Source of the DNA: a virus
Virus record (IMG/VR): IMGVR_UViG_3300035682_000047
Coordinates: 1-54,932 of that record
Strand: one strand, 5' to 3'
DNA length: 54,932 nucleotides
Notes under the pieces: generated by a model
Database searches by the model: none
Seen by the model: only the letters and a program-made list of their open reading frames with translations
What the model was told of the DNA's origin: nothing
In this document: positions 1 through 54,932 of the stretch, one piece after another
Layout of the letters: every line of letters begins with the position of its first letter
Numbering within the stretch: position 1 is the stretch's first letter
Made by a program: the position numbers and the translations under genes

Positions 1-243
1 CGCCAAGGCGCTGCGCAGGCGTCGGGACGCCAAGGCGCTGCGCAGGCGTCGGGACGCCAAGGCGCTGCGCAGGCGTCGGGATACCAAGGCGCTGCGCAGG
101 CGTCGGGCGACCAAGGCGCTGCGCAGGCGTCGGGACACCAAGGCGCTGCGCAGGCGTCGGGCAACCAAGGCGCTGCGCAGGCGTCGGGACACCAAGGCGC
201 TGCGCAGGCGTCGGGCAACCAAGGCGCTGCGCAGGCGCTAGGC
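1..243 (+). repeat. 27-bp tandem repeat, nine units
   Basis: Nine in-frame 27-bp units, nearly identical except for one codon (cgc, cgc, cgc, tac, gac, cac, aac, cac, aac) and the wobble base of the glycine codon before it. The wobble base is A before a pyrimidine and C before a purine at all eight junctions. The array starts at the window edge, so its true copy number is unknown. It may also be the reason the contig ends here. Confidence 0.9.
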
Positions 244-441
244 AAGCACTCCACCGCCCTAGCATCTGGCGAGGGCGGCAAGGCCAGCGGAAAAGACGGC
301 AGCGCCCTGTTTCTAGTCTACCGCTGCCCTTCAACCGGCGCCATTCTCCACGCTTGGGCCGGAATTGTCGGGCAAAATAATCTTAAGCCTGATGTATTCT
401 ATACTCTAAACCCCAACGGCCAGCCGGAAGAACTGGCCTAA
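1..441 (+). CDS. Repeat protein resembling DUF7666 family, 5' truncated
   Basis: The frame is open from the first base and ends at TAA 439-441, so the N-terminus lies outside the window. Nine 9-residue units of the form GAAQASGxQ fill residues 1-81. They are followed by a short linker and a C-terminal segment (FLVYRC...HAWAGIVGQNNLKPDVFYTLN). That tail matches in pattern the end of the protein at 1711-2463, so the two are probably paralogues. Proteins of this type (which I associate with DUF7666) have an N-terminal globular part, a solenoid-like repeat and this C-terminal strand. No function is known to me. The variable repeat position is only R, Y, D, H or N. Confidence 0.6.
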   Translation, partial: RQGAAQASGRQGAAQASGRQGAAQASGYQGAAQASGDQGAAQASGHQGAAQASGNQGAAQASGHQGAAQASGNQGAAQALGKHSTALASGEGGKASGKDGSALFLVYRCPSTGAILHAWAGIVGQNNLKPDVFYTLNPNGQPEELA

Positions 442-459
442 CTCAAGGACGACATAGCC

Positions 460-708
460 GTGCAAATCGAAAAGAATATTCCCCTGCCCCCTCGCACCTA
501 CAACAAGGCAGGGCGCAATACCCACTACCCCTTCCCCAAGATGGGAATCGGAGACAGCTTTCTACTTAAGCTGCCAGCCGACCCCAAGAAGGCAAAGGCA
601 AAGCGGAGCGTGATTTCTTGCCTGATGATCTATCACTCCCGCAAGCGGGGCACCAAGTATGCCAGCCGCAGCATTGCCGAAGGTCTTCGAGTGTGGCGCG
701 TGGCATGA
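460..708 (+). CDS. Small conserved phage protein (DUF7303-like)
   Basis: 82 residues from a GTG start at 460 with an AAGGAC ribosome site about 10 bases upstream. The pattern IEKNIPLPP...YPFPKMGIGDSFLLKLP, then a basic Y..RKRGTKYASR stretch and final GLRVWRV, matches a small protein common in phages of many hosts, whose role is unknown. It has no membrane segment or cysteine motif. It overlaps the next gene by ATGA, so the two are probably translated together. The family link rests on remembered pattern, not on a search. Confidence 0.6.
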   Translation: MQIEKNIPLPPRTYNKAGRNTHYPFPKMGIGDSFLLKLPADPKKAKAKRSVISCLMIYHSRKRGTKYASRSIAEGLRVWRVA

Positions 709-929
709 GGCACGCCACCCCTTCCAACATGGATCAGGGCGAGCTTCGCGCCGCCCTGGCCGACCTCAAGAGCCTTGGCGTTTCCCATGGCAACGTCGCG
801 CAGTGGTTCGGCTATAAGTCAAAGGCCACCGTTCACCAGTGGCTAAGCGGCGCCACCAAAATCCCGCAGACTGAGGCCGACTTTCTCCGCAAACTGCGCC
901 AATGGTGGAAGGAGAACACTCCTAGATGA
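705..929 (+). CDS. Small helix-turn-helix protein (Cro-like)
   Basis: 74 residues from the ATG at 705, which overlaps the preceding stop (ATGA). The frame is open further upstream, but only this start gives normal coupling. The core (VSHGNVAQWFGYKSKATVHQWLSG, cited here only as a motif spanning about residues 28-51) reads as a helix-turn-helix of the type in which recognition helix residues follow KSKATVHQW. A DNA-binding regulator is likely, and it is the best candidate in the window for a Cro or repressor-like protein acting on phage operators. No target is shown by the sequence. It overlaps the wall hydrolase gene that follows by ATGA. Confidence 0.6.
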   Translation: MRHATPSNMDQGELRAALADLKSLGVSHGNVAQWFGYKSKATVHQWLSGATKIPQTEADFLRKLRQWWKENTPR

Positions 930-1381
930 TGGACGCCCCGGCCCTCGCCTTGGTCTACGCCCTGCATCTAACCTCTGGACCCCCACCGGCAGACCTCGTT
1001 TGTTTGGCGGAGGCTGTCTATTATGAGGCCAAGACCCAGACCGTGAAAGGCCAGCTTGCCGTGGCGCAAGTTGTCCTTAACCGGCGGAAATCTCCGGCCT
1101 TTCCGCAATCCATTTGCGCCGTGGTCTATCAGAGAAAGGGCGCCCGATGCCAATTCTCATGGGTTTGTAACGCAAGAACTCTGCGCCAAGCTAAAGACCC
1201 TCTGCAATGGGTAGTGGCGCAAGAGATTGCCCGATTTGCCATCATGGGCAAGCTACCGGACCCTACAAGGGGGGCAACTTACTTCCATGCCTCCTATGTT
1301 CAACCCCACTGGCCCCACCTACAAAAAACGATTAAAATCGGGGGCCACATATTCTACAAACCCCGCAAACAAACGGGATAG
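926..1381 (+). CDS. Cell wall hydrolase, SleB family
   Basis: 151 residues with the Hydrolase_2/SleB signature: CLAEAVYYEAK (about 26-36, including the likely catalytic Glu), QLAVAQVVLNRR (43-54), CQFSW (75-79) and GATYFHA near the C-terminus. SleB-type enzymes cleave peptidoglycan, usually as lytic transglycosylases or amidases. There is no signal peptide beyond a weakly hydrophobic start. Tandem ATGs at 926 and 929 are possible starts, and 926 gives the ATGA overlap with the HTH gene. It is far from the lysis cassette at 18-19.7 kb, which has its own GH108 endolysin, so this may be a second lysis enzyme or an enzyme used in entry. Confidence 0.8.
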   Translation: MMDAPALALVYALHLTSGPPPADLVCLAEAVYYEAKTQTVKGQLAVAQVVLNRRKSPAFPQSICAVVYQRKGARCQFSWVCNARTLRQAKDPLQWVVAQEIARFAIMGKLPDPTRGATYFHASYVQPHWPHLQKTIKIGGHIFYKPRKQTG

Positions 1382-1463
1382 GCTCTAAGGGCGAAATCGC
1401 TTGACGCCACGCTTTGGCTTGTGGCTTATCAACGGCGGAATCGCCTTTTTAGAGGATAGAGAC

Positions 1464-1652
1464 ATGTCGCAAACCCCCGCCACTCTTGCCCGCACCTTGG
1501 AAGTCTACCGGCACGAGTTGACCGAGATGCTTCGCCACATGGAACGGATGACTCTAGGTGGCAACCGGCGGCAGGAAGCCGCCGAGCATATCAAGCGCGC
1601 CCGACAGGCGGTAGGATTGGCGCGGGCGGCACTTATCGGCGGCGAAAATTAG
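1464..1652 (+). CDS. Small hypothetical protein, helical
   Basis: 62 residues from ATG 1464, preceded by a GAGGATA ribosome site. The frame is open to a TTG at 1401, but that start lacks a site. The sequence (TLEVYRHELTEMLRHMERM...RRQEAAEHIKRARQAVGLARAAL) looks like two amphipathic helices. I do not recognise it. It ends just upstream of the promoter candidate at 1655. Confidence 0.5.
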   Translation: MSQTPATLARTLEVYRHELTEMLRHMERMTLGGNRRQEAAEHIKRARQAVGLARAALIGGEN

Positions 1653-1654
1653 TA

Positions 1655-1683
1655 TTGACTGAGGCGCCCGAAACGGGCATAAA
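1655..1683 (+). promoter_or_regulatory. Promoter candidate, TTGACT-17-CATAAA
   Basis: TTGACT at 1655-1660 and CATAAA at 1678-1683 with a 17-base spacer, directly before the repeat-protein gene at 1711. The same -35 word recurs at 9838, 12803, 13705 and 36507. Confidence 0.4.
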
Positions 1684-1710
1684 CGGACGACAAGACAAGG
1701 CAACCCAGAC

Positions 1711-2463
1711 ATGACCAAGCACCTGATTCTTCGCACCTGCAACGCTGACATGCAGAGTTATAATGGTTTCCAGTGGCCTCGCTCTGGACCTGTCACCGCG
1801 CCTGATTGGAACCCCAAAGAAGAATGCGGCCACGGGCTCCACGGCTTCCTTCGTGGCGAAGGCGAAGGCTATCTTGCCGACTGGCGCAGCGAAGCCGTAT
1901 GGGTTGTGGCTGAAGTTGAGACGTTCGTAAATTTAGGCGGCAAGGTCAAGTCCCCCGCCGCTGAAGTCATCTTTGTGGGCTCCCGTCTGGATGCGACGGC
2001 GCTTGTTAAGGCGCGCTACCCCGATGCGGCAGTGATCGGCGCGAATGTCACCGTCGAAAATGGGCGCGCCGCCGTAGTGGGCATCTATGGAACCGCAACG
2101 GCGGGCAGATATGGAACCGCAACGGCGGGCAGATATGGAACCGCAACGGCGGGCAACGGTGGAACCGCAACGGCGGGCGACGGTGGGACCGCAACGGCGG
2201 GCAGATATGGAACCGCAACGGCGGGCTACCGTGGAACCGCAACGGCGGGCAACGGTGGAACCGCAACGGCGGGCAACGGTGGAACCGCAACGGCGGGCGA
2301 CGGTGGGACCGCAACGGCGGGCGAGCGTGGGATGCTCCAAATTTACTACTACGACCAAAAAAACAACCGGCGGCGCCTCGCCGTTGCCTACGTTGGCGAA
2401 GATGGCATTCTGCCTACCGTCAAATACCGCCTTGACGACAACGCCAAATTCGTGCCTGCTTAA
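1711..2463 (+). CDS. DUF7666-like repeat protein
   Basis: 250 residues. The N-terminal 120 or so (LILRTCNADMQSYNGFQWP...ECGHGLHGFL...VVAEVE...GGKVKSPAAEVIFVG) form a compact domain that I associate with DUF7666. The middle has ten 8-residue units GTATAGxx (residues about 127-206), then a C-terminal strand segment ending GEDGILPTVKYRLDDNAKFVP. The C-terminus parallels that of the truncated gene at 1-441. Proteins of this class are scattered in phages and bacteria and have no assigned role. The repeats probably form a beta-solenoid. The ATG at 1711 has a GACAAGG site upstream. Confidence 0.7.
   Translation: MTKHLILRTCNADMQSYNGFQWPRSGPVTAPDWNPKEECGHGLHGFLRGEGEGYLADWRSEAVWVVAEVETFVNLGGKVKSPAAEVIFVGSRLDATALVKARYPDAAVIGANVTVENGRAAVVGIYGTATAGRYGTATAGRYGTATAGNGGTATAGDGGTATAGRYGTATAGYRGTATAGNGGTATAGNGGTATAGDGGTATAGERGMLQIYYYDQKNNRRRLAVAYVGEDGILPTVKYRLDDNAKFVPA
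2089..2328 (+). repeat. 24-bp tandem repeat, ten units
   Basis: Ten in-frame 24-bp units encoding GTATAG plus two variable residues (RY, RY, NG, DG, RY, YR, NG, NG, DG, ER). Flanking codons are almost invariant. The array makes long open frames on the opposite strand that are not genes. Confidence 0.9.
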
Positions 2464-2493
2464 GCCATAAGCCATACAAGGAACACCAACCCC

Positions 2494-3426
2494 ATGTCTT
2501 TCGATTTTGCCACCTACGCCACCCCTTCCAGCACCGCAGCGCAGGCCCTTAAGGCCGAAGCTGACAGCAAGACCGGCGGCCTTAAGGCGCTGGCCACTGA
2601 CCGCAGCGACCTCTTTCGTCTCAATCCCTACAACATCACGGTCAAAGACGGCTGGAACAGTCGCGACATGCGCGACCCTGACAACCAAGCCCATGTCGAT
2701 GAACTCGCTAAGTCGATTGCGGCTATCGGCGTGCAAGAGCCGCTTACCGTTTACATGGACGGCGGCAAGCCTGTCCTGACTGACGGGCATTGCAGGCTTC
2801 TTGCCGCCCTGCGGGCTATCGAGACTTACGGGGCGGAAATCCGTTCCATCCCTGTCAAGACCGAGCCAAGGGGCAGCGACGAGAAGGACCGTCTGCTTTC
2901 GCAGATTATCCGCAACGGTGGCAAGCGGCTTTCGCCTCTCGAACAGGGGGGAGTATATAAGCGCCTGCTTAATCTCGGCTGGACCGAGGCTGAAATTGCG
3001 CGCAGGACTGGCGCGCAGCAAATCCAAGTGAGTAGGTATATTGATTTGCAGGCGGCGCCTGAGCCGGTTCTTGACCTCGTGGCAACGGGGCAAGTCTCCG
3101 CCACGCTCGCTATTGAGACGATCCAGGAGCGTGGCGACGAACAGGCGGCGGAAATCCTGACGGCGGCAGCCGAGACGGCTAAGGCGCGGGGCAAGAAGAA
3201 GGCCACTGCAAGCACCGTGGCCGAAGTCACAACCGGCGCCAAGCCTGAGCGTAAGAAGCGGGAGAAGGGCGTGCCTCCTCCGTCCCTGCCGCTTTACGAA
3301 GAAATGAAGGCTGTTTTGGATGAACTGCTTTTGCACTTGCCGGAATACGACGAAGAGGCTAATCCTGCCTTTGGGCGTGCCCATCGTCGCGCCATCCATA
3401 CTGTGGCCCTCGTAGAAGGAGATTAA
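2494..3426 (+). CDS. ParB-like DNA-binding protein
   Basis: 310 residues. An N-terminal ParB/sulfiredoxin-type domain is shown by ELAKSIAAIGVQEPLTVY (about 70-87) and the box DGHCRLLAALRA (97-108), the counterpart of the GHRR box that binds CTP in chromosomal ParB. It is followed by a helix-turn-helix (WTEAEIARRTGAQQIQVSRY, about 167-186). The C-terminal third is lysine-rich then acidic. Phage ParB-like proteins can act in plasmid-like partition, transcription control or as nucleases, and the sequence does not separate these. No ParA ATPase is present, which argues against a simple partition pair. ATG 2494 follows AAGGAAC. Confidence 0.75.
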   Translation: MSFDFATYATPSSTAAQALKAEADSKTGGLKALATDRSDLFRLNPYNITVKDGWNSRDMRDPDNQAHVDELAKSIAAIGVQEPLTVYMDGGKPVLTDGHCRLLAALRAIETYGAEIRSIPVKTEPRGSDEKDRLLSQIIRNGGKRLSPLEQGGVYKRLLNLGWTEAEIARRTGAQQIQVSRYIDLQAAPEPVLDLVATGQVSATLAIETIQERGDEQAAEILTAAAETAKARGKKKATASTVAEVTTGAKPERKKREKGVPPPSLPLYEEMKAVLDELLLHLPEYDEEANPAFGRAHRRAIHTVALVEGD

Positions 3427-3427
3427 C

Positions 3428-3640
3428 TTGACCGCCAAGCCCGCAGTCACCATTGCCGACTTCCCCGCATGGGAGAAGCGCACCCAGCACACCCCCGGCC
3501 CCGCCTCCGCGCAACTGCGCGGAGCGCGTAACCGGCGGATCATCTCGACGTTCGAGCGCGATGGCGTCGAATACCAGTTGCACGCTACCAAGGGTATCCG
3601 ACGCATCCGGCGGACATTTTTGCAGGAGTCAAAGCAGTGA
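3428..3640 (+). CDS. Small hypothetical basic protein
   Basis: 70 residues from a TTG start one base after the ParB-like stop, with GAAGGAG of the upstream gene end serving as ribosome site. The C-terminal half is basic (RGARNRRIISTFERDGVEYQ). I recognise no family. Tight spacing on both sides and an overlap (GTGA) with the next gene support it as a real operon member. Confidence 0.5.
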   Translation: MTAKPAVTIADFPAWEKRTQHTPGPASAQLRGARNRRIISTFERDGVEYQLHATKGIRRIRRTFLQESKQ

Positions 3641-3849
3641 TCGACCTCGCCAAGCAAATTAGCGCCACGCAGCATCTGCGCGTAGCCCGTCACAAGATGG
3701 CGCCAGCTTGGCAGGCGGTCCATGATTTCCTTGTGGGGCGGGGCTTCCATACCGCCGCCGGTCACATGGGCGATATCATGCGCCTGACTACCCCCTCGCA
3801 GTTTTGGGCAACGTGGCAGGCGACTGGCCATGACAGCTACAGGGCCTAG
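3637..3849 (+). CDS. Small hypothetical protein
   Basis: 70 residues from a GTG at 3637 that overlaps the preceding stop, with AGGAG nearby upstream. It is histidine and tryptophan rich (HKMAPAWQAVHDFLVGRGFHTAAGHMGDI). No known motif is visible. It is placed between the ParB-like gene and the integrase. Confidence 0.45.
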   Translation: MIDLAKQISATQHLRVARHKMAPAWQAVHDFLVGRGFHTAAGHMGDIMRLTTPSQFWATWQATGHDSYRA

Positions 3850-3851
3850 CC

Positions 3852-4724
3852 GTGATTGAGGACTTCCTGACGGACCTGCGGGCGCGCAACTACAGCCCGC
3901 AGACCTTGCTGGCATACAGCAAGACCCTACAGGCGGCACAGGTGGCGCTTGACCCCACGCCTTTGATTGATGCTAGACCCGCCGATCTGCGGCGCTTCTT
4001 TGCCACTCAGGCACAGAACACAGCCACGACCAAGCTGCGCCACATTGCAGCTATCAAGACCTTCGCCAAGTTTGTAAGGCGCGATCAACCGGCGGCACCC
4101 CTAATCAAAACGGCGGCAACGCTGCAAGGCCCTCGCAGACCTAGGCACTTGCCCAAGGCCCTCAGCACCGACCAGACCGAGGCCCTTATCAGCCTCGCCT
4201 CCCGCCCGGCCCCCGAGCGCGAAGCCTGGAAGGTAGCACGCGACCGTGCGATTATATTGCTTTTGTATGGCGCGGGCCTGCGCTCTGCCGAGGCTCTAAG
4301 CCTACCGGCGGCAGTGGATGTAGACGCGGACGCGATACGTGTCATGGGCAAAGGTAGGCGCGAACGCATAGTGCCGTTGCTGCCAGTTGTGGCGCAGGCT
4401 GTGAACATCTACCGGCGGCTACGCTCGCCCGAGAAATTTCTTTTTGAAGGCTTCTCCGACCGAGACTTGCGCCGTCTTATGCAACGACTTCGCGAGGCTC
4501 TAGGGCTTCCTTCAACTGCTTCGCCTCATAGCCTTCGGCACAGTTTCGCTACCCACATTTACCAAAACGGCGGCGATATCCGAGTCTTGGCAGACCTACT
4601 AGGCCATGCTAGTGTCAGCACAACGGCAATCTACATGGCAACCGACGAGGCGACCTTGCTTGCCGTGGTGCAGCGATGCGCGCCTGAGCGATATGGAAAA
4701 GCTGCGGCTGAGAAGGCCGCTTAG
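3852..4724 (+). CDS. Tyrosine recombinase, XerC-like integrase
   Basis: 290 residues from a GTG start. An N-terminal SAM-like core-binding domain (residues 1-80) precedes the catalytic domain with the expected residues: R144 (GAGLR), K167 (MGKGRR), H226-x-x-R229 (SPHSLRH), H252 (LLGHAS) and nucleophile Y261 (TTAIYM). The short length and the sequence are closer to XerC/XerD than to lambda Int. It would catalyse site-specific integration or dimer resolution, so a temperate life style or use of a host dif-like site is possible. I see no excisionase and no attP core that I can identify. Confidence 0.9.
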   Translation: MIEDFLTDLRARNYSPQTLLAYSKTLQAAQVALDPTPLIDARPADLRRFFATQAQNTATTKLRHIAAIKTFAKFVRRDQPAAPLIKTAATLQGPRRPRHLPKALSTDQTEALISLASRPAPEREAWKVARDRAIILLLYGAGLRSAEALSLPAAVDVDADAIRVMGKGRRERIVPLLPVVAQAVNIYRRLRSPEKFLFEGFSDRDLRRLMQRLREALGLPSTASPHSLRHSFATHIYQNGGDIRVLADLLGHASVSTTAIYMATDEATLLAVVQRCAPERYGKAAAEKAA

Positions 4725-4741
4725 AGAAAGGACTTAGATGA

Positions 4742-4945
4742 ATGGCCAAAGGTTCCAGCAGAGGCAAGAACGCTGCCAAGTGCAAGGCTTACAAGACAGA
4801 AGGCAGGCGTGAGCGCAACAAGCTCCGCAAGCTCTTGAAGCATAGCCGGAAGCACAGCCAGGACAAAGTAGCGCTTGCTTCGATTGCCAATCTGCGTAAG
4901 ATCGTCCCGGCTTCAACTCAAAAGCAGGACGGAACGCATGGCTAG
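4742..4945 (+). CDS. Small highly basic protein
   Basis: 67 residues, lysine and arginine rich through most of its length (KNAAKCKAYKTEGRRERNKL), from ATG 4742 with GAGAAAGGAC upstream. Such proteins are often nucleic-acid binding, but no family is recognised. Its stop lies inside the start of the next gene. Confidence 0.55.
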   Translation: MAKGSSRGKNAAKCKAYKTEGRRERNKLRKLLKHSRKHSQDKVALASIANLRKIVPASTQKQDGTHG

Positions 4946-5096
4946 CCAATGGGTCGCAACCAATGGGGCGCAAAAAGTTACGGCCCCCAGCCGACCCTTG
5001 GCTATAATCGCCGCACTCGCCAAAGCTAGCACCAACCCAAACTACCGTTGGCCGCACGCTGAGCGTGACGGTTGGCGGGTGGAGCAGACCACTTGA
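4938..5096 (+). CDS. Small hypothetical protein
   Basis: 52 residues from ATG 4938, overlapping the previous stop. No motif is recognised. Support is positional: it fills the gap between two real genes and its stop overlaps the TTG start of the next gene. It could instead be untranslated. Confidence 0.35.
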   Translation: MASQWVATNGAQKVTAPSRPLAIIAALAKASTNPNYRWPHAERDGWRVEQTT

Positions 5097-5527
5097 ACGG
5101 CTTCACCAACCAAATGCGCCTACTCGTAACCGGCGGGCGAAATTTCGATGAAGCGGCCCTAGTCTATGACGTTCTGAGCCAGTTGCACCGCCACTACGCC
5201 ATTGGCGTCCTCATTCATGGGGGCGCCAAGGGTGCGGATAGCCACGCAGGTCAATGGGCTTGCCTGCATAGCGTCCACCAAGTCATCTTCCTACCTGACT
5301 GGAAGCGCCACGGGCTCATGGCAGGGCATGACCGGAACACGAGAATGCTGACGGAGGGCAGCCCCGATGCCTGCGTAGCCTTCCCCGGCGGCAAAGGCAC
5401 AGAGGATATGGCGAGGAAGGCCAAGACTTACGGGCTGCCTGTTTGGAAGCCTTTTTCGCCTAAGAATAAGCCGCCCTTTGAGGGCTTCACTCTCTACACG
5501 AGGCATGTGATTCGATATGCTACCTAG
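5093..5527 (+). CDS. SLOG-family protein (DUF2493, YspA-like)
   Basis: 144 residues. RLLVTGGRNF (about 8-17), HGGAKGADSHAGQWA (about 43-57) and CVAFPGGKGTEDMARKA (about 96-112) are the nucleotide-binding elements of the YpsA/YspA branch of the SLOG fold. Members bind nucleotide-derived ligands and are common in phages; the exact ligand is unknown. TTG 5093 is chosen because it overlaps the preceding stop and has GGAG at good spacing. ATG 5114 is an alternative that keeps the whole domain. Confidence 0.8.
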   Translation: MNGFTNQMRLLVTGGRNFDEAALVYDVLSQLHRHYAIGVLIHGGAKGADSHAGQWACLHSVHQVIFLPDWKRHGLMAGHDRNTRMLTEGSPDACVAFPGGKGTEDMARKAKTYGLPVWKPFSPKNKPPFEGFTLYTRHVIRYAT

Positions 5528-6380
5528 CCACTATATCAAAATACACAACCACGGTTTCGTGGGCCTTGTGGACCATATGGGCAGCGACGCTGCCATTGTG
5601 GAAGCGGCACGAGTGTCTTATCAGACCGGCACCAAAGCAACGCGAACTGACCGGGCGCTTATCCGATATCTTATGCGCCATAAGCATACCAGCCCGCTGG
5701 AAATGTGCGAAGTCAAGTTGCACATCCGCGCTCCGATCTTCGTGCTGCGCCAATTACTGCGACATCGTATGGCATCGATTAATGAAGAATCTGGCCGCTA
5801 TAGCGAAATCCGTGAGATGTTTTTCTCCCCTGCTTTGGGCGACCTAGCACCACAGTCGCTAGACAACAAGCAAGGGCGGGAAGGCGAATTTTCGCCGCAC
5901 AAGCAAAAGACTATTCGCAATGTCATTGAGGCAAATAACGAATATTCATTCGCCTCATATAAGGCACTGCTTGGCGAAGACTTGGCGCGGGAGCTTGCCC
6001 GCATCACTATGCCCTTGACGGCATACTCTTCGCTTTACTGGAAGATCGACCTTCATAACCTTTTGCACTTCCTGACGCTGAGGACGGGTAGCCATGCGCA
6101 AAAGGAGATTAGGGACTACGCGGATGCTATTCTCAATATCATCCGGCCCCTGTTCCCTTATGCCGTAGAGGCATGGGAGGACTACCAGCAACAAGCCAAG
6201 ACGCTTTCACGCATGGACCTAGACTTGCTCGCAGCCCTTATCCGGCGGTCAAATATCAAGACTCAGTGGGTTGATATGGTTGAAGAAGCGAGAGGCGAAA
6301 AAGCCTTGGCGGAGAAGTTCGGTATGAGCGGGCGGGATTTGCGGGACTTTGTTCTTTTGTTTGATTTGCCGGATTTCTGA
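5517..6380 (+). CDS. thyX: Flavin-dependent thymidylate synthase
   Basis: 287 residues with the ThyX signature RHRxxSxNExSxRYS at residues 82-96. ThyX converts dUMP to dTMP using FAD, NADPH and methylenetetrahydrofolate. The arginine and serine side chains of this motif bind dUMP and FAD. Full length is somewhat longer than many ThyX proteins, with an extension after residue 230 containing RRSNIKTQWVDMVEEARGEK. The start overlaps the SLOG gene by 11 bases. It works with the dNMP kinase, deaminase and NrdB genes elsewhere in the window to supply dNTPs. Confidence 0.95.
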   Translation: MLPSHYIKIHNHGFVGLVDHMGSDAAIVEAARVSYQTGTKATRTDRALIRYLMRHKHTSPLEMCEVKLHIRAPIFVLRQLLRHRMASINEESGRYSEIREMFFSPALGDLAPQSLDNKQGREGEFSPHKQKTIRNVIEANNEYSFASYKALLGEDLARELARITMPLTAYSSLYWKIDLHNLLHFLTLRTGSHAQKEIRDYADAILNIIRPLFPYAVEAWEDYQQQAKTLSRMDLDLLAALIRRSNIKTQWVDMVEEARGEKALAEKFGMSGRDLRDFVLLFDLPDF

Positions 6381-6408
6381 GGGTAGCGTAAAAGAAAAGG
6401 GGATAGAC

Positions 6409-6753
6409 ATGACTGATAAAAACGACTGTAAGCCGCCGCTGGCATTGCGGGACCGTTATGGCACCCATTGGGTTGTGCGGCGCGATGAAATGCGCGGCGA
6501 TCTGACGCCAATTCTGATGGATTGGAGGATATATAATGGCGTCGGACAATGGTCGTATTCTGAGATTTGCGCCGAATTTGGCTGGCGCTACCTCGCTCCA
6601 GTCACCCCCCACGCGACCGTGGCGGCACTGGTAGAGGCGTTGGACGAATTACTGGCTGATACGCAGCACGCCACGCATGATTGCGGCGACGATGATTGCC
6701 CGGTTCTTCGCGCCCACGCCGCCCTCGCTCTCTACCGGGAGGCGGGGCGATGA
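6409..6753 (+). CDS. Hypothetical phage protein
   Basis: 114 residues from ATG 6409 with AAGGGGATA upstream. The first half has aromatic residues around RYGTHWVVRRDEM and WRIYNGVGQWSYSEI; the second half is an acidic helical tail with HDCGDDDCPV. I do not recognise a family. It is the first of four small genes joined by ATGA overlaps. Confidence 0.5.
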   Translation: MTDKNDCKPPLALRDRYGTHWVVRRDEMRGDLTPILMDWRIYNGVGQWSYSEICAEFGWRYLAPVTPHATVAALVEALDELLADTQHATHDCGDDDCPVLRAHAALALYREAGR

Positions 6754-7010
6754 CTGATTTTGAAAATATGGCCGTCTGCGCCATCCGTTATACCATTGGG
6801 CGCAGAAGTTACGTTGTGGCAGACGGCCATCAGTGGGCAATGGAATGGGGTGCCAAATCAGATTGGGTCCGTGATGTTATTATCCGTGATCTGAAGGAAG
6901 CAACTGAGCAGTGTGATAGTGGGGCCAAAGCACTCGGCGACCCGACCGATGAAGATGGATGGCGTTGGGTGTTATCCGTGCTTCAGGCCATGAAGGAGCC
7001 GGGGCGATGA
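6750..7010 (+). CDS. Hypothetical phage protein
   Basis: 86 residues from ATG 6750 (ATGA overlap, GGCGGGGCG upstream). Visible features are YVVADGHQWAMEWG in the middle and WRWVLSVLQAMKEP at the end. No family is recognised. The longer open frame upstream is out of register with the coupling pattern of the cluster. Confidence 0.5.
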   Translation: MTDFENMAVCAIRYTIGRRSYVVADGHQWAMEWGAKSDWVRDVIIRDLKEATEQCDSGAKALGDPTDEDGWRWVLSVLQAMKEPGR

Positions 7011-7339
7011 GCGTGGTGACGGAGGAGATGCACAATGCTGTTCTCGGCGCCTACATGGTGCGGCTGAATGCGGAGATGCACGCCCGCAGCACTGGCGAAA
7101 TGGATATCCCCAGCCGCGATGATATTGAGTTTATCATCTCTGCTGCTGCCCCGCTAATCGCGGCACGAGAGCGGGAGTTGTGCCTCGCCATCGCGCAGTT
7201 AGAACATGACTGCGCAGCAGAAGATATTGAAATAGCAACTAACATAGACGACGAAACGGGGCGCCTCCAATCGGAGGGCGCCGCACATGCCGCAGCGCGC
7301 ATCACCGCCGCTATCCGCGCGCTAGGAGACGCGACATGA
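7007..7339 (+). CDS. Hypothetical helical phage protein
   Basis: 110 residues from ATG 7007 (ATGA overlap). It looks all helical, with the stretch IAARERELCLAIAQLEHDC and a C-terminal HAAARITAAIRALG. These patterns are frequent in short phage proteins encoded beside Lar-like genes, but I cannot name a family. Confidence 0.5.
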   Translation: MSVVTEEMHNAVLGAYMVRLNAEMHARSTGEMDIPSRDDIEFIISAAAPLIAARERELCLAIAQLEHDCAAEDIEIATNIDDETGRLQSEGAAHAAARITAAIRALGDAT

Positions 7340-7764
7340 GCGTGGAACTGCTGCCGTGCCCGTTCTGTGGTGGGGGTGAAACAAGCATCAGGGAGAACCG
7401 CCATAGCCCGACAATGAGCGGATGCGGCGGGTTAATCAGCGTTGAAATTACTCACTGGTGCCCGGCTGTGCCCGGCCAGCCATCGCGTAACACTATCACA
7501 CGCACGGGCCGCGATCACGCATCTGCCATCGCCGCGTGGAACCGCCGCACTCCGCCGAATGACTGGCAGCCAATCGAGACGGCACCGACTGATGGGACAG
7601 CCGTGCTTTGTTGGCCATTTAATTATTCTAGCCTGTTTGAGGGTAAAGCCGAACCAGAAACTGTTATTGGTTTTTTTTCGGGAGACGATTGGTGGTGTGA
7701 ATCTAATGTTGCAAAAACATTTGAACCAACTCATTGGCGTCCCTTGCCCTCCTCTCCTCAATAA
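7336..7764 (+). CDS. Lar-like zinc ribbon fused to DUF551-like domain
   Basis: 142 residues. The N-terminus LLPCPFCGGG (C8-x2-C11) with a later cysteine in HWCPAV and the ending AIAAWNRR are typical of the Lar restriction-alleviation family. The second half begins DWQPIETAPTDGTAVLCW and ends THWRPLPSSP, the pattern of the DUF551 domain found in many phage proteins. Lar of Rac prophage modulates type I restriction; whether this protein does so is unproven. It is the last of the coupled small-gene cluster and converges with terL, overlapping it by seven bases. Confidence 0.7.
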   Translation: MSVELLPCPFCGGGETSIRENRHSPTMSGCGGLISVEITHWCPAVPGQPSRNTITRTGRDHASAIAAWNRRTPPNDWQPIETAPTDGTAVLCWPFNYSSLFEGKAEPETVIGFFSGDDWWCESNVAKTFEPTHWRPLPSSPQ

Positions 7765-9086
7765 CCCCCCGCCATCTTAACGACGCCAGAACCCACCCGG
7801 CGCCGAATGATTGGCAACAAGTTCATAACTGCGTAGCCAAGGGCGTCAGGCAAGTGAGTGTATTTGCCTTGTGCGACCTTGGCGACGTTGCCGTTATCAT
7901 CAAAGCCAAGGCTCTCCAAAGACGTAATCAGTTCCTTGCAGCGCGGATGGACAAACAGCCGGGGCTTACCGGCGGCTGATAGAAAGGCGCCGTTCACGAT
8001 ATTGATACGGTCACTGACAAGAGGGTTCTTGCGCGGCATAACAAGTTTGAAACCCATGCCTCGCAGGACGCTATGGTTCGTATTGCCGCCCGCAGAGGTA
8101 TGCTGCTGGTTGCCAGAGGCATCAGGGTAGATTGTAATATTCCTGCCTTTGAAGCGTTCCGAAAGAATGTCCGCATAGCGTTGGATGGTGGCGTTCGGCA
8201 ATAATATTTCGTCAATAGCGCAGAAGCACTCTTCGCCCTCTCCATTCAGGAACTTAACCATAACGATGCCAGACATCGGAAAGCGGTTGAAGTCCAAGCC
8301 AAGATGAAGGTTACACCGTTTGTCATCATCAATATGGGAGATGACATGCGTGCTGCGTTGGAAAGGCTGGTAGACCTTGCCGGTAGGCGACTCGAACGAC
8401 GCTTCAAACTCGGTCCTGAACTCATAGGGGTTCATGCTTTGCCGGGCTTCTTCAATTTCTGAAGCGGGCACAATCCCGGCATCCACGGTCTTAATGGTAT
8501 AACTAAACCAGTTTTTCTTGCCGGGGTCTAATCCGTCGCAATAGGCTTCGTAGAACCACTTGCTACCGGCGCTGACTTTCGGGGTGCCAAGGAACAAAGC
8601 ATCGCCCTGTTGGTCAGCCAAGGCAGGGCGAACAATTTTAGTCCACATCACTTCAGTGATGTCGGCAGCTTCGTCAAAAATAGCAAAAGAAATCGAAAGA
8701 CCTCGCAGGCGGTCAGGCACTTCAGCGCCAAAGAGACGGATCATGGTGCCTGTATTCTTCAAGACAATCGACATATCGCTACGATTGATTTCAGAGATCA
8801 TCTCAGGCGGAATGCTGTCCATCAACTCGCGCCACATGATCTGCTTGGCCATCTTCAAAGTAGGCGCGATATAAACCACAAGCCCTTTTGAAACCGCATT
8901 GGCGGCACGGTAAAGCTCGTGCTTGCTAAGGAACGACTTGCCACTTCGCCGCCCTGCCACTACCACGCGGTAGCGGCAAGGATGGAGATAGACATGTGCC
9001 TGCCAAGGCATAAGCCCGAGATTGGTTGTAGCCCGATCCACTAAAATAGGATCAGGCTGCCACGTTAGCTTATTGATCGCGTTCAT
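7758..9086 (-). CDS. terL: Terminase large subunit
   Basis: 442 residues. ATPase domain: Walker A AGRRSGKS (44-51), Walker B FAIFDEA (134-140), coupling motif LFLGTPK (164-170). Nuclease domain: RNase H-like acidic residues D265 (LGLDFNR), D322 (YPDASG) and D414 (HLPDAL). This is the motor that drives DNA into the prohead and cuts it. The start overlaps the end of the small subunit gene (ATGA). The large subunit lies on the strand opposite to the portal and coat genes, which is less usual. Confidence 0.95.
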   Translation of the reverse strand: MNAINKLTWQPDPILVDRATTNLGLMPWQAHVYLHPCRYRVVVAGRRSGKSFLSKHELYRAANAVSKGLVVYIAPTLKMAKQIMWRELMDSIPPEMISEINRSDMSIVLKNTGTMIRLFGAEVPDRLRGLSISFAIFDEAADITEVMWTKIVRPALADQQGDALFLGTPKVSAGSKWFYEAYCDGLDPGKKNWFSYTIKTVDAGIVPASEIEEARQSMNPYEFRTEFEASFESPTGKVYQPFQRSTHVISHIDDDKRCNLHLGLDFNRFPMSGIVMVKFLNGEGEECFCAIDEILLPNATIQRYADILSERFKGRNITIYPDASGNQQHTSAGGNTNHSVLRGMGFKLVMPRKNPLVSDRINIVNGAFLSAAGKPRLFVHPRCKELITSLESLGFDDNGNVAKVAQGKYTHLPDALGYAVMNLLPIIRRRVGSGVVKMAGGY

Positions 9087-9778
9087 TCGTCGCCTTCAGA
9101 CACGTCCTCAGAATCAAGCACCGCCCGCTTTTTGACGATCATCGGCTTGATTTCTTCCTTGGGCTTCATGAGACGGCGCAAGTCATGGACGTTGCGTTCT
9201 TCCTCGTTGGCCTTGGAGACGGCGGTGACAAGCTGGCCAATCGACTTGGTAAGGCGGTTGAGTTCCACACGGACACTAGCAGGGTTTTCGCGAGTCTGTG
9301 CTTCCCCCTCCAAATGCTCAATTTCAGTCTCAAGCAAATTGGAAATGCGGTCAATAATGCTATCAAGGCGCTTTGACCGCTTGCGCGTCGTGGTCAAACG
9401 CTCTGCAATCTGTGCGGCTGAGGATAAAATCACTTCGTCTTCACGGGCTTTATTGCCTCGCAGAAGGGATAGCGCCTCTGGTGAGGGCCTTCCGGTTTCA
9501 TCCATCCCCATGACCATCATGGCGCGGGCAGCGTCGGCTACGCGAGGCTCTAAATTTCGCGTCCAATTGTAACGCCGAATACGATTAGAGATGGCTTGTG
9601 ACGTGACGCCTTTGGCTTCAGGCAGGCGGGCCAAATCGCTTAAAGCCCAGCCAATCCTATAATAATGCTCAATAACATCCCAATTTGCACCAGACTTCCA
9701 CTTGCGCGCCTTTTGCTTGCGCGGCACCTTCATATCGGGGCGAATAGGCGTCACTTTCTCGGCCTTGTCGCTTGACAT
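9083..9778 (-). CDS. terS: Terminase small subunit (DNA recognition)
   Basis: 231 residues directly upstream of terL. A helix-turn-helix occupies about 35-75 (WALSDLARLPEAKGVTSQAI, then SNRIRRYNW), followed by a long helical, charged region suited to oligomerisation. This layout is usual for small terminase subunits, which bind the packaging start. ATG 9778 has AGGAAGA eight bases before it. A palindrome and promoter candidate lie just upstream. Confidence 0.8.
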   Translation of the reverse strand: MSSDKAEKVTPIRPDMKVPRKQKARKWKSGANWDVIEHYYRIGWALSDLARLPEAKGVTSQAISNRIRRYNWTRNLEPRVADAARAMMVMGMDETGRPSPEALSLLRGNKAREDEVILSSAAQIAERLTTTRKRSKRLDSIIDRISNLLETEIEHLEGEAQTRENPASVRVELNRLTKSIGQLVTAVSKANEEERNVHDLRRLMKPKEEIKPMIVKKRAVLDSEDVSEGDE

Positions 9779-9797
9779 GATTAGATTCTTCCTAAAA

Positions 9798-9812
9798 AAC
9801 GTTACTAACGTT
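9798..9812. promoter_or_regulatory. Operator candidate, 15-bp palindrome
   Basis: AACGTTA-C-TAACGTT is a perfect 7-1-7 inverted repeat, one base downstream of the -10 element of the terminase promoter candidate and 20 bases before the terS start. Its place suits repressor binding. I did not find a second copy by eye. Confidence 0.4.
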
Positions 9813-9813
9813 G

Positions 9814-9843
9814 TTTATCCACTCGCTCCCATGTTAAAGTCAA
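9814..9843 (-). promoter_or_regulatory. Promoter candidate for terminase genes
   Basis: On the minus strand TTGACT (9843-9838), an 18-base spacer and GATAAA (9819-9814). It fits the TTGACT -35 family seen elsewhere in the window. It would drive terS-terL. Confidence 0.45.
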
Positions 9844-9913
9844 GGCTGCATTGACTTCTTGCCCGCCAAAGCGTTACCCCTGCAACCTTATATTGCTTTT
9901 CAGGATTTGCATC

Positions 9914-11320
9914 ATGGCCGTCACTGACCTTGCACCGGAATACAGCGCCAACCAAGACGACTGGCAGATGATCCGGGATGTGCTGAAGGGCGCCAAGGCT
10001 ATCCGAGAAGGTGGCCAAAAGTATCTACCCCAGCTATCTGGTATGAGTTACGGGGAGTATGAAGCGTATAAGAAGCGGGCGCAGTTCTTCAACGCTTCTG
10101 CCCGCACGTTAAACGGCCTTGTTGGCATGATCTTCCGCAAGGAACCGGAAATTATCTTGAACGGGGCTGAAGTGCTGCGCCCTCAGCTTGAAACCTGCAC
10201 CGTTGATAACCAACCATTTACTGTTTTTGCTCGCGCCATTGTCCGTGAAATCCTAAGCATGGGTCGCGTAGGCGCATTGGTAGACGCGCCTACCAATGGG
10301 GGCACGCCCTACTTCACCACTTACATGGCGGAGAATATTACCAATTGGCGCAACATGCGCGACGATAACGGGCGCCTTGTTGCTAACCAAATCGTGCTGA
10401 AAGAAGATTTCCTTGTAGATAGCCAAACGGGTTTTGGCTCTGAGGAAGTGACCGTCTACCGAGAACTCTATCTTGACGAAACGGGCATCTACCGCCAGCG
10501 TCTTTGGCTCCCGGTCAAGAGCAAGGACAACAGCACTTCTTACCAGCCTGGAAGCGAAGTGTCTCCTATGCTGGCTGACAGTGGTTTCTTCCGAGGCGAG
10601 ATGCCCTTCGTCTGCTTCGGACCTATGAAGACAGGCATGAAGGTGCAGCGCCCGCCTATCTTGGATATCGCTGAGTTGAACGTCCTGCACTTCCAGCGTA
10701 GCGCGCAGTTGGCCCATGGTCAGTTCTACACTGCAACGCCAACCTATTGGGCGATTGCGCCTAACCTTGGCGATGAATTGCCTGAATATCGGGTTGGCCC
10801 CAATACTGTTTGGCTTGTGGATCAGCCTAACTCTTGCGGTATTTTGGAATACCGTGGCGAAGGGCTTAAATATCTTGAATCTGCTTGCACGCAACTCGAG
10901 TCACAGATGGCGAGCCTAGGCGCTCGCCTCGTGGTTGACCGCAAGAACACGGCAGGAGAATCCAATCAGGTTGCAGAGATGCGGGGTAAGGGCGAGACTT
11001 CCTTGCTTTATGAGATTGTAGACAGTGCAGAGAAGGGCCTGACAGAACTTTTGAAAATTTGGGTTCGGTGGAACGGGCGTAACCCTCAAGGCGTTGAAGT
11101 CAAGTTGAACCGTGACTTCGTTGATGCGGCACTGGAATACCGCACTTGGTTGCAGTTGGATAGGGCACATGCAGCGGGTAATATTGATGATGAAACGTAT
11201 TATCGCGTGCTATTTGAAGGCGAGATGCTTCCGTCCACATATGGCCCGGCCCAGGTCAAGAAGATGATTGACATGGCGCCGCAGTTGCGGGCAGATATGG
11301 CGCAAGAAGCATCCGCATAG
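9914..11320 (+). CDS. Portal protein (DUF4055)
   Basis: 468 residues from ATG 9914 (AGGA eight bases upstream; the frame extends to 9851 without a good start). YLPQLSGMSYGEYEAYKKRAQFF is a hallmark stretch of the DUF4055 portal-like family (about 38-60). ARTLNGLVGMIFRKEPEI follows, with further family-like segments GRVGALVDAP and a C-terminal RAHAAGNIDDETYYRVL. The portal is the dodecameric vertex through which DNA enters and the neck attaches. It is followed on the same strand by the DUF115 gene, the scaffold and the coat. Confidence 0.85.
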   Translation: MAVTDLAPEYSANQDDWQMIRDVLKGAKAIREGGQKYLPQLSGMSYGEYEAYKKRAQFFNASARTLNGLVGMIFRKEPEIILNGAEVLRPQLETCTVDNQPFTVFARAIVREILSMGRVGALVDAPTNGGTPYFTTYMAENITNWRNMRDDNGRLVANQIVLKEDFLVDSQTGFGSEEVTVYRELYLDETGIYRQRLWLPVKSKDNSTSYQPGSEVSPMLADSGFFRGEMPFVCFGPMKTGMKVQRPPILDIAELNVLHFQRSAQLAHGQFYTATPTYWAIAPNLGDELPEYRVGPNTVWLVDQPNSCGILEYRGEGLKYLESACTQLESQMASLGARLVVDRKNTAGESNQVAEMRGKGETSLLYEIVDSAEKGLTELLKIWVRWNGRNPQGVEVKLNRDFVDAALEYRTWLQLDRAHAAGNIDDETYYRVLFEGEMLPSTYGPAQVKKMIDMAPQLRADMAQEASA

Positions 11321-11353
11321 GGCGGTGCCGTTCGCTTTTAATTTTAGGTAATC

Positions 11354-12205
11354 ATGACACAGCCCAACTTCATGAAACTGGTCAACCCTGAAGTTGGCTT
11401 TCTTCCTATGAACATCGAATACGCGGCAAGTCTTAATCTGCCTTTTGTGCAAAAGGATGCGCTGGCCGATCTGAAAGGCGTTGTTGTCTGTGGCACAGCG
11501 CCGTCTTTGGTCAAGGCGTCTTCCCTGCGTGAGATTAAGCGGCTACAAGGTCTAGGCTATAAGATTTTTGCAGTAAAGCAAGCGATCCGTATCTTGCCGG
11601 AGTATGGCATCATCCCTGATTTCTCTGTGGCGATGGACCCCGGAGAAAAGCAAATTAAGAAGACGCCCCTTGATCCACGCGTCACATATTTCGTTGCAAG
11701 TTCCTGTCATCCAAGAATGTTTGATTATCTCATAAAGGGCGGCGCAAATGTGGTGCTTTTCCATTCTGCTTGCGGTGCTGCATCTGAAAATCTATGCGAA
11801 ATGGAAATCTATGAAAAATACTTTCCAGAAAATTGCAGCTACGAAAGTGTGGCTAGTGGCGGGTTTACCGTTGTAAACCGCGCTGTCGCTGTCGCTACTT
11901 GGATGGGTGCCAAGCGCATTTGCATTGCAGGGGCGCCTTTTGGCTGGCGTGAGGATGAGGACTACTACGCGCCTACGGTTACTGAGCCTGCGGGCAACGC
12001 CTCAGGCCCTACGCTCGATGACCAAGCCCGAGTAGACGGCAAGCGGTGGTATTCCAAGGCAGACTTGCTACCCAGCGCCATGTCCCTTGCTCGTAAGGCT
12101 AAGGCCAGTCCAGGCAAGTTCGATTTTATCGGTGACAGCCTCGCGGCCTCTCTGGCCGCAAAGTCAGATGCTTTCCTAGAACGTGTTATTCCAAGCGGGA
12201 GTTAA
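11354..12205 (+). CDS. DUF115 / Maf-like Rossmann protein
   Basis: 283 residues. VVVCGTAPSL (43-52) is a Rossmann-type entry, followed by KIFAVKQAIRIL and PDFSVAMDPGEKQ, the order found in DUF115 proteins (MptE pterin pyrophosphokinase and Maf motility glycosylation proteins). Phages often carry such a gene between portal and scaffold, sometimes labelled as a morphogenesis protein. The substrate is unknown; sugar-nucleotide or pterin chemistry is possible by family. The end overlaps the convergent small gene at 12202 by four bases. Confidence 0.65.
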   Translation: MTQPNFMKLVNPEVGFLPMNIEYAASLNLPFVQKDALADLKGVVVCGTAPSLVKASSLREIKRLQGLGYKIFAVKQAIRILPEYGIIPDFSVAMDPGEKQIKKTPLDPRVTYFVASSCHPRMFDYLIKGGANVVLFHSACGAASENLCEMEIYEKYFPENCSYESVASGGFTVVNRAVAVATWMGAKRICIAGAPFGWREDEDYYAPTVTEPAGNASGPTLDDQARVDGKRWYSKADLLPSAMSLARKAKASPGKFDFIGDSLAASLAAKSDAFLERVIPSGS

Positions 12206-12366
12206 CCCCGCTTTTTGGCCCGCTGAGCCTGCGCGATGTTGTCCACCGCGTTCGGATAGGGTCGGCCTGCCTTTTCAGCACGGCGCTTGGCTGCCGCTTT
12301 GTCTTGCGGGCTAAGCGCCGTGGATCGCCTGCGGGGGTTCTTCTTTTCCCAAAGTGGCTTGTCCAT
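12202..12366 (-). CDS. Small basic phage protein
   Basis: 54 residues (MDKPLWEKKNPRRRSTALSP at the start, then QDKAAAKRRAEKAGRPYPN and VDNIAQAQRAKKRG). ATG 12366 overlaps the stop of the gene before it (TGATG). The pattern KxxSPxxKAAAKRRAxxAGRPYPNxVDN is familiar from small genes near head genes of other phages, but no role is known. The overlap and the converging four-base overlap with the DUF115 gene both support it. Confidence 0.65.
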   Translation of the reverse strand: MDKPLWEKKNPRRRSTALSPQDKAAAKRRAEKAGRPYPNAVDNIAQAQRAKKRG

Positions 12367-12746
12367 CACTTCTTCCCCTTTTTATCAGCGGCTTCCATTT
12401 GCCGCACCAACTTACCAGACCACGCTTCACCAGCACGCCCGCCCCAAAGATTGATAGCGATTGCTCGCGCACTAGGGCCACCATCGGCCGGTTTAGCTTG
12501 CGGCGCATTGCCGTGCCGGTCAAAAAAGGCTTTCATACGTTTAGCCGTTTCGGGCGAAATATCCTTGCCTGCGGCCAATGTGGCAGCGCGGGCCACGCCA
12601 GAGCCAATGCCTTGCTTGCCTGCTTCTGCGGTAGTCAGGCCACCGCGCCCATACTTACGGCGCTGTTCGAGCCCACGCTCAGCAGCGCTCTGCACGCCTT
12701 GCGGCGGCGTAAAATCAATTTTCTCATACTTCTTCGGCGGAGCCAT
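12366..12746 (-). CDS. Small conserved phage protein, head region
   Basis: 126 residues from ATG 12746, which has GAGGG seven bases upstream; an earlier in-frame ATG at 12773 lacks a site. Ordered motifs RGLEQRRKYGRGG, GSGVARAATLAAGKDISPET, KRMKAFFDRHG and ARAIAINLWGGRAGEAW define a family seen in many phages, alone or fused to head proteins. The function is not known to me. It sits on the opposite strand from the head genes around it and has its own promoter candidate. Confidence 0.7.
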   Translation of the reverse strand: MAPPKKYEKIDFTPPQGVQSAAERGLEQRRKYGRGGLTTAEAGKQGIGSGVARAATLAAGKDISPETAKRMKAFFDRHGNAPQAKPADGGPSARAIAINLWGGRAGEAWSGKLVRQMEAADKKGKK

Positions 12747-12779
12747 GGCTTTTCCCTCATAAGGGTGTTGCATTTACCG

Positions 12780-12808
12780 TATACAATGATCTAGGCACTA
12801 ATAGTCAA
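12780..12808 (-). promoter_or_regulatory. Promoter candidate
   Basis: On the minus strand TTGACT (12808-12803), then TGTATA after 17 bases or TATACG after 19. It would drive the two small minus-strand genes. The -35 word is the recurring TTGACT. Confidence 0.35.
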
Positions 12809-12875
12809 CCGTGCGGCTGAGCCGCGCCCGTATATCGCATCGGTTAACTGCGATCTCCTGTGGAGAGTTTTCAAT

Positions 12876-13664
12876 ATGTTTATCCGGTCCCTTCAGAACC
12901 AAATGAATTATAATGCAGAAGGTGGCGGCGGTAGCGCCCCTGATATCGCGGCTTTAGTTGCCGCAGAAGTGACAAAGGCCACTCAGGGCCTAAAAACCAA
13001 GAATGATGAACTTCTGAATGAGGTCAAGGCCGAACGCGAAAGGCGCAAGGCATATGAGGCCCAAATTCAAAATATGGGCAGTCAAGAAGATATCAATAAG
13101 GCCCGCGATCTTATGGAGCGTATGCAGGCCGATGCAGACCTTCGCATGATTGTAGAAGGTGGCAAGGCGGCGTTTGAGGACGTGCTTACCCGCCGCACCA
13201 AGTCTGTGGTTGGGGCTGAACGCGCCGCCAAGGAAGCCGCAGAGCGGGCAGCGCAGGAAGCCGCCGCACGGGCAGACGCCGCGCAAAACCGTTGGCGCTC
13301 AGAGCGGCTGAACTTTGAAGTGACTTCCGCCGTCAGCAAGGCCAAGGCACTACCGGAGGCCGCCGAATATATCCGTATCAAGGCCGAGCAGATGTTCCAT
13401 CTTGACGATGAAACGGGCAAGCCTGCTTTGCGAGAAGGCGTTGACGTGATCGACCGCAGTGGTAATCCTCATACGCTCGATACGTGGGTGGAGTCGCTAC
13501 GCGATACCAACCCGTTCTTCTTCGGCATCCCTTCTGGCGGTGGCGCTGGCGGGGGCAATGGCCGAGGCGGCGACCGCGCTCCGGTTAGGATTAACGCCAC
13601 TGACGCCAAGGCAATCAGCGGCAATCTTGAAGCGATTGCGTCTGGCAAGGCAGTGGTCGCGTAA
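12876..13664 (+). CDS. Capsid scaffolding protein
   Basis: 262 residues with a short Gly-rich start, then a long charged coiled-coil (about 28-150: TKATQGLKTKNDELLNEVKA, ERERRKAYEAQ, AAKEAAERAAQEAAARADAA) and a Gly-rich linker (SGGGAGGGNGRGG) before a small C-terminal segment. Size, composition and position between portal and coat genes fit a scaffold that guides procapsid assembly and binds coat through its C-terminus. The first 13 residues (FIRSLQNQMNYNA) may be a separate short peptide segment. A hairpin follows the stop. Confidence 0.75.
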   Translation: MFIRSLQNQMNYNAEGGGGSAPDIAALVAAEVTKATQGLKTKNDELLNEVKAERERRKAYEAQIQNMGSQEDINKARDLMERMQADADLRMIVEGGKAAFEDVLTRRTKSVVGAERAAKEAAERAAQEAAARADAAQNRWRSERLNFEVTSAVSKAKALPEAAEYIRIKAEQMFHLDDETGKPALREGVDVIDRSGNPHTLDTWVESLRDTNPFFFGIPSGGGAGGGNGRGGDRAPVRINATDAKAISGNLEAIASGKAVVA

Positions 13665-13676
13665 GCAAAAACAGAT

Positions 13677-13703
13677 ACCTACGGGGCCTAAAACCCCGTA
13701 GGT
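13677..13703 (+). terminator. Hairpin after scaffold gene, weak terminator
   Basis: ACCTACGGGG-CCTAAAA-CCCCGTAGGT forms a perfect 10-bp stem 13 bases after the scaffold stop. No U-run follows, so it may attenuate or protect the 3' end and not act as a full terminator. Confidence 0.5.
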
Positions 13704-13704
13704 A

Positions 13705-13734
13705 TTGACTTTGTAGTTTACTTTACCATAAGAA
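13705..13734 (+). promoter_or_regulatory. Weak promoter candidate for coat gene
   Basis: TTGACT at 13705-13710 and TAAGAA at 13729-13734 (18-base spacer), just behind the hairpin and before a 136-base leader. The -10 match is poor. Confidence 0.3.
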
Positions 13735-13776
13735 AAGAGCGTTTACATTTCTTGCCCTTGTGGGGTCGAAATTAAT

Positions 13777-13836
13777 TCCCGCCTCCCTTGTGGGTTGTGC
13801 GCGGTTCGCGGAATCCTTCGGGTTTCAACGGCGGGA
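13777..13836 (+). other. Structured leader of the coat gene
   Basis: In this non-coding stretch TCCCGCC (13777-13783) pairs with GGCGGGA (13830-13836), enclosing CGCG-GTT-CGCG and a CC-TTC-GG hairpin. CCCTTGTGGG occurs twice (about 13754 and 13785). A folded mRNA leader that stabilises or controls coat mRNA is possible. No coding frame is visible. Confidence 0.35.
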
Positions 13837-13870
13837 GTGCCGGTAAACCCTATAAGCACAGGAGATTACT

Positions 13871-15007
13871 ATGCCCAATAGTTTGTCAAACCTCATTCCC
13901 CGGCTTCTCGCTCGTGGTCTTCTTGCTCTACGCGAGCAGGCGATCATGCCGCGCCTAGTCAACCTTGATTATTCGTCTGAAGGTGCGATGCGTGGTTCCA
14001 CCATCGACATCCCGATCAGCAACACCTTTACTGCCACCGACGTTGCTCCGTCCATGACCCCTGCTTCGGCTCAGGACAGCACCCCCGGCCTCGTGCAGAT
14101 CGCCCTTGACCAGTGGAAGGAAGTTCCCTTCTTCATCACTGACAAGCAGCGTATGGAAATCATGGAGAGCGAATCCTTCCTCCCCATGAACGTCTCTGAG
14201 ACTGTTCGTGCCCTAGCCAACTCCATGGACGGCTATATCCACAGCCAGTATGTGGACGTGTATGGCTATGTTGGCGTTGCTGGCCAGACCCCTTTCAGCA
14301 CCATTGCTGACGTGGTGAACGCTCGTGCGGCTCTAAACCGCCAGCTTTCTCCCATGGGCAACCGCCGCATGGTCCTGAACCCGGACGCCGAGGCTCAGCT
14401 ACTTCAGATTCCGGCTATGTCCGATCTGGAAAAGACCGGCGATCAGGAAGTGAAGATCGAGGGTATGCTTGGCCGCAAGTTCGGCTTCGACTTCTTCCAG
14501 TCCACCAACGTCGTGACCCACGTCGCTGGCACCGCTGCAAGCATCACTGTGGCCTCCACCACTGCCGTTGGCGCTACCTCGCTGGATATCCTCGCCTCCG
14601 TGGCAGGCACCCTGCGCCGTGGCGACGTGTTCAGCATCGCTGGCAACACCCAGACCTACGTGGTGACTTCGGCCAACGCTACCTACACCAGCACCAAGAC
14701 TGCTATCTCTATCAGCCCTCCGCTGGTGGCGATTGCGTCTAGCGGCGCTGACGTGGCCAAGCGTGCTTCGCATGTGGTCAACCTTGCCTTCCAGCGCGAA
14801 GCCTTCGCCTTCGTGAACCGCCCGCTGGCTGGTGTCGGTTCTGGCCCGGAACTCGGCTCCATCATCTCGCAGATGACCGACCCGGTGTCTGGCCTGACCA
14901 TGCGTATGGAAGTGACCCGCCACAACAAGCAAGAGCGCTTCGCTGTGGACGTGCTATACGGTGCCAAGGCAGTCCGTCCTGCCCTCGCCGTTCGCGTCGC
15001 TGGCTAA
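13871..15007 (+). CDS. Major capsid protein, P22-like coat
   Basis: 378 residues from an ATG with ACAGGAG upstream. The N-terminus (NSLSNLIPRLLARGLLALREQAIMPRLVN, seen over residues 2-30), IDIPISNTFTATDVAPSM and WKEVPFFITDKQRMEI fit the P22 gp5-like coat family of the HK97 fold. An inserted beta-rich domain spans about 212-285 (LRRGDVFSIAGNTQTYVVT). The C-terminus QERFAVDVLYGAKAVRPALA is also usual. Codon choice is strongly biased, as expected of a highly expressed gene. A strong terminator follows. Confidence 0.85.
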   Translation: MPNSLSNLIPRLLARGLLALREQAIMPRLVNLDYSSEGAMRGSTIDIPISNTFTATDVAPSMTPASAQDSTPGLVQIALDQWKEVPFFITDKQRMEIMESESFLPMNVSETVRALANSMDGYIHSQYVDVYGYVGVAGQTPFSTIADVVNARAALNRQLSPMGNRRMVLNPDAEAQLLQIPAMSDLEKTGDQEVKIEGMLGRKFGFDFFQSTNVVTHVAGTAASITVASTTAVGATSLDILASVAGTLRRGDVFSIAGNTQTYVVTSANATYTSTKTAISISPPLVAIASSGADVAKRASHVVNLAFQREAFAFVNRPLAGVGSGPELGSIISQMTDPVSGLTMRMEVTRHNKQERFAVDVLYGAKAVRPALAVRVAG

Positions 15008-15029
15008 AGCCAAGCGGCCTAAAACAAGA

Positions 15030-15060
15030 AAGCCGGGCAGAAATGCCCGGCTTTTTTTTT
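15030..15060 (+). terminator. Rho-independent terminator after coat gene
   Basis: AAGCCGGGCA-GAAA-TGCCCGGCTT (10-bp stem, GNRA loop) followed by seven further T. On the minus strand a T-rich tail (TTTCTTGTTTT) also follows, so it may also end transcripts arriving from the tRNA side. Confidence 0.92.
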
Positions 15061-15062
15061 GT

Positions 15063-15149
15063 TGGTAGAGGCGGTGGGATTTGAACCCACAATGCCGTGA
15101 GGCCATCAGATTTTGAGTCTGACGCGTATGCCAGTTCCGCCACGCCTCC
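15063..15149 (-). tRNA. tRNA-Leu (CAA)
   Basis: 87 bases. Acceptor stem GGAGGCG with CGCCTCT (first pair G-U), anticodon stem TCAGA/TCTGA enclosing CTCAAAA with anticodon CAA, long variable arm (GGCCTCACGGCA region) as in leucine tRNAs, T arm GTGGG-TTCAAAT-CCCAC, and an encoded CCA at 15065-15063. It reads UUG. Confidence 0.92.
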
Positions 15150-15155
15150 TTAAAA

Positions 15156-15701
15156 CTAACCCCACTGCGCTGCCATCGCCTGTGCAATACCCGTGAAAGT
15201 CTTGGATCGTTCTTTCCACCGATCAGGACTCGGGGGCATCCGATGGACGCGAGCTTCGCGCCCAGATACGATATTAGTCGGAACTAGGTTAGGCAACCCC
15301 TTCAACCACAAGCAAGTTGCTTTTGTTTCTCCGTGCCCGAATTGCCATGGTTGGATAATCTGATTTGGCTTACGAACCCTAGAAGAAATAATGCTAACCG
15401 GGTTCTCCAGAGCGATTCTAGCGATTGGAGCATCTAATAAAGCACGCACAAAGAGAAGGGCTTCTTTCTGTTCTTCTTGCTTCTCTTTGAACCATCTTGC
15501 GCCTGATACAGCTAGATGTGTGCAAGGGGGATGGGCGATCAGCAAATCCCACCCATCCTCTAGGATAGAGAGAACGTCTTGCTGAAAATGTTTTCCAGGG
15601 GTTTCAGTAGGGAGCAAATCACAAGACCACGCGTCATGCCCACGCTCTTTGAACGCGTCCCTTACAACGCCACTAAACTCACATGCTACCAAAACTCGCA
15701 T
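15156..15701 (-). CDS. DNA cytosine methyltransferase-like protein
   Basis: 181 residues from ATG 15701, preceded by AAAGGAAAG; an earlier ATG at 15734 overlaps the deaminase gene. RVLVACEFSGVVRDAF (2-17) is the SAM-binding entry, LLIAHPPCTHLA (53-64) carries the PPC catalytic motif and ALENPV (97-102) the ENV-like motif of C5 methyltransferases. It is much shorter than a classical enzyme and lacks a visible target recognition domain, like many phage versions. Whether it methylates DNA or modifies a cytosine base otherwise is not shown. Confidence 0.7.
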   Translation of the reverse strand: MRVLVACEFSGVVRDAFKERGHDAWSCDLLPTETPGKHFQQDVLSILEDGWDLLIAHPPCTHLAVSGARWFKEKQEEQKEALLFVRALLDAPIARIALENPVSIISSRVRKPNQIIQPWQFGHGETKATCLWLKGLPNLVPTNIVSGREARVHRMPPSPDRWKERSKTFTGIAQAMAAQWG

Positions 15702-15720
15702 CGCTTTCTTTCCTTTTAAG

Positions 15721-16122
15721 TTAAAAGCATTCATATCCCGTTTCGGTGGTATAGAACACCCGCTTTATCCCGAAGTCAGCAATGCACTTAGCGCAACCTA
15801 GACAGGGTTTAGCATTGCCCAAAATAAATTGCTCTCGTTTCGTGCTAGAATACTTGACCCGACACACATACAGGTCTGCTTTCTTCAAGCTGTCTACGTC
15901 CACAACACGCAAAGCATTGAAAATGGCGTTTGTCTCTGCGTGCCAAAAAAGAGATTCAGGGTTTTTCCCGAATTTGGCTTGGAACGGATGCGTCCGCATC
16001 TGGTTAGCACCGAACGATATAATCTCTTTGCCACGCACGATAGCTGCCGTCATACGCGAACTTTTAATCGGAGCTACGTCTACCGCAAGCACACGCAACG
16101 TATTAAAAATATTCTCGTGCAT
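15721..16122 (-). CDS. Cytidine/deoxycytidylate deaminase family protein
   Basis: 133 residues with the zinc site HAE at 61-63 and PCLGC at 106-110. The fold is that of the CDA/dCMP deaminase superfamily. The HAETNAIFNA context and the place beside thymidylate-related genes suggest dCMP deamination to dUMP, the substrate of the ThyX encoded at 5517. A second cysteine (C113) follows the zinc pair. The gene lies between two tRNA genes. Confidence 0.8.
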   Translation of the reverse strand: MHENIFNTLRVLAVDVAPIKSSRMTAAIVRGKEIISFGANQMRTHPFQAKFGKNPESLFWHAETNAIFNALRVVDVDSLKKADLYVCRVKYSSTKREQFILGNAKPCLGCAKCIADFGIKRVFYTTETGYECF

Positions 16123-16142
16123 TTTTTTTGTGCCTTTAGTTT

Positions 16143-16219
16143 TGGTGTAAGCGGCAGGACTCGAACCTGCACCCAGCCTGTTATGAGCAGGCCGCTCTAC
16201 CTAATTAAGCTACGCTTAC
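16143..16219 (-). tRNA. tRNA-Met (CAU), or tRNA-Ile2
   Basis: 77 bases with acceptor GTAAGCG/CGCTTAC, D arm GCTT/GAGC, anticodon stem GCCTG/CAGGC with loop CTCATAA, T arm GCAGG/CCTGC and encoded CCA (16145-16143). The paired 1:72 position argues against an initiator. CAU is read as Met unless the cytidine is lysidine-modified for Ile. The first bases overlap the preceding CDS stop. Confidence 0.9.
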
Positions 16220-16449
16220 TCTTCATCGTCTTCGTCGTCGTCTTCATGCTCGCCGTTTAGCACAGCCATCTTAGCTTGTTCAAAAGCGAACACAAGCTCC
16301 ATGTTGCTGATACCCCCCGCAAAGCACATACCCATGTCGCCGTCATTGTCGAAAAAGACAATGGCGGCCTTGGCAACGCCAATCTCAGCAAGGCGCTCTG
16401 CCTGCGCCATCAACTGCGACCTAGCGACTTCCTGCTTCTTGCGGGGCAT
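16216..16449 (-). CDS. Small hypothetical protein, acidic tail
   Basis: 77 residues: a helical start (QEVARSQLMAQAERLAEIGV), a compact middle (AAIVFFDNDGDMGMCFAGGI) and a strongly acidic end (EHEDDDEDDEE). No family is recognised. Its TAA stop (16218-16216) lies inside the tRNA acceptor stem. Confidence 0.6.
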   Translation of the reverse strand: MPRKKQEVARSQLMAQAERLAEIGVAKAAIVFFDNDGDMGMCFAGGISNMELVFAFEQAKMAVLNGEHEDDDEDDEE

Positions 16450-16460
16450 ATGTTATCCTC

Positions 16461-17102
16461 TCAGCGCGGCTTGTAGCCGCAGTCCCAAAGATAAGAGTCG
16501 ATCTTATCCAGCGCATTCTTGGTGAATGCCTTGGAGTCAGAAAAGTCATTTACAAACGACAGGTCAAATTGCATTTTATTCAAGTTGCCTTCGCTTCGCG
16601 GCTTCTTGGCAAAGACTTTCCTCCACCAAGGCATATTGGCCTGTGGGTCTACATCTGGCCGAGTGACCTTAACCATAAGGCCCGCCGAGAACATTTGCAC
16701 CATATAATATTCGTTCTCAAACCGAATATCATCAATGACGACTGGAACGCCTGCGGCAATAGACGTGTTGATTTTGGAAGAAGCCACTTCAACCCAAAAG
16801 TCTTCACCCATGCAATCGCGCGCCCACTGCGTTCCTAGCGTCTGCATAGCGTAGCGCGGCGTGTGTCCTGAGAGCCAAGGCGAGGCTTCCCCCTTGGAAG
16901 AACCCTCAATGTGCCGAGTGATCCCTTCGTCGTTAAGGCCCTGATAAGCCAAAAGAGCCCTCAACATGGCCTTTAGGCCATCAGCCATCTTGATCCGTGT
17001 GAAGCCCCGCTCATAGATCAGCGCCTCTGCAAGCGTGCTTTTGCCCGCTTGCATGTAGGGGCTATAAAGACCGATAACCGGAATCGGCTTAAACTTTTCC
17101 AT
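16461..17102 (-). CDS. Deoxynucleoside monophosphate kinase
   Basis: 213 residues. GLYSPYMQAGKST (11-23) is a P-loop, ADGLKAMLRALL follows, and the stretch RYAMQTLGTQWARD with VVIDDIRFENEY matches phage dNMP kinases, which phosphorylate dGMP, dTMP and related nucleotides. It overlaps the phosphoesterase gene by 14 bases. It belongs to the nucleotide supply set with ThyX, NrdB and the deaminase. Confidence 0.85.
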   Translation of the reverse strand: MEKFKPIPVIGLYSPYMQAGKSTLAEALIYERGFTRIKMADGLKAMLRALLAYQGLNDEGITRHIEGSSKGEASPWLSGHTPRYAMQTLGTQWARDCMGEDFWVEVASSKINTSIAAGVPVVIDDIRFENEYYMVQMFSAGLMVKVTRPDVDPQANMPWWRKVFAKKPRSEGNLNKMQFDLSFVNDFSDSKAFTKNALDKIDSYLWDCGYKPR

Positions 17103-18090
17103 AGTTTGCTCTCACCCTAACTCGTGGTTTATTTACAGCCACAGCGCCACCCCTAAACCAAGCAACGCCTGCGTCGTCTACTTCGACCAACTCAGGGGGT
17201 AATAGCACACCCCCGCGCCATGTCAATACTGCAAACCCTGGCCGCGAATAGGAAGGCGCATCTTCAGCATATTCAAAGGCAGCATGGCGCTTGTGGCTCA
17301 GGAAGCCGCATTCTACGCCCCACCGGCGCCCCCTGTAATCCTCAATGGGTGTCACTGTTAGGGCATGGGTATGCCCTGTCACCATGGTCACGCCAGCCAC
17401 TACAGCGTTGTTGCGGGCAGCGCCTACGCCTTGGCGATGCTTGTGCTTGATAACCGTGTGCCCGCCAAGGATGTTTGCGTTGACGTGTAGGGACCACGAC
17501 ATTTTCCAATTCGGGAAATGGTCATGGAGGCGAAAGCCGCTGATACCCTTATAGTCTGAAGCAGTCAGAGCCAACTTATAATCAAATCGTCGGCAGTGGT
17601 TCCCGACCGTATAGAACTTAGGCGTTCCTGGCAGCAAAAGCCCTTCGATATTGGCAAGAACTTCTTGACAGGCTTCGAGTTCTGATTTCACATCAGGTTT
17701 GCGCTCCCATCCTAAAGGCGGATGGCGAGAAAGACCGGCGCCGTCAAAGAGGTCGCCGTTCATCACAAAGAAGTCAGGCCGCAAGGTGGGCAGAAGGGTA
17801 TAGAGGGCCGCTTCTGCGGCTGTCACCCCGTCCCCGGGCCACTTGTGGCGGTCGCTCACAATGACTGCGGTGCCGTCTTCAATAAAGTGGTTTTCCCGCA
17901 AAGGGTATGCGGTATCTCGTTCAGTCAAGTCATCCGTGATAGTGGGAAGCACGTAGCCTAAAGACTCAAGTCGGCTGCGCCTTGCGTGGACGTTGCGGAT
18001 ATGGATGCCGAGAGCTTTAGCCGTTTGGGTAGGAGAAAAACCATTTTCAACCCAAATGCGGGCGAAGTCTTCGGCTGACGTGACTCGCAC
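17089..18090 (-). CDS. Metallophosphoesterase with N-terminal HTH
   Basis: 333 residues from a GTG with AGGGG eight bases before it. Residues 1-45 look like a helix-turn-helix (FSPTQTAKALGIHIRNVHAR). The calcineurin-like domain shows SDRHKW (79-84), NGDLFD (111-116), GNHCRR (163-168) and GHTH (239-242), where the first metal ligand motif is SDxH, as usual. Substrate is unknown; phage relatives are often DNA-end or cyclic nucleotide phosphoesterases. It follows the endolysin gene. Confidence 0.85.
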   Translation of the reverse strand: MRVTSAEDFARIWVENGFSPTQTAKALGIHIRNVHARRSRLESLGYVLPTITDDLTERDTAYPLRENHFIEDGTAVIVSDRHKWPGDGVTAAEAALYTLLPTLRPDFFVMNGDLFDGAGLSRHPPLGWERKPDVKSELEACQEVLANIEGLLLPGTPKFYTVGNHCRRFDYKLALTASDYKGISGFRLHDHFPNWKMSWSLHVNANILGGHTVIKHKHRQGVGAARNNAVVAGVTMVTGHTHALTVTPIEDYRGRRWGVECGFLSHKRHAAFEYAEDAPSYSRPGFAVLTWRGGVLLPPELVEVDDAGVAWFRGGAVAVNKPRVRVRANYGKV

Positions 18091-18105
18091 TCAAAAACCC
18101 CTGTT

Positions 18106-18582
18106 TTACTTCAGCATCTCTGCCGCATCAAAAGGCAACGACGCTAATCGCTTTGCCCATCCGCGACCGTGATTAGGCCACGTAGGCATTTTGGTCATTG
18201 CGTCAACGCGCATAGCATGGAAGCGTTCTGCCACGCCACTAGAAAACGACGCGGCGATGGTTTTGGGGCCAACCATGCCGTCAACAGGCACATTCGCGGC
18301 CCCTTGAAGCCATCGAGAAGCAGCGCCCACCCCGTTGTTTACCGCTGCATCAAAGACAAGAAGGGCCAAATCTGGCGGCAGTGAAGAACATTTTACTTTG
18401 TCCCAATAATCAGTCCGGTAGATTTCCTTAGCCTGAGCAAGTGTCAGATTAGCAATGTCGATATGCGGATAGGCCCGTTTGCTGATGCCATACTTCGTTT
18501 CACCGCCTCTGTCGGCCAAATCATTTACATACCCGCCTTCGTGGCCAATCAGAATTTCAAAAGCCTTATCAAATGATGTCAT
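18106..18582 (-). CDS. Endolysin, glycoside hydrolase family 108
   Basis: 158 residues. HEGGYVNDLADRGGETKYGIS (catalytic Glu at residue 15 in EGGY) and the central FDAAVNNGVGAASRWLQ are the GH108 (DUF847) pattern. The C-terminal VDGMVGPKT is the peptidoglycan-binding 3 domain that usually accompanies it. It would hydrolyse the glycan strands of host peptidoglycan as a muramidase. There is no signal peptide, so release depends on a holin. The start overlaps the holin candidate stop by ATGA. Confidence 0.92.
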   Translation of the reverse strand: MTSFDKAFEILIGHEGGYVNDLADRGGETKYGISKRAYPHIDIANLTLAQAKEIYRTDYWDKVKCSSLPPDLALLVFDAAVNNGVGAASRWLQGAANVPVDGMVGPKTIAASFSSGVAERFHAMRVDAMTKMPTWPNHGRGWAKRLASLPFDAAEMLK

Positions 18583-18884
18583 GTGATTTTAAGAGACTTA
18601 CCCTCGTTGTAGCGCGACAGCATGATATCAATAATCCGAGGACCGGAATATGATACGGCGATGATGACTGCAAAATTTGGAAATCCGGTCAAAGCAAAAT
18701 AATCAGCGATGCCTTTACCTATAACGCCCATGGCAATAGCGAGAGGGACTTCCCAAAGTAGGTTCCAGCCGCTCGGCCTACGGGCTGAGGTAGCAAGGGC
18801 TAAAAGGCGGCCCAGGATACCCATGGCCCCCGCAACTGCGCCATGAGTCGCCAAATCCCTCACTCCTAGATCATCAATAGGCAT
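18579..18884 (-). CDS. Holin candidate
   Basis: 101 residues from ATG 18884 (GAGGAG upstream; a TTG at 18953 in the same frame would add 23 residues). Three hydrophobic segments are visible: about 14-32 (HGAVAGAMGILGRLLALAT), 44-64 (LWEVPLAIAMGVIGKGIADYF) and 70-90 (FAVIIAVSYSGPRIIDIML). Its location directly before the endolysin supports a class I-like holin that permeabilises the inner membrane. Confidence 0.65.
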   Translation of the reverse strand: MPIDDLGVRDLATHGAVAGAMGILGRLLALATSARRPSGWNLLWEVPLAIAMGVIGKGIADYFALTGFPNFAVIIAVSYSGPRIIDIMLSRYNEGKSLKIT

Positions 18885-18965
18885 GACGCTGCGCTCCTCG
18901 TTTGGCGACAAGCAAGGGATGCAGGTATAACCTAAAAGCGCAAGGCCGATCAATACACTCGGGGC

Positions 18966-19193
18966 TTATTGGTTTTTACGGGCGTTGGCGTCATCGAACA
19001 CGGCACCAAACACGTAACTACCTATGACCGCGCCTGACAATCCGATCAAGGCAAGGACTGTCTGGTGCGTCAAATTACTATCCGGGCTCCACACGGTCAA
19101 CGCCGGGACGGCAAGGGCGCAATACGAAAGAGTGGCGTGGATAATCCGGCGCCTACGCTTCCATTCCCCTGGCTTGGCAATCTCATTACTCAT
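18966..19193 (-). CDS. Small membrane protein, second holin or antiholin candidate
   Basis: 75 residues with two likely membrane helices (about 19-37 and 48-66: ATLSYCALAVPALTVW and VLALIGLSGAVIGSYVFGA) after a basic N-terminus (WKRRRR). ATG 19193 overlaps the Rz1-like stop. It is in the same frame as the next gene, separated by one TAA. A holin or antiholin role is inferred only from context. Confidence 0.5.
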   Translation of the reverse strand: MSNEIAKPGEWKRRRRIIHATLSYCALAVPALTVWSPDSNLTHQTVLALIGLSGAVIGSYVFGAVFDDANARKNQ

Positions 19194-19443
19194 GAGCAAG
19201 AATCTCCTTCACACTGGTGAGTTTATCACGGCATTCGGCAGCAACAGAGTTCAGTTCTAAAATCCAGTATGCGAGTTCGGTGTCAGACATGCGCTCAGCG
19301 GGTTTAGGAATATCAGGGCACGCTAGGAGGCTTTGAGGGATCGGCTGGCGTAGGAGAGCCTGTGGAGGCCCCACGCAAGCCGTCAAGAGCAGCCCGCATA
19401 GCAGGAGAAGAAACACAGGAGACGGATTGTGGCGCACGGGCAA
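19186..19443 (-). CDS. Outer membrane spanin, Rz1-like lipoprotein
   Basis: 85 residues. A hydrophobic stretch FLLLLCGLLLTAC ends in a lipobox with C23 as the lipidation site, then a Pro-rich start (GPPQALLRQPIPQ) as in o-spanins. The 5' half overlaps the i-spanin gene by 131 bases in another frame, the classic Rz/Rz1 arrangement. Start is TTG 19443, with GTG 19437 possible. It would join with the i-spanin to fuse outer and inner membranes. Confidence 0.75.
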   Translation of the reverse strand: MPVRHNPSPVFLLLLCGLLLTACVGPPQALLRQPIPQSLLACPDIPKPAERMSDTELAYWILELNSVAAECRDKLTSVKEILAHE

Positions 19444-19687
19444 CCCCTTCTCGAATAACGGTCACAGCCTGTTGACGCTCTTGCTGGGTCTTATGATATG
19501 CTTCCAAAGTGATTTGAGATTGTTCCTGCAATCGCGCTCTTTCTTGAGCGACTTGGACAGAAAGTTCAGCGGCATACTCGCGTCGGATCGCGGGCTCATG
19601 GAGAAACTTGAGCCAGATATATCCGCCGGATACAAGACTGACTAGCAATACTGGTAGGGTTAAAAAAGAGGGTACGAGACTGAGCAT
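19313..19687 (-). CDS. Inner membrane spanin, Rz-like
   Basis: 124 residues: N-terminal membrane segment (about 5-24, SFLTLPVLLVSLVSGGYIWL), then a coiled-coil (AAELSVQVAQERARLQEQSQ and following) and a C-terminal conserved VSCVSSPAMRAALDGLRG tail, as in Rz proteins. The start overlaps the stop of the fibre gene (TGATG). Confidence 0.8.
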   Translation of the reverse strand: MLSLVPSFLTLPVLLVSLVSGGYIWLKFLHEPAIRREYAAELSVQVAQERARLQEQSQITLEAYHKTQQERQQAVTVIREGVARAPQSVSCVSSPAMRAALDGLRGASTGSPTPADPSKPPSVP

Positions 19688-20886
19688 CAGATGCCTATAG
19701 CCAACCAGTTAAAACCGTAAGCAACTCCGGCAGGGCTATAAGCGTTAAACGCTGTCCTAGAAGGGTTAGTATCCACTATTATTGAGTTGGCAGTTGCTGG
19801 CCCGGTCCCTGAAAGTGTAAGATGGACACGTAAGGTAGCAGTAGGAAAAGCAGTCGCGTATGTGATGGTCGCCGTGCCGCCTGATGTAGACCCTCCTCCC
19901 CATTTCAGGATGATACCATTCGGGAATGTCATGCTCCCCGTAGTGCTTGCGTTGGTCACATAGTCAGAGGCCTTTATAACCTCACTACCGTTGATAGACG
20001 GGTTTACTTTGAAATCCGCCTTGCGGGTAGAACGTGTAACCTCGAACACATCGCCTAACGATGCCCCTGCGTCACTTACGGCCCGAAGCACCAAATTAGA
20101 GCCTGCGTTGGACCCTGATTCTGCGGCAGAGTTGGCTATCATCGCCCAACGGGTCGAACTTCCGGTTTGCCAGAGCATTTGTCGCTCTGTTCCTGCGGAG
20201 CCATACACGCTAAGAACATCCTTAACTGATAGCGTGCCCGACATCACGTCGCCCGCTTTATCAACCGCGCCTACGTTGGCGGCTGTAAGCGAGGCCCAAG
20301 TAGGGGCTGTGGTAGAGCCGTTTGTGCGAAGAACTTGCCCGCTCGTGCCGTGGCTATTGTTAAATAGGGCGGCACCCGTTTCGTTAAATTCAAGTCGGCT
20401 AGACCCATTTGTGGCCAGCGCCACACGGTTCGCCCCTGGAAAGAATAGGCCAGTATCTCGATCAGTAACCGGGGATACTACCGTTGTGCTTTGAGAGCCG
20501 CCGTCTGCGAACGCAACATAAGTCGATACATACATCACCCCGTCGCTATCATACATGACAAAGCGAGAAGCTGACGGGGCAAAGAACAGATACTTTGTGC
20601 CAGAGGACCAACTGACAGCCGAAGTCCCCCCTGTGTTGTTGCGGACAATAAGCGTTCGACTTACGGTTGGCGTGGCCGCAGAGGTATAAGTCCCTTCGCC
20701 AATTTCAAAAAGCGAAGGGTTCGTAAGACTGTCCACTGCTACGTAAGAAACGCGAGAGCCAGAAACCACCCCCGCTAAGGCGGGCGTCAGATACCCCGAG
20801 ACTGCTGCCCCTAAATCGTAAGTCCCTGTGCCCGCAGTGTTCGTTGCGACAAGAACTCGATCACCAACATTAACAGGGACGCCCAT
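19687..20886 (-). CDS. Tail fibre protein with gp53-like C-terminal domain
   Basis: 399 residues. The N-terminal third (MGVPVNVGDRVLVATNTAGT and GTYDLGAAVSGYLTP) is a structural attachment domain. The middle has TGLFFPGANRVALATNGSSR, a pattern of phage structural repeats. The C-terminal 90 residues (FPNGIILKWGGGST, ATITYATAFPTA, FNWLAIGI at the end) fit the gp53-like tail fibre C-terminus. A receptor-binding role is likely. It lies between the tail-tip genes and the lysis genes; start overlaps the preceding stop (TAATG). Confidence 0.75.
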   Translation of the reverse strand: MGVPVNVGDRVLVATNTAGTGTYDLGAAVSGYLTPALAGVVSGSRVSYVAVDSLTNPSLFEIGEGTYTSAATPTVSRTLIVRNNTGGTSAVSWSSGTKYLFFAPSASRFVMYDSDGVMYVSTYVAFADGGSQSTTVVSPVTDRDTGLFFPGANRVALATNGSSRLEFNETGAALFNNSHGTSGQVLRTNGSTTAPTWASLTAANVGAVDKAGDVMSGTLSVKDVLSVYGSAGTERQMLWQTGSSTRWAMIANSAAESGSNAGSNLVLRAVSDAGASLGDVFEVTRSTRKADFKVNPSINGSEVIKASDYVTNASTTGSMTFPNGIILKWGGGSTSGGTATITYATAFPTATLRVHLTLSGTGPATANSIIVDTNPSRTAFNAYSPAGVAYGFNWLAIGI

Positions 20887-21683
20887 TAGTTATCTTCCTC
20901 GATCTGAAAATCGGTTGTCCACAAATCTTCCAATTCTCGATTTACCACAGGCACGTCCGAAAATTGACCAAATAACCCTTCGCCAAGATAGTCTTCTTCA
21001 CGAGCAAAAAATACTTGCCCGGTTGTCCCTACTTCGCTTGAAGCTGTAATGATACTTGAGGCTTCGCTTTCAGTCAAAATAGGGAAAGCAATCCGCTCTA
21101 CGCGGTAAGGCAAACCTCGCGTGGCATAACGGACGCCGGTCAGCCCTGCCCTGCTTGAAAGGCCAGAATCACGGAAAGAGCGAGCATGGCCATAAGCGTA
21201 AGAGTCAGTAGTTACTAGGCCGTCGCCAACCCACAGTCTGCCAAGCTGCAAATAACTATTTTCTGAGGACAGCGGGGGCACGGGGCTTTCAAAAGTCAAA
21301 CGCACATAGCGCGCTGTGATGCCTGTTGCAGACCGCCAACCCCACACACCCCAAGGATTAAGCGTAAAACTAGTTGCAGTAAGGTTAAGGGCATCTGTGC
21401 CGCTTTGGCTTGAAACGCTTGCTCTAATAGCAACGGTGGCACCAGACGGGGGTAAAGCACCGTCGCGGGGCGCTGCAAATGCAATGACTTTGACCGCCCT
21501 ACTGACGCCAAAATCAAGGTCTATGACAACATCTGCAAATTGTTTCCAATCGCCACTACGCCAATAATTCTGCACCTGTGGCGTGAGCATGCCGCGCGGC
21601 CCAAGCCCTGTGGCTTCGCTGGAAACAGTCAGCGAAGCGCCGCTTTGCTCCGCCCAATTTTTCCATGAGAGAACCGCGCCCAT
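20886..21683 (-). CDS. Tail-tip structural protein
   Basis: 265 residues from ATG 21683 (TAATG overlap; another ATG at 21692). NYWRSGDWKQFADVVIDLDF, VKVIAFAAPRD and ITARYVRLTF suggest a beta-sandwich, discoidin-like fold in the first 150 residues. Phages often have such a gene downstream of the tail hub. No direct function can be read. Confidence 0.5.
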   Translation of the reverse strand: MGAVLSWKNWAEQSGASLTVSSEATGLGPRGMLTPQVQNYWRSGDWKQFADVVIDLDFGVSRAVKVIAFAAPRDGALPPSGATVAIRASVSSQSGTDALNLTATSFTLNPWGVWGWRSATGITARYVRLTFESPVPPLSSENSYLQLGRLWVGDGLVTTDSYAYGHARSFRDSGLSSRAGLTGVRYATRGLPYRVERIAFPILTESEASSIITASSEVGTTGQVFFAREEDYLGEGLFGQFSDVPVVNRELEDLWTTDFQIEEDN

Positions 21684-23320
21684 TAACCCCACAACTCCAA
21701 CTCAGCGTAGTCGCCTCTAGCAGAGATACCGCGCACAATAAAAGCCTTTCCGTTTGCCAACGTAGGGATGCCGGGCCACCTTAGCGTAACTGTCGTGCCT
21801 ATTGGAATAGTCCACCAATTAAGGCCCCCCGCCCTAGGACCAACACGTGCGGACCATGTGCGGCGGGGCACTTTGTATATTTCTAGCAAAGACTGCGCCA
21901 AAGTAGAGGCGGCGGTCTGGGATTCCAAAACCCCTGGTAATTCAGGACCATCAACCGCCAAGGGATACCTGGTTCTAACCGTAATATCAGAAGCAACAGC
22001 GAAGCGGCGTTTCTTCCCATAATACTCTTGTATATGGGTAGAAGCTGCTGCGGCTATATCCCCGCCTTCCTGCGTCGTCTCAATTTCTTGATACGACACC
22101 TTTACCCGCCACCAAGGGGGCGTAGAACCGGACGTTTCTTCTGGTGCGCTGATCTGCATATATGGCTCGATAGCGATAGTAGAAGTGGTGGCGACAGGAG
22201 CGTAGATTATGCTGCCTTCAAACTGACCAAGCGTATTAGCGCCCCACCATGCGGAACCAAGGCCTGCGGCTAGTTGGTTCATAGCGTCTTCAACGGTGCC
22301 TTCTCGGACAATAACGCCAACCTCCTCTTGAGGCCATGCCGTAAACGAGGAAGCAGTCGCACTCGCCACACCGCCAATCACTCGTAAGATTTGAGCGGCG
22401 ACGTGGCTCGCCGTAGAGACGTAGCCCCCGTCCGTCTCTCCACGCACGTCCGAAGTTAAGAATACGGGGTCGGCGTGTAGTTTAATAAATCCGCCACCTT
22501 TATATGAAGTATATTTACCTGTGCCTGGGTTATCGGACAAAAGGGAAGCGTAAGAACTTTCATCCTCTTTTAATACAAGATCAAGACCCCCGTCTCGCAC
22601 TGCTACAATTTCCTGAACCGCTCCGTCATGTAATTGATATATTCGATTTACGTCATCTATCAGAACGGGCTGCATATTTCGCACAAAGCCAAAAATACGC
22701 GGCTTAGCCACGCCTTCAAGGCCCGTGCTTCCTTCTGTCCCGCCTGTCCCTGTGTAAAGGGTATTGGCAGTGGTCTGTAAGTCAGCAGCAGCCGAACGCA
22801 GCGGCATACGAAGGGTGTCAGTGCCCTCAAAGGCTTCTGAGGCGCGAAGGGAGGCAACCTCTACCCAAGTGGATCGTGGGGCGTGTGTGGGGCGCCTGTG
22901 GGGTGCCCTGGTTAGCTTGACCCGGCGCCCCGCCACCGCCCATTCGCCTGCAATGGTATCTAGCGCGCCATCCGTGTTCGAGAAACGAAGTTCGCCTGAT
23001 TCGATTTGAGCGCGCCTGCCTTCTCCGGGGTAGACAGGGATGAAGCGTTCTACCGCAGGGGGTTCGAGCATACGGGGTGGATAGACGGCGATGGTGCCTG
23101 TATCACCGGGTTCCTGCACCCAGCCACGGTCAGAGGCCACGATAGTAGGCGCTGTGGCAACTGAAGAACCTCGTGTGTCTATCGCTGCCATAGGGGCACC
23201 GGAGGGCATAAATAAAGGGGGTGGGCGAGGATCGCCAACGCCTTCAGGATCAGGGTTGATCTCGATAAGCCAAACAGATTCTTCAATCGCGGCGCTAGCC
23301 GCCGTAATAGTTACGCTCAT
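21683..23320 (-). CDS. Minor tail / tail-tip protein
   Basis: 545 residues, next after the tape measure. Motifs include RRAQIESGELRFSNTDGALD and RVKLTRAP early (found in phage tail-hub proteins), a mid region RVIGGVASATASSFTAWPQEE, and the end ARGDYAELELW. Placement directly after the tape measure and before the fibre suits a distal tail or hub protein. No enzymatic motif is seen. The start overlaps the tape measure stop (ATGA). Confidence 0.6.
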   Translation of the reverse strand: MSVTITAASAAIEESVWLIEINPDPEGVGDPRPPPLFMPSGAPMAAIDTRGSSVATAPTIVASDRGWVQEPGDTGTIAVYPPRMLEPPAVERFIPVYPGEGRRAQIESGELRFSNTDGALDTIAGEWAVAGRRVKLTRAPHRRPTHAPRSTWVEVASLRASEAFEGTDTLRMPLRSAAADLQTTANTLYTGTGGTEGSTGLEGVAKPRIFGFVRNMQPVLIDDVNRIYQLHDGAVQEIVAVRDGGLDLVLKEDESSYASLLSDNPGTGKYTSYKGGGFIKLHADPVFLTSDVRGETDGGYVSTASHVAAQILRVIGGVASATASSFTAWPQEEVGVIVREGTVEDAMNQLAAGLGSAWWGANTLGQFEGSIIYAPVATTSTIAIEPYMQISAPEETSGSTPPWWRVKVSYQEIETTQEGGDIAAAASTHIQEYYGKKRRFAVASDITVRTRYPLAVDGPELPGVLESQTAASTLAQSLLEIYKVPRRTWSARVGPRAGGLNWWTIPIGTTVTLRWPGIPTLANGKAFIVRGISARGDYAELELWG

Positions 23321-26300
23321 TGCGCCCTCAGACGAGCCGTGCGGAGTTCTTCACGAAGCCCTCCTACCTGTACTCGAAGTTCGGCAATGGCTTCAACTAA
23401 CCCTGTGCTTTCTTTGCTATCCGAATCCGCCGTAACCTCACGGAGCGAGACAATCTCATCGCGGACTGCGCGCAATTCAGAGACAACGGCTTGGTTATCG
23501 GAACCGTTGACCTCAACGCCGAGGCGTCCATCAGAACCACGGCGCAAGGGCATAATGGCTTCGGGGCCTGCCTCACCGAAGAGGGCCATAGGCGCAAGCG
23601 TGGGGTTATTCACGTAGTCAGGGATGCCGCCGTTGGCGTAGGCCATGACGCGGCCATATTTCATGACGGCGCCTAGTGCGGCAGGCATCGCGCCATGTGA
23701 TTCTATGCTTCCACCGAAACTACCGCTCGAATTGGAATCTGGACCCGTATACTCCCCAAAACCTACGCTTCCTGAAGAAATTGATACGCTTTGGTTTGCC
23801 TGTTCCACCGCAGCCTGGATCGCCTCTGCGATTGGCAGCAACTCAGCCAACTTGCTATCAAACCGCTTCGTATATTCTGCCGTCTCGGCAATCGCGGCGT
23901 TGGTGCGTAGGTTGGTCATTTCTGCGACCAAGGGCACGCTCGCCAAATCAGGAAGGCTCTGCTGCGAGGCAGTCATGGTGGAAAGAGATTCTAGGCCCGA
24001 GACAACACGGCCACGGATATCGTGGAAGCCGCCTGTAGAGGCGTATACTTCGCGGGCTAGATTTAGAAGCGTGTCTGCCGACTGCGTGATGCGGTTGAGC
24101 GCATCCACGTTGCCCGTTTGGGCCGCCGCCAAGTCACGGGTAAATAGTTCTTGTGCGGCGCCCAAGCGCCCCATGGTTGTTGTGCCTGACAGCGGGCTGC
24201 TAGTGCGAAGCGAATCAAGATAATCGCGGATATTCTTATTAGAATCCTTCAGAATCTTAACTCGTTCTGCGGCTTGTGTCCTTTCAAGTTCAACAAGCAG
24301 TCGAGACTTTTCTCCCGCCGTGATCCCTAGCGCGTCAAGTGAGGCGGTGAAAGATTCAATTTCCTTCTGGGTCTTATAAGCAAGCTCAATGCGCTGCGCC
24401 TCTTGGTCCATGCCTTCCGCCATGAGACGGCGCACGTGCATCTCAAGGGCTGTATCACGGATAGTCAGGCTACGTTGTTCTTCCAGCTTGGCGATTTGCT
24501 TGTCTCGTGCAGCCAAAAGTTCTTCTTCGCCAATGCCATACTCACGGGCTTTGGCGGTGGCTTGCGCGAAGGAGTCAATCAGCGCGTCCATCTGCTTCTT
24601 GAACTCAGGCACAGGGTCCGCGGTCAAGCCTTTAATGGAGTCTTGTAGGGCGATAAAGCTGTCTACAAACTCTTGCAGCTTTTCAGGACCGGCAAAGGAA
24701 CGGGTTGAAAGCGCCTTGTTCAGTTCTTCGTTGGCCGTAGCAGCAAACTTTAGAGAACCGAGAGCTTCGTTGAAACTTGCCGCTTCGCCATAGCCGAGGT
24801 TGCCCATACCATACTTGTTGCCGCCCACAGCGCGGACGCCGGATACTGTGAGGCCACGTTGCTTTAGATAGGCGTTGATAGCCGGTATCTTAGCATTTGC
24901 TTCTTCAAACTGAGCGCGGCCTTGCTCATTGTAGTATGTATCCGTCATGGCAAGTTGACCATCCTGCGACCGCAGGGCGTAACCAAAGCCACGGCTCGAT
25001 TCCTTGGGGCCGAAGAGGCCGCCTAGACCGCCACCAGCGGCACCACCAAGCACCGCCAGAAGCGTGCCAACGCCGGGCAGTGCCAAGTCCATCGCCAGCG
25101 CCGCAGCAATACCGGCGCCGGTGCCAAGCGCGGAGCCGACCATACCGCCTGTCTGGTTGCCGCCAAGTAATGAATTGGTGAACATGCCCGCGCCGAAGCC
25201 GAGGCCCCCCGCACCTAGCACGCTGCCAAGCGAGGCCGAGCCTGCGGTGCCGAACAGGCCGGGGGTTCCTGCGGTAGTCATCCCGCCGTAACCAGAGGCA
25301 ATGCCTGGCTCCAACAATCCGGGCATCATGGTAGTGACTGGTGCTGTGCCAAACAAATAATTGCTGGCGCCTGAGAACATGCCGCCGACGCTACCACCCG
25401 GCAGAAGGCTTGTAAGACTGCCTAAGCCGAGCAGGCTACCAAGTCCGCCACCGCCACCCGCCGCAGCCCCCGCTGCCGCAGCGCCCCCACCGCCCATGAC
25501 TGATAGGCCCAATCCCAAAGTCGGGAGCATGGTGCCAGAGAAGATCGAATTGATGATCGGGTTTACGACGCCAAGGCGTAGGATAGACTGGACAATGGAC
25601 GACATGACGCCACGGATGACGTTGCCAAAGTTAAGAGCGCGGATTTCGCCCTTAGCAAATGCTTCTGTAATGGCGTCGCCAACTTGCTCAAAGGCGCGAA
25701 CGCCGATGTTGGCCATCTCTTTATAAGAGTTGTCGAGTTGGTCAGTTTCTTGACGAATGCGGACAATTTTGCGAGCTTGGTCTTCTGCCGCCAATATAAC
25801 GTCAGGAGCGCGGCCTTCAGCTTGCTGGCGAGCGCGGAAAGCGGCAAGCTCCTGCTCTCGCAGATTTATGTTCATTCCAATAAGGCTTCGCTCTTTTTCA
25901 AGTAGAGCGATTTCTTGCTCGCGCTGTTTGGTGTTGGCTTTTACCGCCTCGGTGTCTTTTTCTTGATCTGACCTTTGGCGCATCAGAGGCAAGATGGCCG
26001 CAAGTGCTTTTCTATATTCTTCGGAGCCCTTGGTGCCGTAATCAAGCGCCTTGGTCTGCGCCTTGATCTGCACTTCCATATCGTCGCCAGCAAGCGTGCT
26101 TTGCTTGTAGGCTTCTAAGAGCCCTTGGTGCGTTGCTATTTCGATTTCTAGCGTTTCGGTGTATTTGCTATTGGTTTTACTCGACTCCTTGGTGGAGCTA
26201 GTTGCCTTTTTATTAGCCGCGTCCAAGTCTGCTTTGATATCAATATATTTTTGCTCACCCATAGCTGCGCGGTCAGTAACTTCTTTTTCAAATGCTTTTG

Positions 26301-28956
26301 CGTCTGTTAATGCGCGGATGCTCGGGTAGAGTTGTCTATACGCGTCTTGGAGAACCTTCAGTCGTGCGGCCTCAGACCGTTGGTCCTCGGCGCGGCGGTA
26401 TGTTTGTGCGATGGGGCGTCCGACGCCTCGCGTAGTAGAAGGAGTCTCTTCCCCAGGGGGAACTAGGTCTAGGGGACGACCACCTTCGATAGTTTGACGA
26501 CGCTGAGTAAGAGTTTCTAAACCTCGTTGGGCTATGCCAAGCAATCCAGTCAACCGGAGAACTTCAGAAATAGCGTTACCTATATTCTGCAAATTGACGG
26601 GGCTTTCGATAACCTTTATAAAATTTGCAGCTGCGTTAGAGAACGCAGATAGCGATCCTGAACCGTCTGGTGCTTTTTCGATAATACCTTTCATTTCTAA
26701 TTGAATTTTAGAGAGTTCTTTTACAAAATCCGCTAGGGGCATTTCTCCTTTTTTGACACTGTCATACCAAACGTTTAGGTTGTCCACAGCCTTAAGAATT
26801 TGAGTGTTATACGCGGGAAGCGCCCCTGCTGCTTGTTGCAAGGAACTGACAACATCAAAAAACTCCGCTTTTGGCATAATAGAAGAGAGGCGGTTCCGGG
26901 CCTCTTCTACCTGAGTTCCAAGTTCTTTTACGCCCTTCTTAGTTTCTTCTTCCTGCACTTTAAGCGCCATCACCAGCGCCTTGGAGGCTTCGTATCCGAG
27001 TTTCCTGTAAGAAGCGATCAGCTTTTCAAAATCACTTTCTGCACTCGCAGTTGCTTGCGAAGTGCCAGTTATCAAAGAGGCATTTACCGCATTGATGCGG
27101 TCGGACAAATTCGCGTATGTTTTATCAAACTGCTTTACTGCTTTGTCGAATTGATCCAAGTCTCTTGCTGGCCCGCGCATCAAACCCGCGATGCCTGCGC
27201 CGACCGCCGCAACAGCGAGGCCAATAGCCACCCACTTGGAAGCCAACAGTGCAAGGATACGGAGCAGACTACCTGCCGCCAAAGCAGTAAGCGCCCCCGC
27301 CACCAAATCAAGATTGTTGGCGAGGGTTGCGAGCGCCTTAGCCAGCACTTCCACCGCGCCAGACTCACGGGCAGTTTCAATCAACTTGCGGATTTGGTCA
27401 GTAGTAGAAATCAATGCTTCATCAAAACCCGCTTCCTTGAAAAGCATATTGGTTTTGGTCAATTCGGTCGTGAGCCTGCCGAACGCAGAACCAACAGACT
27501 GTGACGTGCGGCCCAAAGTTTCCGCGCCACCAGACATGGCGAAGATTTGCTTTACGAACTCCACCGCATATCGCTGAACGTCAATCGTGCCTTCTTCAAA
27601 CCGTTTATTCAGGTCAGATTGCTTGCCATCGACCTTCGTTACCGCACGCTCAAGAGCGGCCATAGCGACAGGCAGGCGGTCGCCCATCTGATTTCGCACT
27701 TCTTCAGCCATAAACTTGCCTTTGGACATCGACTGTTCAAGGGCGCGAATAACACCCATAGTGTCCGCAGCGGACAGACCAAAGTTTCTTGAAGCACCCA
27801 CCAGTTCCGAGAACGTCTCTCTGGTTTGACCACCTTCAAACCCGGCACCTTTCATCGCCAAAGACAAGCGTGCAAACGAGTTGCCTACGTCACCGACAGC
27901 GAAACCAACTCGGTCAGCTTCGGCAAAAAGGAAGTTTAGATTACGCTGAAAACCAAGTGTGCCCTCGGAAACGGTTTTGAGCGTGTTGACAAACTTATCA
28001 ATTACCAAGCCCGCTTGAATAATCTCACGCAATGCGAGGGTGCCTGAAAGCGCGCTCAGTGCAGCCGAGGTATTGAACGCTACGCGACTAAAGCCGCCTA
28101 GGGAGGCGTTGGCTGCGCCAAAGGCCGCAGAAAAGACGCGTGCGTTGTCGCTCACCCGCGTGAGAAGGCCGCCAGTTTTAGCAATTTCGTTGCTCAAAGC
28201 CTGCATAGAACGGTTAAATTTACCAGAAGCTGTCTCTGCTTGGAGGCTGCCCGTCCCGTATTGTTTGAGTGTTGAAGCGTATTGGTTCAGTGCCCGTTGC
28301 GCATTGGCGTCGATACGAAAGGCTTGCTCCAATGGAGTCTGCCTACTAGCGCGCAGAGATATACCAGCAACGCGGGTCTGCGCTTGCTGCATAATCCGTT
28401 CAAAAGCAAGAGCATCTTTAACTTGGCGTTGTGTATCCCGGCTAATTGCCCGAGAAGTATTTTCTTGTTCTTTAGCGCTTCTGCGAAGTGCTTCGGCTTT
28501 TTGCCTCTCAAGTCTAACTACAGCCTCAATACCTGTCTTAGTCTGCTCAATCGCTTGATTGTAGCGGCGCGTTGCTCGGTCTATCTGAATTGTAGTCGCA
28601 TTGACGTTGCTTGCCACGCGGTTATACTGCTCAAAAGCACGATTGACGCGGTTCATAGTATCCGCGCGCATACCTTCTGACAAAGCATGTTTATTAACTA
28701 GACGGGTAATTTGTTCATACTTCTTAGCGCCATCCTCAAGGCGCTTTTCCATTTTTGCAAACGCGCTCTCGCTCTTTGAAGCCCACTTTTCAAGAGACTG
28801 CGAGGACTGAGACTGTTTTGCAGACGCCGCGCCGATATTGCTTACAGACTTCTCTACCTTAGCCGCAGTCGCAGCAAGCGCGTCAAGCGCCTTTACTGCG
28901 GCGCTGACCGACTTGGTATCAACTTTGACTGTAAGATTAGCAACTGAATCCGACAA
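23317..28956 (-). CDS. Tail tape measure protein
   Basis: 1879 residues from a TTG start with GGGGGTAGGG upstream. Long coiled-coil regions (first 250 residues and about 680-1100), the TIGR02675-type segment around 320-450 (LVIDKFVNTLKTVSEGTLGF, AADTMGVIRALEQSMSKGKF, AEEVRNQMGDRLPVAMAAL), hydrophobic Gly/Ala-rich stretches near 560-590 and 1190-1340 and a C-terminal NGGIPDYVNNPTLAPMALFG-EAGPEAIMPL segment. The latter is like the ends of lambda gpH relatives. At about 0.15 nm per residue it would suit a tail near 280 nm, by inference. Confidence 0.95.
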   Translation of the reverse strand: MSDSVANLTVKVDTKSVSAAVKALDALAATAAKVEKSVSNIGAASAKQSQSSQSLEKWASKSESAFAKMEKRLEDGAKKYEQITRLVNKHALSEGMRADTMNRVNRAFEQYNRVASNVNATTIQIDRATRRYNQAIEQTKTGIEAVVRLERQKAEALRRSAKEQENTSRAISRDTQRQVKDALAFERIMQQAQTRVAGISLRASRQTPLEQAFRIDANAQRALNQYASTLKQYGTGSLQAETASGKFNRSMQALSNEIAKTGGLLTRVSDNARVFSAAFGAANASLGGFSRVAFNTSAALSALSGTLALREIIQAGLVIDKFVNTLKTVSEGTLGFQRNLNFLFAEADRVGFAVGDVGNSFARLSLAMKGAGFEGGQTRETFSELVGASRNFGLSAADTMGVIRALEQSMSKGKFMAEEVRNQMGDRLPVAMAALERAVTKVDGKQSDLNKRFEEGTIDVQRYAVEFVKQIFAMSGGAETLGRTSQSVGSAFGRLTTELTKTNMLFKEAGFDEALISTTDQIRKLIETARESGAVEVLAKALATLANNLDLVAGALTALAAGSLLRILALLASKWVAIGLAVAAVGAGIAGLMRGPARDLDQFDKAVKQFDKTYANLSDRINAVNASLITGTSQATASAESDFEKLIASYRKLGYEASKALVMALKVQEEETKKGVKELGTQVEEARNRLSSIMPKAEFFDVVSSLQQAAGALPAYNTQILKAVDNLNVWYDSVKKGEMPLADFVKELSKIQLEMKGIIEKAPDGSGSLSAFSNAAANFIKVIESPVNLQNIGNAISEVLRLTGLLGIAQRGLETLTQRRQTIEGGRPLDLVPPGEETPSTTRGVGRPIAQTYRRAEDQRSEAARLKVLQDAYRQLYPSIRALTDAKAFEKEVTDRAAMGEQKYIDIKADLDAANKKATSSTKESSKTNSKYTETLEIEIATHQGLLEAYKQSTLAGDDMEVQIKAQTKALDYGTKGSEEYRKALAAILPLMRQRSDQEKDTEAVKANTKQREQEIALLEKERSLIGMNINLREQELAAFRARQQAEGRAPDVILAAEDQARKIVRIRQETDQLDNSYKEMANIGVRAFEQVGDAITEAFAKGEIRALNFGNVIRGVMSSIVQSILRLGVVNPIINSIFSGTMLPTLGLGLSVMGGGGAAAAGAAAGGGGGLGSLLGLGSLTSLLPGGSVGGMFSGASNYLFGTAPVTTMMPGLLEPGIASGYGGMTTAGTPGLFGTAGSASLGSVLGAGGLGFGAGMFTNSLLGGNQTGGMVGSALGTGAGIAAALAMDLALPGVGTLLAVLGGAAGGGLGGLFGPKESSRGFGYALRSQDGQLAMTDTYYNEQGRAQFEEANAKIPAINAYLKQRGLTVSGVRAVGGNKYGMGNLGYGEAASFNEALGSLKFAATANEELNKALSTRSFAGPEKLQEFVDSFIALQDSIKGLTADPVPEFKKQMDALIDSFAQATAKAREYGIGEEELLAARDKQIAKLEEQRSLTIRDTALEMHVRRLMAEGMDQEAQRIELAYKTQKEIESFTASLDALGITAGEKSRLLVELERTQAAERVKILKDSNKNIRDYLDSLRTSSPLSGTTTMGRLGAAQELFTRDLAAAQTGNVDALNRITQSADTLLNLAREVYASTGGFHDIRGRVVSGLESLSTMTASQQSLPDLASVPLVAEMTNLRTNAAIAETAEYTKRFDSKLAELLPIAEAIQAAVEQANQSVSISSGSVGFGEYTGPDSNSSGSFGGSIESHGAMPAALGAVMKYGRVMAYANGGIPDYVNNPTLAPMALFGEAGPEAIMPLRRGSDGRLGVEVNGSDNQAVVSELRAVRDEIVSLREVTADSDSKESTGLVEAIAELRVQVGGLREELRTARLRAQ

Positions 28957-28958
28957 CC

Positions 28959-29450
28959 CTACCCCCGTCTAGTCGATCTCTTTGGCGCAGGCATCTGTTC
29001 AGATTTCTTTGACGCATCTTTAGCGGCCCTGGCGGCTTTGGCGAGGTCGGCTTGGGCTTCAAGAAATGCGGTGTCAATCACTTTTATAGCGCGTATTTCA
29101 TGCGGAAGCAATACGCGGCCGGATAGGCGGATATAGGCTTCTATTTCTAAATAAGTGATCGGGTTTGACGAGAACCCATTTGACCCACGGGTTGATTGTA
29201 GGTCAACGAAACTCCCCCACGCAAAAGTAAATTCTTCTGGCATGGGTGGCAAGTCTAGCCGCGCCTCAATCACAAGTTTCTGCTGCTTTGAGGCGCTATC
29301 CGTTCTGCGGCTAACCGCAGACAGGGCGCGAGTGAGGCTATCCGCCTCACTCGACCCGTCTTCTTTCTTCAGATTAAGCGCGAAATAACGTTCCGCATGT
29401 TCTTTGAGAAAAGTTAAGCTATCTTCAAAGAAACGTGGCGCGGTCGTCAA
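28959..29450 (-). CDS. Tail assembly chaperone, downstream part
   Basis: 163 residues if it starts at TTG 29450, a start with no properly spaced ribosome site. LEIEAYIRLSGRVLLPHEIRA and VIDTAFLEAQADL are features of phage tail assembly proteins read by frameshift (T of G/GT). The end is basic. It overlaps the upstream gene by 26 bases in the +1 frame, at a CTT-TGA site. I suspect that it is made mainly as an extension of the upstream chaperone. Confidence 0.7.
   Translation of the reverse strand: MTTAPRFFEDSLTFLKEHAERYFALNLKKEDGSSEADSLTRALSAVSRRTDSASKQQKLVIEARLDLPPMPEEFTFAWGSFVDLQSTRGSNGFSSNPITYLEIEAYIRLSGRVLLPHEIRAIKVIDTAFLEAQADLAKAARAAKDASKKSEQMPAPKRSTRRG
29425..29430 (-). promoter_or_regulatory. 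Candidate +1 programmed frameshift site CUU-UGA
   Basis: The upstream chaperone gene ends TTT-CTT-TGA. A +1 slip on CTT moves into GAA-GAT-AGC, which is the reading frame of the downstream chaperone. CUU-UGA is the shift site of bacterial prfB. There is no Shine-Dalgarno-like stimulator next to it. Confidence 0.45.
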
Positions 29451-29826
29451 GCGCCTCGCTAACCTGCTCCTTGATCCACGAGAAGCGAAGGTCCGAGTAG
29501 ATCGTGCGCGCAGTCGTATCGTTCAGCGGCGCGTTCAGCGGAGAGCCATCAAGACCTACCAGATACCAGTCCTTCGTGGCAGCAACAAGGGCCTCAGCAC
29601 GCTCAGCCTCAAGCTCGTCAGCGGTCATGGTGACGCGACCGCGCATCTTCAGGCGCTTGTTGAGTGCTGCCTTCTGCACCTTCTGCACTTCGGGGCTGTC
29701 AAGGCTGACCACGGAAATGAAGGCTTCCTTACCCGCAGCGTCGCGCAAAGGCTGGCGCGTCTTTGGGTGTAGGATGGTGATAGGGACGGCGTTGGAAACA
29801 TCGACGGCGAGGGCGTCTAGTGACAT
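29425..29826 (-). CDS. Tail assembly chaperone, upstream part
   Basis: 133 residues from ATG 29826; AGGAGG lies about 11 bases upstream. Pattern PITILHPKTRQPLRDAAGKEAF (about 14-36), KRLKMRGRVTMTADELEAE and FSWIKEQVSEALDDRATFL at the end are characteristic of phage tail assembly chaperones that begin with a beta domain and end with a helix. These bind the tape measure during tail tube polymerisation. It lies between the tail tube genes and the tape measure, the normal position. Confidence 0.8.
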   Translation of the reverse strand: MSLDALAVDVSNAVPITILHPKTRQPLRDAAGKEAFISVVSLDSPEVQKVQKAALNKRLKMRGRVTMTADELEAERAEALVAATKDWYLVGLDGSPLNAPLNDTTARTIYSDLRFSWIKEQVSEALDDRATFL

Positions 29827-29912
29827 GAGAAGCGAGACCTCCTGGGTCTTTTCAAGGTGGGACCAAAAGTGTTTTGGCAAAGGAACAACGCCAAGTCAAG
29901 CGCAAACGTATT

Positions 29913-32420
29913 TTAAGTCGTAAGAGCGCGTAATTCACTGTCAGAGTAAAAGAAGTTTGAGAGTGTAGCTGAGCGCGCCCAGCCAATGACGTAGTTGCCC
30001 GCAGCCCAAGGAGCGCTTAACACCGCTACGTTTGTCATAGCGGCATAGCCTGCGCGTGCAAACGTAGATGCGGTAAGTGCTGCTCCGTTTATTGAATATC
30101 GGGCACCTGCATAATTGATTGAGGCGCCTATTTTATTGGCGGTGAAAGCGGGGCGTAGTTGAGCGGTTAGACTAACGCCTGTGTCTCCTACCCCATTTAT
30201 GATGTATGTAAAATTTTCAGTAAAGTATGATGTATTGCTAAAAGAGCCGCCTGATGTCCCAGCATATACTACGCCACTACCTTGCGAGTTGCTTGCAGAC
30301 AAAAATTCAACCGAATACGTATATCCATTGGGTGATTGGAACCAAGGTGCATTTGCACTTAGACTATAAGTTAAGCGATCAGCAGCGCGGGTGACTGTTG
30401 CTCCTGAAGTCTTGATCGGGCTGGTGATCGTATTGCCTAGTTCTAGTTGTGGTAGGCCAAAACGCAACGTAAAGTCCCATGCTGTTGCTGATGGGGTTAT
30501 AAGGAACCGCATTTGCTCTAATGTAGTGCCCGCGTTTATATTGGTCCTCGATACAGTAACCCGCTGCGTTCTAAGTGCAGCGCCAGTTACTGTGCTTCTT
30601 ATATCGACCGTAGTTTGAGAAACACCGGGGAACTCATAAACTCTCGGACCTATTCCCCCTAAACCTGTAAAAGAACCCGCGACTAATTTTAGAAAAACGG
30701 AGCCCACCCACACCTGTCCGTTTGCCGCGGAAGCATGAGTCCCTCCGTCTAGGGATAATTCAAAAGCCGCTTCTCCGCCATTTCCTGCCCACCGTATATC
30801 AATATATTCGATACCATCCTCGGTGCCGGTCCCCACGATTTGCCGAGTTACACTTGTTTGAGTGCCCCCGCCCCAAGTCGTAGGTAGTGTCCCTGGCGTT
30901 CCTGCTACTGCGGCGCTAGCAATACTGTTGCGAACCCAATTTGTGCGGGAGGGTTCTAGCGCTAGACCACGCAGGGACAGGCCACTTGGGTCGTAGTCAA
31001 CCCGCGCAACATCCGCACTCGCAATGGTCAAAACACCTGAACTATTGAAATATGTAGCGTTGCTGGCGCGGCTGTAGGTCCATCCTGAAGGCACGCCAGT
31101 TAGAAAACTAAAAGTCTGCGTCCTAGGGACTAAGTTGCTTGCTTGGATATAAATAGGCGCTGTGCCCTGTTGCGCGTTTGTAGCGAGCGGCGTCAGCGCC
31201 ACAAATGGAAGTGAGACAGTAACCCCGCTATCCGAAGAAGTATCTACTTCTCCACCAGAATATTTCAGACGCGGGATGACGATGCTTATGAATTTTGTAT
31301 CCGCGTCTAGGGCCTGTGTATTCTGCAATTGCAGTATAAGTTTGGATTCTGTCTCTTGGATAAACTTATCGAAAGCGGATGAACTTGAAAAAAGAACGCT
31401 AATCTGCCCCGTTACTTCTACAAAACGTCCGAAGAAGATATTAGATACAGTTTCGGAGCCCACCGTCTGCGGCGCCAACATGCTGTTGTTGATCGAAATT
31501 TCAGCCGCAGTAACCACGCCAAGGACATTGCTGCCTTCAAAAAGTGTGCCATTTATGGCGGTGTAAGGCGTTGTTTGTTCGGTATCGGGTGGTGGATAGT
31601 TTTCGGTGATACGAAAATCACCGCTCTCACCTACCCTTATATCCCCGCTTTCTGTAACGCGGATTCCCGCGTATATGGCGCTTGTAGAGGAAAAAGAAGA
31701 AGCGTCTCGGCCTATGAGATTAAAAGAAAGAGTAGCGAGGCCAGAAGCGGGCACAGAGAACGTGGTTTGATTAACTCGGATACCCCTGAACTGCTGGTAG
31801 AGATTGAGGTCTGAAAGCCAACGTTCAATAGTAAAGGAATGATACGTGCCTTCAAGAGATGCCTTGCGCCCTACTTCATATACGCGATTGACAGCCACAC
31901 TTGAAGAAGTAGAGGTAAGGGTTCCTGGCTCCACTTTGATTGTCGAAGAAGAAACGCTGACTGCGGTAAGGTACACGCCTGTTATACCTGCCACTGGTCC
32001 GTTTGGGGAGGTAAGATAGAAAATCTCGCCTTCTCTGAAACCATTAGATATCAGGTTATATCCCGCAGTTGCACAAGTGATGCGGCTGTTCGCTGCATCA
32101 ACACTCGCCGTAAACGCACTCGCAATAGGAGCAGCGGTCGCCCACGTCCCCCCAATAGCTGCCTCAAGCAGATCGTCCCAAGACTGTTCTGAAATTTCGC
32201 CTAAAATATCACCAGATACGCTTTTATAACCATGAAATAGATTTTGCCGCACACGAGATGAGAGCCGCGCGTCTGGTTGCCTGATTTCTTTTTGTAGGTT
32301 GACGTTAAGATTTACATCGCGGATACGCTTAAACGGTTGGCCTACAGGCGTAGAGCCAAAGACGCTTTCCGCGACATAACTGTATTCGGCAAGCGAGCCT
32401 GTTGCGATACTACCGCTCAT
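29913..32420 (-). CDS. Tail tube paralogue 1 with C-terminal extension
   Basis: 835 residues. The first 445 or so are a tail tube protein closely related to the genes at 32728 and 35219 (shared IxxGSLxExxYxxEVxFGSTP, SEQSWDDLLEA, FTIERWLSDLNLYQQFRG). It carries an insert near 260-290 with three copies of an R-x-x-E-S-G-D-like unit. The rest, after IYIQASN, is an extension beginning GVPSGWTYSRASNATYFNSS that resembles phage carbohydrate-binding or LamG-like decoration domains and ends FYSDSELRALTT. It is probably displayed on the tail surface in low copy. Confidence 0.8.
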   Translation of the reverse strand: MSGSIATGSLAEYSYVAESVFGSTPVGQPFKRIRDVNLNVNLQKEIRQPDARLSSRVRQNLFHGYKSVSGDILGEISEQSWDDLLEAAIGGTWATAAPIASAFTASVDAANSRITCATAGYNLISNGFREGEIFYLTSPNGPVAGITGVYLTAVSVSSSTIKVEPGTLTSTSSSVAVNRVYEVGRKASLEGTYHSFTIERWLSDLNLYQQFRGIRVNQTTFSVPASGLATLSFNLIGRDASSFSSTSAIYAGIRVTESGDIRVGESGDFRITENYPPPDTEQTTPYTAINGTLFEGSNVLGVVTAAEISINNSMLAPQTVGSETVSNIFFGRFVEVTGQISVLFSSSSAFDKFIQETESKLILQLQNTQALDADTKFISIVIPRLKYSGGEVDTSSDSGVTVSLPFVALTPLATNAQQGTAPIYIQASNLVPRTQTFSFLTGVPSGWTYSRASNATYFNSSGVLTIASADVARVDYDPSGLSLRGLALEPSRTNWVRNSIASAAVAGTPGTLPTTWGGGTQTSVTRQIVGTGTEDGIEYIDIRWAGNGGEAAFELSLDGGTHASAANGQVWVGSVFLKLVAGSFTGLGGIGPRVYEFPGVSQTTVDIRSTVTGAALRTQRVTVSRTNINAGTTLEQMRFLITPSATAWDFTLRFGLPQLELGNTITSPIKTSGATVTRAADRLTYSLSANAPWFQSPNGYTYSVEFLSASNSQGSGVVYAGTSGGSFSNTSYFTENFTYIINGVGDTGVSLTAQLRPAFTANKIGASINYAGARYSINGAALTASTFARAGYAAMTNVAVLSAPWAAGNYVIGWARSATLSNFFYSDSELRALTT

Positions 32421-32452
32421 CGCCTCGCTTTTTCACCCCATCACTGAATAAG

Positions 32453-32731
32453 TTAAAACCAAAGCCTGCGTGGATTTTGCGGGGAGACTTCCGAAGCCGC
32501 AAATGCAGGGTTCATCCCGTTCTTCCAAGCCATGTTAACATGATATCCTGGCAGAACAATAGGGGGGTCATCCTCACTCTCTTGGTCAACCAGAGTGCCG
32601 ATGTCGTCAATAGCGTCGCCTTCATTCGGGCAAGGGGCGCCTTCATAGAATTGAAAACCTGCGTCGAGGCATGTTTGAAGAAAAGCATCTCTATCGTCAA
32701 AGCGGTGGAAAGAGTAGATATATTTACTCAT
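32453..32731 (-). CDS. Small hypothetical protein between tail tube genes
   Basis: 92 residues from ATG 32731, which overlaps the preceding tail tube stop (ATGA). It begins SKYIYSFHRFDDRDAFLQTC and ends YHVNMAWKNGMNPAFAASEV-SPQNPRR. I recall similar small genes in phages, often near structural genes, without a role. It may be a structural or chaperone accessory of the tail. Confidence 0.6.
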   Translation of the reverse strand: MSKYIYSFHRFDDRDAFLQTCLDAGFQFYEGAPCPNEGDAIDDIGTLVDQESEDDPPIVLPGYHVNMAWKNGMNPAFAASEVSPQNPRRLWF

Positions 32732-35142
32732 GTCGTAAGGCTCCGAAGTTCGGCGGCAGTGTATCGGTAGTTGCTTAGAGTGACGGTGCGGGCCCACCCC
32801 GCTCTGTAGTTGCCTGCTGGCGACCATGGCGAGCTTAAAACTGCGAGCGTCGTTATGTTGGGGTAGCCTGGATTGGACAAAACGGTGCCGCTGCTGTTGT
32901 TCACAGTAAAAAGAATTTCCCTGAAATTGACGGTGGCGGCGACCTTGTTGGTCTGAAGTGGCGCGTTTATACGCGTGTCAAAAAACGAGGTCACGCTTAT
33001 GCCGTTAACCAAATGGACGAAAGAGTTATTGCCGTCAAAATAATTTGAATTTTGGAAAGAACCGGTAGAGACACCTAATATTACTTGGCTAGTTTCTGTC
33101 AAACTTGGGGTGATATATTCCATCCCGTATGTATATCCGCTTGACGATTGAAACCAAGGCGCGTTGGCAGCGAGGTTGTATGTCAAACGATCAGCGGCGC
33201 GGGTTACAGTGGCGCCTGAAGTTCTAATAGGGCTTGTAGCGAACGAGCCCAATTCAAGTTGTGGAAGACCGACGCGAAGCGTGAAGTCAGCCACGCCGCT
33301 CGTTGTAATACGGGTAAGATTGCCGACAGATGTCGTAGTGCCGAGAACCCGTGCGTGAGTGACACGCTGAGTTCTAAGTGCGGCATTAGTAGGGGTGAAA
33401 GCAGTAAAAGACGAGCCGCTGCTGTCCGTCACGCTAATCCGCATTTCAGATACGTTAGTAAGAGAACCACCTGCTAATTTGAAATAAGAGGCTGTTGTCC
33501 AGCTTTCTCCTGTAGATGCAGTAGTTGTATAGCCCCCCATCATGCTTATATCTATTATAGCGGCGCCAGAAGTTGTGAATCGGTAGTCAATAAACTCTAT
33601 ACCATCCTCTGTTCCTATAGAAACGATTGTTTTAAGGGTGACGTTTCCGCCCACGCCCGTAGTTGACCATCCTGTGGATGGGTCAGTGCCAGGAGTGCCT
33701 GCGACTGCGCCCACCATTGTATTGTTTCTGATAGAATTTACCCGGCTTGGTTCACAGAGCAGACCCCGCACCGCCAACCCACTTGGGTCGTAATCAACTC
33801 GCGCCACATCCGCACTCGCAACAGTCAGAACACCTGTGCTGCTGAAATAGGTGGCGTTACTAGCGCGGCTGTAGGTCCAGCCAGAAGGCACGCCAGACAA
33901 AAAGTTGAACACCTCAGTCCGAGGGACAACGTTGCTTGCTTGAATGAAAAGGGAAGTAGAACCCTGCGCTGGATTAATTGATAGAGGGGCCAAGGCAATA
34001 AACGGCAAAGTCAGTGTCACACCGCCTTCTACACCGTCGTCAATATCGCCCCCGGAGTATTTGATACGCGGCAGAACGAGGTTGATGAATTGCGTGTCTT
34101 GGTCAAGCACGTCTTTATTTTGTAGGCGGATAACCAAACTAGATTCAATTTGGTCTACGAACTTATTAAGTGCGCTTGCGTCAGAGAAAAGAACCGTGAT
34201 GGTCCCTGTCACGTCCGCGTATCTGCCAAACAAGATATCAGGAACGATGTTGGAGCCGACAACTTGAGAAGAAGCCATGTTGTTGTTGAGGGTGATTTCC
34301 GCAGCCGTCACGAGGCCTAGAACCTGTCCTCCTTCAAACAACGCACCATTTACCGCAGCAAAAGGCGTTGTCTGCGGCGCTTCTGAGTAAACTGAGGCGA
34401 CCGTAGTAGAAGAAAATATAGTTGCGTCTTGCCCTAAAACACCAAAGGTCAAGGAAGCAAGGCCAGAGGCGGGGATAGAAAAAGTGACTTGGTTTATACG
34501 GACGCCGCGAAACTGCTGATATAGGTTCCTGTCAGTCAACCAACGCTCGAAGGTGAAAGAGCGGTATGTGTTGCCGATAGAAACTTTGCGGCCTACTTCA
34601 TAAATCCGAGCAACCGAGACAGATGCCGCCGTTGTCGTAATCGTATTTGGCTCAACTTCAATCGTAGAAGCAGTGGCACTCAATACTGTGAGGTATTCAC
34701 CGCTAAAGCCAGAGACGGGACCGGGGTTTGTTACGACAAAAAATACGTCGCCAACCGTAATTCCGCTGGTAAGAAAATCAAAAGAAGAAGTTAGCGAAGT
34801 GATCTTATTGGCAGTAGAGTCGATGCTGATATTGAGGGTAGTAGACACAGGGGTAATATTAGCCCAAGTGCCCCCTATAACTGCCTCTAGGAAATCATCC
34901 CATGACTGCTCAGATATATCACCGTTCACTTCGCCAGCTACGGAGCGATACCCGTGCCTCGCGTCTTGGCGCATACGGTCTGTTTTACGTTCTTCGGATT
35001 GGTAAATTTCTTTTTGTAGGTTTAGTGAAAAGCCAACGTCGCGAACTTTTTTGAAAGCGCGGCCAGTTGGGGTCGAGCCAAAAACGACTTCAGACGTGTA
35101 TCCGTATTCTACAAGTGATCCAGCCGCAATACTGCCACTCAT
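32728..35142 (-). CDS. Tail tube paralogue 2 with C-terminal extension
   Basis: 804 residues, built like paralogue 1: tube domain of about 400 residues (FGSTPTGRAFKKVRDVGFSL, RWLTDRNLYQQFRGVRIN), then after LFIQASN an extension starting GVPSGWTYSRASNATYF and ending YTAAELRSLTT. It lacks the repeat insert of paralogue 1. The extension is not a tube domain and likely faces outward. It is preceded by the hairpin at 35174-35209, which could reduce its expression relative to the short paralogue. Confidence 0.8.
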   Translation of the reverse strand: MSGSIAAGSLVEYGYTSEVVFGSTPTGRAFKKVRDVGFSLNLQKEIYQSEERKTDRMRQDARHGYRSVAGEVNGDISEQSWDDFLEAVIGGTWANITPVSTTLNISIDSTANKITSLTSSFDFLTSGITVGDVFFVVTNPGPVSGFSGEYLTVLSATASTIEVEPNTITTTAASVSVARIYEVGRKVSIGNTYRSFTFERWLTDRNLYQQFRGVRINQVTFSIPASGLASLTFGVLGQDATIFSSTTVASVYSEAPQTTPFAAVNGALFEGGQVLGLVTAAEITLNNNMASSQVVGSNIVPDILFGRYADVTGTITVLFSDASALNKFVDQIESSLVIRLQNKDVLDQDTQFINLVLPRIKYSGGDIDDGVEGGVTLTLPFIALAPLSINPAQGSTSLFIQASNVVPRTEVFNFLSGVPSGWTYSRASNATYFSSTGVLTVASADVARVDYDPSGLAVRGLLCEPSRVNSIRNNTMVGAVAGTPGTDPSTGWSTTGVGGNVTLKTIVSIGTEDGIEFIDYRFTTSGAAIIDISMMGGYTTTASTGESWTTASYFKLAGGSLTNVSEMRISVTDSSGSSFTAFTPTNAALRTQRVTHARVLGTTTSVGNLTRITTSGVADFTLRVGLPQLELGSFATSPIRTSGATVTRAADRLTYNLAANAPWFQSSSGYTYGMEYITPSLTETSQVILGVSTGSFQNSNYFDGNNSFVHLVNGISVTSFFDTRINAPLQTNKVAATVNFREILFTVNNSSGTVLSNPGYPNITTLAVLSSPWSPAGNYRAGWARTVTLSNYRYTAAELRSLTT

Positions 35143-35173
35143 TTCCTACTCCCCGCATCCCGCCACTAAGCCC

Positions 35174-35209
35174 TGTCGATGGCAAAGAGTTGCCCCTTTG
35201 CCATCGACA
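35174..35209 (-). terminator. 14-bp hairpin between tail tube genes
   Basis: TGTCGATGGCAAAG and CTTTGCCATCGACA form a perfect 14-bp stem with an 8-base loop, 9 bases downstream of the short tail tube stop. No U-run follows, so partial termination, processing or 3'-end protection is more likely than full termination. Confidence 0.6.
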
Positions 35210-35218
35210 AGAACCCCA

Positions 35219-36418
35219 TTAGGCATTACCGCGTTGAATAGAAATAGACGAAGTGCCCTGCGTGACGTTGGCAGCGATAGGCTTCAGCGCCACGAAAGGC
35301 ATGGTCACTGTGATGCCAGTATCAGGGCTGTCATCAACGTCACCGCCGCTATACTTGATACGGGGCAACACGATGCTTACAAACTCCGTAGTGCTGTCAA
35401 GCGCATCCTTGTTCTGTAGACGGATAATCAACGTAGTTTCCGTCTCGGTCACAAACTTGCTGTGCATGTCTGGGCTGGTGAACAACACCGTGATCGTGCC
35501 GCTTACGTCAGCGAAACGACCGAAAAGAATATCAGGGGTCAGGTCGGTGCCGATGACCTGCGGCCCCGCCAAAGTGTTGTTGATAGAAATTTCGGCGGCG
35601 GTCACGAGGCCAAGAACAACGCCGCCTTCATAGATTTCGCCGTTTACTGCGGCGAACGGGGTGGTCTGCGGGGTCGCGGTGTAGCCAGAAGCGACAGTGG
35701 TGGAGGAGAACGAGGTGCCGTCGCGGCCAACGACACTGAAGGTCGCCGTGACCATGCCAGAAGCCGGGATGGAAATAGTCATCTGGCTCATACGGACGCC
35801 ACGGAACTGCTGGTATAGGTTGCGGTCTGACAACCAACGCTCAATGGTGAAAGAGCGATAGGTGTTGCCGATGGCAACCTTGCGGCCTGCAACCGAGATA
35901 GTAGCAGAAGCGGTAGCCGTGGTCCCGATAGTGCCGGGCTCAACCTCGATGGTGGACACGCCGACGCTCAGTGCGGTGAAGAAGCGATCAGTCAGACCCG
36001 CCACTGCGGGGGTTGCGGTGATTGCGAAAACGTCGCCAACGCGAACTCCAAGCGTCGGAAAGTTGGCCGAGCCCACCGTAATACGGTTGGTGGCAGAGTT
36101 GGAAGCGACGCTGGAGAAAGGAGCCGAAGCGCCGGTTGCCCAAGTGCCGCCCATGATGGCCTGGATAAAGTCATCCCAAGACTGCTGAGAAAGCTCGCCA
36201 ACAATGTCGCCGGTGACGGAGCGATAGCCGTGGCGCACATCTTGGCGCATACGGTCAGAGCGACGCTCCTCCGACTGATAGGCTTCCTTCTGAAGATTGA
36301 CCGAGAAACTTACGTCCCGGATTCGCTGAAAAGCAGAACTGACAGGGGTAGAGCCGAAACTCACTTCCGCAATATACCCCAGTTCAGTAAGCGAACCCGC
36401 TGCAATTGAACCGCTCAT
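35219..36418 (-). CDS. Major tail tube protein (short form)
   Basis: 399 residues from ATG 36418 with AGGAG upstream. It has the tube core shared with the two longer paralogues (SGSIAAGSLTELGYIAEVSF, SEERRSDRMRQDVRHGYRSV, WLSDRNLYQQFRGVRMS) and stops after SISIQRGNA, exactly where the others continue into their extensions. Strong codon bias, its own promoter candidate, a structured leader and a hairpin after the stop mark it as the abundant tube subunit. Confidence 0.85.
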   Translation of the reverse strand: MSGSIAAGSLTELGYIAEVSFGSTPVSSAFQRIRDVSFSVNLQKEAYQSEERRSDRMRQDVRHGYRSVTGDIVGELSQQSWDDFIQAIMGGTWATGASAPFSSVASNSATNRITVGSANFPTLGVRVGDVFAITATPAVAGLTDRFFTALSVGVSTIEVEPGTIGTTATASATISVAGRKVAIGNTYRSFTIERWLSDRNLYQQFRGVRMSQMTISIPASGMVTATFSVVGRDGTSFSSTTVASGYTATPQTTPFAAVNGEIYEGGVVLGLVTAAEISINNTLAGPQVIGTDLTPDILFGRFADVSGTITVLFTSPDMHSKFVTETETTLIIRLQNKDALDSTTEFVSIVLPRIKYSGGDVDDSPDTGITVTMPFVALKPIAANVTQGTSSISIQRGNA

Positions 36419-36426
36419 GTTGTTCT

Positions 36427-36461
36427 CCTAAGAACTTAGGGCGGCAAAAATGCGTTGCCGC
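36427..36461 (-). other. Two leader hairpins before the tail tube gene
   Basis: On the minus strand GCGGCAA-CGCATTT-TTGCCGC (36461-36441) and then CCTAAG-TT-CTTAGG (36440-36427). The second stem ends in the AGGAG ribosome site. The pair may stabilise the mRNA or tune initiation. Confidence 0.45.
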
Positions 36462-36482
36462 TAAAAAATATATACCTTTCCA

Positions 36483-36512
36483 CGTATAATTGAATGGTTC
36501 CTAGCAAGTCAA
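36483..36512 (-). promoter_or_regulatory. Promoter candidate for tail tube gene
   Basis: Minus strand TTGACT (36512-36507), an 18-base spacer and TATACG (36488-36483), 65 bases upstream of the tail tube start, in a non-coding gap of 101 bases. Confidence 0.5.
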
Positions 36513-36519
36513 TGCGTGC

Positions 36520-36930
36520 TTAAGTGGGGACGTAGGAGAACCAAGGAACAGTCAGTCGGATACGCCAGAACGGGCCTTCTCGGTCATTCGACGCCATGCT
36601 CGGCGTGGCTTCGATGTTGACTGAAATTGAGTCGCTTGTCAGGACAAGGCCGCGATAGAAATGCGCCCTGATCCTCTCCGCCAAGTCAGAAGCCGGATTA
36701 GGGCCTTGGTCTTGGGGCGCATAAACATCAACCTGATAGACGCCGCTCTCGAAATCCATGGCGCTCCTGTGGTTGGCGGCAGGGCGCGTCGGTGCTGGTA
36801 AGAAGTTCACCCGCAAATGGATTTCCGTAGTCTTGGGCGTAAAAGATACGTTCTCCCACGCCACACTAGGAAGCGAAGAAAGGCTGTTGAGACGCGCGTT
36901 CAGGGCGTTACGGATTGACTTCAAACTCAT
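36520..36930 (-). CDS. Tail terminator protein (DUF4128)
   Basis: 136 residues. SIRNALNARLNSLSSLPSVAWENVSF at the N-terminus (residues 4-29), the loop FLPAPTRPA (43-51), SGVYQVDVYAPQDQG (62-76) and the end PFWRIRLTVPWF fit DUF4128/gpU-like terminators that cap the tail tube and join it to the neck. The start overlaps the preceding stop (ATGA), in the usual order of connector genes. Confidence 0.8.
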   Translation of the reverse strand: MSLKSIRNALNARLNSLSSLPSVAWENVSFTPKTTEIHLRVNFLPAPTRPAANHRSAMDFESGVYQVDVYAPQDQGPNPASDLAERIRAHFYRGLVLTSDSISVNIEATPSMASNDREGPFWRIRLTVPWFSYVPT

Positions 36931-37412
36931 CGAACTGTCCTAGCCACGCGGGCCGCATTGGAGACGAGAGAAGGCCACGCCTTGGCATTAACGCGCATCA
37001 TGCCATAGGGGGCTTGGAAAGAGAACCCAGAGGGTAGCGTTTTGACTCGGCGTTCGTTGTCAAAATCATACCCGCCAAATTCCAATTTACCAATATATCC
37101 AACCGTATTAACAAGGTAGAGCGTGGTGTGGACACGGGGGGAATAGAGCGCGTAGTTAGCAGCCGCGTCCCGAGAAGTCGCTTCGCCTGTTGAGTCTAAG
37201 CGGTAGGCATTAGAATTTAGATTGGTATCAAATCCAGCAACCCATCCGCCTCTTGCCCGACCTACGCTATCGGGGTCGTGCATACCAAAGGGAAGGTCAA
37301 TCGGCGTGGCTTTGATGATGTTCGTGGCGAGTTTAGTCACAGCGCCAGAAACCGTTCTAGCAAGTCGGCGTTCCGTCCTTTGGGCGAAATTAGCAACTTG
37401 CTGTGCGAACAT
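36927..37412 (-). CDS. Neck protein, HK97 gp10-like
   Basis: 161 residues: a helical N-terminus (FAQQVANFAQRTERRLARTV), then PIDLPFGMHDPDSVGRARGGW and KLEFGGYDFDNE...APYGMMRVNAKAW. Small phage proteins with GxVRAxW-like beginnings and LEFGGY are head-tail joining or tail completion proteins. It is between the terminator and the head-closure genes. The start overlaps the preceding stop (TAATG). Confidence 0.75.
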   Translation of the reverse strand: MFAQQVANFAQRTERRLARTVSGAVTKLATNIIKATPIDLPFGMHDPDSVGRARGGWVAGFDTNLNSNAYRLDSTGEATSRDAAANYALYSPRVHTTLYLVNTVGYIGKLEFGGYDFDNERRVKTLPSGFSFQAPYGMMRVNAKAWPSLVSNAARVARTVR

Positions 37413-37789
37413 TATTTTTGAGCCAAAAGTCGATACATGACGACTGTGCCACTTTCCGGTATCGCCTGCACTCGTGTAATCTTATACGGCTCAGTAGTTG
37501 ATGCAGGAGAGCCGATTGTCATCCCTGGCTTTGGTGCGAACGACGCGCCACTAGCAGTCAAATAAATTTCGACTTCAGAGGTTTCAGCAAACTCGGGGTC
37601 ATCAAAACGACTATCACGCGAAAAAGATTTTCCGCGTAAATCTTGTGTGGCCGTGCTTGCAGTGACCGACCCCGTTGAGGGATTGAATACTTGATCGCCT
37701 TGTCTCGATACTCGGAAAACGTCGCCGTATTTCTGAAGTAGGCGAAGACCTGTTCCGTCGCGAAGCCGTTCAAAAATACTAGCGCTCAT
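37412..37789 (-). CDS. Head closure / stopper-like protein
   Basis: 125 residues from ATG 37789 (ATGA overlap). A short helical start (SASIFERLRDGTGLRLLQKY) is followed by a beta-rich body with RGKSFSRDSRFDD and KPGMTIGSPASTTEPYKI. The size and order between adaptor and neck proteins suit a head-closure (stopper) protein. This assignment rests mainly on context. Confidence 0.55.
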   Translation of the reverse strand: MSASIFERLRDGTGLRLLQKYGDVFRVSRQGDQVFNPSTGSVTASTATQDLRGKSFSRDSRFDDPEFAETSEVEIYLTASGASFAPKPGMTIGSPASTTEPYKITRVQAIPESGTVVMYRLLAQK

Positions 37790-38277
37790 GTCCTGACGAT
37801 CTGTGGGAAACCAAGGGGTTGGCAAATAGGCTTTAGGATGAACTCGATGTCCCGAAATAAGGGCAAAGACCTCGCCCTAGAATCATACTTCACACGAATT
37901 GGCCCGATCTGTTCTTCGAGAACGGAATCGCTGCGCGTCAAATCAGGGATAAGGTTCTCCCCATTACGTGACCGAAGTGCTAAAGCGCACACCGCGTCTT
38001 TCAATTCTTTTGGAAGTTCGCTTTCATCAACTGTCCAGCCATCGCGGCGAACAGCATATGCGCGGGGCCAAGAAAGGGCCTGATTTTCTGTCTTTTTGAG
38101 CCCGACCCAGCGTTCGTAATATGCACCTTCGACATAGCGCATAGCCTTCATAATATCCGCATCCGCTGATACCGGAGGAGCGAGGCCATAGAGACGTGCA
38201 TACGCTGCAACGTCCGCGCCAAGAACGTATGTCTGAGAATTGGTTTTACCCGAACCATCTTCAAGAATAAGAGCCAT
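37786..38277 (-). CDS. Head-tail adaptor (DnaT-like family)
   Basis: 163 residues from ATG 38277. LILEDGSGKTNSQTYV (3-18), AAYARLYGL and AMRYVEGAYYERWVGLK, then LSWPRAYAVRRDGW and LPKELKDAVCALALR are the features of the DnaT_2 type connector family (head-tail adaptor, first ring under the portal). The start is GGTGGA-preceded; GTG 38286 is an alternative. Confidence 0.75.
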   Translation of the reverse strand: MALILEDGSGKTNSQTYVLGADVAAYARLYGLAPPVSADADIMKAMRYVEGAYYERWVGLKKTENQALSWPRAYAVRRDGWTVDESELPKELKDAVCALALRSRNGENLIPDLTRSDSVLEEQIGPIRVKYDSRARSLPLFRDIEFILKPICQPLGFPQIVRT

Positions 38278-38309
38278 AACTTCCACCCCATCCGAAGGTT
38301 CGGGTTATA

Positions 38310-39053
38310 TCAATTTCCGCCAGACTTTACAAAGGCATCTCGTTCGTCAAGCCAAACAGCATCCGCTTCAGGTGAAATGGTGTTGCCCATCCAAGGGCCA
38401 CCTAGCGTATAGTGGGCAATCTTTGCCGTCTGGATATCGTAGCCCGGCTCACCGATAAGCGCGTTCCACTCTTGTGGTAGCGCGCCGATGTGCTTGTCTG
38501 GGTCTTTAATCCAGTCAAACCGATGTAAATCTCGCCCAGGCACAGAATTGATATGTGCAAGGTTCAAGCAATCATTTGCAAAATGATTGCAGTTGAACGC
38601 CATGACTGAGGACCAATTCTTGAAACTGTAGCTAGTCTGGATTTGACCATCCATCTTTAGCAGGGTGGATGGGTTATACTGGTGCTTGACGCACATCACT
38701 GCATACTTGCTTTCTAGCAAGTCAAACAGTTTTGCAACGTCATCTAAGAATAGGACATCGCAATCGACAAAGACGGCCCATCCTGCATAACCATATTTTG
38801 CTCTATGCAGGATTGGAGTCAAAAACCGGCTGATCGCGAACTCTGTTGCCTGCGGGGCTTCTGAAATCACGTCCCACAGTTTGCCTTCTCGCGTTTCAGT
38901 CTGACGCCAAATCATCCCTTGATCGCGTAAGTCGTTAATTTTGAGAGGGACAACGCTGACGGGCACAGAGGCCCGCCGCTTCAAACTGAACTCTGCTACT
39001 TTATACGCTTCGACTTCTCGGCTATCGAAGCCCATATAGATGGTCGGCACCAT
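38310..39053 (-). CDS. Glycosyltransferase (GT8-like)
   Basis: 247 residues from ATG 39053 (TGATG overlap). TIYMGFDSREVEAYKVAEFSL opens like GT8/GT24 enzymes, and VFVDCDVLFLDD contains the DxD metal/UDP-sugar site (D97-C-D99). The sequence WSSVMAFNCNH and the C-terminal KIAHYTLGGPWMG (a HxxGxxxPW-like motif) also fit. It probably transfers a sugar to a host or virion target. It forms a unit with the FkbM and second glycosyltransferase genes. Confidence 0.75.
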   Translation of the reverse strand: MVPTIYMGFDSREVEAYKVAEFSLKRRASVPVSVVPLKINDLRDQGMIWRQTETREGKLWDVISEAPQATEFAISRFLTPILHRAKYGYAGWAVFVDCDVLFLDDVAKLFDLLESKYAVMCVKHQYNPSTLLKMDGQIQTSYSFKNWSSVMAFNCNHFANDCLNLAHINSVPGRDLHRFDWIKDPDKHIGALPQEWNALIGEPGYDIQTAKIAHYTLGGPWMGNTISPEADAVWLDERDAFVKSGGN

Positions 39054-39757
39054 CAATCCCACCCAAGAATAAAATCGTCAACGACGCGCTGCTTAACCGT
39101 GGCGCCCCAAGACAAAAGCAATTCGAGTGCCGCATACTGCTTCCACTCAAAAATATCCCACGGCTTTTGCTCGATACAAATAATAGGCTTGCACCGCCGG
39201 ATCATGCCTTCAGCACCAAGAACGATGGGATATTCATACCCCTCTACGTCCATCTTGATCGCGCTTACAAAAGGATGGTTCTCTGCATCGAGCGTAGTTA
39301 AAGGCACGGTGTAGTTGATGGACGACGCCTCTCGCTTTGCGGTATCTTCCGAGGCGACATGAGTGCCCGATGTAACTTCGGGGCGATACTCCATGACCAC
39401 TTCGCCAATTGCATTGCCGAGAGCCACACGCCGTAGCTCGACATTGGGCGTAGGCTTCTCTGGATGCTCAATGGTATTGAGCATAAAGCACCGCTGGTTA
39501 ATCTCGATAGGCTCGTAGGCCACAACGCGGTCAAAAGCACGGGCGAAGTGCATAGACCACATACCGACATTGCCACCTACGTCCAGCACTAGGTTGCGTC
39601 GGTTCGAAGGCGTGTGGTTGAGCATGGCGACTAAGGTATGAAGCTGGTAACTCCCCTCGCCTTTGCTATTCTGCTTAGCAGCGCCTTCAAGGAAAGGCAA
39701 AAGGTGTTCCTCTGTGGCGGGAAGCCAAATTCCCGCCACCTTCTTGATATCTGTCAT
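39053..39757 (-). CDS. FkbM-family methyltransferase
   Basis: 234 residues. NLVLDVGGNVGMWSMHFARAF (SAM motif I, about 55-75), VVAYEPIEINQRCF (motif II), then FVSAIKMDVEGYEYPIVLGA, the acidic-GYE signature of FkbM. These are O- or N-methyltransferases often acting on sugars. In this context (between two glycosyltransferases) methylation of a transferred sugar is likely. The start overlaps the preceding stop (TAATG). Confidence 0.85.
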   Translation of the reverse strand: MTDIKKVAGIWLPATEEHLLPFLEGAAKQNSKGEGSYQLHTLVAMLNHTPSNRRNLVLDVGGNVGMWSMHFARAFDRVVAYEPIEINQRCFMLNTIEHPEKPTPNVELRRVALGNAIGEVVMEYRPEVTSGTHVASEDTAKREASSINYTVPLTTLDAENHPFVSAIKMDVEGYEYPIVLGAEGMIRRCKPIICIEQKPWDIFEWKQYAALELLLSWGATVKQRVVDDFILGWD

Positions 39758-40542
39758 TAGGCTTGCACCACCACATCAGAGTTGTATGAAGCACCCGCCT
39801 GCTTGCGTGCGCCCTTCAAATGATCCACATACCCACGCCAATCAGAATTGACGATGGGATGGCTTGTATTGAACGAAAGATCATCCCCGAGATTGACGGC
39901 ACGCACCATACCGTCCTTCACCCCGCCCGCTACGAGCGTATCGAACACGTGGCAGTCTGTCCAAGCAGGCAAGCGGAAAACTTGGTCTTCGACGTAGACC
40001 TGCCAGAAGATGCGGAGCATCGCCACAACATTGGCGTTGTTGACGCGGAACATAAGAATGCCCGCTTCTGTGTGGTTATTGTTGCGCGGGAAGTGCCCGA
40101 TATGCGCCCAAGTCGGGAACTTATCAACCAAGAACGCGTCCGTAAGAGGCTTCTTGAATACCGTGTCGCCATCAAACCAAACCAGAACTTCTGGCTGATC
40201 TCCTAAATCTAGCGCGCTGAAGACGCGAAGGGCCGCAGCAATCGCGGCGGGCTTATGAGAGAACTTCACCGCGTCAAAACGGTAGTCGTATGTGCGTCCA
40301 AATCGTCCATGGACTACAGGAGAGTTGTGCCGCGCCTTGAACTCAGTGAGGCTCGCCGCTTCTTCGTCCAGAGCGAAGAACTTCACAAGCGGCGTATCAA
40401 CCGTATCATGAAGCAGAGCGGTGTCACTGAACACCCAAAGCTCAGAATCGGTCAGTGGGTTGGCGAGGTATGACTCAATCATATTTCGCCCGTATGCCTC
40501 GTAGCCTTCCTGGCTAAAAGACGTAATCGCTAGATACTTCAT
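39757..40542 (-). CDS. Glycosyltransferase-like protein
   Basis: 261 residues. LAITSFSQEGYEAYGRNMIES (4-24) and VLVWFDGDTVFKKPL (119-133, with D124-G-D126) match a nucleotide-sugar binding GT-A fold. HFPRNNNHTEAGILMF and WTDCHVFDTLV (acceptor and metal regions) also fit relatives in phages and marine bacteria. The target is unknown. It is the first gene of the three-gene sugar cassette; the cassette sits between replication and neck genes. Confidence 0.7.
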   Translation of the reverse strand: MKYLAITSFSQEGYEAYGRNMIESYLANPLTDSELWVFSDTALLHDTVDTPLVKFFALDEEAASLTEFKARHNSPVVHGRFGRTYDYRFDAVKFSHKPAAIAAALRVFSALDLGDQPEVLVWFDGDTVFKKPLTDAFLVDKFPTWAHIGHFPRNNNHTEAGILMFRVNNANVVAMLRIFWQVYVEDQVFRLPAWTDCHVFDTLVAGGVKDGMVRAVNLGDDLSFNTSHPIVNSDWRGYVDHLKGARKQAGASYNSDVVVQA

Positions 40543-40557
40543 AGTGCGCCTCTGATT

Positions 40558-40758
40558 TTAGATCGGTTCGTCGGGTTGCGATGTGGGGGTGGGGTCAATT
40601 TCAGGCTCTGGCTCAGGCTTGGGCTTCGCCTTTGACTTTGGCATTGCCTTGACGCTGGACCGCACATGCCCCACAAGGTCGCGCAAAGCCATGTGCCGGG
40701 CGGCTTCCTCGCACAGCGTATTTAACGCCGTAGCGTCAACAATTACTCGATTGCTCAT
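40558..40758 (-). CDS. Small protein with Lys-Pro-Glu tail
   Basis: 66 residues: helical first half (ALNTLCEEAARHMALRDLVG) and a low-complexity end of K-P-E-P repeats. No family is recognised. The start overlaps the preceding stop (ATGA). Confidence 0.5.
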   Translation of the reverse strand: MSNRVIVDATALNTLCEEAARHMALRDLVGHVRSSVKAMPKSKAKPKPEPEPEIDPTPTSQPDEPI

Positions 40759-41189
40759 AGAACCTCATCACTGATTGACTTCGGCTTTCGACCGGGCTTG
40801 CTTTTGACCTTTACCGTTTGGCTGCCACCAATGACAGGCACTTCGCGCGTTTCAATTTCGGCTTCCTCCGATGCCTCTACGGGATCAGAGATAGCGGTTG
40901 TGAACTCGCTCTCTTTGGGGTCGTAGGTCGTAACCGCAAAACCCGAACGTGCCTCAAAGGCTCGCTGCGGGTCCGCGTATGCCGGAGACGAAGGGTTGTG
41001 CTTACGAGCCTCTTCGATACGCTCTTGCTGCCGTTCGAGCGCCACCATGGCATCCGGGGCTGAGCCTCCTCGCATGGAGACAAGTTGCCATTCTGACCAA
41101 GCGCTGAGGTTATCAGCATACTTGGTCTGATTGACAATCTTTGTTCGACCTGTCGCCTTATGGCGTAACTTCACTGTCGGCAGTTGCAT
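40755..41189 (-). CDS. Hypothetical protein
   Basis: 144 residues from ATG 41189 with GAGGGTGA upstream (an in-frame earlier start at 41237 overlaps the previous gene). QLPTVKLRHKATGRTKIVNQTK and ADNLSAWSEWQLVSMRGG are visible; the end is basic (KVKSKPGRKPKS). No domain is recognised. A structural or connector role is possible but unsupported. Confidence 0.5.
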   Translation of the reverse strand: MQLPTVKLRHKATGRTKIVNQTKYADNLSAWSEWQLVSMRGGSAPDAMVALERQQERIEEARKHNPSSPAYADPQRAFEARSGFAVTTYDPKESEFTTAISDPVEASEEAEIETREVPVIGGSQTVKVKSKPGRKPKSISDEVL

Positions 41190-41197
41190 GTCACCCT

Positions 41198-41416
41198 CTA
41201 TCCATAAATCTTCTTGTCGATAGGCTTGGGAATCCAAACCTGCATCACAACCCGATTGGGTTCGTGGCGGTGCATCATGTAGATGCGATTGGCTACAGCC
41301 ATATCATATGCTTGTCCAACCGTCATAGGGGACATGGGGTATGTTTTCCAGAGAAGCGGGCGCACTTCACGGCTTCGCTCACCGATGTCGATCCAAGTGT
41401 TTAAGGCTAGGGTCAT
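41198..41416 (-). CDS. Small hypothetical protein
   Basis: 72 residues from ATG 41416 (ATGA overlap). It contains RPLLWKTYPMSPMTVGQAYD and RIYMMHRHEPNRVVMQVWIP. No family is recognised. The coupling to the HTH/zinc gene supports it. Confidence 0.5.
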   Translation of the reverse strand: MTLALNTWIDIGERSREVRPLLWKTYPMSPMTVGQAYDMAVANRIYMMHRHEPNRVVMQVWIPKPIDKKIYG

Positions 41417-41724
41417 GTTCCGTATTCTCCGATAACAGATGCGCTTGTAGACTGCTTGAGCCTGCACTTATCGCAGATTCGATTGTGCGCCCCATCACTA
41501 TCAAAGACTTGAGAACACGACAAGCAGTTCTTTGGGATTTTTGGTTTTATCTCCAAAGAAAAAGCGTCCATCTCCCATTTTATTTGGACGTGCGTCACGT
41601 CCCTGCCAAGCGCCTGAGCGATTTCAGGGATCGTGAAACCCGCACGTTTCCAGTCACGCGCTTGGCGTAAATCTCGCTCCGTCCAATATCCTATATCGGG
41701 AGGAGGTTTATTATGCCGCGCCAT
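41413..41724 (-). CDS. HTH and zinc-finger protein
   Basis: 103 residues. The first part DLRQARDWKRAGFTIPEIAQ-ALGRDVTHVQIK is a helix-turn-helix like those of GcrA/Myb-type or small phage regulators. The second part has CLSC (67-70) and CDKC (84-87) around SDGAHNRIC, a zinc knuckle common in phage proteins. It may be a transcription factor for the operon. No target site is visible. Confidence 0.65.
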   Translation of the reverse strand: MARHNKPPPDIGYWTERDLRQARDWKRAGFTIPEIAQALGRDVTHVQIKWEMDAFSLEIKPKIPKNCLSCSQVFDSDGAHNRICDKCRLKQSTSASVIGEYGT

Positions 41725-41750
41725 TACTCACTTGGCACAGCATACTGCTG

Positions 41751-42566
41751 TCAATCCGCGTCATAGGCACCATAATAGGGTAAAGGTCGCACAAAAAGCA
41801 TAGCGTCGCTTCTATGCTCGCTTTGCTTTTTTATGTCAATATCAAAATTACTTTCGCTGTCAAAAGCCTCAACCCATGCTTGGCAAAGTCGGCTGCGAAC
41901 AATATCCTTACTGGTGAAGCGGCAGACCTCGGCACCGATCTGGTAGCGCTTTGCCAAATCAACTACGTAGGTTAGGCCAGAGTCGCGGATATCGCTCTGC
42001 TGTGGGTCGCCCGAGACGATAACCTTACAATCGCCAAGGCGCGTGACAAAAAGGCGCAACTGTTCCTTGGTGCAGTTCTGCGCTTCGTCAAGCAGAACGA
42101 TAGCGCCGCCGTCGAAAGTGCGGCCTCGCATGAACTGGAAAGGTGCAAACTCAATGGTCCCCTTACGGAGCCATTCTTGTGCGCGCACTTTGCCGACTAG
42201 CTTTTCAATCACATCTATAATGGGGATTGCCCATGGCGTAAACTTCATATTGAGGTCGCCAGGGAGGAAGCCAATATTCTCGCTGCGGTCAGAAGAAATC
42301 ATGGGTCGAGCGACGATGAACTTCCTGCATCGTTCTGCCAGTATCTCTTGCACGGCATAATGCGTAGCGAGGTATGTCTTGCCTGCGCCTGCGGGGCCTA
42401 GCGCAAATACTTGCTGGTATTTCTGAATTGCTGAAAGATACTTAGATTGTGCCGGGTTTTTTGGAGAAAGAGGAGCAAGACTAAACTCAGGCGTTTGGAC
42501 TTTTGGGGTTTTTGTGGCTTTGCGGGTCTGGCGCTTCTGAGATTTGGTCAGACGGATTGCGGCCAC
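41751..42566 (-). CDS. phoH: PhoH-like ATPase
   Basis: 271 residues from a GTG with GGAG upstream. Walker A GPAGAGKT (57-64), Walker B IVLLDEAQN (156-164) and GDPQQ (186-190) define PhoH. The N-terminal 35 residues are basic. Phage PhoH may act as an RNA helicase or in phosphate stress; its role in phages is unsettled. A non-coding gap with a strong terminator separates it from the GapR-like gene upstream. Confidence 0.9.
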   Translation of the reverse strand: MAAIRLTKSQKRQTRKATKTPKVQTPEFSLAPLSPKNPAQSKYLSAIQKYQQVFALGPAGAGKTYLATHYAVQEILAERCRKFIVARPMISSDRSENIGFLPGDLNMKFTPWAIPIIDVIEKLVGKVRAQEWLRKGTIEFAPFQFMRGRTFDGGAIVLLDEAQNCTKEQLRLFVTRLGDCKVIVSGDPQQSDIRDSGLTYVVDLAKRYQIGAEVCRFTSKDIVRSRLCQAWVEAFDSESNFDIDIKKQSEHRSDAMLFVRPLPYYGAYDAD

Positions 42567-42669
42567 TGAAGTCTCCTATGCAAGTTTAGCCACTAAAAAG
42601 TAGAAAGGTTGGTGGCACTAAGCAATGCCTTGACTTATCTTTCTCGGTTAAACGAGTATCCTCGGCCTT

Positions 42670-42702
42670 AAAAAAAATGCCGCCACTTTTTTGTGGCGGC
42701 AT
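42670..42702 (-). terminator. Rho-independent terminator of replication operon
   Basis: ATGCCGCCAC-loop-GTGGCGGCAT (10-bp stem, 6-base loop). On the minus strand it is followed by eight U; on the plus strand by ATTTTT, so it can act both ways. It ends the transcript from the polymerase genes. Confidence 0.92.
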
Positions 42703-42707
42703 ATTTT

Positions 42708-42959
42708 TCAGTACATCCCGAGCGCCTTTAGATAGGCGTCCCGAATTGCCTCGCGCTCCTCTCGGTCATCCCTGTCTTCCGAACGCATCTTGATAACTTC
42801 ACGGATAACCTTGGGGTCAAAACCCGCCCCCTTAGCCTCCGCCATGATATCCTTGATAGCGCTTTGGATACCCTTCTTTTCTTCATTAAGGCGTTCGACA
42901 CGCTCAATGATGGAGAGAAGTCGGTCGGAGGCGATAGAGTTGTGGCCTGCTTCAGACAT
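42708..42959 (-). CDS. GapR-like nucleoid protein (DUF2312)
   Basis: 83 residues. SEAGHNSIASDRLLSIIERV and RLNEEKKGIQSAIKDIMAEA, then KGAGFDPKVIREVIKMRSED and a final YLKALGMY are the GapR pattern. GapR of Caulobacter binds overtwisted DNA ahead of replication forks and helps topoisomerases. A phage copy next to the polymerase might serve phage replication or compete with host GapR. The family is typical of Alphaproteobacteria. Confidence 0.92.
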   Translation of the reverse strand: MSEAGHNSIASDRLLSIIERVERLNEEKKGIQSAIKDIMAEAKGAGFDPKVIREVIKMRSEDRDDREEREAIRDAYLKALGMY

Positions 42960-42964
42960 GGTTC

Positions 42965-43381
42965 TTAGTCCTCGTGGTTGATGGTTGTTGCGTTGTTCGC
43001 CAACATGGCGATACGATTCTCAATAAACGCAAAAATCTTTGGCGCTCGTGTCGGCAATTCGGCTAGTCCTGTGCCAAGACCATCCGTAGGCACTACTACC
43101 GTTTTCCCTATCATCATAAATGCGTATGCGATAGTGAGTGGAAACCGGATGGCGTCTTCAACAAACTCGAAATCTTCATCCTTAAAATAAGACGCTTTTT
43201 GCGTATCTGGTGCCCACTTAGTAGGCACTCCAAAACTATTCGGGTGGCCCCGCATGGTGCTTGCTTGCCCACCATAACCTTGGCGCCGCATATTATCGCC
43301 AAAAAGAAAAATTGTATTTGGGAATTTTTCAAGCACATCTTGCTTAGAGATATGTTTCTTGAAGATAAGCGTTCCTGTCAT
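42965..43381 (-). CDS. Conserved phage protein (DUF7831-like)
   Basis: 138 residues. NTIFLFGDNMRRQGYGGQAS and MRGHPNSFGVPTKWAP are strongly patterned and known to me from phages and bacteria as DUF7831-like. The pattern resembles a macro-domain-like fold binding ADP-ribose or nucleotide. The start overlaps the polymerase stop (ATGA). Function unknown; a nucleotide- or ADP-ribose-related function is a guess. Confidence 0.6.
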   Translation of the reverse strand: MTGTLIFKKHISKQDVLEKFPNTIFLFGDNMRRQGYGGQASTMRGHPNSFGVPTKWAPDTQKASYFKDEDFEFVEDAIRFPLTIAYAFMMIGKTVVVPTDGLGTGLAELPTRAPKIFAFIENRIAMLANNATTINHED

Positions 43382-44979
43382 TTTCTATACCTTTTACCAG
43401 ACCAGCCTTCGGCTTTGACGGGCAGCCCTGCCGCCCAATCAGGCGTGGCAGCTACCAACGCTTCATACTCTGCCACGCTTCCGTATCCCTCGTCAACCTC
43501 AGAAACCACTTCGTCATGAACTGTCAACAATACGGGGTAGTTGTGTTCCTCAAGTCGGAACATTGATGATATCATGAGGTCGCGGGAGACAGCCTGCACC
43601 ACGTTCTCGGTAAAGGTTCCAGGGCTTATAGTGGTGCGTTCCCATTTACGGGTAAGAGCGTTAACCGCGCTAATCTCTACGCCATTCTTCATCTCACCCC
43701 AAGGTGTTTTTACCTTGCAGACGCGAGCCTCGGGATAGTTCAGCGCACGGCCTGACGGTAGAAGCAGGCGCAGGTTGCCCTCGCGCATCCTGAACTTCAT
43801 GTTCCGCAGCGTGACTACGCTGTTTGGGTTGCTGATCGCACGCATCGCGGCGCGTTCCAAGGCGCGCCAAAGGCGCGGTATCTTAAAATAGGTTTCGCGA
43901 TACAAAGTAACGACGCGCTTGTATTCTTCTTCTTCCAAGAAAATCTGGTCCTTGGCGCAAGTCAAAGCGAACTTAGAGGCACCCATGGCGTAGCCCAGGC
44001 CGAGCACTGATGCTTTTCCTAGCTGGCGGGAGCGTGCATCGTCTTTCTTGTTAATAGGTCTACCATAAATAATACTTGCAAAGTTACAGTAAATATCATC
44101 GCCATTCGCAAATTGGTCAACAAGGTCTTGCTGGCCAGCGAGCCACGCCAGAACACGGGCCTCGATAGCTGCGAAGTCTGCTGCGTAAAGCACCTTCCCT
44201 TTTGCGGCCATGACGAGGCTGCGGATCACGTCAGCAGCTACGGTCTGCACCGGGCCAAAGCACATCTCAATAAGGTCGATATCCCCTTTCTTAATATAGG
44301 GGATAGCCTCTTCAGGTTCTTTGAGAATTTCAGGGCGGGGCAAGTTCTGCAACTGAACGCCTTTGCCCGAGAAGCGTCCTGTAGACGCCCCGTGATAGAG
44401 CAAGTTGCCGTGGATGCGGCCTTCGCTATCAGCCATGTTGAGGATGGCTTGTAGCTTTTTTGTGGAGGACTTGGCGCCGATCTGGCGTATCTCTAGGACT
44501 TCGCGCACCTGTGGCGGCAGCGACGTATCCTTGAGCGCGTTAACGATGCCTTGCTTATCAAGACTCGTGAAGTGGCTGCCTTGCATGGCGAACCACTGGA
44601 TCATTTTGTCGCGCTGATTGATCGTCGTGACAAGACCGTCCGTGATCTTGGCAATACGTTCGTTCAGCCTGCCCCCCGCCTTCTCTACCAACTCTAGGGC
44701 CATGCGCGTGGTTTCAAGGTCTACACTAATGCCCCTGTCATTGATGGTTTGGTCAAGCAGATAGACTTGCCGCTCTGATGGAGAAAGCGGATAAAGTTTC
44801 GTCTCGGCTAGGCGTTCAGCCTCCACGTCTGTGCGGCAATATTGATATAGTTTCTCAAGGCGCGCGAGGTATTCGATACGCTGCTTTTCACGCGTTGCCT
44901 CTGTCTTGCCAGTGATCTCAAAGTCGTCCCACCAACGGACGTGGGCGAAGTCGTCGTCGTCTTCGTCTATGTCACTCAT
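43378..44979 (-). CDS. DNA polymerase family A, polymerase part of split gene
   Basis: 533 residues. Motif A VLYAADFAAIEAR (D268), motif B RQLGKASVLGLGY (318-330) and motif C TVHDE (D489) are intact. The first 60 residues contain RWWDDFEITGK and YCRTDVEAE, i.e. exonuclease motif III (Y47-x3-D51), which belongs to the same domain as exo motifs I and II, found in the gene at 45756. The polypeptide therefore starts inside the exonuclease domain. The two halves must pair to give a full proofreading enzyme, or proofreading is lost. ATG 44979 has AAGGCACG upstream. Confidence 0.9.
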   Translation of the reverse strand: MSDIDEDDDDFAHVRWWDDFEITGKTEATREKQRIEYLARLEKLYQYCRTDVEAERLAETKLYPLSPSERQVYLLDQTINDRGISVDLETTRMALELVEKAGGRLNERIAKITDGLVTTINQRDKMIQWFAMQGSHFTSLDKQGIVNALKDTSLPPQVREVLEIRQIGAKSSTKKLQAILNMADSEGRIHGNLLYHGASTGRFSGKGVQLQNLPRPEILKEPEEAIPYIKKGDIDLIEMCFGPVQTVAADVIRSLVMAAKGKVLYAADFAAIEARVLAWLAGQQDLVDQFANGDDIYCNFASIIYGRPINKKDDARSRQLGKASVLGLGYAMGASKFALTCAKDQIFLEEEEYKRVVTLYRETYFKIPRLWRALERAAMRAISNPNSVVTLRNMKFRMREGNLRLLLPSGRALNYPEARVCKVKTPWGEMKNGVEISAVNALTRKWERTTISPGTFTENVVQAVSRDLMISSMFRLEEHNYPVLLTVHDEVVSEVDEGYGSVAEYEALVAATPDWAAGLPVKAEGWSGKRYRK

Positions 44980-44988
44980 GCTCGTGCC

Positions 44989-45759
44989 TTAATACAGCGA
45001 AAAAGGCCCTGCTTCAAACGCTTTCTCAATCCGATCTTTTGCGATGGCAAAATATTTGTCGTCAAGTTCGATACCGATGAACTTGCGGCCAAGGTTCATC
45101 GCCGCGACGCCGGTTGTGCCGCTGCCCATGGTGAAGTCGAGAACGGTTTCGTTGGGGTTGGTGTAGGTCTTGATAAGGTATTCCATGAGAGCGACGGGTT
45201 TTTGGGTAGGGTGGACGGCTGCGCCTTCCGACGCAAAACTTAGCACCTGCCTTGGATAACCCGTGTATTCCTGCAGATACTCTTTCTCCGTTATACCGCC
45301 CGTGACTACACTTGTGGCGTCCGTAGTTTTCCCCCTCGCCATATGACTGTCGGAATTCTTTTGAACCTTGCCTAAAAATCGAAGCCCCTGTGGGTTGTAT
45401 GTTGGTTGAGAGGCATAAAAAACCAAAATATCTTCAATATTTTTCATTGGCATCTTTTTTGCATTAAGGTGCCCCGTGGCGCGGGTCTTTTGCCAATACC
45501 ATGAGTATTTGAGATTCGAGACATTTGACGCGCCAAGCACCGACGTAAAAGGCTGGCTCGCCGTCATCACGATAGCGCCATTTTTCTTCGTGATGCACTT
45601 CAACTGCGCCCACATCGGTTCAAACGGGATAACGGAGTCCCACGAACACGCCGTCGTACCATACGGTGGGTCGGCCAATACCATATCCACCGAACCATCC
45701 GGGATTTCCTTCATGCGCTCAAGGCAGTCGCCCTTGAGCAGCGTCAGCACGTCCTTCAT
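44989..45759 (-). CDS. DNA methyltransferase (N6-A or N4-C), beta-class
   Basis: 256 residues from ATG 45759, which overlaps the exonuclease stop (ATGA). Motif IV DPPYG (30-34) precedes the SAM motif VLDFTMGSGTTGVAA and IGIELDDKYF, an order typical of the beta group. It probably protects phage DNA from host restriction. It lies exactly between the two polymerase parts with only nine bases to the pol start. A longer frame upstream exists but overlaps the exonuclease part in another frame. Confidence 0.9.
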   Translation of the reverse strand: MKDVLTLLKGDCLERMKEIPDGSVDMVLADPPYGTTACSWDSVIPFEPMWAQLKCITKKNGAIVMTASQPFTSVLGASNVSNLKYSWYWQKTRATGHLNAKKMPMKNIEDILVFYASQPTYNPQGLRFLGKVQKNSDSHMARGKTTDATSVVTGGITEKEYLQEYTGYPRQVLSFASEGAAVHPTQKPVALMEYLIKTYTNPNETVLDFTMGSGTTGVAAMNLGRKFIGIELDDKYFAIAKDRIEKAFEAGPFSLY

Positions 45760-46205
45760 ACTTTTTGCCCTTTCCTCGGCTTCGTCATTTTCAACATATG
45801 CCTGCTGCCTTCCATGTCCTTTTGGATCGGCAGGCTTAGTGCCTCGCCAAGCCCTTCTAGTGACCGTGGAAGGGCCATGGCTGCGGCCATAGCAGCCGTG
45901 CAGAACCATTGCTCCAACGCCACAGGGGCGCAGCCATAGCGCGCTACGGCGATGTTCTTGGTAATCAGGCGTTCGAACTGCGCGCTGTGCGCAAAGATCG
46001 GAAAGCCCTGCCTGATATGCTCATTCAGTTCCACGGGCCATGGGAAATCTGGCGTCCATATCTGGACAGGCTCGTTATTGCGCGCAAACCCCATGCACAG
46101 AATGTCGGTGCTGGGGTGTTCGGCATAGCGATAGACGCCAACGAGTTTAAGGTTGGCGGTGGATTTGGTTTCGTAGTCGATGTGATATGTGGGTGTATCG
46201 TGCAT
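45756..46205 (-). CDS. DNA polymerase family A, exonuclease part of split gene
   Basis: 149 residues. IDYETKS (D10, E12) is exonuclease motif I and FAHSAQFE (71-78) the motif II region. SLEGLGEALSLPIQKDMEGS-RHMLKMTKPRKGQ is usual in the same phage polymerases, where it runs on into the part now at 44979. It stops exactly at the methyltransferase start. The ATG has no ribosome site and follows a terminator by a few bases, so it may be poorly expressed. Confidence 0.8.
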   Translation of the reverse strand: MHDTPTYHIDYETKSTANLKLVGVYRYAEHPSTDILCMGFARNNEPVQIWTPDFPWPVELNEHIRQGFPIFAHSAQFERLITKNIAVARYGCAPVALEQWFCTAAMAAAMALPRSLEGLGEALSLPIQKDMEGSRHMLKMTKPRKGQKV

Positions 46206-46207
46206 TG

Positions 46208-46237
46208 GAAAAAAGAAGGGGCATTTCTGCCCCTTCT
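46208..46237 (-). terminator. Rho-independent terminator after SSB gene
   Basis: AGAAGGGGCA-GAAA-TGCCCCTTCT (10-bp stem) followed on the minus strand by TTTTTTCC. It lies three bases before the exonuclease ATG and would reduce read-through into the polymerase genes. Confidence 0.8.
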
Positions 46238-46246
46238 CCTCTTGCC

Positions 46247-46819
46247 TTAGAACAGGTCCTTGGCATCGCCTTCGCTGATATTGCTGCCTGCAACATCATC
46301 GAAGTCGTTATCAGCGCTGCGCCCGCCGCCAGTTGCGATACGCTCGCCATCGTCAATGAACTGAACATTATTCAGTCCGAACGACACGCCCTTGTTGCCG
46401 TTGCTGTCGTATGCGAAAGCGTTGATACTCGCGCGCACGAAGCAGCCGGGGTAGAGGCGATCTTCGTCGGTGATGACGGGGAACTTGCCTTCGACCTTCT
46501 TGCGGTCCACCACCTTGGGCTGCTTCTTGCTGCTTACGGTAATGAAGACGCATTCATCATCGAAGCCAGCGGTGCCTTCCTTGTCGGAACCAGGGCGGAA
46601 AGGGCTACGCATGTTCTTCGGCGGCTTTTCACCAAACTTGGCCTTAGCGGCAGCGCCCGCCGCCTTCTTCAGATTCTGAAACTCGGCGGTTTCCTGCGCG
46701 GCCTTGTCGAACACAAGAACACAGGAAAACTTCGGCGTGTTGCCGTTGAACCCACGAGGCTCAAACAGAGCGGGGAAAGCAAGTCGGGCCTTGGGGGTAA
46801 CTACGTTCGTCTCGCTCAT
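46247..46819 (-). CDS. Single-stranded DNA-binding protein (DUF2815)
   Basis: 190 residues from ATG 46819 with AAGGAG nine bases before it. ARLAFPALFEPRGFNGNTPK-FSCVLVF at the N-terminus, RSPFRPGSDKEGTAGFDDE, GCFVRASINAFAYDSNGNKG and a final acidic end (NDFDDVAGSNISEGDAKDLF) fit DUF2815, a phage SSB with OB fold and acidic partner-binding tail. It is bounded by a structured leader upstream and a terminator downstream. Confidence 0.9.
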   Translation of the reverse strand: MSETNVVTPKARLAFPALFEPRGFNGNTPKFSCVLVFDKAAQETAEFQNLKKAAGAAAKAKFGEKPPKNMRSPFRPGSDKEGTAGFDDECVFITVSSKKQPKVVDRKKVEGKFPVITDEDRLYPGCFVRASINAFAYDSNGNKGVSFGLNNVQFIDDGERIATGGGRSADNDFDDVAGSNISEGDAKDLF

Positions 46820-46852
46820 CTGAGCGTTCTCCTTGGAGCCGGGTTGGCGTGC

Positions 46853-46911
46853 ATTTTGCCCCTTGTGCGCGCACACCATTGCCCAGCCACGATGTTAAAA
46901 AGGGGCAAAAT
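46853..46911 (-). other. Structured leader of SSB gene
   Basis: ATTTTGCCCCTT (46853-46864) and AAGGGGCAAAAT (46900-46911) form a 12-bp perfect inverted repeat with a 35-base loop. The loop begins with the 12-bp perfect palindrome TGTGCGCGCACA (46864-46875). It overlaps the stop of the upstream gene by one base. Autoregulation by SSB, a protein-binding site or a replication origin are all possible. Confidence 0.5.
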
Positions 46912-48137
46912 TACTCGTAGTTGCGGAAGCCGTCATGGTCCAACGCCAACGTATCATCAAACTCTCCGCCAATCTGGACCACAACTGCGGGCCGTTTGTC
47001 GGATAGCGATGCGATGGTGTTGCCTGAAGATACTGCCACAATGACCTCTGCTAGTCTATCCTTAATCGCCTTCTTCTTGCCAAGTTTTTCCTCGGCTTGC
47101 GCGGGCGAGATTAGCTTGCGCGTGAAGATATCGTCATCCTCAAGCCCCATGCTGTTTAGGAGGTCAATGGCGTCGTCTTCGCTTTGCCACTTGCGTTGCG
47201 CCCGCTTGGCTACGAGCTTGTAACCAGGGACCGCGCCGCCCTGCTCCAGCTTACGCTGCGCGTATGCTTGGACAGAGTTGATCCATCCCTTGAACACGTC
47301 AGCCTTAGCTAGAATTTGGCTGATCTGCTCTTCGCTCAGACCTTCGGGCTCGGGAGGTAAAAAGCCGTCGTCAAACTCCGTCTGTGCTAGCGCCACCGCT
47401 TGCTCGTGCAGACGAGGGCACTTAGGCTGCGCCAAGCAGAACCTACAATGGTCGCCCGCGTTAAGGGCAGCATCGGCCTCCTGCGTCTTGTGTGCTGCGG
47501 CGAGAAGGTCATCCGCGAACTCGATGCGAAGTGAGTAGGCATCTGTCTCGAAAGACCTGATATGCCCGTCAGGATGGCGGTAACGAGGCTGCACGATGAC
47601 CATGCGGATATAGCGCGGGAAGATAGCTTCCTGCGCCTCCAAGGCCAACATGGCGCCCAAGGCATAGTAAGAAAGCTGCGGAGAGTTCTGCACCTTCACA
47701 GGCACGCCAGCGCCATACTTCAGGTCCATTACCGTCAGGCGCTTCTCTCGTTCATTCCAGATGACCGCATCCGCTGTGCCGAACATAGGCACAGGTGGAT
47801 TAAGGGCCTCTAGCGTGAACCGCTGTTCAATAAACAGTTTGTTACCTTCTGCTTCGGCCAGCACCGCGTCAACATATACCTGCACCGCTTCAGCCATGTC
47901 TTCTGTGACTTCAAAACCCTCAATCTCCTGCTCTAAGAAGTCAGAAGCGGGCTTGCCTTGACGCAAGCACATCTCCGCCAACTCGTGCGCTGCGGTGCCT
48001 TCACGTGCGTATTCTGAGGAGATATTTGGCATCCCCTCAGACAGATTGACAGAGCCGGGGCAAGCGATCCACCGAGAAGCGGAACTCGCGCCCAAGGAAG
48101 CATGGGCGCGATCCGCATGGACAGGCAGATTAGACAT
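46911..48137 (-). CDS. DUF2800 nuclease (Cas4/RecB-like)
   Basis: 408 residues. LGASSASRWIACPGSVNLSE at the N-terminus, the YAREGTAAHELAE motif, FGTADAVIWN (119-128) and VMDLKYGAG (136-144) are the PD-(D/E)XK active site (H51, D123, D138, K140). A cysteine group CRFCLAQPKC (about 241-250) suggests an Fe-S cluster. DUF2800 proteins usually act with phage SSB, helicase and polymerase in recombination-dependent replication. Start overlaps the preceding stop by 8 bases. Confidence 0.85.
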   Translation of the reverse strand: MSNLPVHADRAHASLGASSASRWIACPGSVNLSEGMPNISSEYAREGTAAHELAEMCLRQGKPASDFLEQEIEGFEVTEDMAEAVQVYVDAVLAEAEGNKLFIEQRFTLEALNPPVPMFGTADAVIWNEREKRLTVMDLKYGAGVPVKVQNSPQLSYYALGAMLALEAQEAIFPRYIRMVIVQPRYRHPDGHIRSFETDAYSLRIEFADDLLAAAHKTQEADAALNAGDHCRFCLAQPKCPRLHEQAVALAQTEFDDGFLPPEPEGLSEEQISQILAKADVFKGWINSVQAYAQRKLEQGGAVPGYKLVAKRAQRKWQSEDDAIDLLNSMGLEDDDIFTRKLISPAQAEEKLGKKKAIKDRLAEVIVAVSSGNTIASLSDKRPAVVVQIGGEFDDTLALDHDGFRNYE

Positions 48138-48648
48138 CTACGATAGCCCGTGTGATGGCCCGATAATATTTCATGCACGCTTGGGCGTCAAAGTCTGATA
48201 CTCGCGCCATTTGTGTGTTGTCCGCAATCTCCTTACGAGTTGCGTCAGGACCGATTTCAGAGAGTCGCGCAGAAAGTAGATCGCGGCAATACTTGCGGGC
48301 TTCCTCTATGTTTTTGACAAACCATTCGTCGGGGAACATCGGAAAAGCGCGTTCTTCCACATTGAACGTGTCGCTGTGGTAGACGTCCATTTCGTCATAT
48401 TCAGTCGGTTGCTGCGCCTCAAGGGGCACATGCACAGCTACAGAGGCTTCAGTCTTGCGCGGCCTGCCGCGTGGGCGCTTCTCGCCCGTAGAAGCGACAG
48501 TCTGCACCGTGCTTGCTTCCGTGGCCGTCGCCACAATGGCTTCCGCGAAACTGCCGCCATCTAGCAGCTTGATTGCGTTTTCGGCTGTCATTGCGATGCC
48601 TGCAATCGCTGCTTCTGCGATATGGGCAATGGCTTCGTTGCGGTCCAT
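48130..48648 (-). CDS. Hypothetical protein with AT-hook-like motif
   Basis: 172 residues with AGGAGA before the ATG. It has a helical Ala-rich N-terminus, KRPRGRPRK in the middle (a GRP AT-hook) and a helical C-terminus (EEARKYCRDLLSARLSEIGP). It likely binds DNA. It sits between the helicase and DUF2800 genes, so a replication accessory role is possible. Confidence 0.6.
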   Translation of the reverse strand: MDRNEAIAHIAEAAIAGIAMTAENAIKLLDGGSFAEAIVATATEASTVQTVASTGEKRPRGRPRKTEASVAVHVPLEAQQPTEYDEMDVYHSDTFNVEERAFPMFPDEWFVKNIEEARKYCRDLLSARLSEIGPDATRKEIADNTQMARVSDFDAQACMKYYRAITRAIVDV

Positions 48649-48656
48649 GTTGTCTC

Positions 48657-50066
48657 CTAGAGCATGATTTCGCTGATTTGCTTTGACTTGCGTATGATGA
48701 CGCGGGTCAAATCTTCATCAATCGAGCCCGCCAATACCACGTATCTGGCAAGCACGCTAGAACTTTCTTGGCCGATTCGGTGCGCCCGCGCCGCTGCCTG
48801 GACGTTCTCAGCGGGAGTCCACGATGGTTCCATAATCAAAACATTATCGCTTGCCGTCAGAGTAATGGCAGAGTTAGTAGCCGTGATCTGCCCAATAAAT
48901 ACACGGACCTCAGCGTTACCTTGGAAGTCATCAATCGCCTTTTGGCGAGTATTGCGTGCGGTATCCCCCGTAATCACGACAGGGGAAAAGGCTTTGAGCT
49001 TTTCCGCTACTTGCGAAATGACTTCTCGATGATAGCAGAACAGGATAATCTTCTTCGCGCCATTCTCCAATTCTTCTTTGATGAAATCACTTGTCGGCTC
49101 TACTTTCGCAAGCCCGACAGCACGGCGCAGGGATGCAAGCGCTTGCTTATCCGCATTACGAAGAATATCGTCTGATAAGGTGCCATCTTTGTTATGGTGG
49201 TTTGCTGCCGCTGCGGCCAGGACGGCTTTGACTTCTGAGATGGCTTGGGTTTTCTCAAGCGCCATCACTTCCTTGAGCGCGGACTTGGGCGGCTCAAGAA
49301 CAATCGTGCCCCATTGGAGTGCGGGCAACTGCGTCAACACATCTTCTTTCTTACGTCTGATGAAGAAACCATTAATACGTTGGCGCAATTCGCCTGTATT
49401 TTTGTTGCCTTTAATACGCTCAACTGTCCGCATACCAAAATGCAGTATGTCCAAAACGCAAAAGTATTTTACGAATTGAGCATAGGTCATCCGTCCATCT
49501 GGCGTTTGTAGCCGCTCAGAGGCAAGTGCGCGTAGGTGCGTGTATATTTCTGAAGCGTTGTTTGGCAGCGGAGTGCCAGTCAGAATCCATGTGCGTTTGG
49601 TGGCGGCTAGAATGCCGCCTTGGCCGTTAAGCCTTTCGCCATAAACTGCCTTCGTGCGCAGGGCTGTTCGGTTCTTAAGTGCGTGCGCTTCGTCAATGAC
49701 AAGAAGATCAAACTCCATATCGAGGATTTTAGCGCGTAGTGTAGGATTGGCAAGCATATCGTAGCTAACGATAACCACATCTGCTTCAAGTGGAATGTCA
49801 GACTTGATATTTTTAATCACGAAAGTTGTTCGTGGAATTATCTGCCAATTCAGCATTTCGCGCTGCCAGTTGATCCGCGCCACGGCAGGACAAACGACTA
49901 GGATGCGGCGCAGATTAAGGGCATCCGCCGCCCTGATCGCCTGCGCCGTTTTGCCAAGCCCCATGTCGTCAAAAAGACCGGCATTGGAGTTGTCGGTCTT
50001 TTTGGCGACAAGGAAGTTGACGCCTTCAATCTGGTAGGGGAGAAGGCCGTCTTGCCAGTTAGGCAT
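48657..50066 (-). CDS. SNF2-family DNA helicase
   Basis: 469 residues. Motif I DMGLGKT (34-40), II DEAH (125-128), III LTGTPLPNN, and VI QAAARAHRIGQE (near 430). The start MPNWQDGLLPYQIEG opens with the Q-motif of SNF2 helicases. Phage SNF2-like helicases probably remodel forks or displace proteins. The first 17 bases are duplicated 631 bases upstream. The start overlaps the methyltransferase stop (TAATG). Confidence 0.92.
   Translation of the reverse strand: MPNWQDGLLPYQIEGVNFLVAKKTDNSNAGLFDDMGLGKTAQAIRAADALNLRRILVVCPAVARINWQREMLNWQIIPRTTFVIKNIKSDIPLEADVVIVSYDMLANPTLRAKILDMEFDLLVIDEAHALKNRTALRTKAVYGERLNGQGGILAATKRTWILTGTPLPNNASEIYTHLRALASERLQTPDGRMTYAQFVKYFCVLDILHFGMRTVERIKGNKNTGELRQRINGFFIRRKKEDVLTQLPALQWGTIVLEPPKSALKEVMALEKTQAISEVKAVLAAAAANHHNKDGTLSDDILRNADKQALASLRRAVGLAKVEPTSDFIKEELENGAKKIILFCYHREVISQVAEKLKAFSPVVITGDTARNTRQKAIDDFQGNAEVRVFIGQITATNSAITLTASDNVLIMEPSWTPAENVQAAARAHRIGQESSSVLARYVVLAGSIDEDLTRVIIRKSKQISEIML
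50050..50066. repeat. 17-bp direct repeat, copy 1
   Basis: TCTTGCCAGTTAGGCAT, the first 17 bases of the helicase gene on the other strand. An identical copy is at 50681-50697, so the two flank the methyltransferase gene. Confidence 0.9.
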
Positions 50067-50635
50067 TATCGCCGCCTAAAGATGACGATGACACGAAAAC
50101 GGTGGTTTGTCGATTTTACCATACCAATTACCGCTTCGACTTCCCATTCGTCTTTACGATACATAGGTAGAACTTGGTCTAGCCATACAACGTGGGTTCC
50201 TGATTGGCACCTAGCTAACGCTTTCAATACCACATTGCGCTTAATCATGCTGGTTTTATAGTGGTCGCAATCCTCGACGCTATATGGAGGGTCAGCAAGT
50301 ATAATATCATATTGTTCTAGCGGAACGTTCTCTAGTCGTTGAGCATCATCTACATACGTAGGTTGCAGTTCGGGATTCAAATCCACAGTGTCGCCGGGAA
50401 AAATAGACAAGTCTACTTTCCCAGAAAACAAGTGTAGGGTCTTATTTTTTTCCGGGAATAGCGCTTTGATGCGCTTCAAATACCCCGCTGGATATCCCCC
50501 GTAGTATGCGCTCTTAACCCGGTAATCATTCCCCATGATCCAAGTCCCTACAACCCGCCCGTCTTCTGACTGGAATAGGGATTTGGGGAACCCGGTTTGT
50601 TTAGTGTATTTAGAGATTCGGTCAGACCAGTTCAT
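50066..50635 (-). CDS. DNA adenine methyltransferase-like protein, inserted cassette
   Basis: 189 residues. LHLFSGKVDLSIFPGDTVDL (about 67-86) is a SAM-binding entry and ILADPPYSVEDCDHY the catalytic DPPY motif (about 117-131). The rest is short and lacks a target domain. The gene is in a 631-base segment flanked by 17-bp direct repeats, so it looks like a recent insertion. Its stop overlaps the helicase start (TAATG). Confidence 0.75.
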   Translation of the reverse strand: MNWSDRISKYTKQTGFPKSLFQSEDGRVVGTWIMGNDYRVKSAYYGGYPAGYLKRIKALFPEKNKTLHLFSGKVDLSIFPGDTVDLNPELQPTYVDDAQRLENVPLEQYDIILADPPYSVEDCDHYKTSMIKRNVVLKALARCQSGTHVVWLDQVLPMYRKDEWEVEAVIGMVKSTNHRFRVIVIFRRR

Positions 50636-50667
50636 TCTACTGCTTCTTTCGTAGTGTGTTTTTGTCT

Positions 50668-50697
50668 TTAGCGAGGGTCTTCTTGCCAGTTAGGCAT
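50668..50697 (-). pseudogene. Vestigial helicase start
   Basis: The copy of the helicase start reads MPNWQEDPR then TAA. It overlaps the stop of the D12 methyltransferase gene by one base (TGATG). I read it as the left-over 5' end of the helicase gene after the cassette went in. Confidence 0.6.
50681..50697. repeat. 17-bp direct repeat, copy 2
   Basis: Identical to 50050-50066. It lies at the junction between the D12 methyltransferase stop and the inserted methyltransferase cassette. Confidence 0.9.
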
Positions 50698-51407
50698 CAA
50701 TCCAACTCATGTTCATAGGTGACTTCGGCGCTGACGCCTTTTCTTTTTCTTCCTGCCGTTGCTTTAACGTGCATTACATTCGAAAATGGAAGCCAATCTG
50801 CGCCCTCGTTTTCACACACGATGACGTGGCCTCTTATCCCCCGACACCATGCGCCAAGGTGGTTGTAATCAATCCCACTACTGGGGTGTCGGTAAAACTT
50901 TCCTGCTCCGATATATGGCGGGTCAATATACCAAGTTGCTTTGCCATTTAGGATGAGATTTGAATAACTCAGATTAAACACCTTCCAATGCCTGATATGC
51001 TGTTGTTGACTTGCAATTCTGTTTTTTATTGTGGTGCCCCAAAAAGAATTAGTGTGCGTCCCTTTACGCATCCACGAGCTTGGAGTCTTGCACGGCGACG
51101 CCGCGCCTTTATTTAACCAAAACCCAATCAACCATTTGGCTTCTTGCGAAATATGCAATTCGTCAACATGCGCCACCTGTTCTGGCAGCGCCAAAATTTC
51201 AGATGATGGCGCGTGAATGAGATAATCCCACACGCCGCAAATGATTTCGTCTTTGTCATTTAGCCGCACACGCCGGTCTGCATATCGTAGCGAGTATCCT
51301 GCGCTTCCCGCGAATGGTTCTACGATTGTATCGTATTTTGGCGCTGGATAGTGTGGCGCGGCGCGCCACTTACCACCATAGTATGAGAAGAAAGGCTTCA
51401 GGTTCAT
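50697..51407 (-). CDS. D12-class DNA adenine methyltransferase
   Basis: 236 residues. PFFSYYGGKWRAAPHYPAP (5-23), IVEPFAGSAGYSLRY (31-45; SAM motif) and YIDPPYIGAGKFYRH (160-174; catalytic) match Dam-like (D12) enzymes. The C-terminal RKRKGVSAEVTYEHE is also usual. It would methylate adenine in a short target. It is 6 bases after the RuvC-like gene and overlaps the vestigial helicase start. Confidence 0.85.
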   Translation of the reverse strand: MNLKPFFSYYGGKWRAAPHYPAPKYDTIVEPFAGSAGYSLRYADRRVRLNDKDEIICGVWDYLIHAPSSEILALPEQVAHVDELHISQEAKWLIGFWLNKGAASPCKTPSSWMRKGTHTNSFWGTTIKNRIASQQQHIRHWKVFNLSYSNLILNGKATWYIDPPYIGAGKFYRHPSSGIDYNHLGAWCRGIRGHVIVCENEGADWLPFSNVMHVKATAGRKRKGVSAEVTYEHELD

Positions 51408-51413
51408 TTTACT

Positions 51414-51896
51414 CTACCCTATTGTGATTCCGTAATAGGCCAGCAACGCACTCTCCGCCCTACCATCGTCCTTCACGCGCTTGAACAAATCTACCCTATC
51501 GGGGAACAACGCCATCGCCTTCAAGCGCGCTCCTCCCTTGTCAGCAGGAATGTTCATGCGCCGCTTCCACGTTGCAGGGTGGACGAGCGTAGTAGGGATT
51601 TGAAGTGCCGCCAAGACCCCTTCGATCTGTCCAAGATTGCGCCCAAAAGAGAAAGCGCCGACAGCGCCTTCTCCCGGTCGAACGCCAACACTTTCAAGGA
51701 ATGCCTTCTGTGGTGCCATGTTTTTTATCATAGCCGCGAGTGCCGCAGGGGGCACGCTCCTGCGCTTCTTACCGTTAACGACGACTTCGATAGTTGGCAT
51801 GTCCTCGATAGCAAGAACTTTACCGTTTTGGTCAAGCAGGGCCAAAGCCCCGCTTAGACCTGGGTCGATGCCAAGGATCAAAATACGTCGCCCCAC
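51414..51896 (-). CDS. RuvC-like Holliday junction resolvase
   Basis: 160 residues from a GTG overlapping the end of nrdB by 19 bases (AAGGGTGA upstream). GIDPGLSGAL (9-18, with D11), FLES (E68) and KDDGRAESALLAYY (142-155) form the RNase H-fold active site. It would resolve branched DNA before packaging. Confidence 0.85.
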   Translation of the reverse strand: MGRRILILGIDPGLSGALALLDQNGKVLAIEDMPTIEVVVNGKKRRSVPPAALAAMIKNMAPQKAFLESVGVRPGEGAVGAFSFGRNLGQIEGVLAALQIPTTLVHPATWKRRMNIPADKGGARLKAMALFPDRVDLFKRVKDDGRAESALLAYYGITIG

Positions 51897-52837
51897 TCAC
51901 CCTTGGTCGCCGCCTTGCTATACTCAGTGGCGCGGTTCTCGAAGAAGTTGGTATGCTCTGGCGCATTCAGCAACTCATCAAGCCAAGGTAGGGGGTTGTC
52001 CTTGACCTTGTAGACGGGCACCATACGCAACTGAAGAAGGCGCCTATCTGCGATGAAGCGGATATACTGCTTGATTTCATCCGCCGTCATGCCCTGCACG
52101 GGGCCTAGAGCAAACGCCAAGTCAATGAACGCATCTTCATGCTCTACGATAGTCTTGCAGATTTCGTAGATTTCAGCCTTGAGCGAGTCGTCAAAGAGAC
52201 TTGGGTTTTCCGCGCAATAGGTGTGGAAAAGCCGGATGATATTCTCACAGTGTAGCGTCTCGTCACGGACGGACCAAGCAATGATCTGCCCCATGCCTTT
52301 CATCTTCCCGAAGCGAGGGAAGTTGAGGAGCATGGCAAAAGACGCAAAAAGCTGTAGCCCTTCAGTAAAGGCTCCAAAGGCTGCAAGCGTTTTAGCTACC
52401 TCTCGCGGATTATCCGTTGAGAAGCTGCTAAAGTAGTCATACTTGTCACGCATCTCCTTAATCTGCATGAAAGTAGTATATTCGCTTTCAGGCATACCAA
52501 CCGTGTCAAGGAGATGCGAATAAGAAACTACGTGCGTCGTTTCGCTATTCGCAAACGCCGTCAACATCATAACCACTTCAGTCGGCTTGAAGATGGGCAG
52601 GTAGTTGTGGACATAGTTCTCCGCCACGGAAGCGTCAGCTTGCGTGAAGAAGCGGAAAATCTGTGTCAGCAGATTCTTTTCAGAAGGTTCTAGGCGCTTC
52701 TGCCAATCCCGCACATCGTCAGCCAAAGGCACTTCCTCGGGAAGCCAATGGATACGCTGCTGCTGAAGCCAAGCGTCATAGGCCCATGGATAGCGGAAAG
52801 GCTTGTAGCCGATGGACGGAGTGGTGAGGCTTGTCAT
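51878..52837 (-). CDS. nrdB: Ribonucleotide reductase, small subunit (class Ia)
   Basis: 319 residues from ATG 52837 with AAAGGG upstream. Metal ligands and radical Tyr are present: D in TQADASV, ETTHVVSY (E, H, then Tyr radical), E in FTEGLQLF and DETLH (E, H). The protein makes the tyrosyl radical used to reduce ribonucleotides. No large subunit is in the window; it may lie outside or the subunit may join the host NrdA. The start sits near a promoter candidate at 52862. Confidence 0.92.
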   Translation of the reverse strand: MTSLTTPSIGYKPFRYPWAYDAWLQQQRIHWLPEEVPLADDVRDWQKRLEPSEKNLLTQIFRFFTQADASVAENYVHNYLPIFKPTEVVMMLTAFANSETTHVVSYSHLLDTVGMPESEYTTFMQIKEMRDKYDYFSSFSTDNPREVAKTLAAFGAFTEGLQLFASFAMLLNFPRFGKMKGMGQIIAWSVRDETLHCENIIRLFHTYCAENPSLFDDSLKAEIYEICKTIVEHEDAFIDLAFALGPVQGMTADEIKQYIRFIADRRLLQLRMVPVYKVKDNPLPWLDELLNAPEHTNFFENRATEYSKAATKGEWGDVF

Positions 52838-52861
52838 ATGTTGCCCTTTCAAGAAGACGCC

Positions 52862-52890
52862 TTTCTAGCACATAAGGTTGGGGGCGACAA
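52862..52890 (-). promoter_or_regulatory. Promoter candidate for the replication operon
   Basis: Minus strand TTGTCG (52890-52885), a 17-base spacer and TAGAAA (52867-52862), 25 bases before nrdB. Each box matches four of six consensus bases. Confidence 0.35.
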
Positions 52891-52980
52891 GCGCGGGGGC
52901 ATTGCTTTCGCGCCTATCTGTATGATACTCCAAAATTGCTTTTTTCATAAATCTACGTTTTTATTCCGGGGAATATTCGC

Positions 52981-53412
52981 ATGGCCGTCACCATCTCCCT
53001 GTATAACCACACTGCTCGGCGCTTTGCCTCCGGCGAAAATGCTTCTGGTGACGCGTATAAGTTGAAGCTATATGCAAGCACTTCTTTTGATGCAGCCGCT
53101 ACCACTCTCGCGAGCGTCACTGGTGAAGAGACTACTGCGGGGACGGGATATACCGCCGGTGGTAAGGCACTTACAAACGTCGCTGTAACCACGGTCACGA
53201 CGAACGATGCTAAGTTTGATGCTGATGACGTAGCGTGGGCCGCTACAGGAGGCCCGATCACTGCCGCTTTTGGCGTTCTATTTAACGACACCGACGCAAA
53301 TGATCCTCCGTTAGCGTTCATTAATTTCGACGGCTCTCAGTCCGCAGGTGAGGGCACTGATTTCAAAGTAATTTGGAATACTAACGGTATCTTTACCTTT
53401 ACTGTGGCTTGA
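52981..53412 (+). CDS. Small structural protein (phage surface or tail accessory)
   Basis: 143 residues. AVTISLYNHTARRFASGENA and DAYKLKLYASTSFDAAATTL begin, then TVTTNDAKFDADDVAWAATGG and the end SAGEGTDFKVIWNTNGIFTF, a pattern seen in many siphophages next to fibre genes. It looks like a beta-sandwich. A head or tail accessory role is likely. It stands on the plus strand opposite the replication operon. Confidence 0.65.
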   Translation: MAVTISLYNHTARRFASGENASGDAYKLKLYASTSFDAAATTLASVTGEETTAGTGYTAGGKALTNVAVTTVTTNDAKFDADDVAWAATGGPITAAFGVLFNDTDANDPPLAFINFDGSQSAGEGTDFKVIWNTNGIFTFTVA

Positions 53413-53564
53413 AGATATTGAGTTTTTAGTTAACTAACGCACCAGCATGTCGTCTACTTGGTAGTTCGGAGCAAGAATATGTTGGCTTTTCTGATACCTC
53501 TTATTTCCACTACGCCTGTTATTGGTTGTGGTGGGAACCTTTTTCGCAATAAGGATTGAGCCTC

Positions 53565-54932
53565 ATGGCAAACTTGAAAATTTCGGAACTTACGGCAGCG
53601 TCCGCAATTGTATCGGGTGATATCTTTGAAGTAAGCCAAGGCGCTGGGCCTTATGGTTCGCGCAAAGCATCAGCGACGCAGATTCAAACTTTTGTCCTCG
53701 GTGGATACCCTGGTTCAACTTCTATCACTACCGTGGGTTCCGTAACGACGGGGACATGGCAAGGGTCTATGGTGGGCGTCGGCTACGGGGGCACAGGGGC
53801 CTCTACAGCGGCGGGGGCTCGAACAAGTCTTGGCGCTGCGGCTTCTGGCGCTGTCACGTCTTCCGGGCTGACAATGACTACGGCGCGCGTTTTAGGGCGC
53901 ACTACTGCGACGACAGGGGCCATCGAAGAACTCGCGAGTCTGCCCATTTCTTTGGGTGGCACAGGCGCTACCGATGCGACAACGGCCCGCGCCAATCTAG
54001 GACTAGCCATCAATTCCAATGTCCAGGCTTGGGACGCCGACCTCGATGCTGTTGCCGCGTTGGCGGGAACTTCTGGATTTCTCAAGAAAACGGCAACAAA
54101 TACTTGGGCACTTGATACCGCCGTGGCTATTGCGCCTATTACTACGGTGTTTTCGTCTGCTGGTTCAGCAACTTGGACGAAAAACCCGAATGCAAAGACG
54201 GTTCAAGTTCTTGTTGTGGGTGGTGGCGGTGGTGGAGGCTTTGGCGGCACTTATGCTGCCGTAGGCGGCGGCTCTGGCGGGGGCGGTGGTGGTGGTGCCG
54301 GCTGGATGCACGCTGTGGTTCGGGCGTCAGATGTTGGCGCCACAGAAACCATTATCGTTGGTGCTGGTGGTAGTGCGGGCACATCAGGATCGCCAACTGG
54401 CGGCATAGGCGGTATTTCAAGTTTCGGCACAAAATTCTACGGCGGCGGCGGAGGCGGTGGCGCTTCAGGAGGGGCGGCGGTCGCATCAGGTGGTGGTGGT
54501 GGTGGCGCCAACTACAATGGCTTTGCCGCTTCAGGAACAAATTTGGCAGGCGGCGCCGGCATGAACTTTGCCCCAAGTGGTTCTTTTGGGGGCACAGGCA
54601 CAGGAACAAACTCTTTATTTCTTGGCGGTTCTGGTGGAGGATCATCAGCCGTAGGGGTTTCGGGGCAGGGTGGTGGTGCTTTAATAGGACCTGCTGCTGG
54701 AGGTGCTGGCGGCGGGTTTAACTTGGCAGGAACAACAGCACAGCCGAGCACTTTTGGAGGTGGGTCTAACTACAACGGGGGTAGCAATTTTGCATCTGGA
54801 GGCGCAGCCGGTGCGCCTGGACAATCAGGCGTAGCGCCCACGTTGACATATCTTTCTATCACTGCGCCTGCGGGGGGCGGGGCTGGAGGAGGCGGCGGTC
54901 TTAGCGCAAATGGTGGCGCAGGCGGCGCGGGT
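53565..54932 (+). CDS. Tail fibre/adhesin with glycine-rich domain, 3' truncated
   Basis: 456 codons to the window edge without a stop (ATG 53565, AAGGA upstream). The start ANLKISELTAASAIVSGDIF is a fibre-type N-terminus common in phage tail fibres. The body has VGYGGTGASTAAGARTSLG repeats (about 70-90 and 127-142) typical of fibre shafts. From about residue 215 it is a glycine-rich domain (VLVVGGGGGGGFGGT and many G runs) like polyglycine-II adhesins that bind receptors. The C-terminus is missing. Confidence 0.8.
   Translation, partial: MANLKISELTAASAIVSGDIFEVSQGAGPYGSRKASATQIQTFVLGGYPGSTSITTVGSVTTGTWQGSMVGVGYGGTGASTAAGARTSLGAAASGAVTSSGLTMTTARVLGRTTATTGAIEELASLPISLGGTGATDATTARANLGLAINSNVQAWDADLDAVAALAGTSGFLKKTATNTWALDTAVAIAPITTVFSSAGSATWTKNPNAKTVQVLVVGGGGGGGFGGTYAAVGGGSGGGGGGGAGWMHAVVRASDVGATETIIVGAGGSAGTSGSPTGGIGGISSFGTKFYGGGGGGGASGGAAVASGGGGGGANYNGFAASGTNLAGGAGMNFAPSGSFGGTGTGTNSLFLGGSGGGSSAVGVSGQGGGALIGPAAGGAGGGFNLAGTTAQPSTFGGGSNYNGGSNFASGGAAGAPGQSGVAPTLTYLSITAPAGGGAGGGGGLSANGGAGGAG

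Follow-up and report, generated by a model that had tools for sequence, protein, structure and literature searches.

Probable gain of a DNA methyltransferase gene with duplication of an 18-bp stretch at the resolvase/helicase overlap in a phage genome

Genes and repeats at the locus

The window analysed is the whole stretch of 54,932 nt, positions 1-54,932 of the IMG/VR virus record IMGVR_UViG_3300035682_000047. On its minus strand, a RuvC-like resolvase gene is followed by a D12-class methyltransferase gene (D12), a dead helicase start, a second methyltransferase gene (MT) and an intact SNF2-type helicase gene. Positions and supporting matches are detailed in Table 1.

The match of MT to phrog_3816 (E = 5.6e-44, residues 12-189) was a full-length profile match. 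The DPPY motif is invariant among 21 MT sequences, and MT retains the invariant residues of the family. An AlphaFold2 model of the protein (pLDDT 85.5) matched SAM-dependent methyltransferases of the PDB in Foldseek, with modest TM-scores of about 0.5, and the predicted fold is the Rossmann methyltransferase fold. By profile and model, MT is assigned to the phrog_3816 DNA methyltransferases, with predicted methyltransferase activity. The match of D12 to PF02086 was weak yet over the cutoff (33.9 vs 22 bits). Besides MT, the methyltransferase genes of the window are D12, a CcrM-like gene (44989-45759) and a phrog_757 gene (15156-15734).

Table 1. Features of the resolvase/helicase locus in the window. 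L005 is the relative with MT and without D12.
Feature	Position	Strand	Basis
SNF2-type helicase (phrog_62), intact, live start	48657..50066	-	PF00176 5.8e-29, phrog_62
Live 17-bp repeat copy, first 17 nt of the helicase gene	50050..50066	-	exact match
Inserted DNA methyltransferase (MT), 189 aa, DPPY motif	50066..50635	-	phrog_3816
Repeat period of 631 bp (inserted cassette and a single target copy)	50067..50697	-	repeat spacing; L005-vs-empty alignments
9-codon leader ORF of the dead helicase start, MPNWQEDPR*	50668..50697	-	reading frame; MPNRQEDPR* in L005
Dead (outer) repeat copy	50681..50697	-	exact match
D12-class N6-adenine DNA methyltransferase	50697..51407	-	PF02086 3.6e-8
Replaced RuvC C-terminal tail, left junction of the D12 acquisition	51414..51429	-	...YGITIG* vs ...YGLSNA*
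RuvC-like Holliday junction resolvase	51414..51896	-	phrog_1770 1.4e-36; adjoins helicase in eight empty relatives

An earlier note on this DNA had described a repeat in two exact copies, a dead helicase start overlapped by the D12 stop, and an inserted gene ending on the true helicase start, and all three readings were confirmed. The sequence TCTTGCCAGTTAGGCAT is present exactly at both positions, 631 bp apart, and no third copy was detected in the window with up to 3 mismatches allowed. By chance, 0.11 copies of the 17-mer are expected from shuffles, none of which reached 2 copies. The dead copy is read on the minus strand as ATG CCT AAC TGG CAA GAA GAC CCT CGC TAA (MPNWQEDPR*), its ATG being overlapped by the TGA of D12 (TGATG). 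The TAA of MT overlaps the ATG of the live helicase (TAATG).

Allele states in related phages

A helicase scan retrieved 12 relatives of the window helicase, with identities of 62-99%. A wider helicase profile scan of viral contigs and bacterial genomes yielded no further close relatives, and a DNA search against annotated phages gave no match.

Eight relatives carry an empty allele, with neither MT nor D12: L003, L004, L006 and L010 (98-99%), L007 and L008 (95%), and L009 and L011 (83%). In 8/8 of them (83-99%) the RuvC stop lies within the helicase start, as ATGCCTAAC or ATGCCTGAT, with an 8-nt overlap, and the repeat site is single-copy, as helicase coding sequence; the single copy of L003, L004 and L010 is identical to the live copy of the window. 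L012 (62%) is also empty, with a short gap at the site. L005 (98%) has MT only, in the order resolvase, dead start, MT, live start; the end of its resolvase protein is unchanged (YGLSNA*), and its equivalent of the dead copy still gives the RuvC stop codon (TAA in ATGCCTAAC). The window is the allele with both genes. These alleles bear out the claim of a gene gain that duplicated its target, since eight relatives are empty and single-copy and L005 has MT alone with both copies.

A precise 631-bp absence, with the D12 stop directly on the helicase ATG, had also been anticipated and was not found in the close lineage, where D12 was absent from 9/9 close relatives. The order RuvC-D12-helicase was found only in L013 and L014 (63%), which have D12 alone, and the overlap differs there, D12 (61%) extending 17 nt into the helicase start. 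Neither MT nor D12 was found elsewhere in the records of the empty relatives, several of which are fragments.

For the window resolvase and helicase, identity to L003-type phages is 97-98%. Recombination is frequent among phages of this group, because the reductase of the window (51878-52837) is 98% identical to that of L007 and the resolvase and helicase (48657-51881) are L003-like, with a breakpoint near 51,900.

L005 aligned with the empty alleles G001, G002 and G008 with a net gap of 613 bp and an overlap of 18 bp, and with four other empty alleles with gaps of 614-616 bp and overlaps of 15-17 bp. By the L005 comparison the duplication is 18 bp long, AATGCCTAACTGGCAAGA being present twice in L005 with one mismatch in the dead copy; in the window, the D12 junction has replaced the 18th base. 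The duplicated segment contains the resolvase stop plus the helicase start, and for this reason both genes stay readable. Of the 10 nt beyond the 18 bp, 6 agree between the dead and live copies (P about 0.03); the duplication may thus once have been longer, or may have come from a diverged helicase start.

Origin of the methyltransferase cassette

MT reads as a gain and the empty state as ancestral, because the 83% outgroups L009 and L011 are without MT; it is likewise lacking in L007, L008 and L012 (62%). Between the window and L005, cassette identity is 97.9% (MT itself 97.9% in amino acids and 98.2% in nucleotides) and the flanks are similar, at 96-98%. A single gain is consistent with both cassettes, since their divergence resembles that of the flanks. 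A one-off misassembly was considered and is opposed by L005, a contig from a different metagenome with the same junctions.

D12 is a separate acquisition, made without target duplication. Compared with L005, 732 bp replace 8 bp in the window, with no flanking repeat, and the resolvase ends in YGITIG* instead of YGLSNA*. Because D12 replaced the resolvase tail and brought no repeat, the junction of its stop with the dead ATG is read as secondary. The earlier note had held that both couplings were kept; this stands insofar as the neighbours stay readable and fails for D12, which is missing from the nine close relatives, the original upstream partner being RuvC. The most likely order is MT first and D12 second, a shorter history given that the window and L005 share the MT junctions; this order rests on parsimony, as just two sequences carry the cassette. 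An earlier D12, followed by recombination within the 18 bp, is less parsimonious.

The allele states, junctions, duplication length and outgroup polarity are read directly from the sequences. Gain of MT by illegitimate recombination that duplicated 18 bp at the resolvase/helicase overlap, with D12 gained later, is the best explanation of the whole and is considered probable. Ancestrally, the resolvase gene would have been followed directly by the helicase gene with an 8-nt overlap, the resolvase stop lying inside ATGCCTAAC. A foreign methyltransferase gene with a leader of about 45 bp would have been placed at this overlap, presumably by template switching during phage replication or repair. 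Copying would have proceeded 18 bp into the helicase start, switched to the donor and, past the MT stop, resumed upstream of the 18 bp, leaving the overlap present twice. The upstream copy would then terminate the resolvase gene and open a useless 9-codon frame, and the downstream copy would be the working helicase start, overlapped by the MT stop, with translational coupling likely at such stop/start overlaps. In the window lineage, D12 would most likely have arrived afterwards, replacing the resolvase tail and overlapping the dead start by chance.

The likely benefit is methylation of the phage DNA against host restriction, a role suggested by family membership and by the three further methyltransferase genes of the window. 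Apart from leaving both neighbours intact, the duplication probably serves no function, and recombination between its copies would permit clean loss of the cassette. A donor search with the MT leader sequence found only L005, and of the 46 MT relatives from viral contigs none shared the context, the closest apart from L005 being 77% identical; as no donor with MT plus leader was found, the junction with donor DNA is neither datable nor provable.

A single crossover would offer a different route, in which the donor already had MT before its own helicase and an illegitimate crossover joined the recipient helicase start to the donor MT leader. In L108 and L109, MT-family genes do immediately precede SNF2-type helicases, though distant ones (27%), and the tail after the 18 bp weakly resembles a diverged helicase start. 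The live helicase start with the next 300 nt is 97-98% identical to the empty relatives, however, which marks the flanks as native, and the MT relatives included no MT-helicase donor of this lineage, so this route is judged unlikely. A mobile element with a true target-site duplication, made when an element-encoded or trans-acting enzyme cuts with a stagger and the ends are filled in, would produce 18-bp repeats as clean as those flanking the insert, and the replication module of relatives has probable inteins and an HNH-like gene. The insert nevertheless encodes the methyltransferase alone, with no transposase, the inserted DNA lacks terminal inverted repeats, and the cassette is known from one site only. 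A transposase would give a fixed duplication length. At other insertion sites of these phages where the junctions are clean, the duplicated length is 11, 10, 5 or 0 bp, or 6-14 bp are replaced, and such variation favours illegitimate recombination over a transposase. A mobile element is accordingly given very little probability, the features of a transposable element (transposase or terminal repeats, constant duplication length at several sites) being absent.

The earlier note had also named a conserved regulatory element as an alternative, here taken as a 9-codon leader peptide controlling the methyltransferase. The frame is open in both alleles (MPNWQEDPR and MPNRQEDPR) and begins at a stop/start overlap. 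Against it, the empty relatives hold one copy, as helicase coding sequence, and no extra RNA structure was detected at the dead start (z = -0.33). The dead-start leader moreover differs at 4/62 positions, vs 10/570 in MT (Fisher P = 0.04), which suggests weaker constraint on the leader than on MT. Such an element is regarded as extremely improbable, and illegitimate recombination remains the preferred origin of the repeat.

Comparison with known systems and other insertions in the group

In a literature search for duplication at gene overlaps no specific description was found, mycobacteriophages LRRHood and Island3 being close precedents. In LRRHood, a 1.35-kb insertion (genes 43-46) is bordered by 29-bp direct repeats, of which relatives have a single copy (Pope et al. 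2011, PMC3029335). As there, the additional DNA here is enclosed by direct repeats, near relatives without the insert having one copy only, and one repeat copy lies at the end of a neighbouring gene. The repeat is 18 bp rather than 29 bp, it spans a stop/start overlap, one methyltransferase takes the place of four genes including a repressor, and divergent outgroups give the polarity, with the empty state ancestral. At Island3 gene 68, the repeat is about 50 bp and corresponds to the 3' end of the upstream gene (PMC3029335); both cases have a gene gained or lost via a short repeat duplicating coding sequence of a neighbour, but here the duplicated part is a start with the upstream stop inside it. 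Illegitimate recombination or short boundary sequences have been invoked for phage morons and for mosaic junctions located at gene boundaries (PMC3029335). Like these, MT sits in a genome whose near relatives lack it, and its junctions fall at gene boundaries; a point of difference is that its cassette is joined to the operon by a stop/start overlap.

The gain of MT with target duplication is of the same kind as the LRRHood and Island3 cases, a well-resolved example, ordinary in type and useful. A single overlapping gene pair here offers an unusually complete allele set (empty, MT only, D12 only, both), and by duplicating the bases of the upstream stop and downstream start a gene was added in an overlapping operon with a path for clean loss built in. 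That the overlap is a recurrent landing site for methyltransferases, kept because short stop/start duplications spare the neighbours on entry and exit, is a doubtful proposal; if true, overlapping phage operons would have in it a general way to take in new genes.

Methyltransferases turn over at several gene junctions within this one phage lineage. A CcrM-like N6/N4 methyltransferase cassette lies between the pieces of a split family-A DNA polymerase (window 44989-45759, minus strand); the locus was also noted in L011 (8330-9028) and L158 (around 16062-16400). Relatives either have an empty site or hold the same gene with a different central (target-recognition) part.

Further insertions were observed in the group. 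About 900 bp in the polymerase gene of L158 (13990-14889; also L168 and L171) are intein-like, with a Cys start and His-Asn end, and are lacking in the window. In L013 and L014 (about 2963-4000), the Walker A motif of the helicase is interrupted around residue 40 by an intein-like insertion that shows endonuclease features. In L011 (1910-2878), an insertion of about 976 bp, probably an intron or intein, lies at residue 98/99 of the gene for the ribonucleotide reductase small subunit. In L161 (6626-7342), the 3' end of a tRNA-Leu is the insertion site of a terminase-large-subunit-like gene (phrog_2, 247 aa), with an 11-bp repeat; the gene is absent from the window (site 15055-15065). A segment of 1381 bp with several small genes (window 6379-7759) is cleanly absent from L157, with a 0-bp junction. 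The window also contains tandem repeats at 1-220 and 2086-2330, their periods being about 27 and 24 bp.
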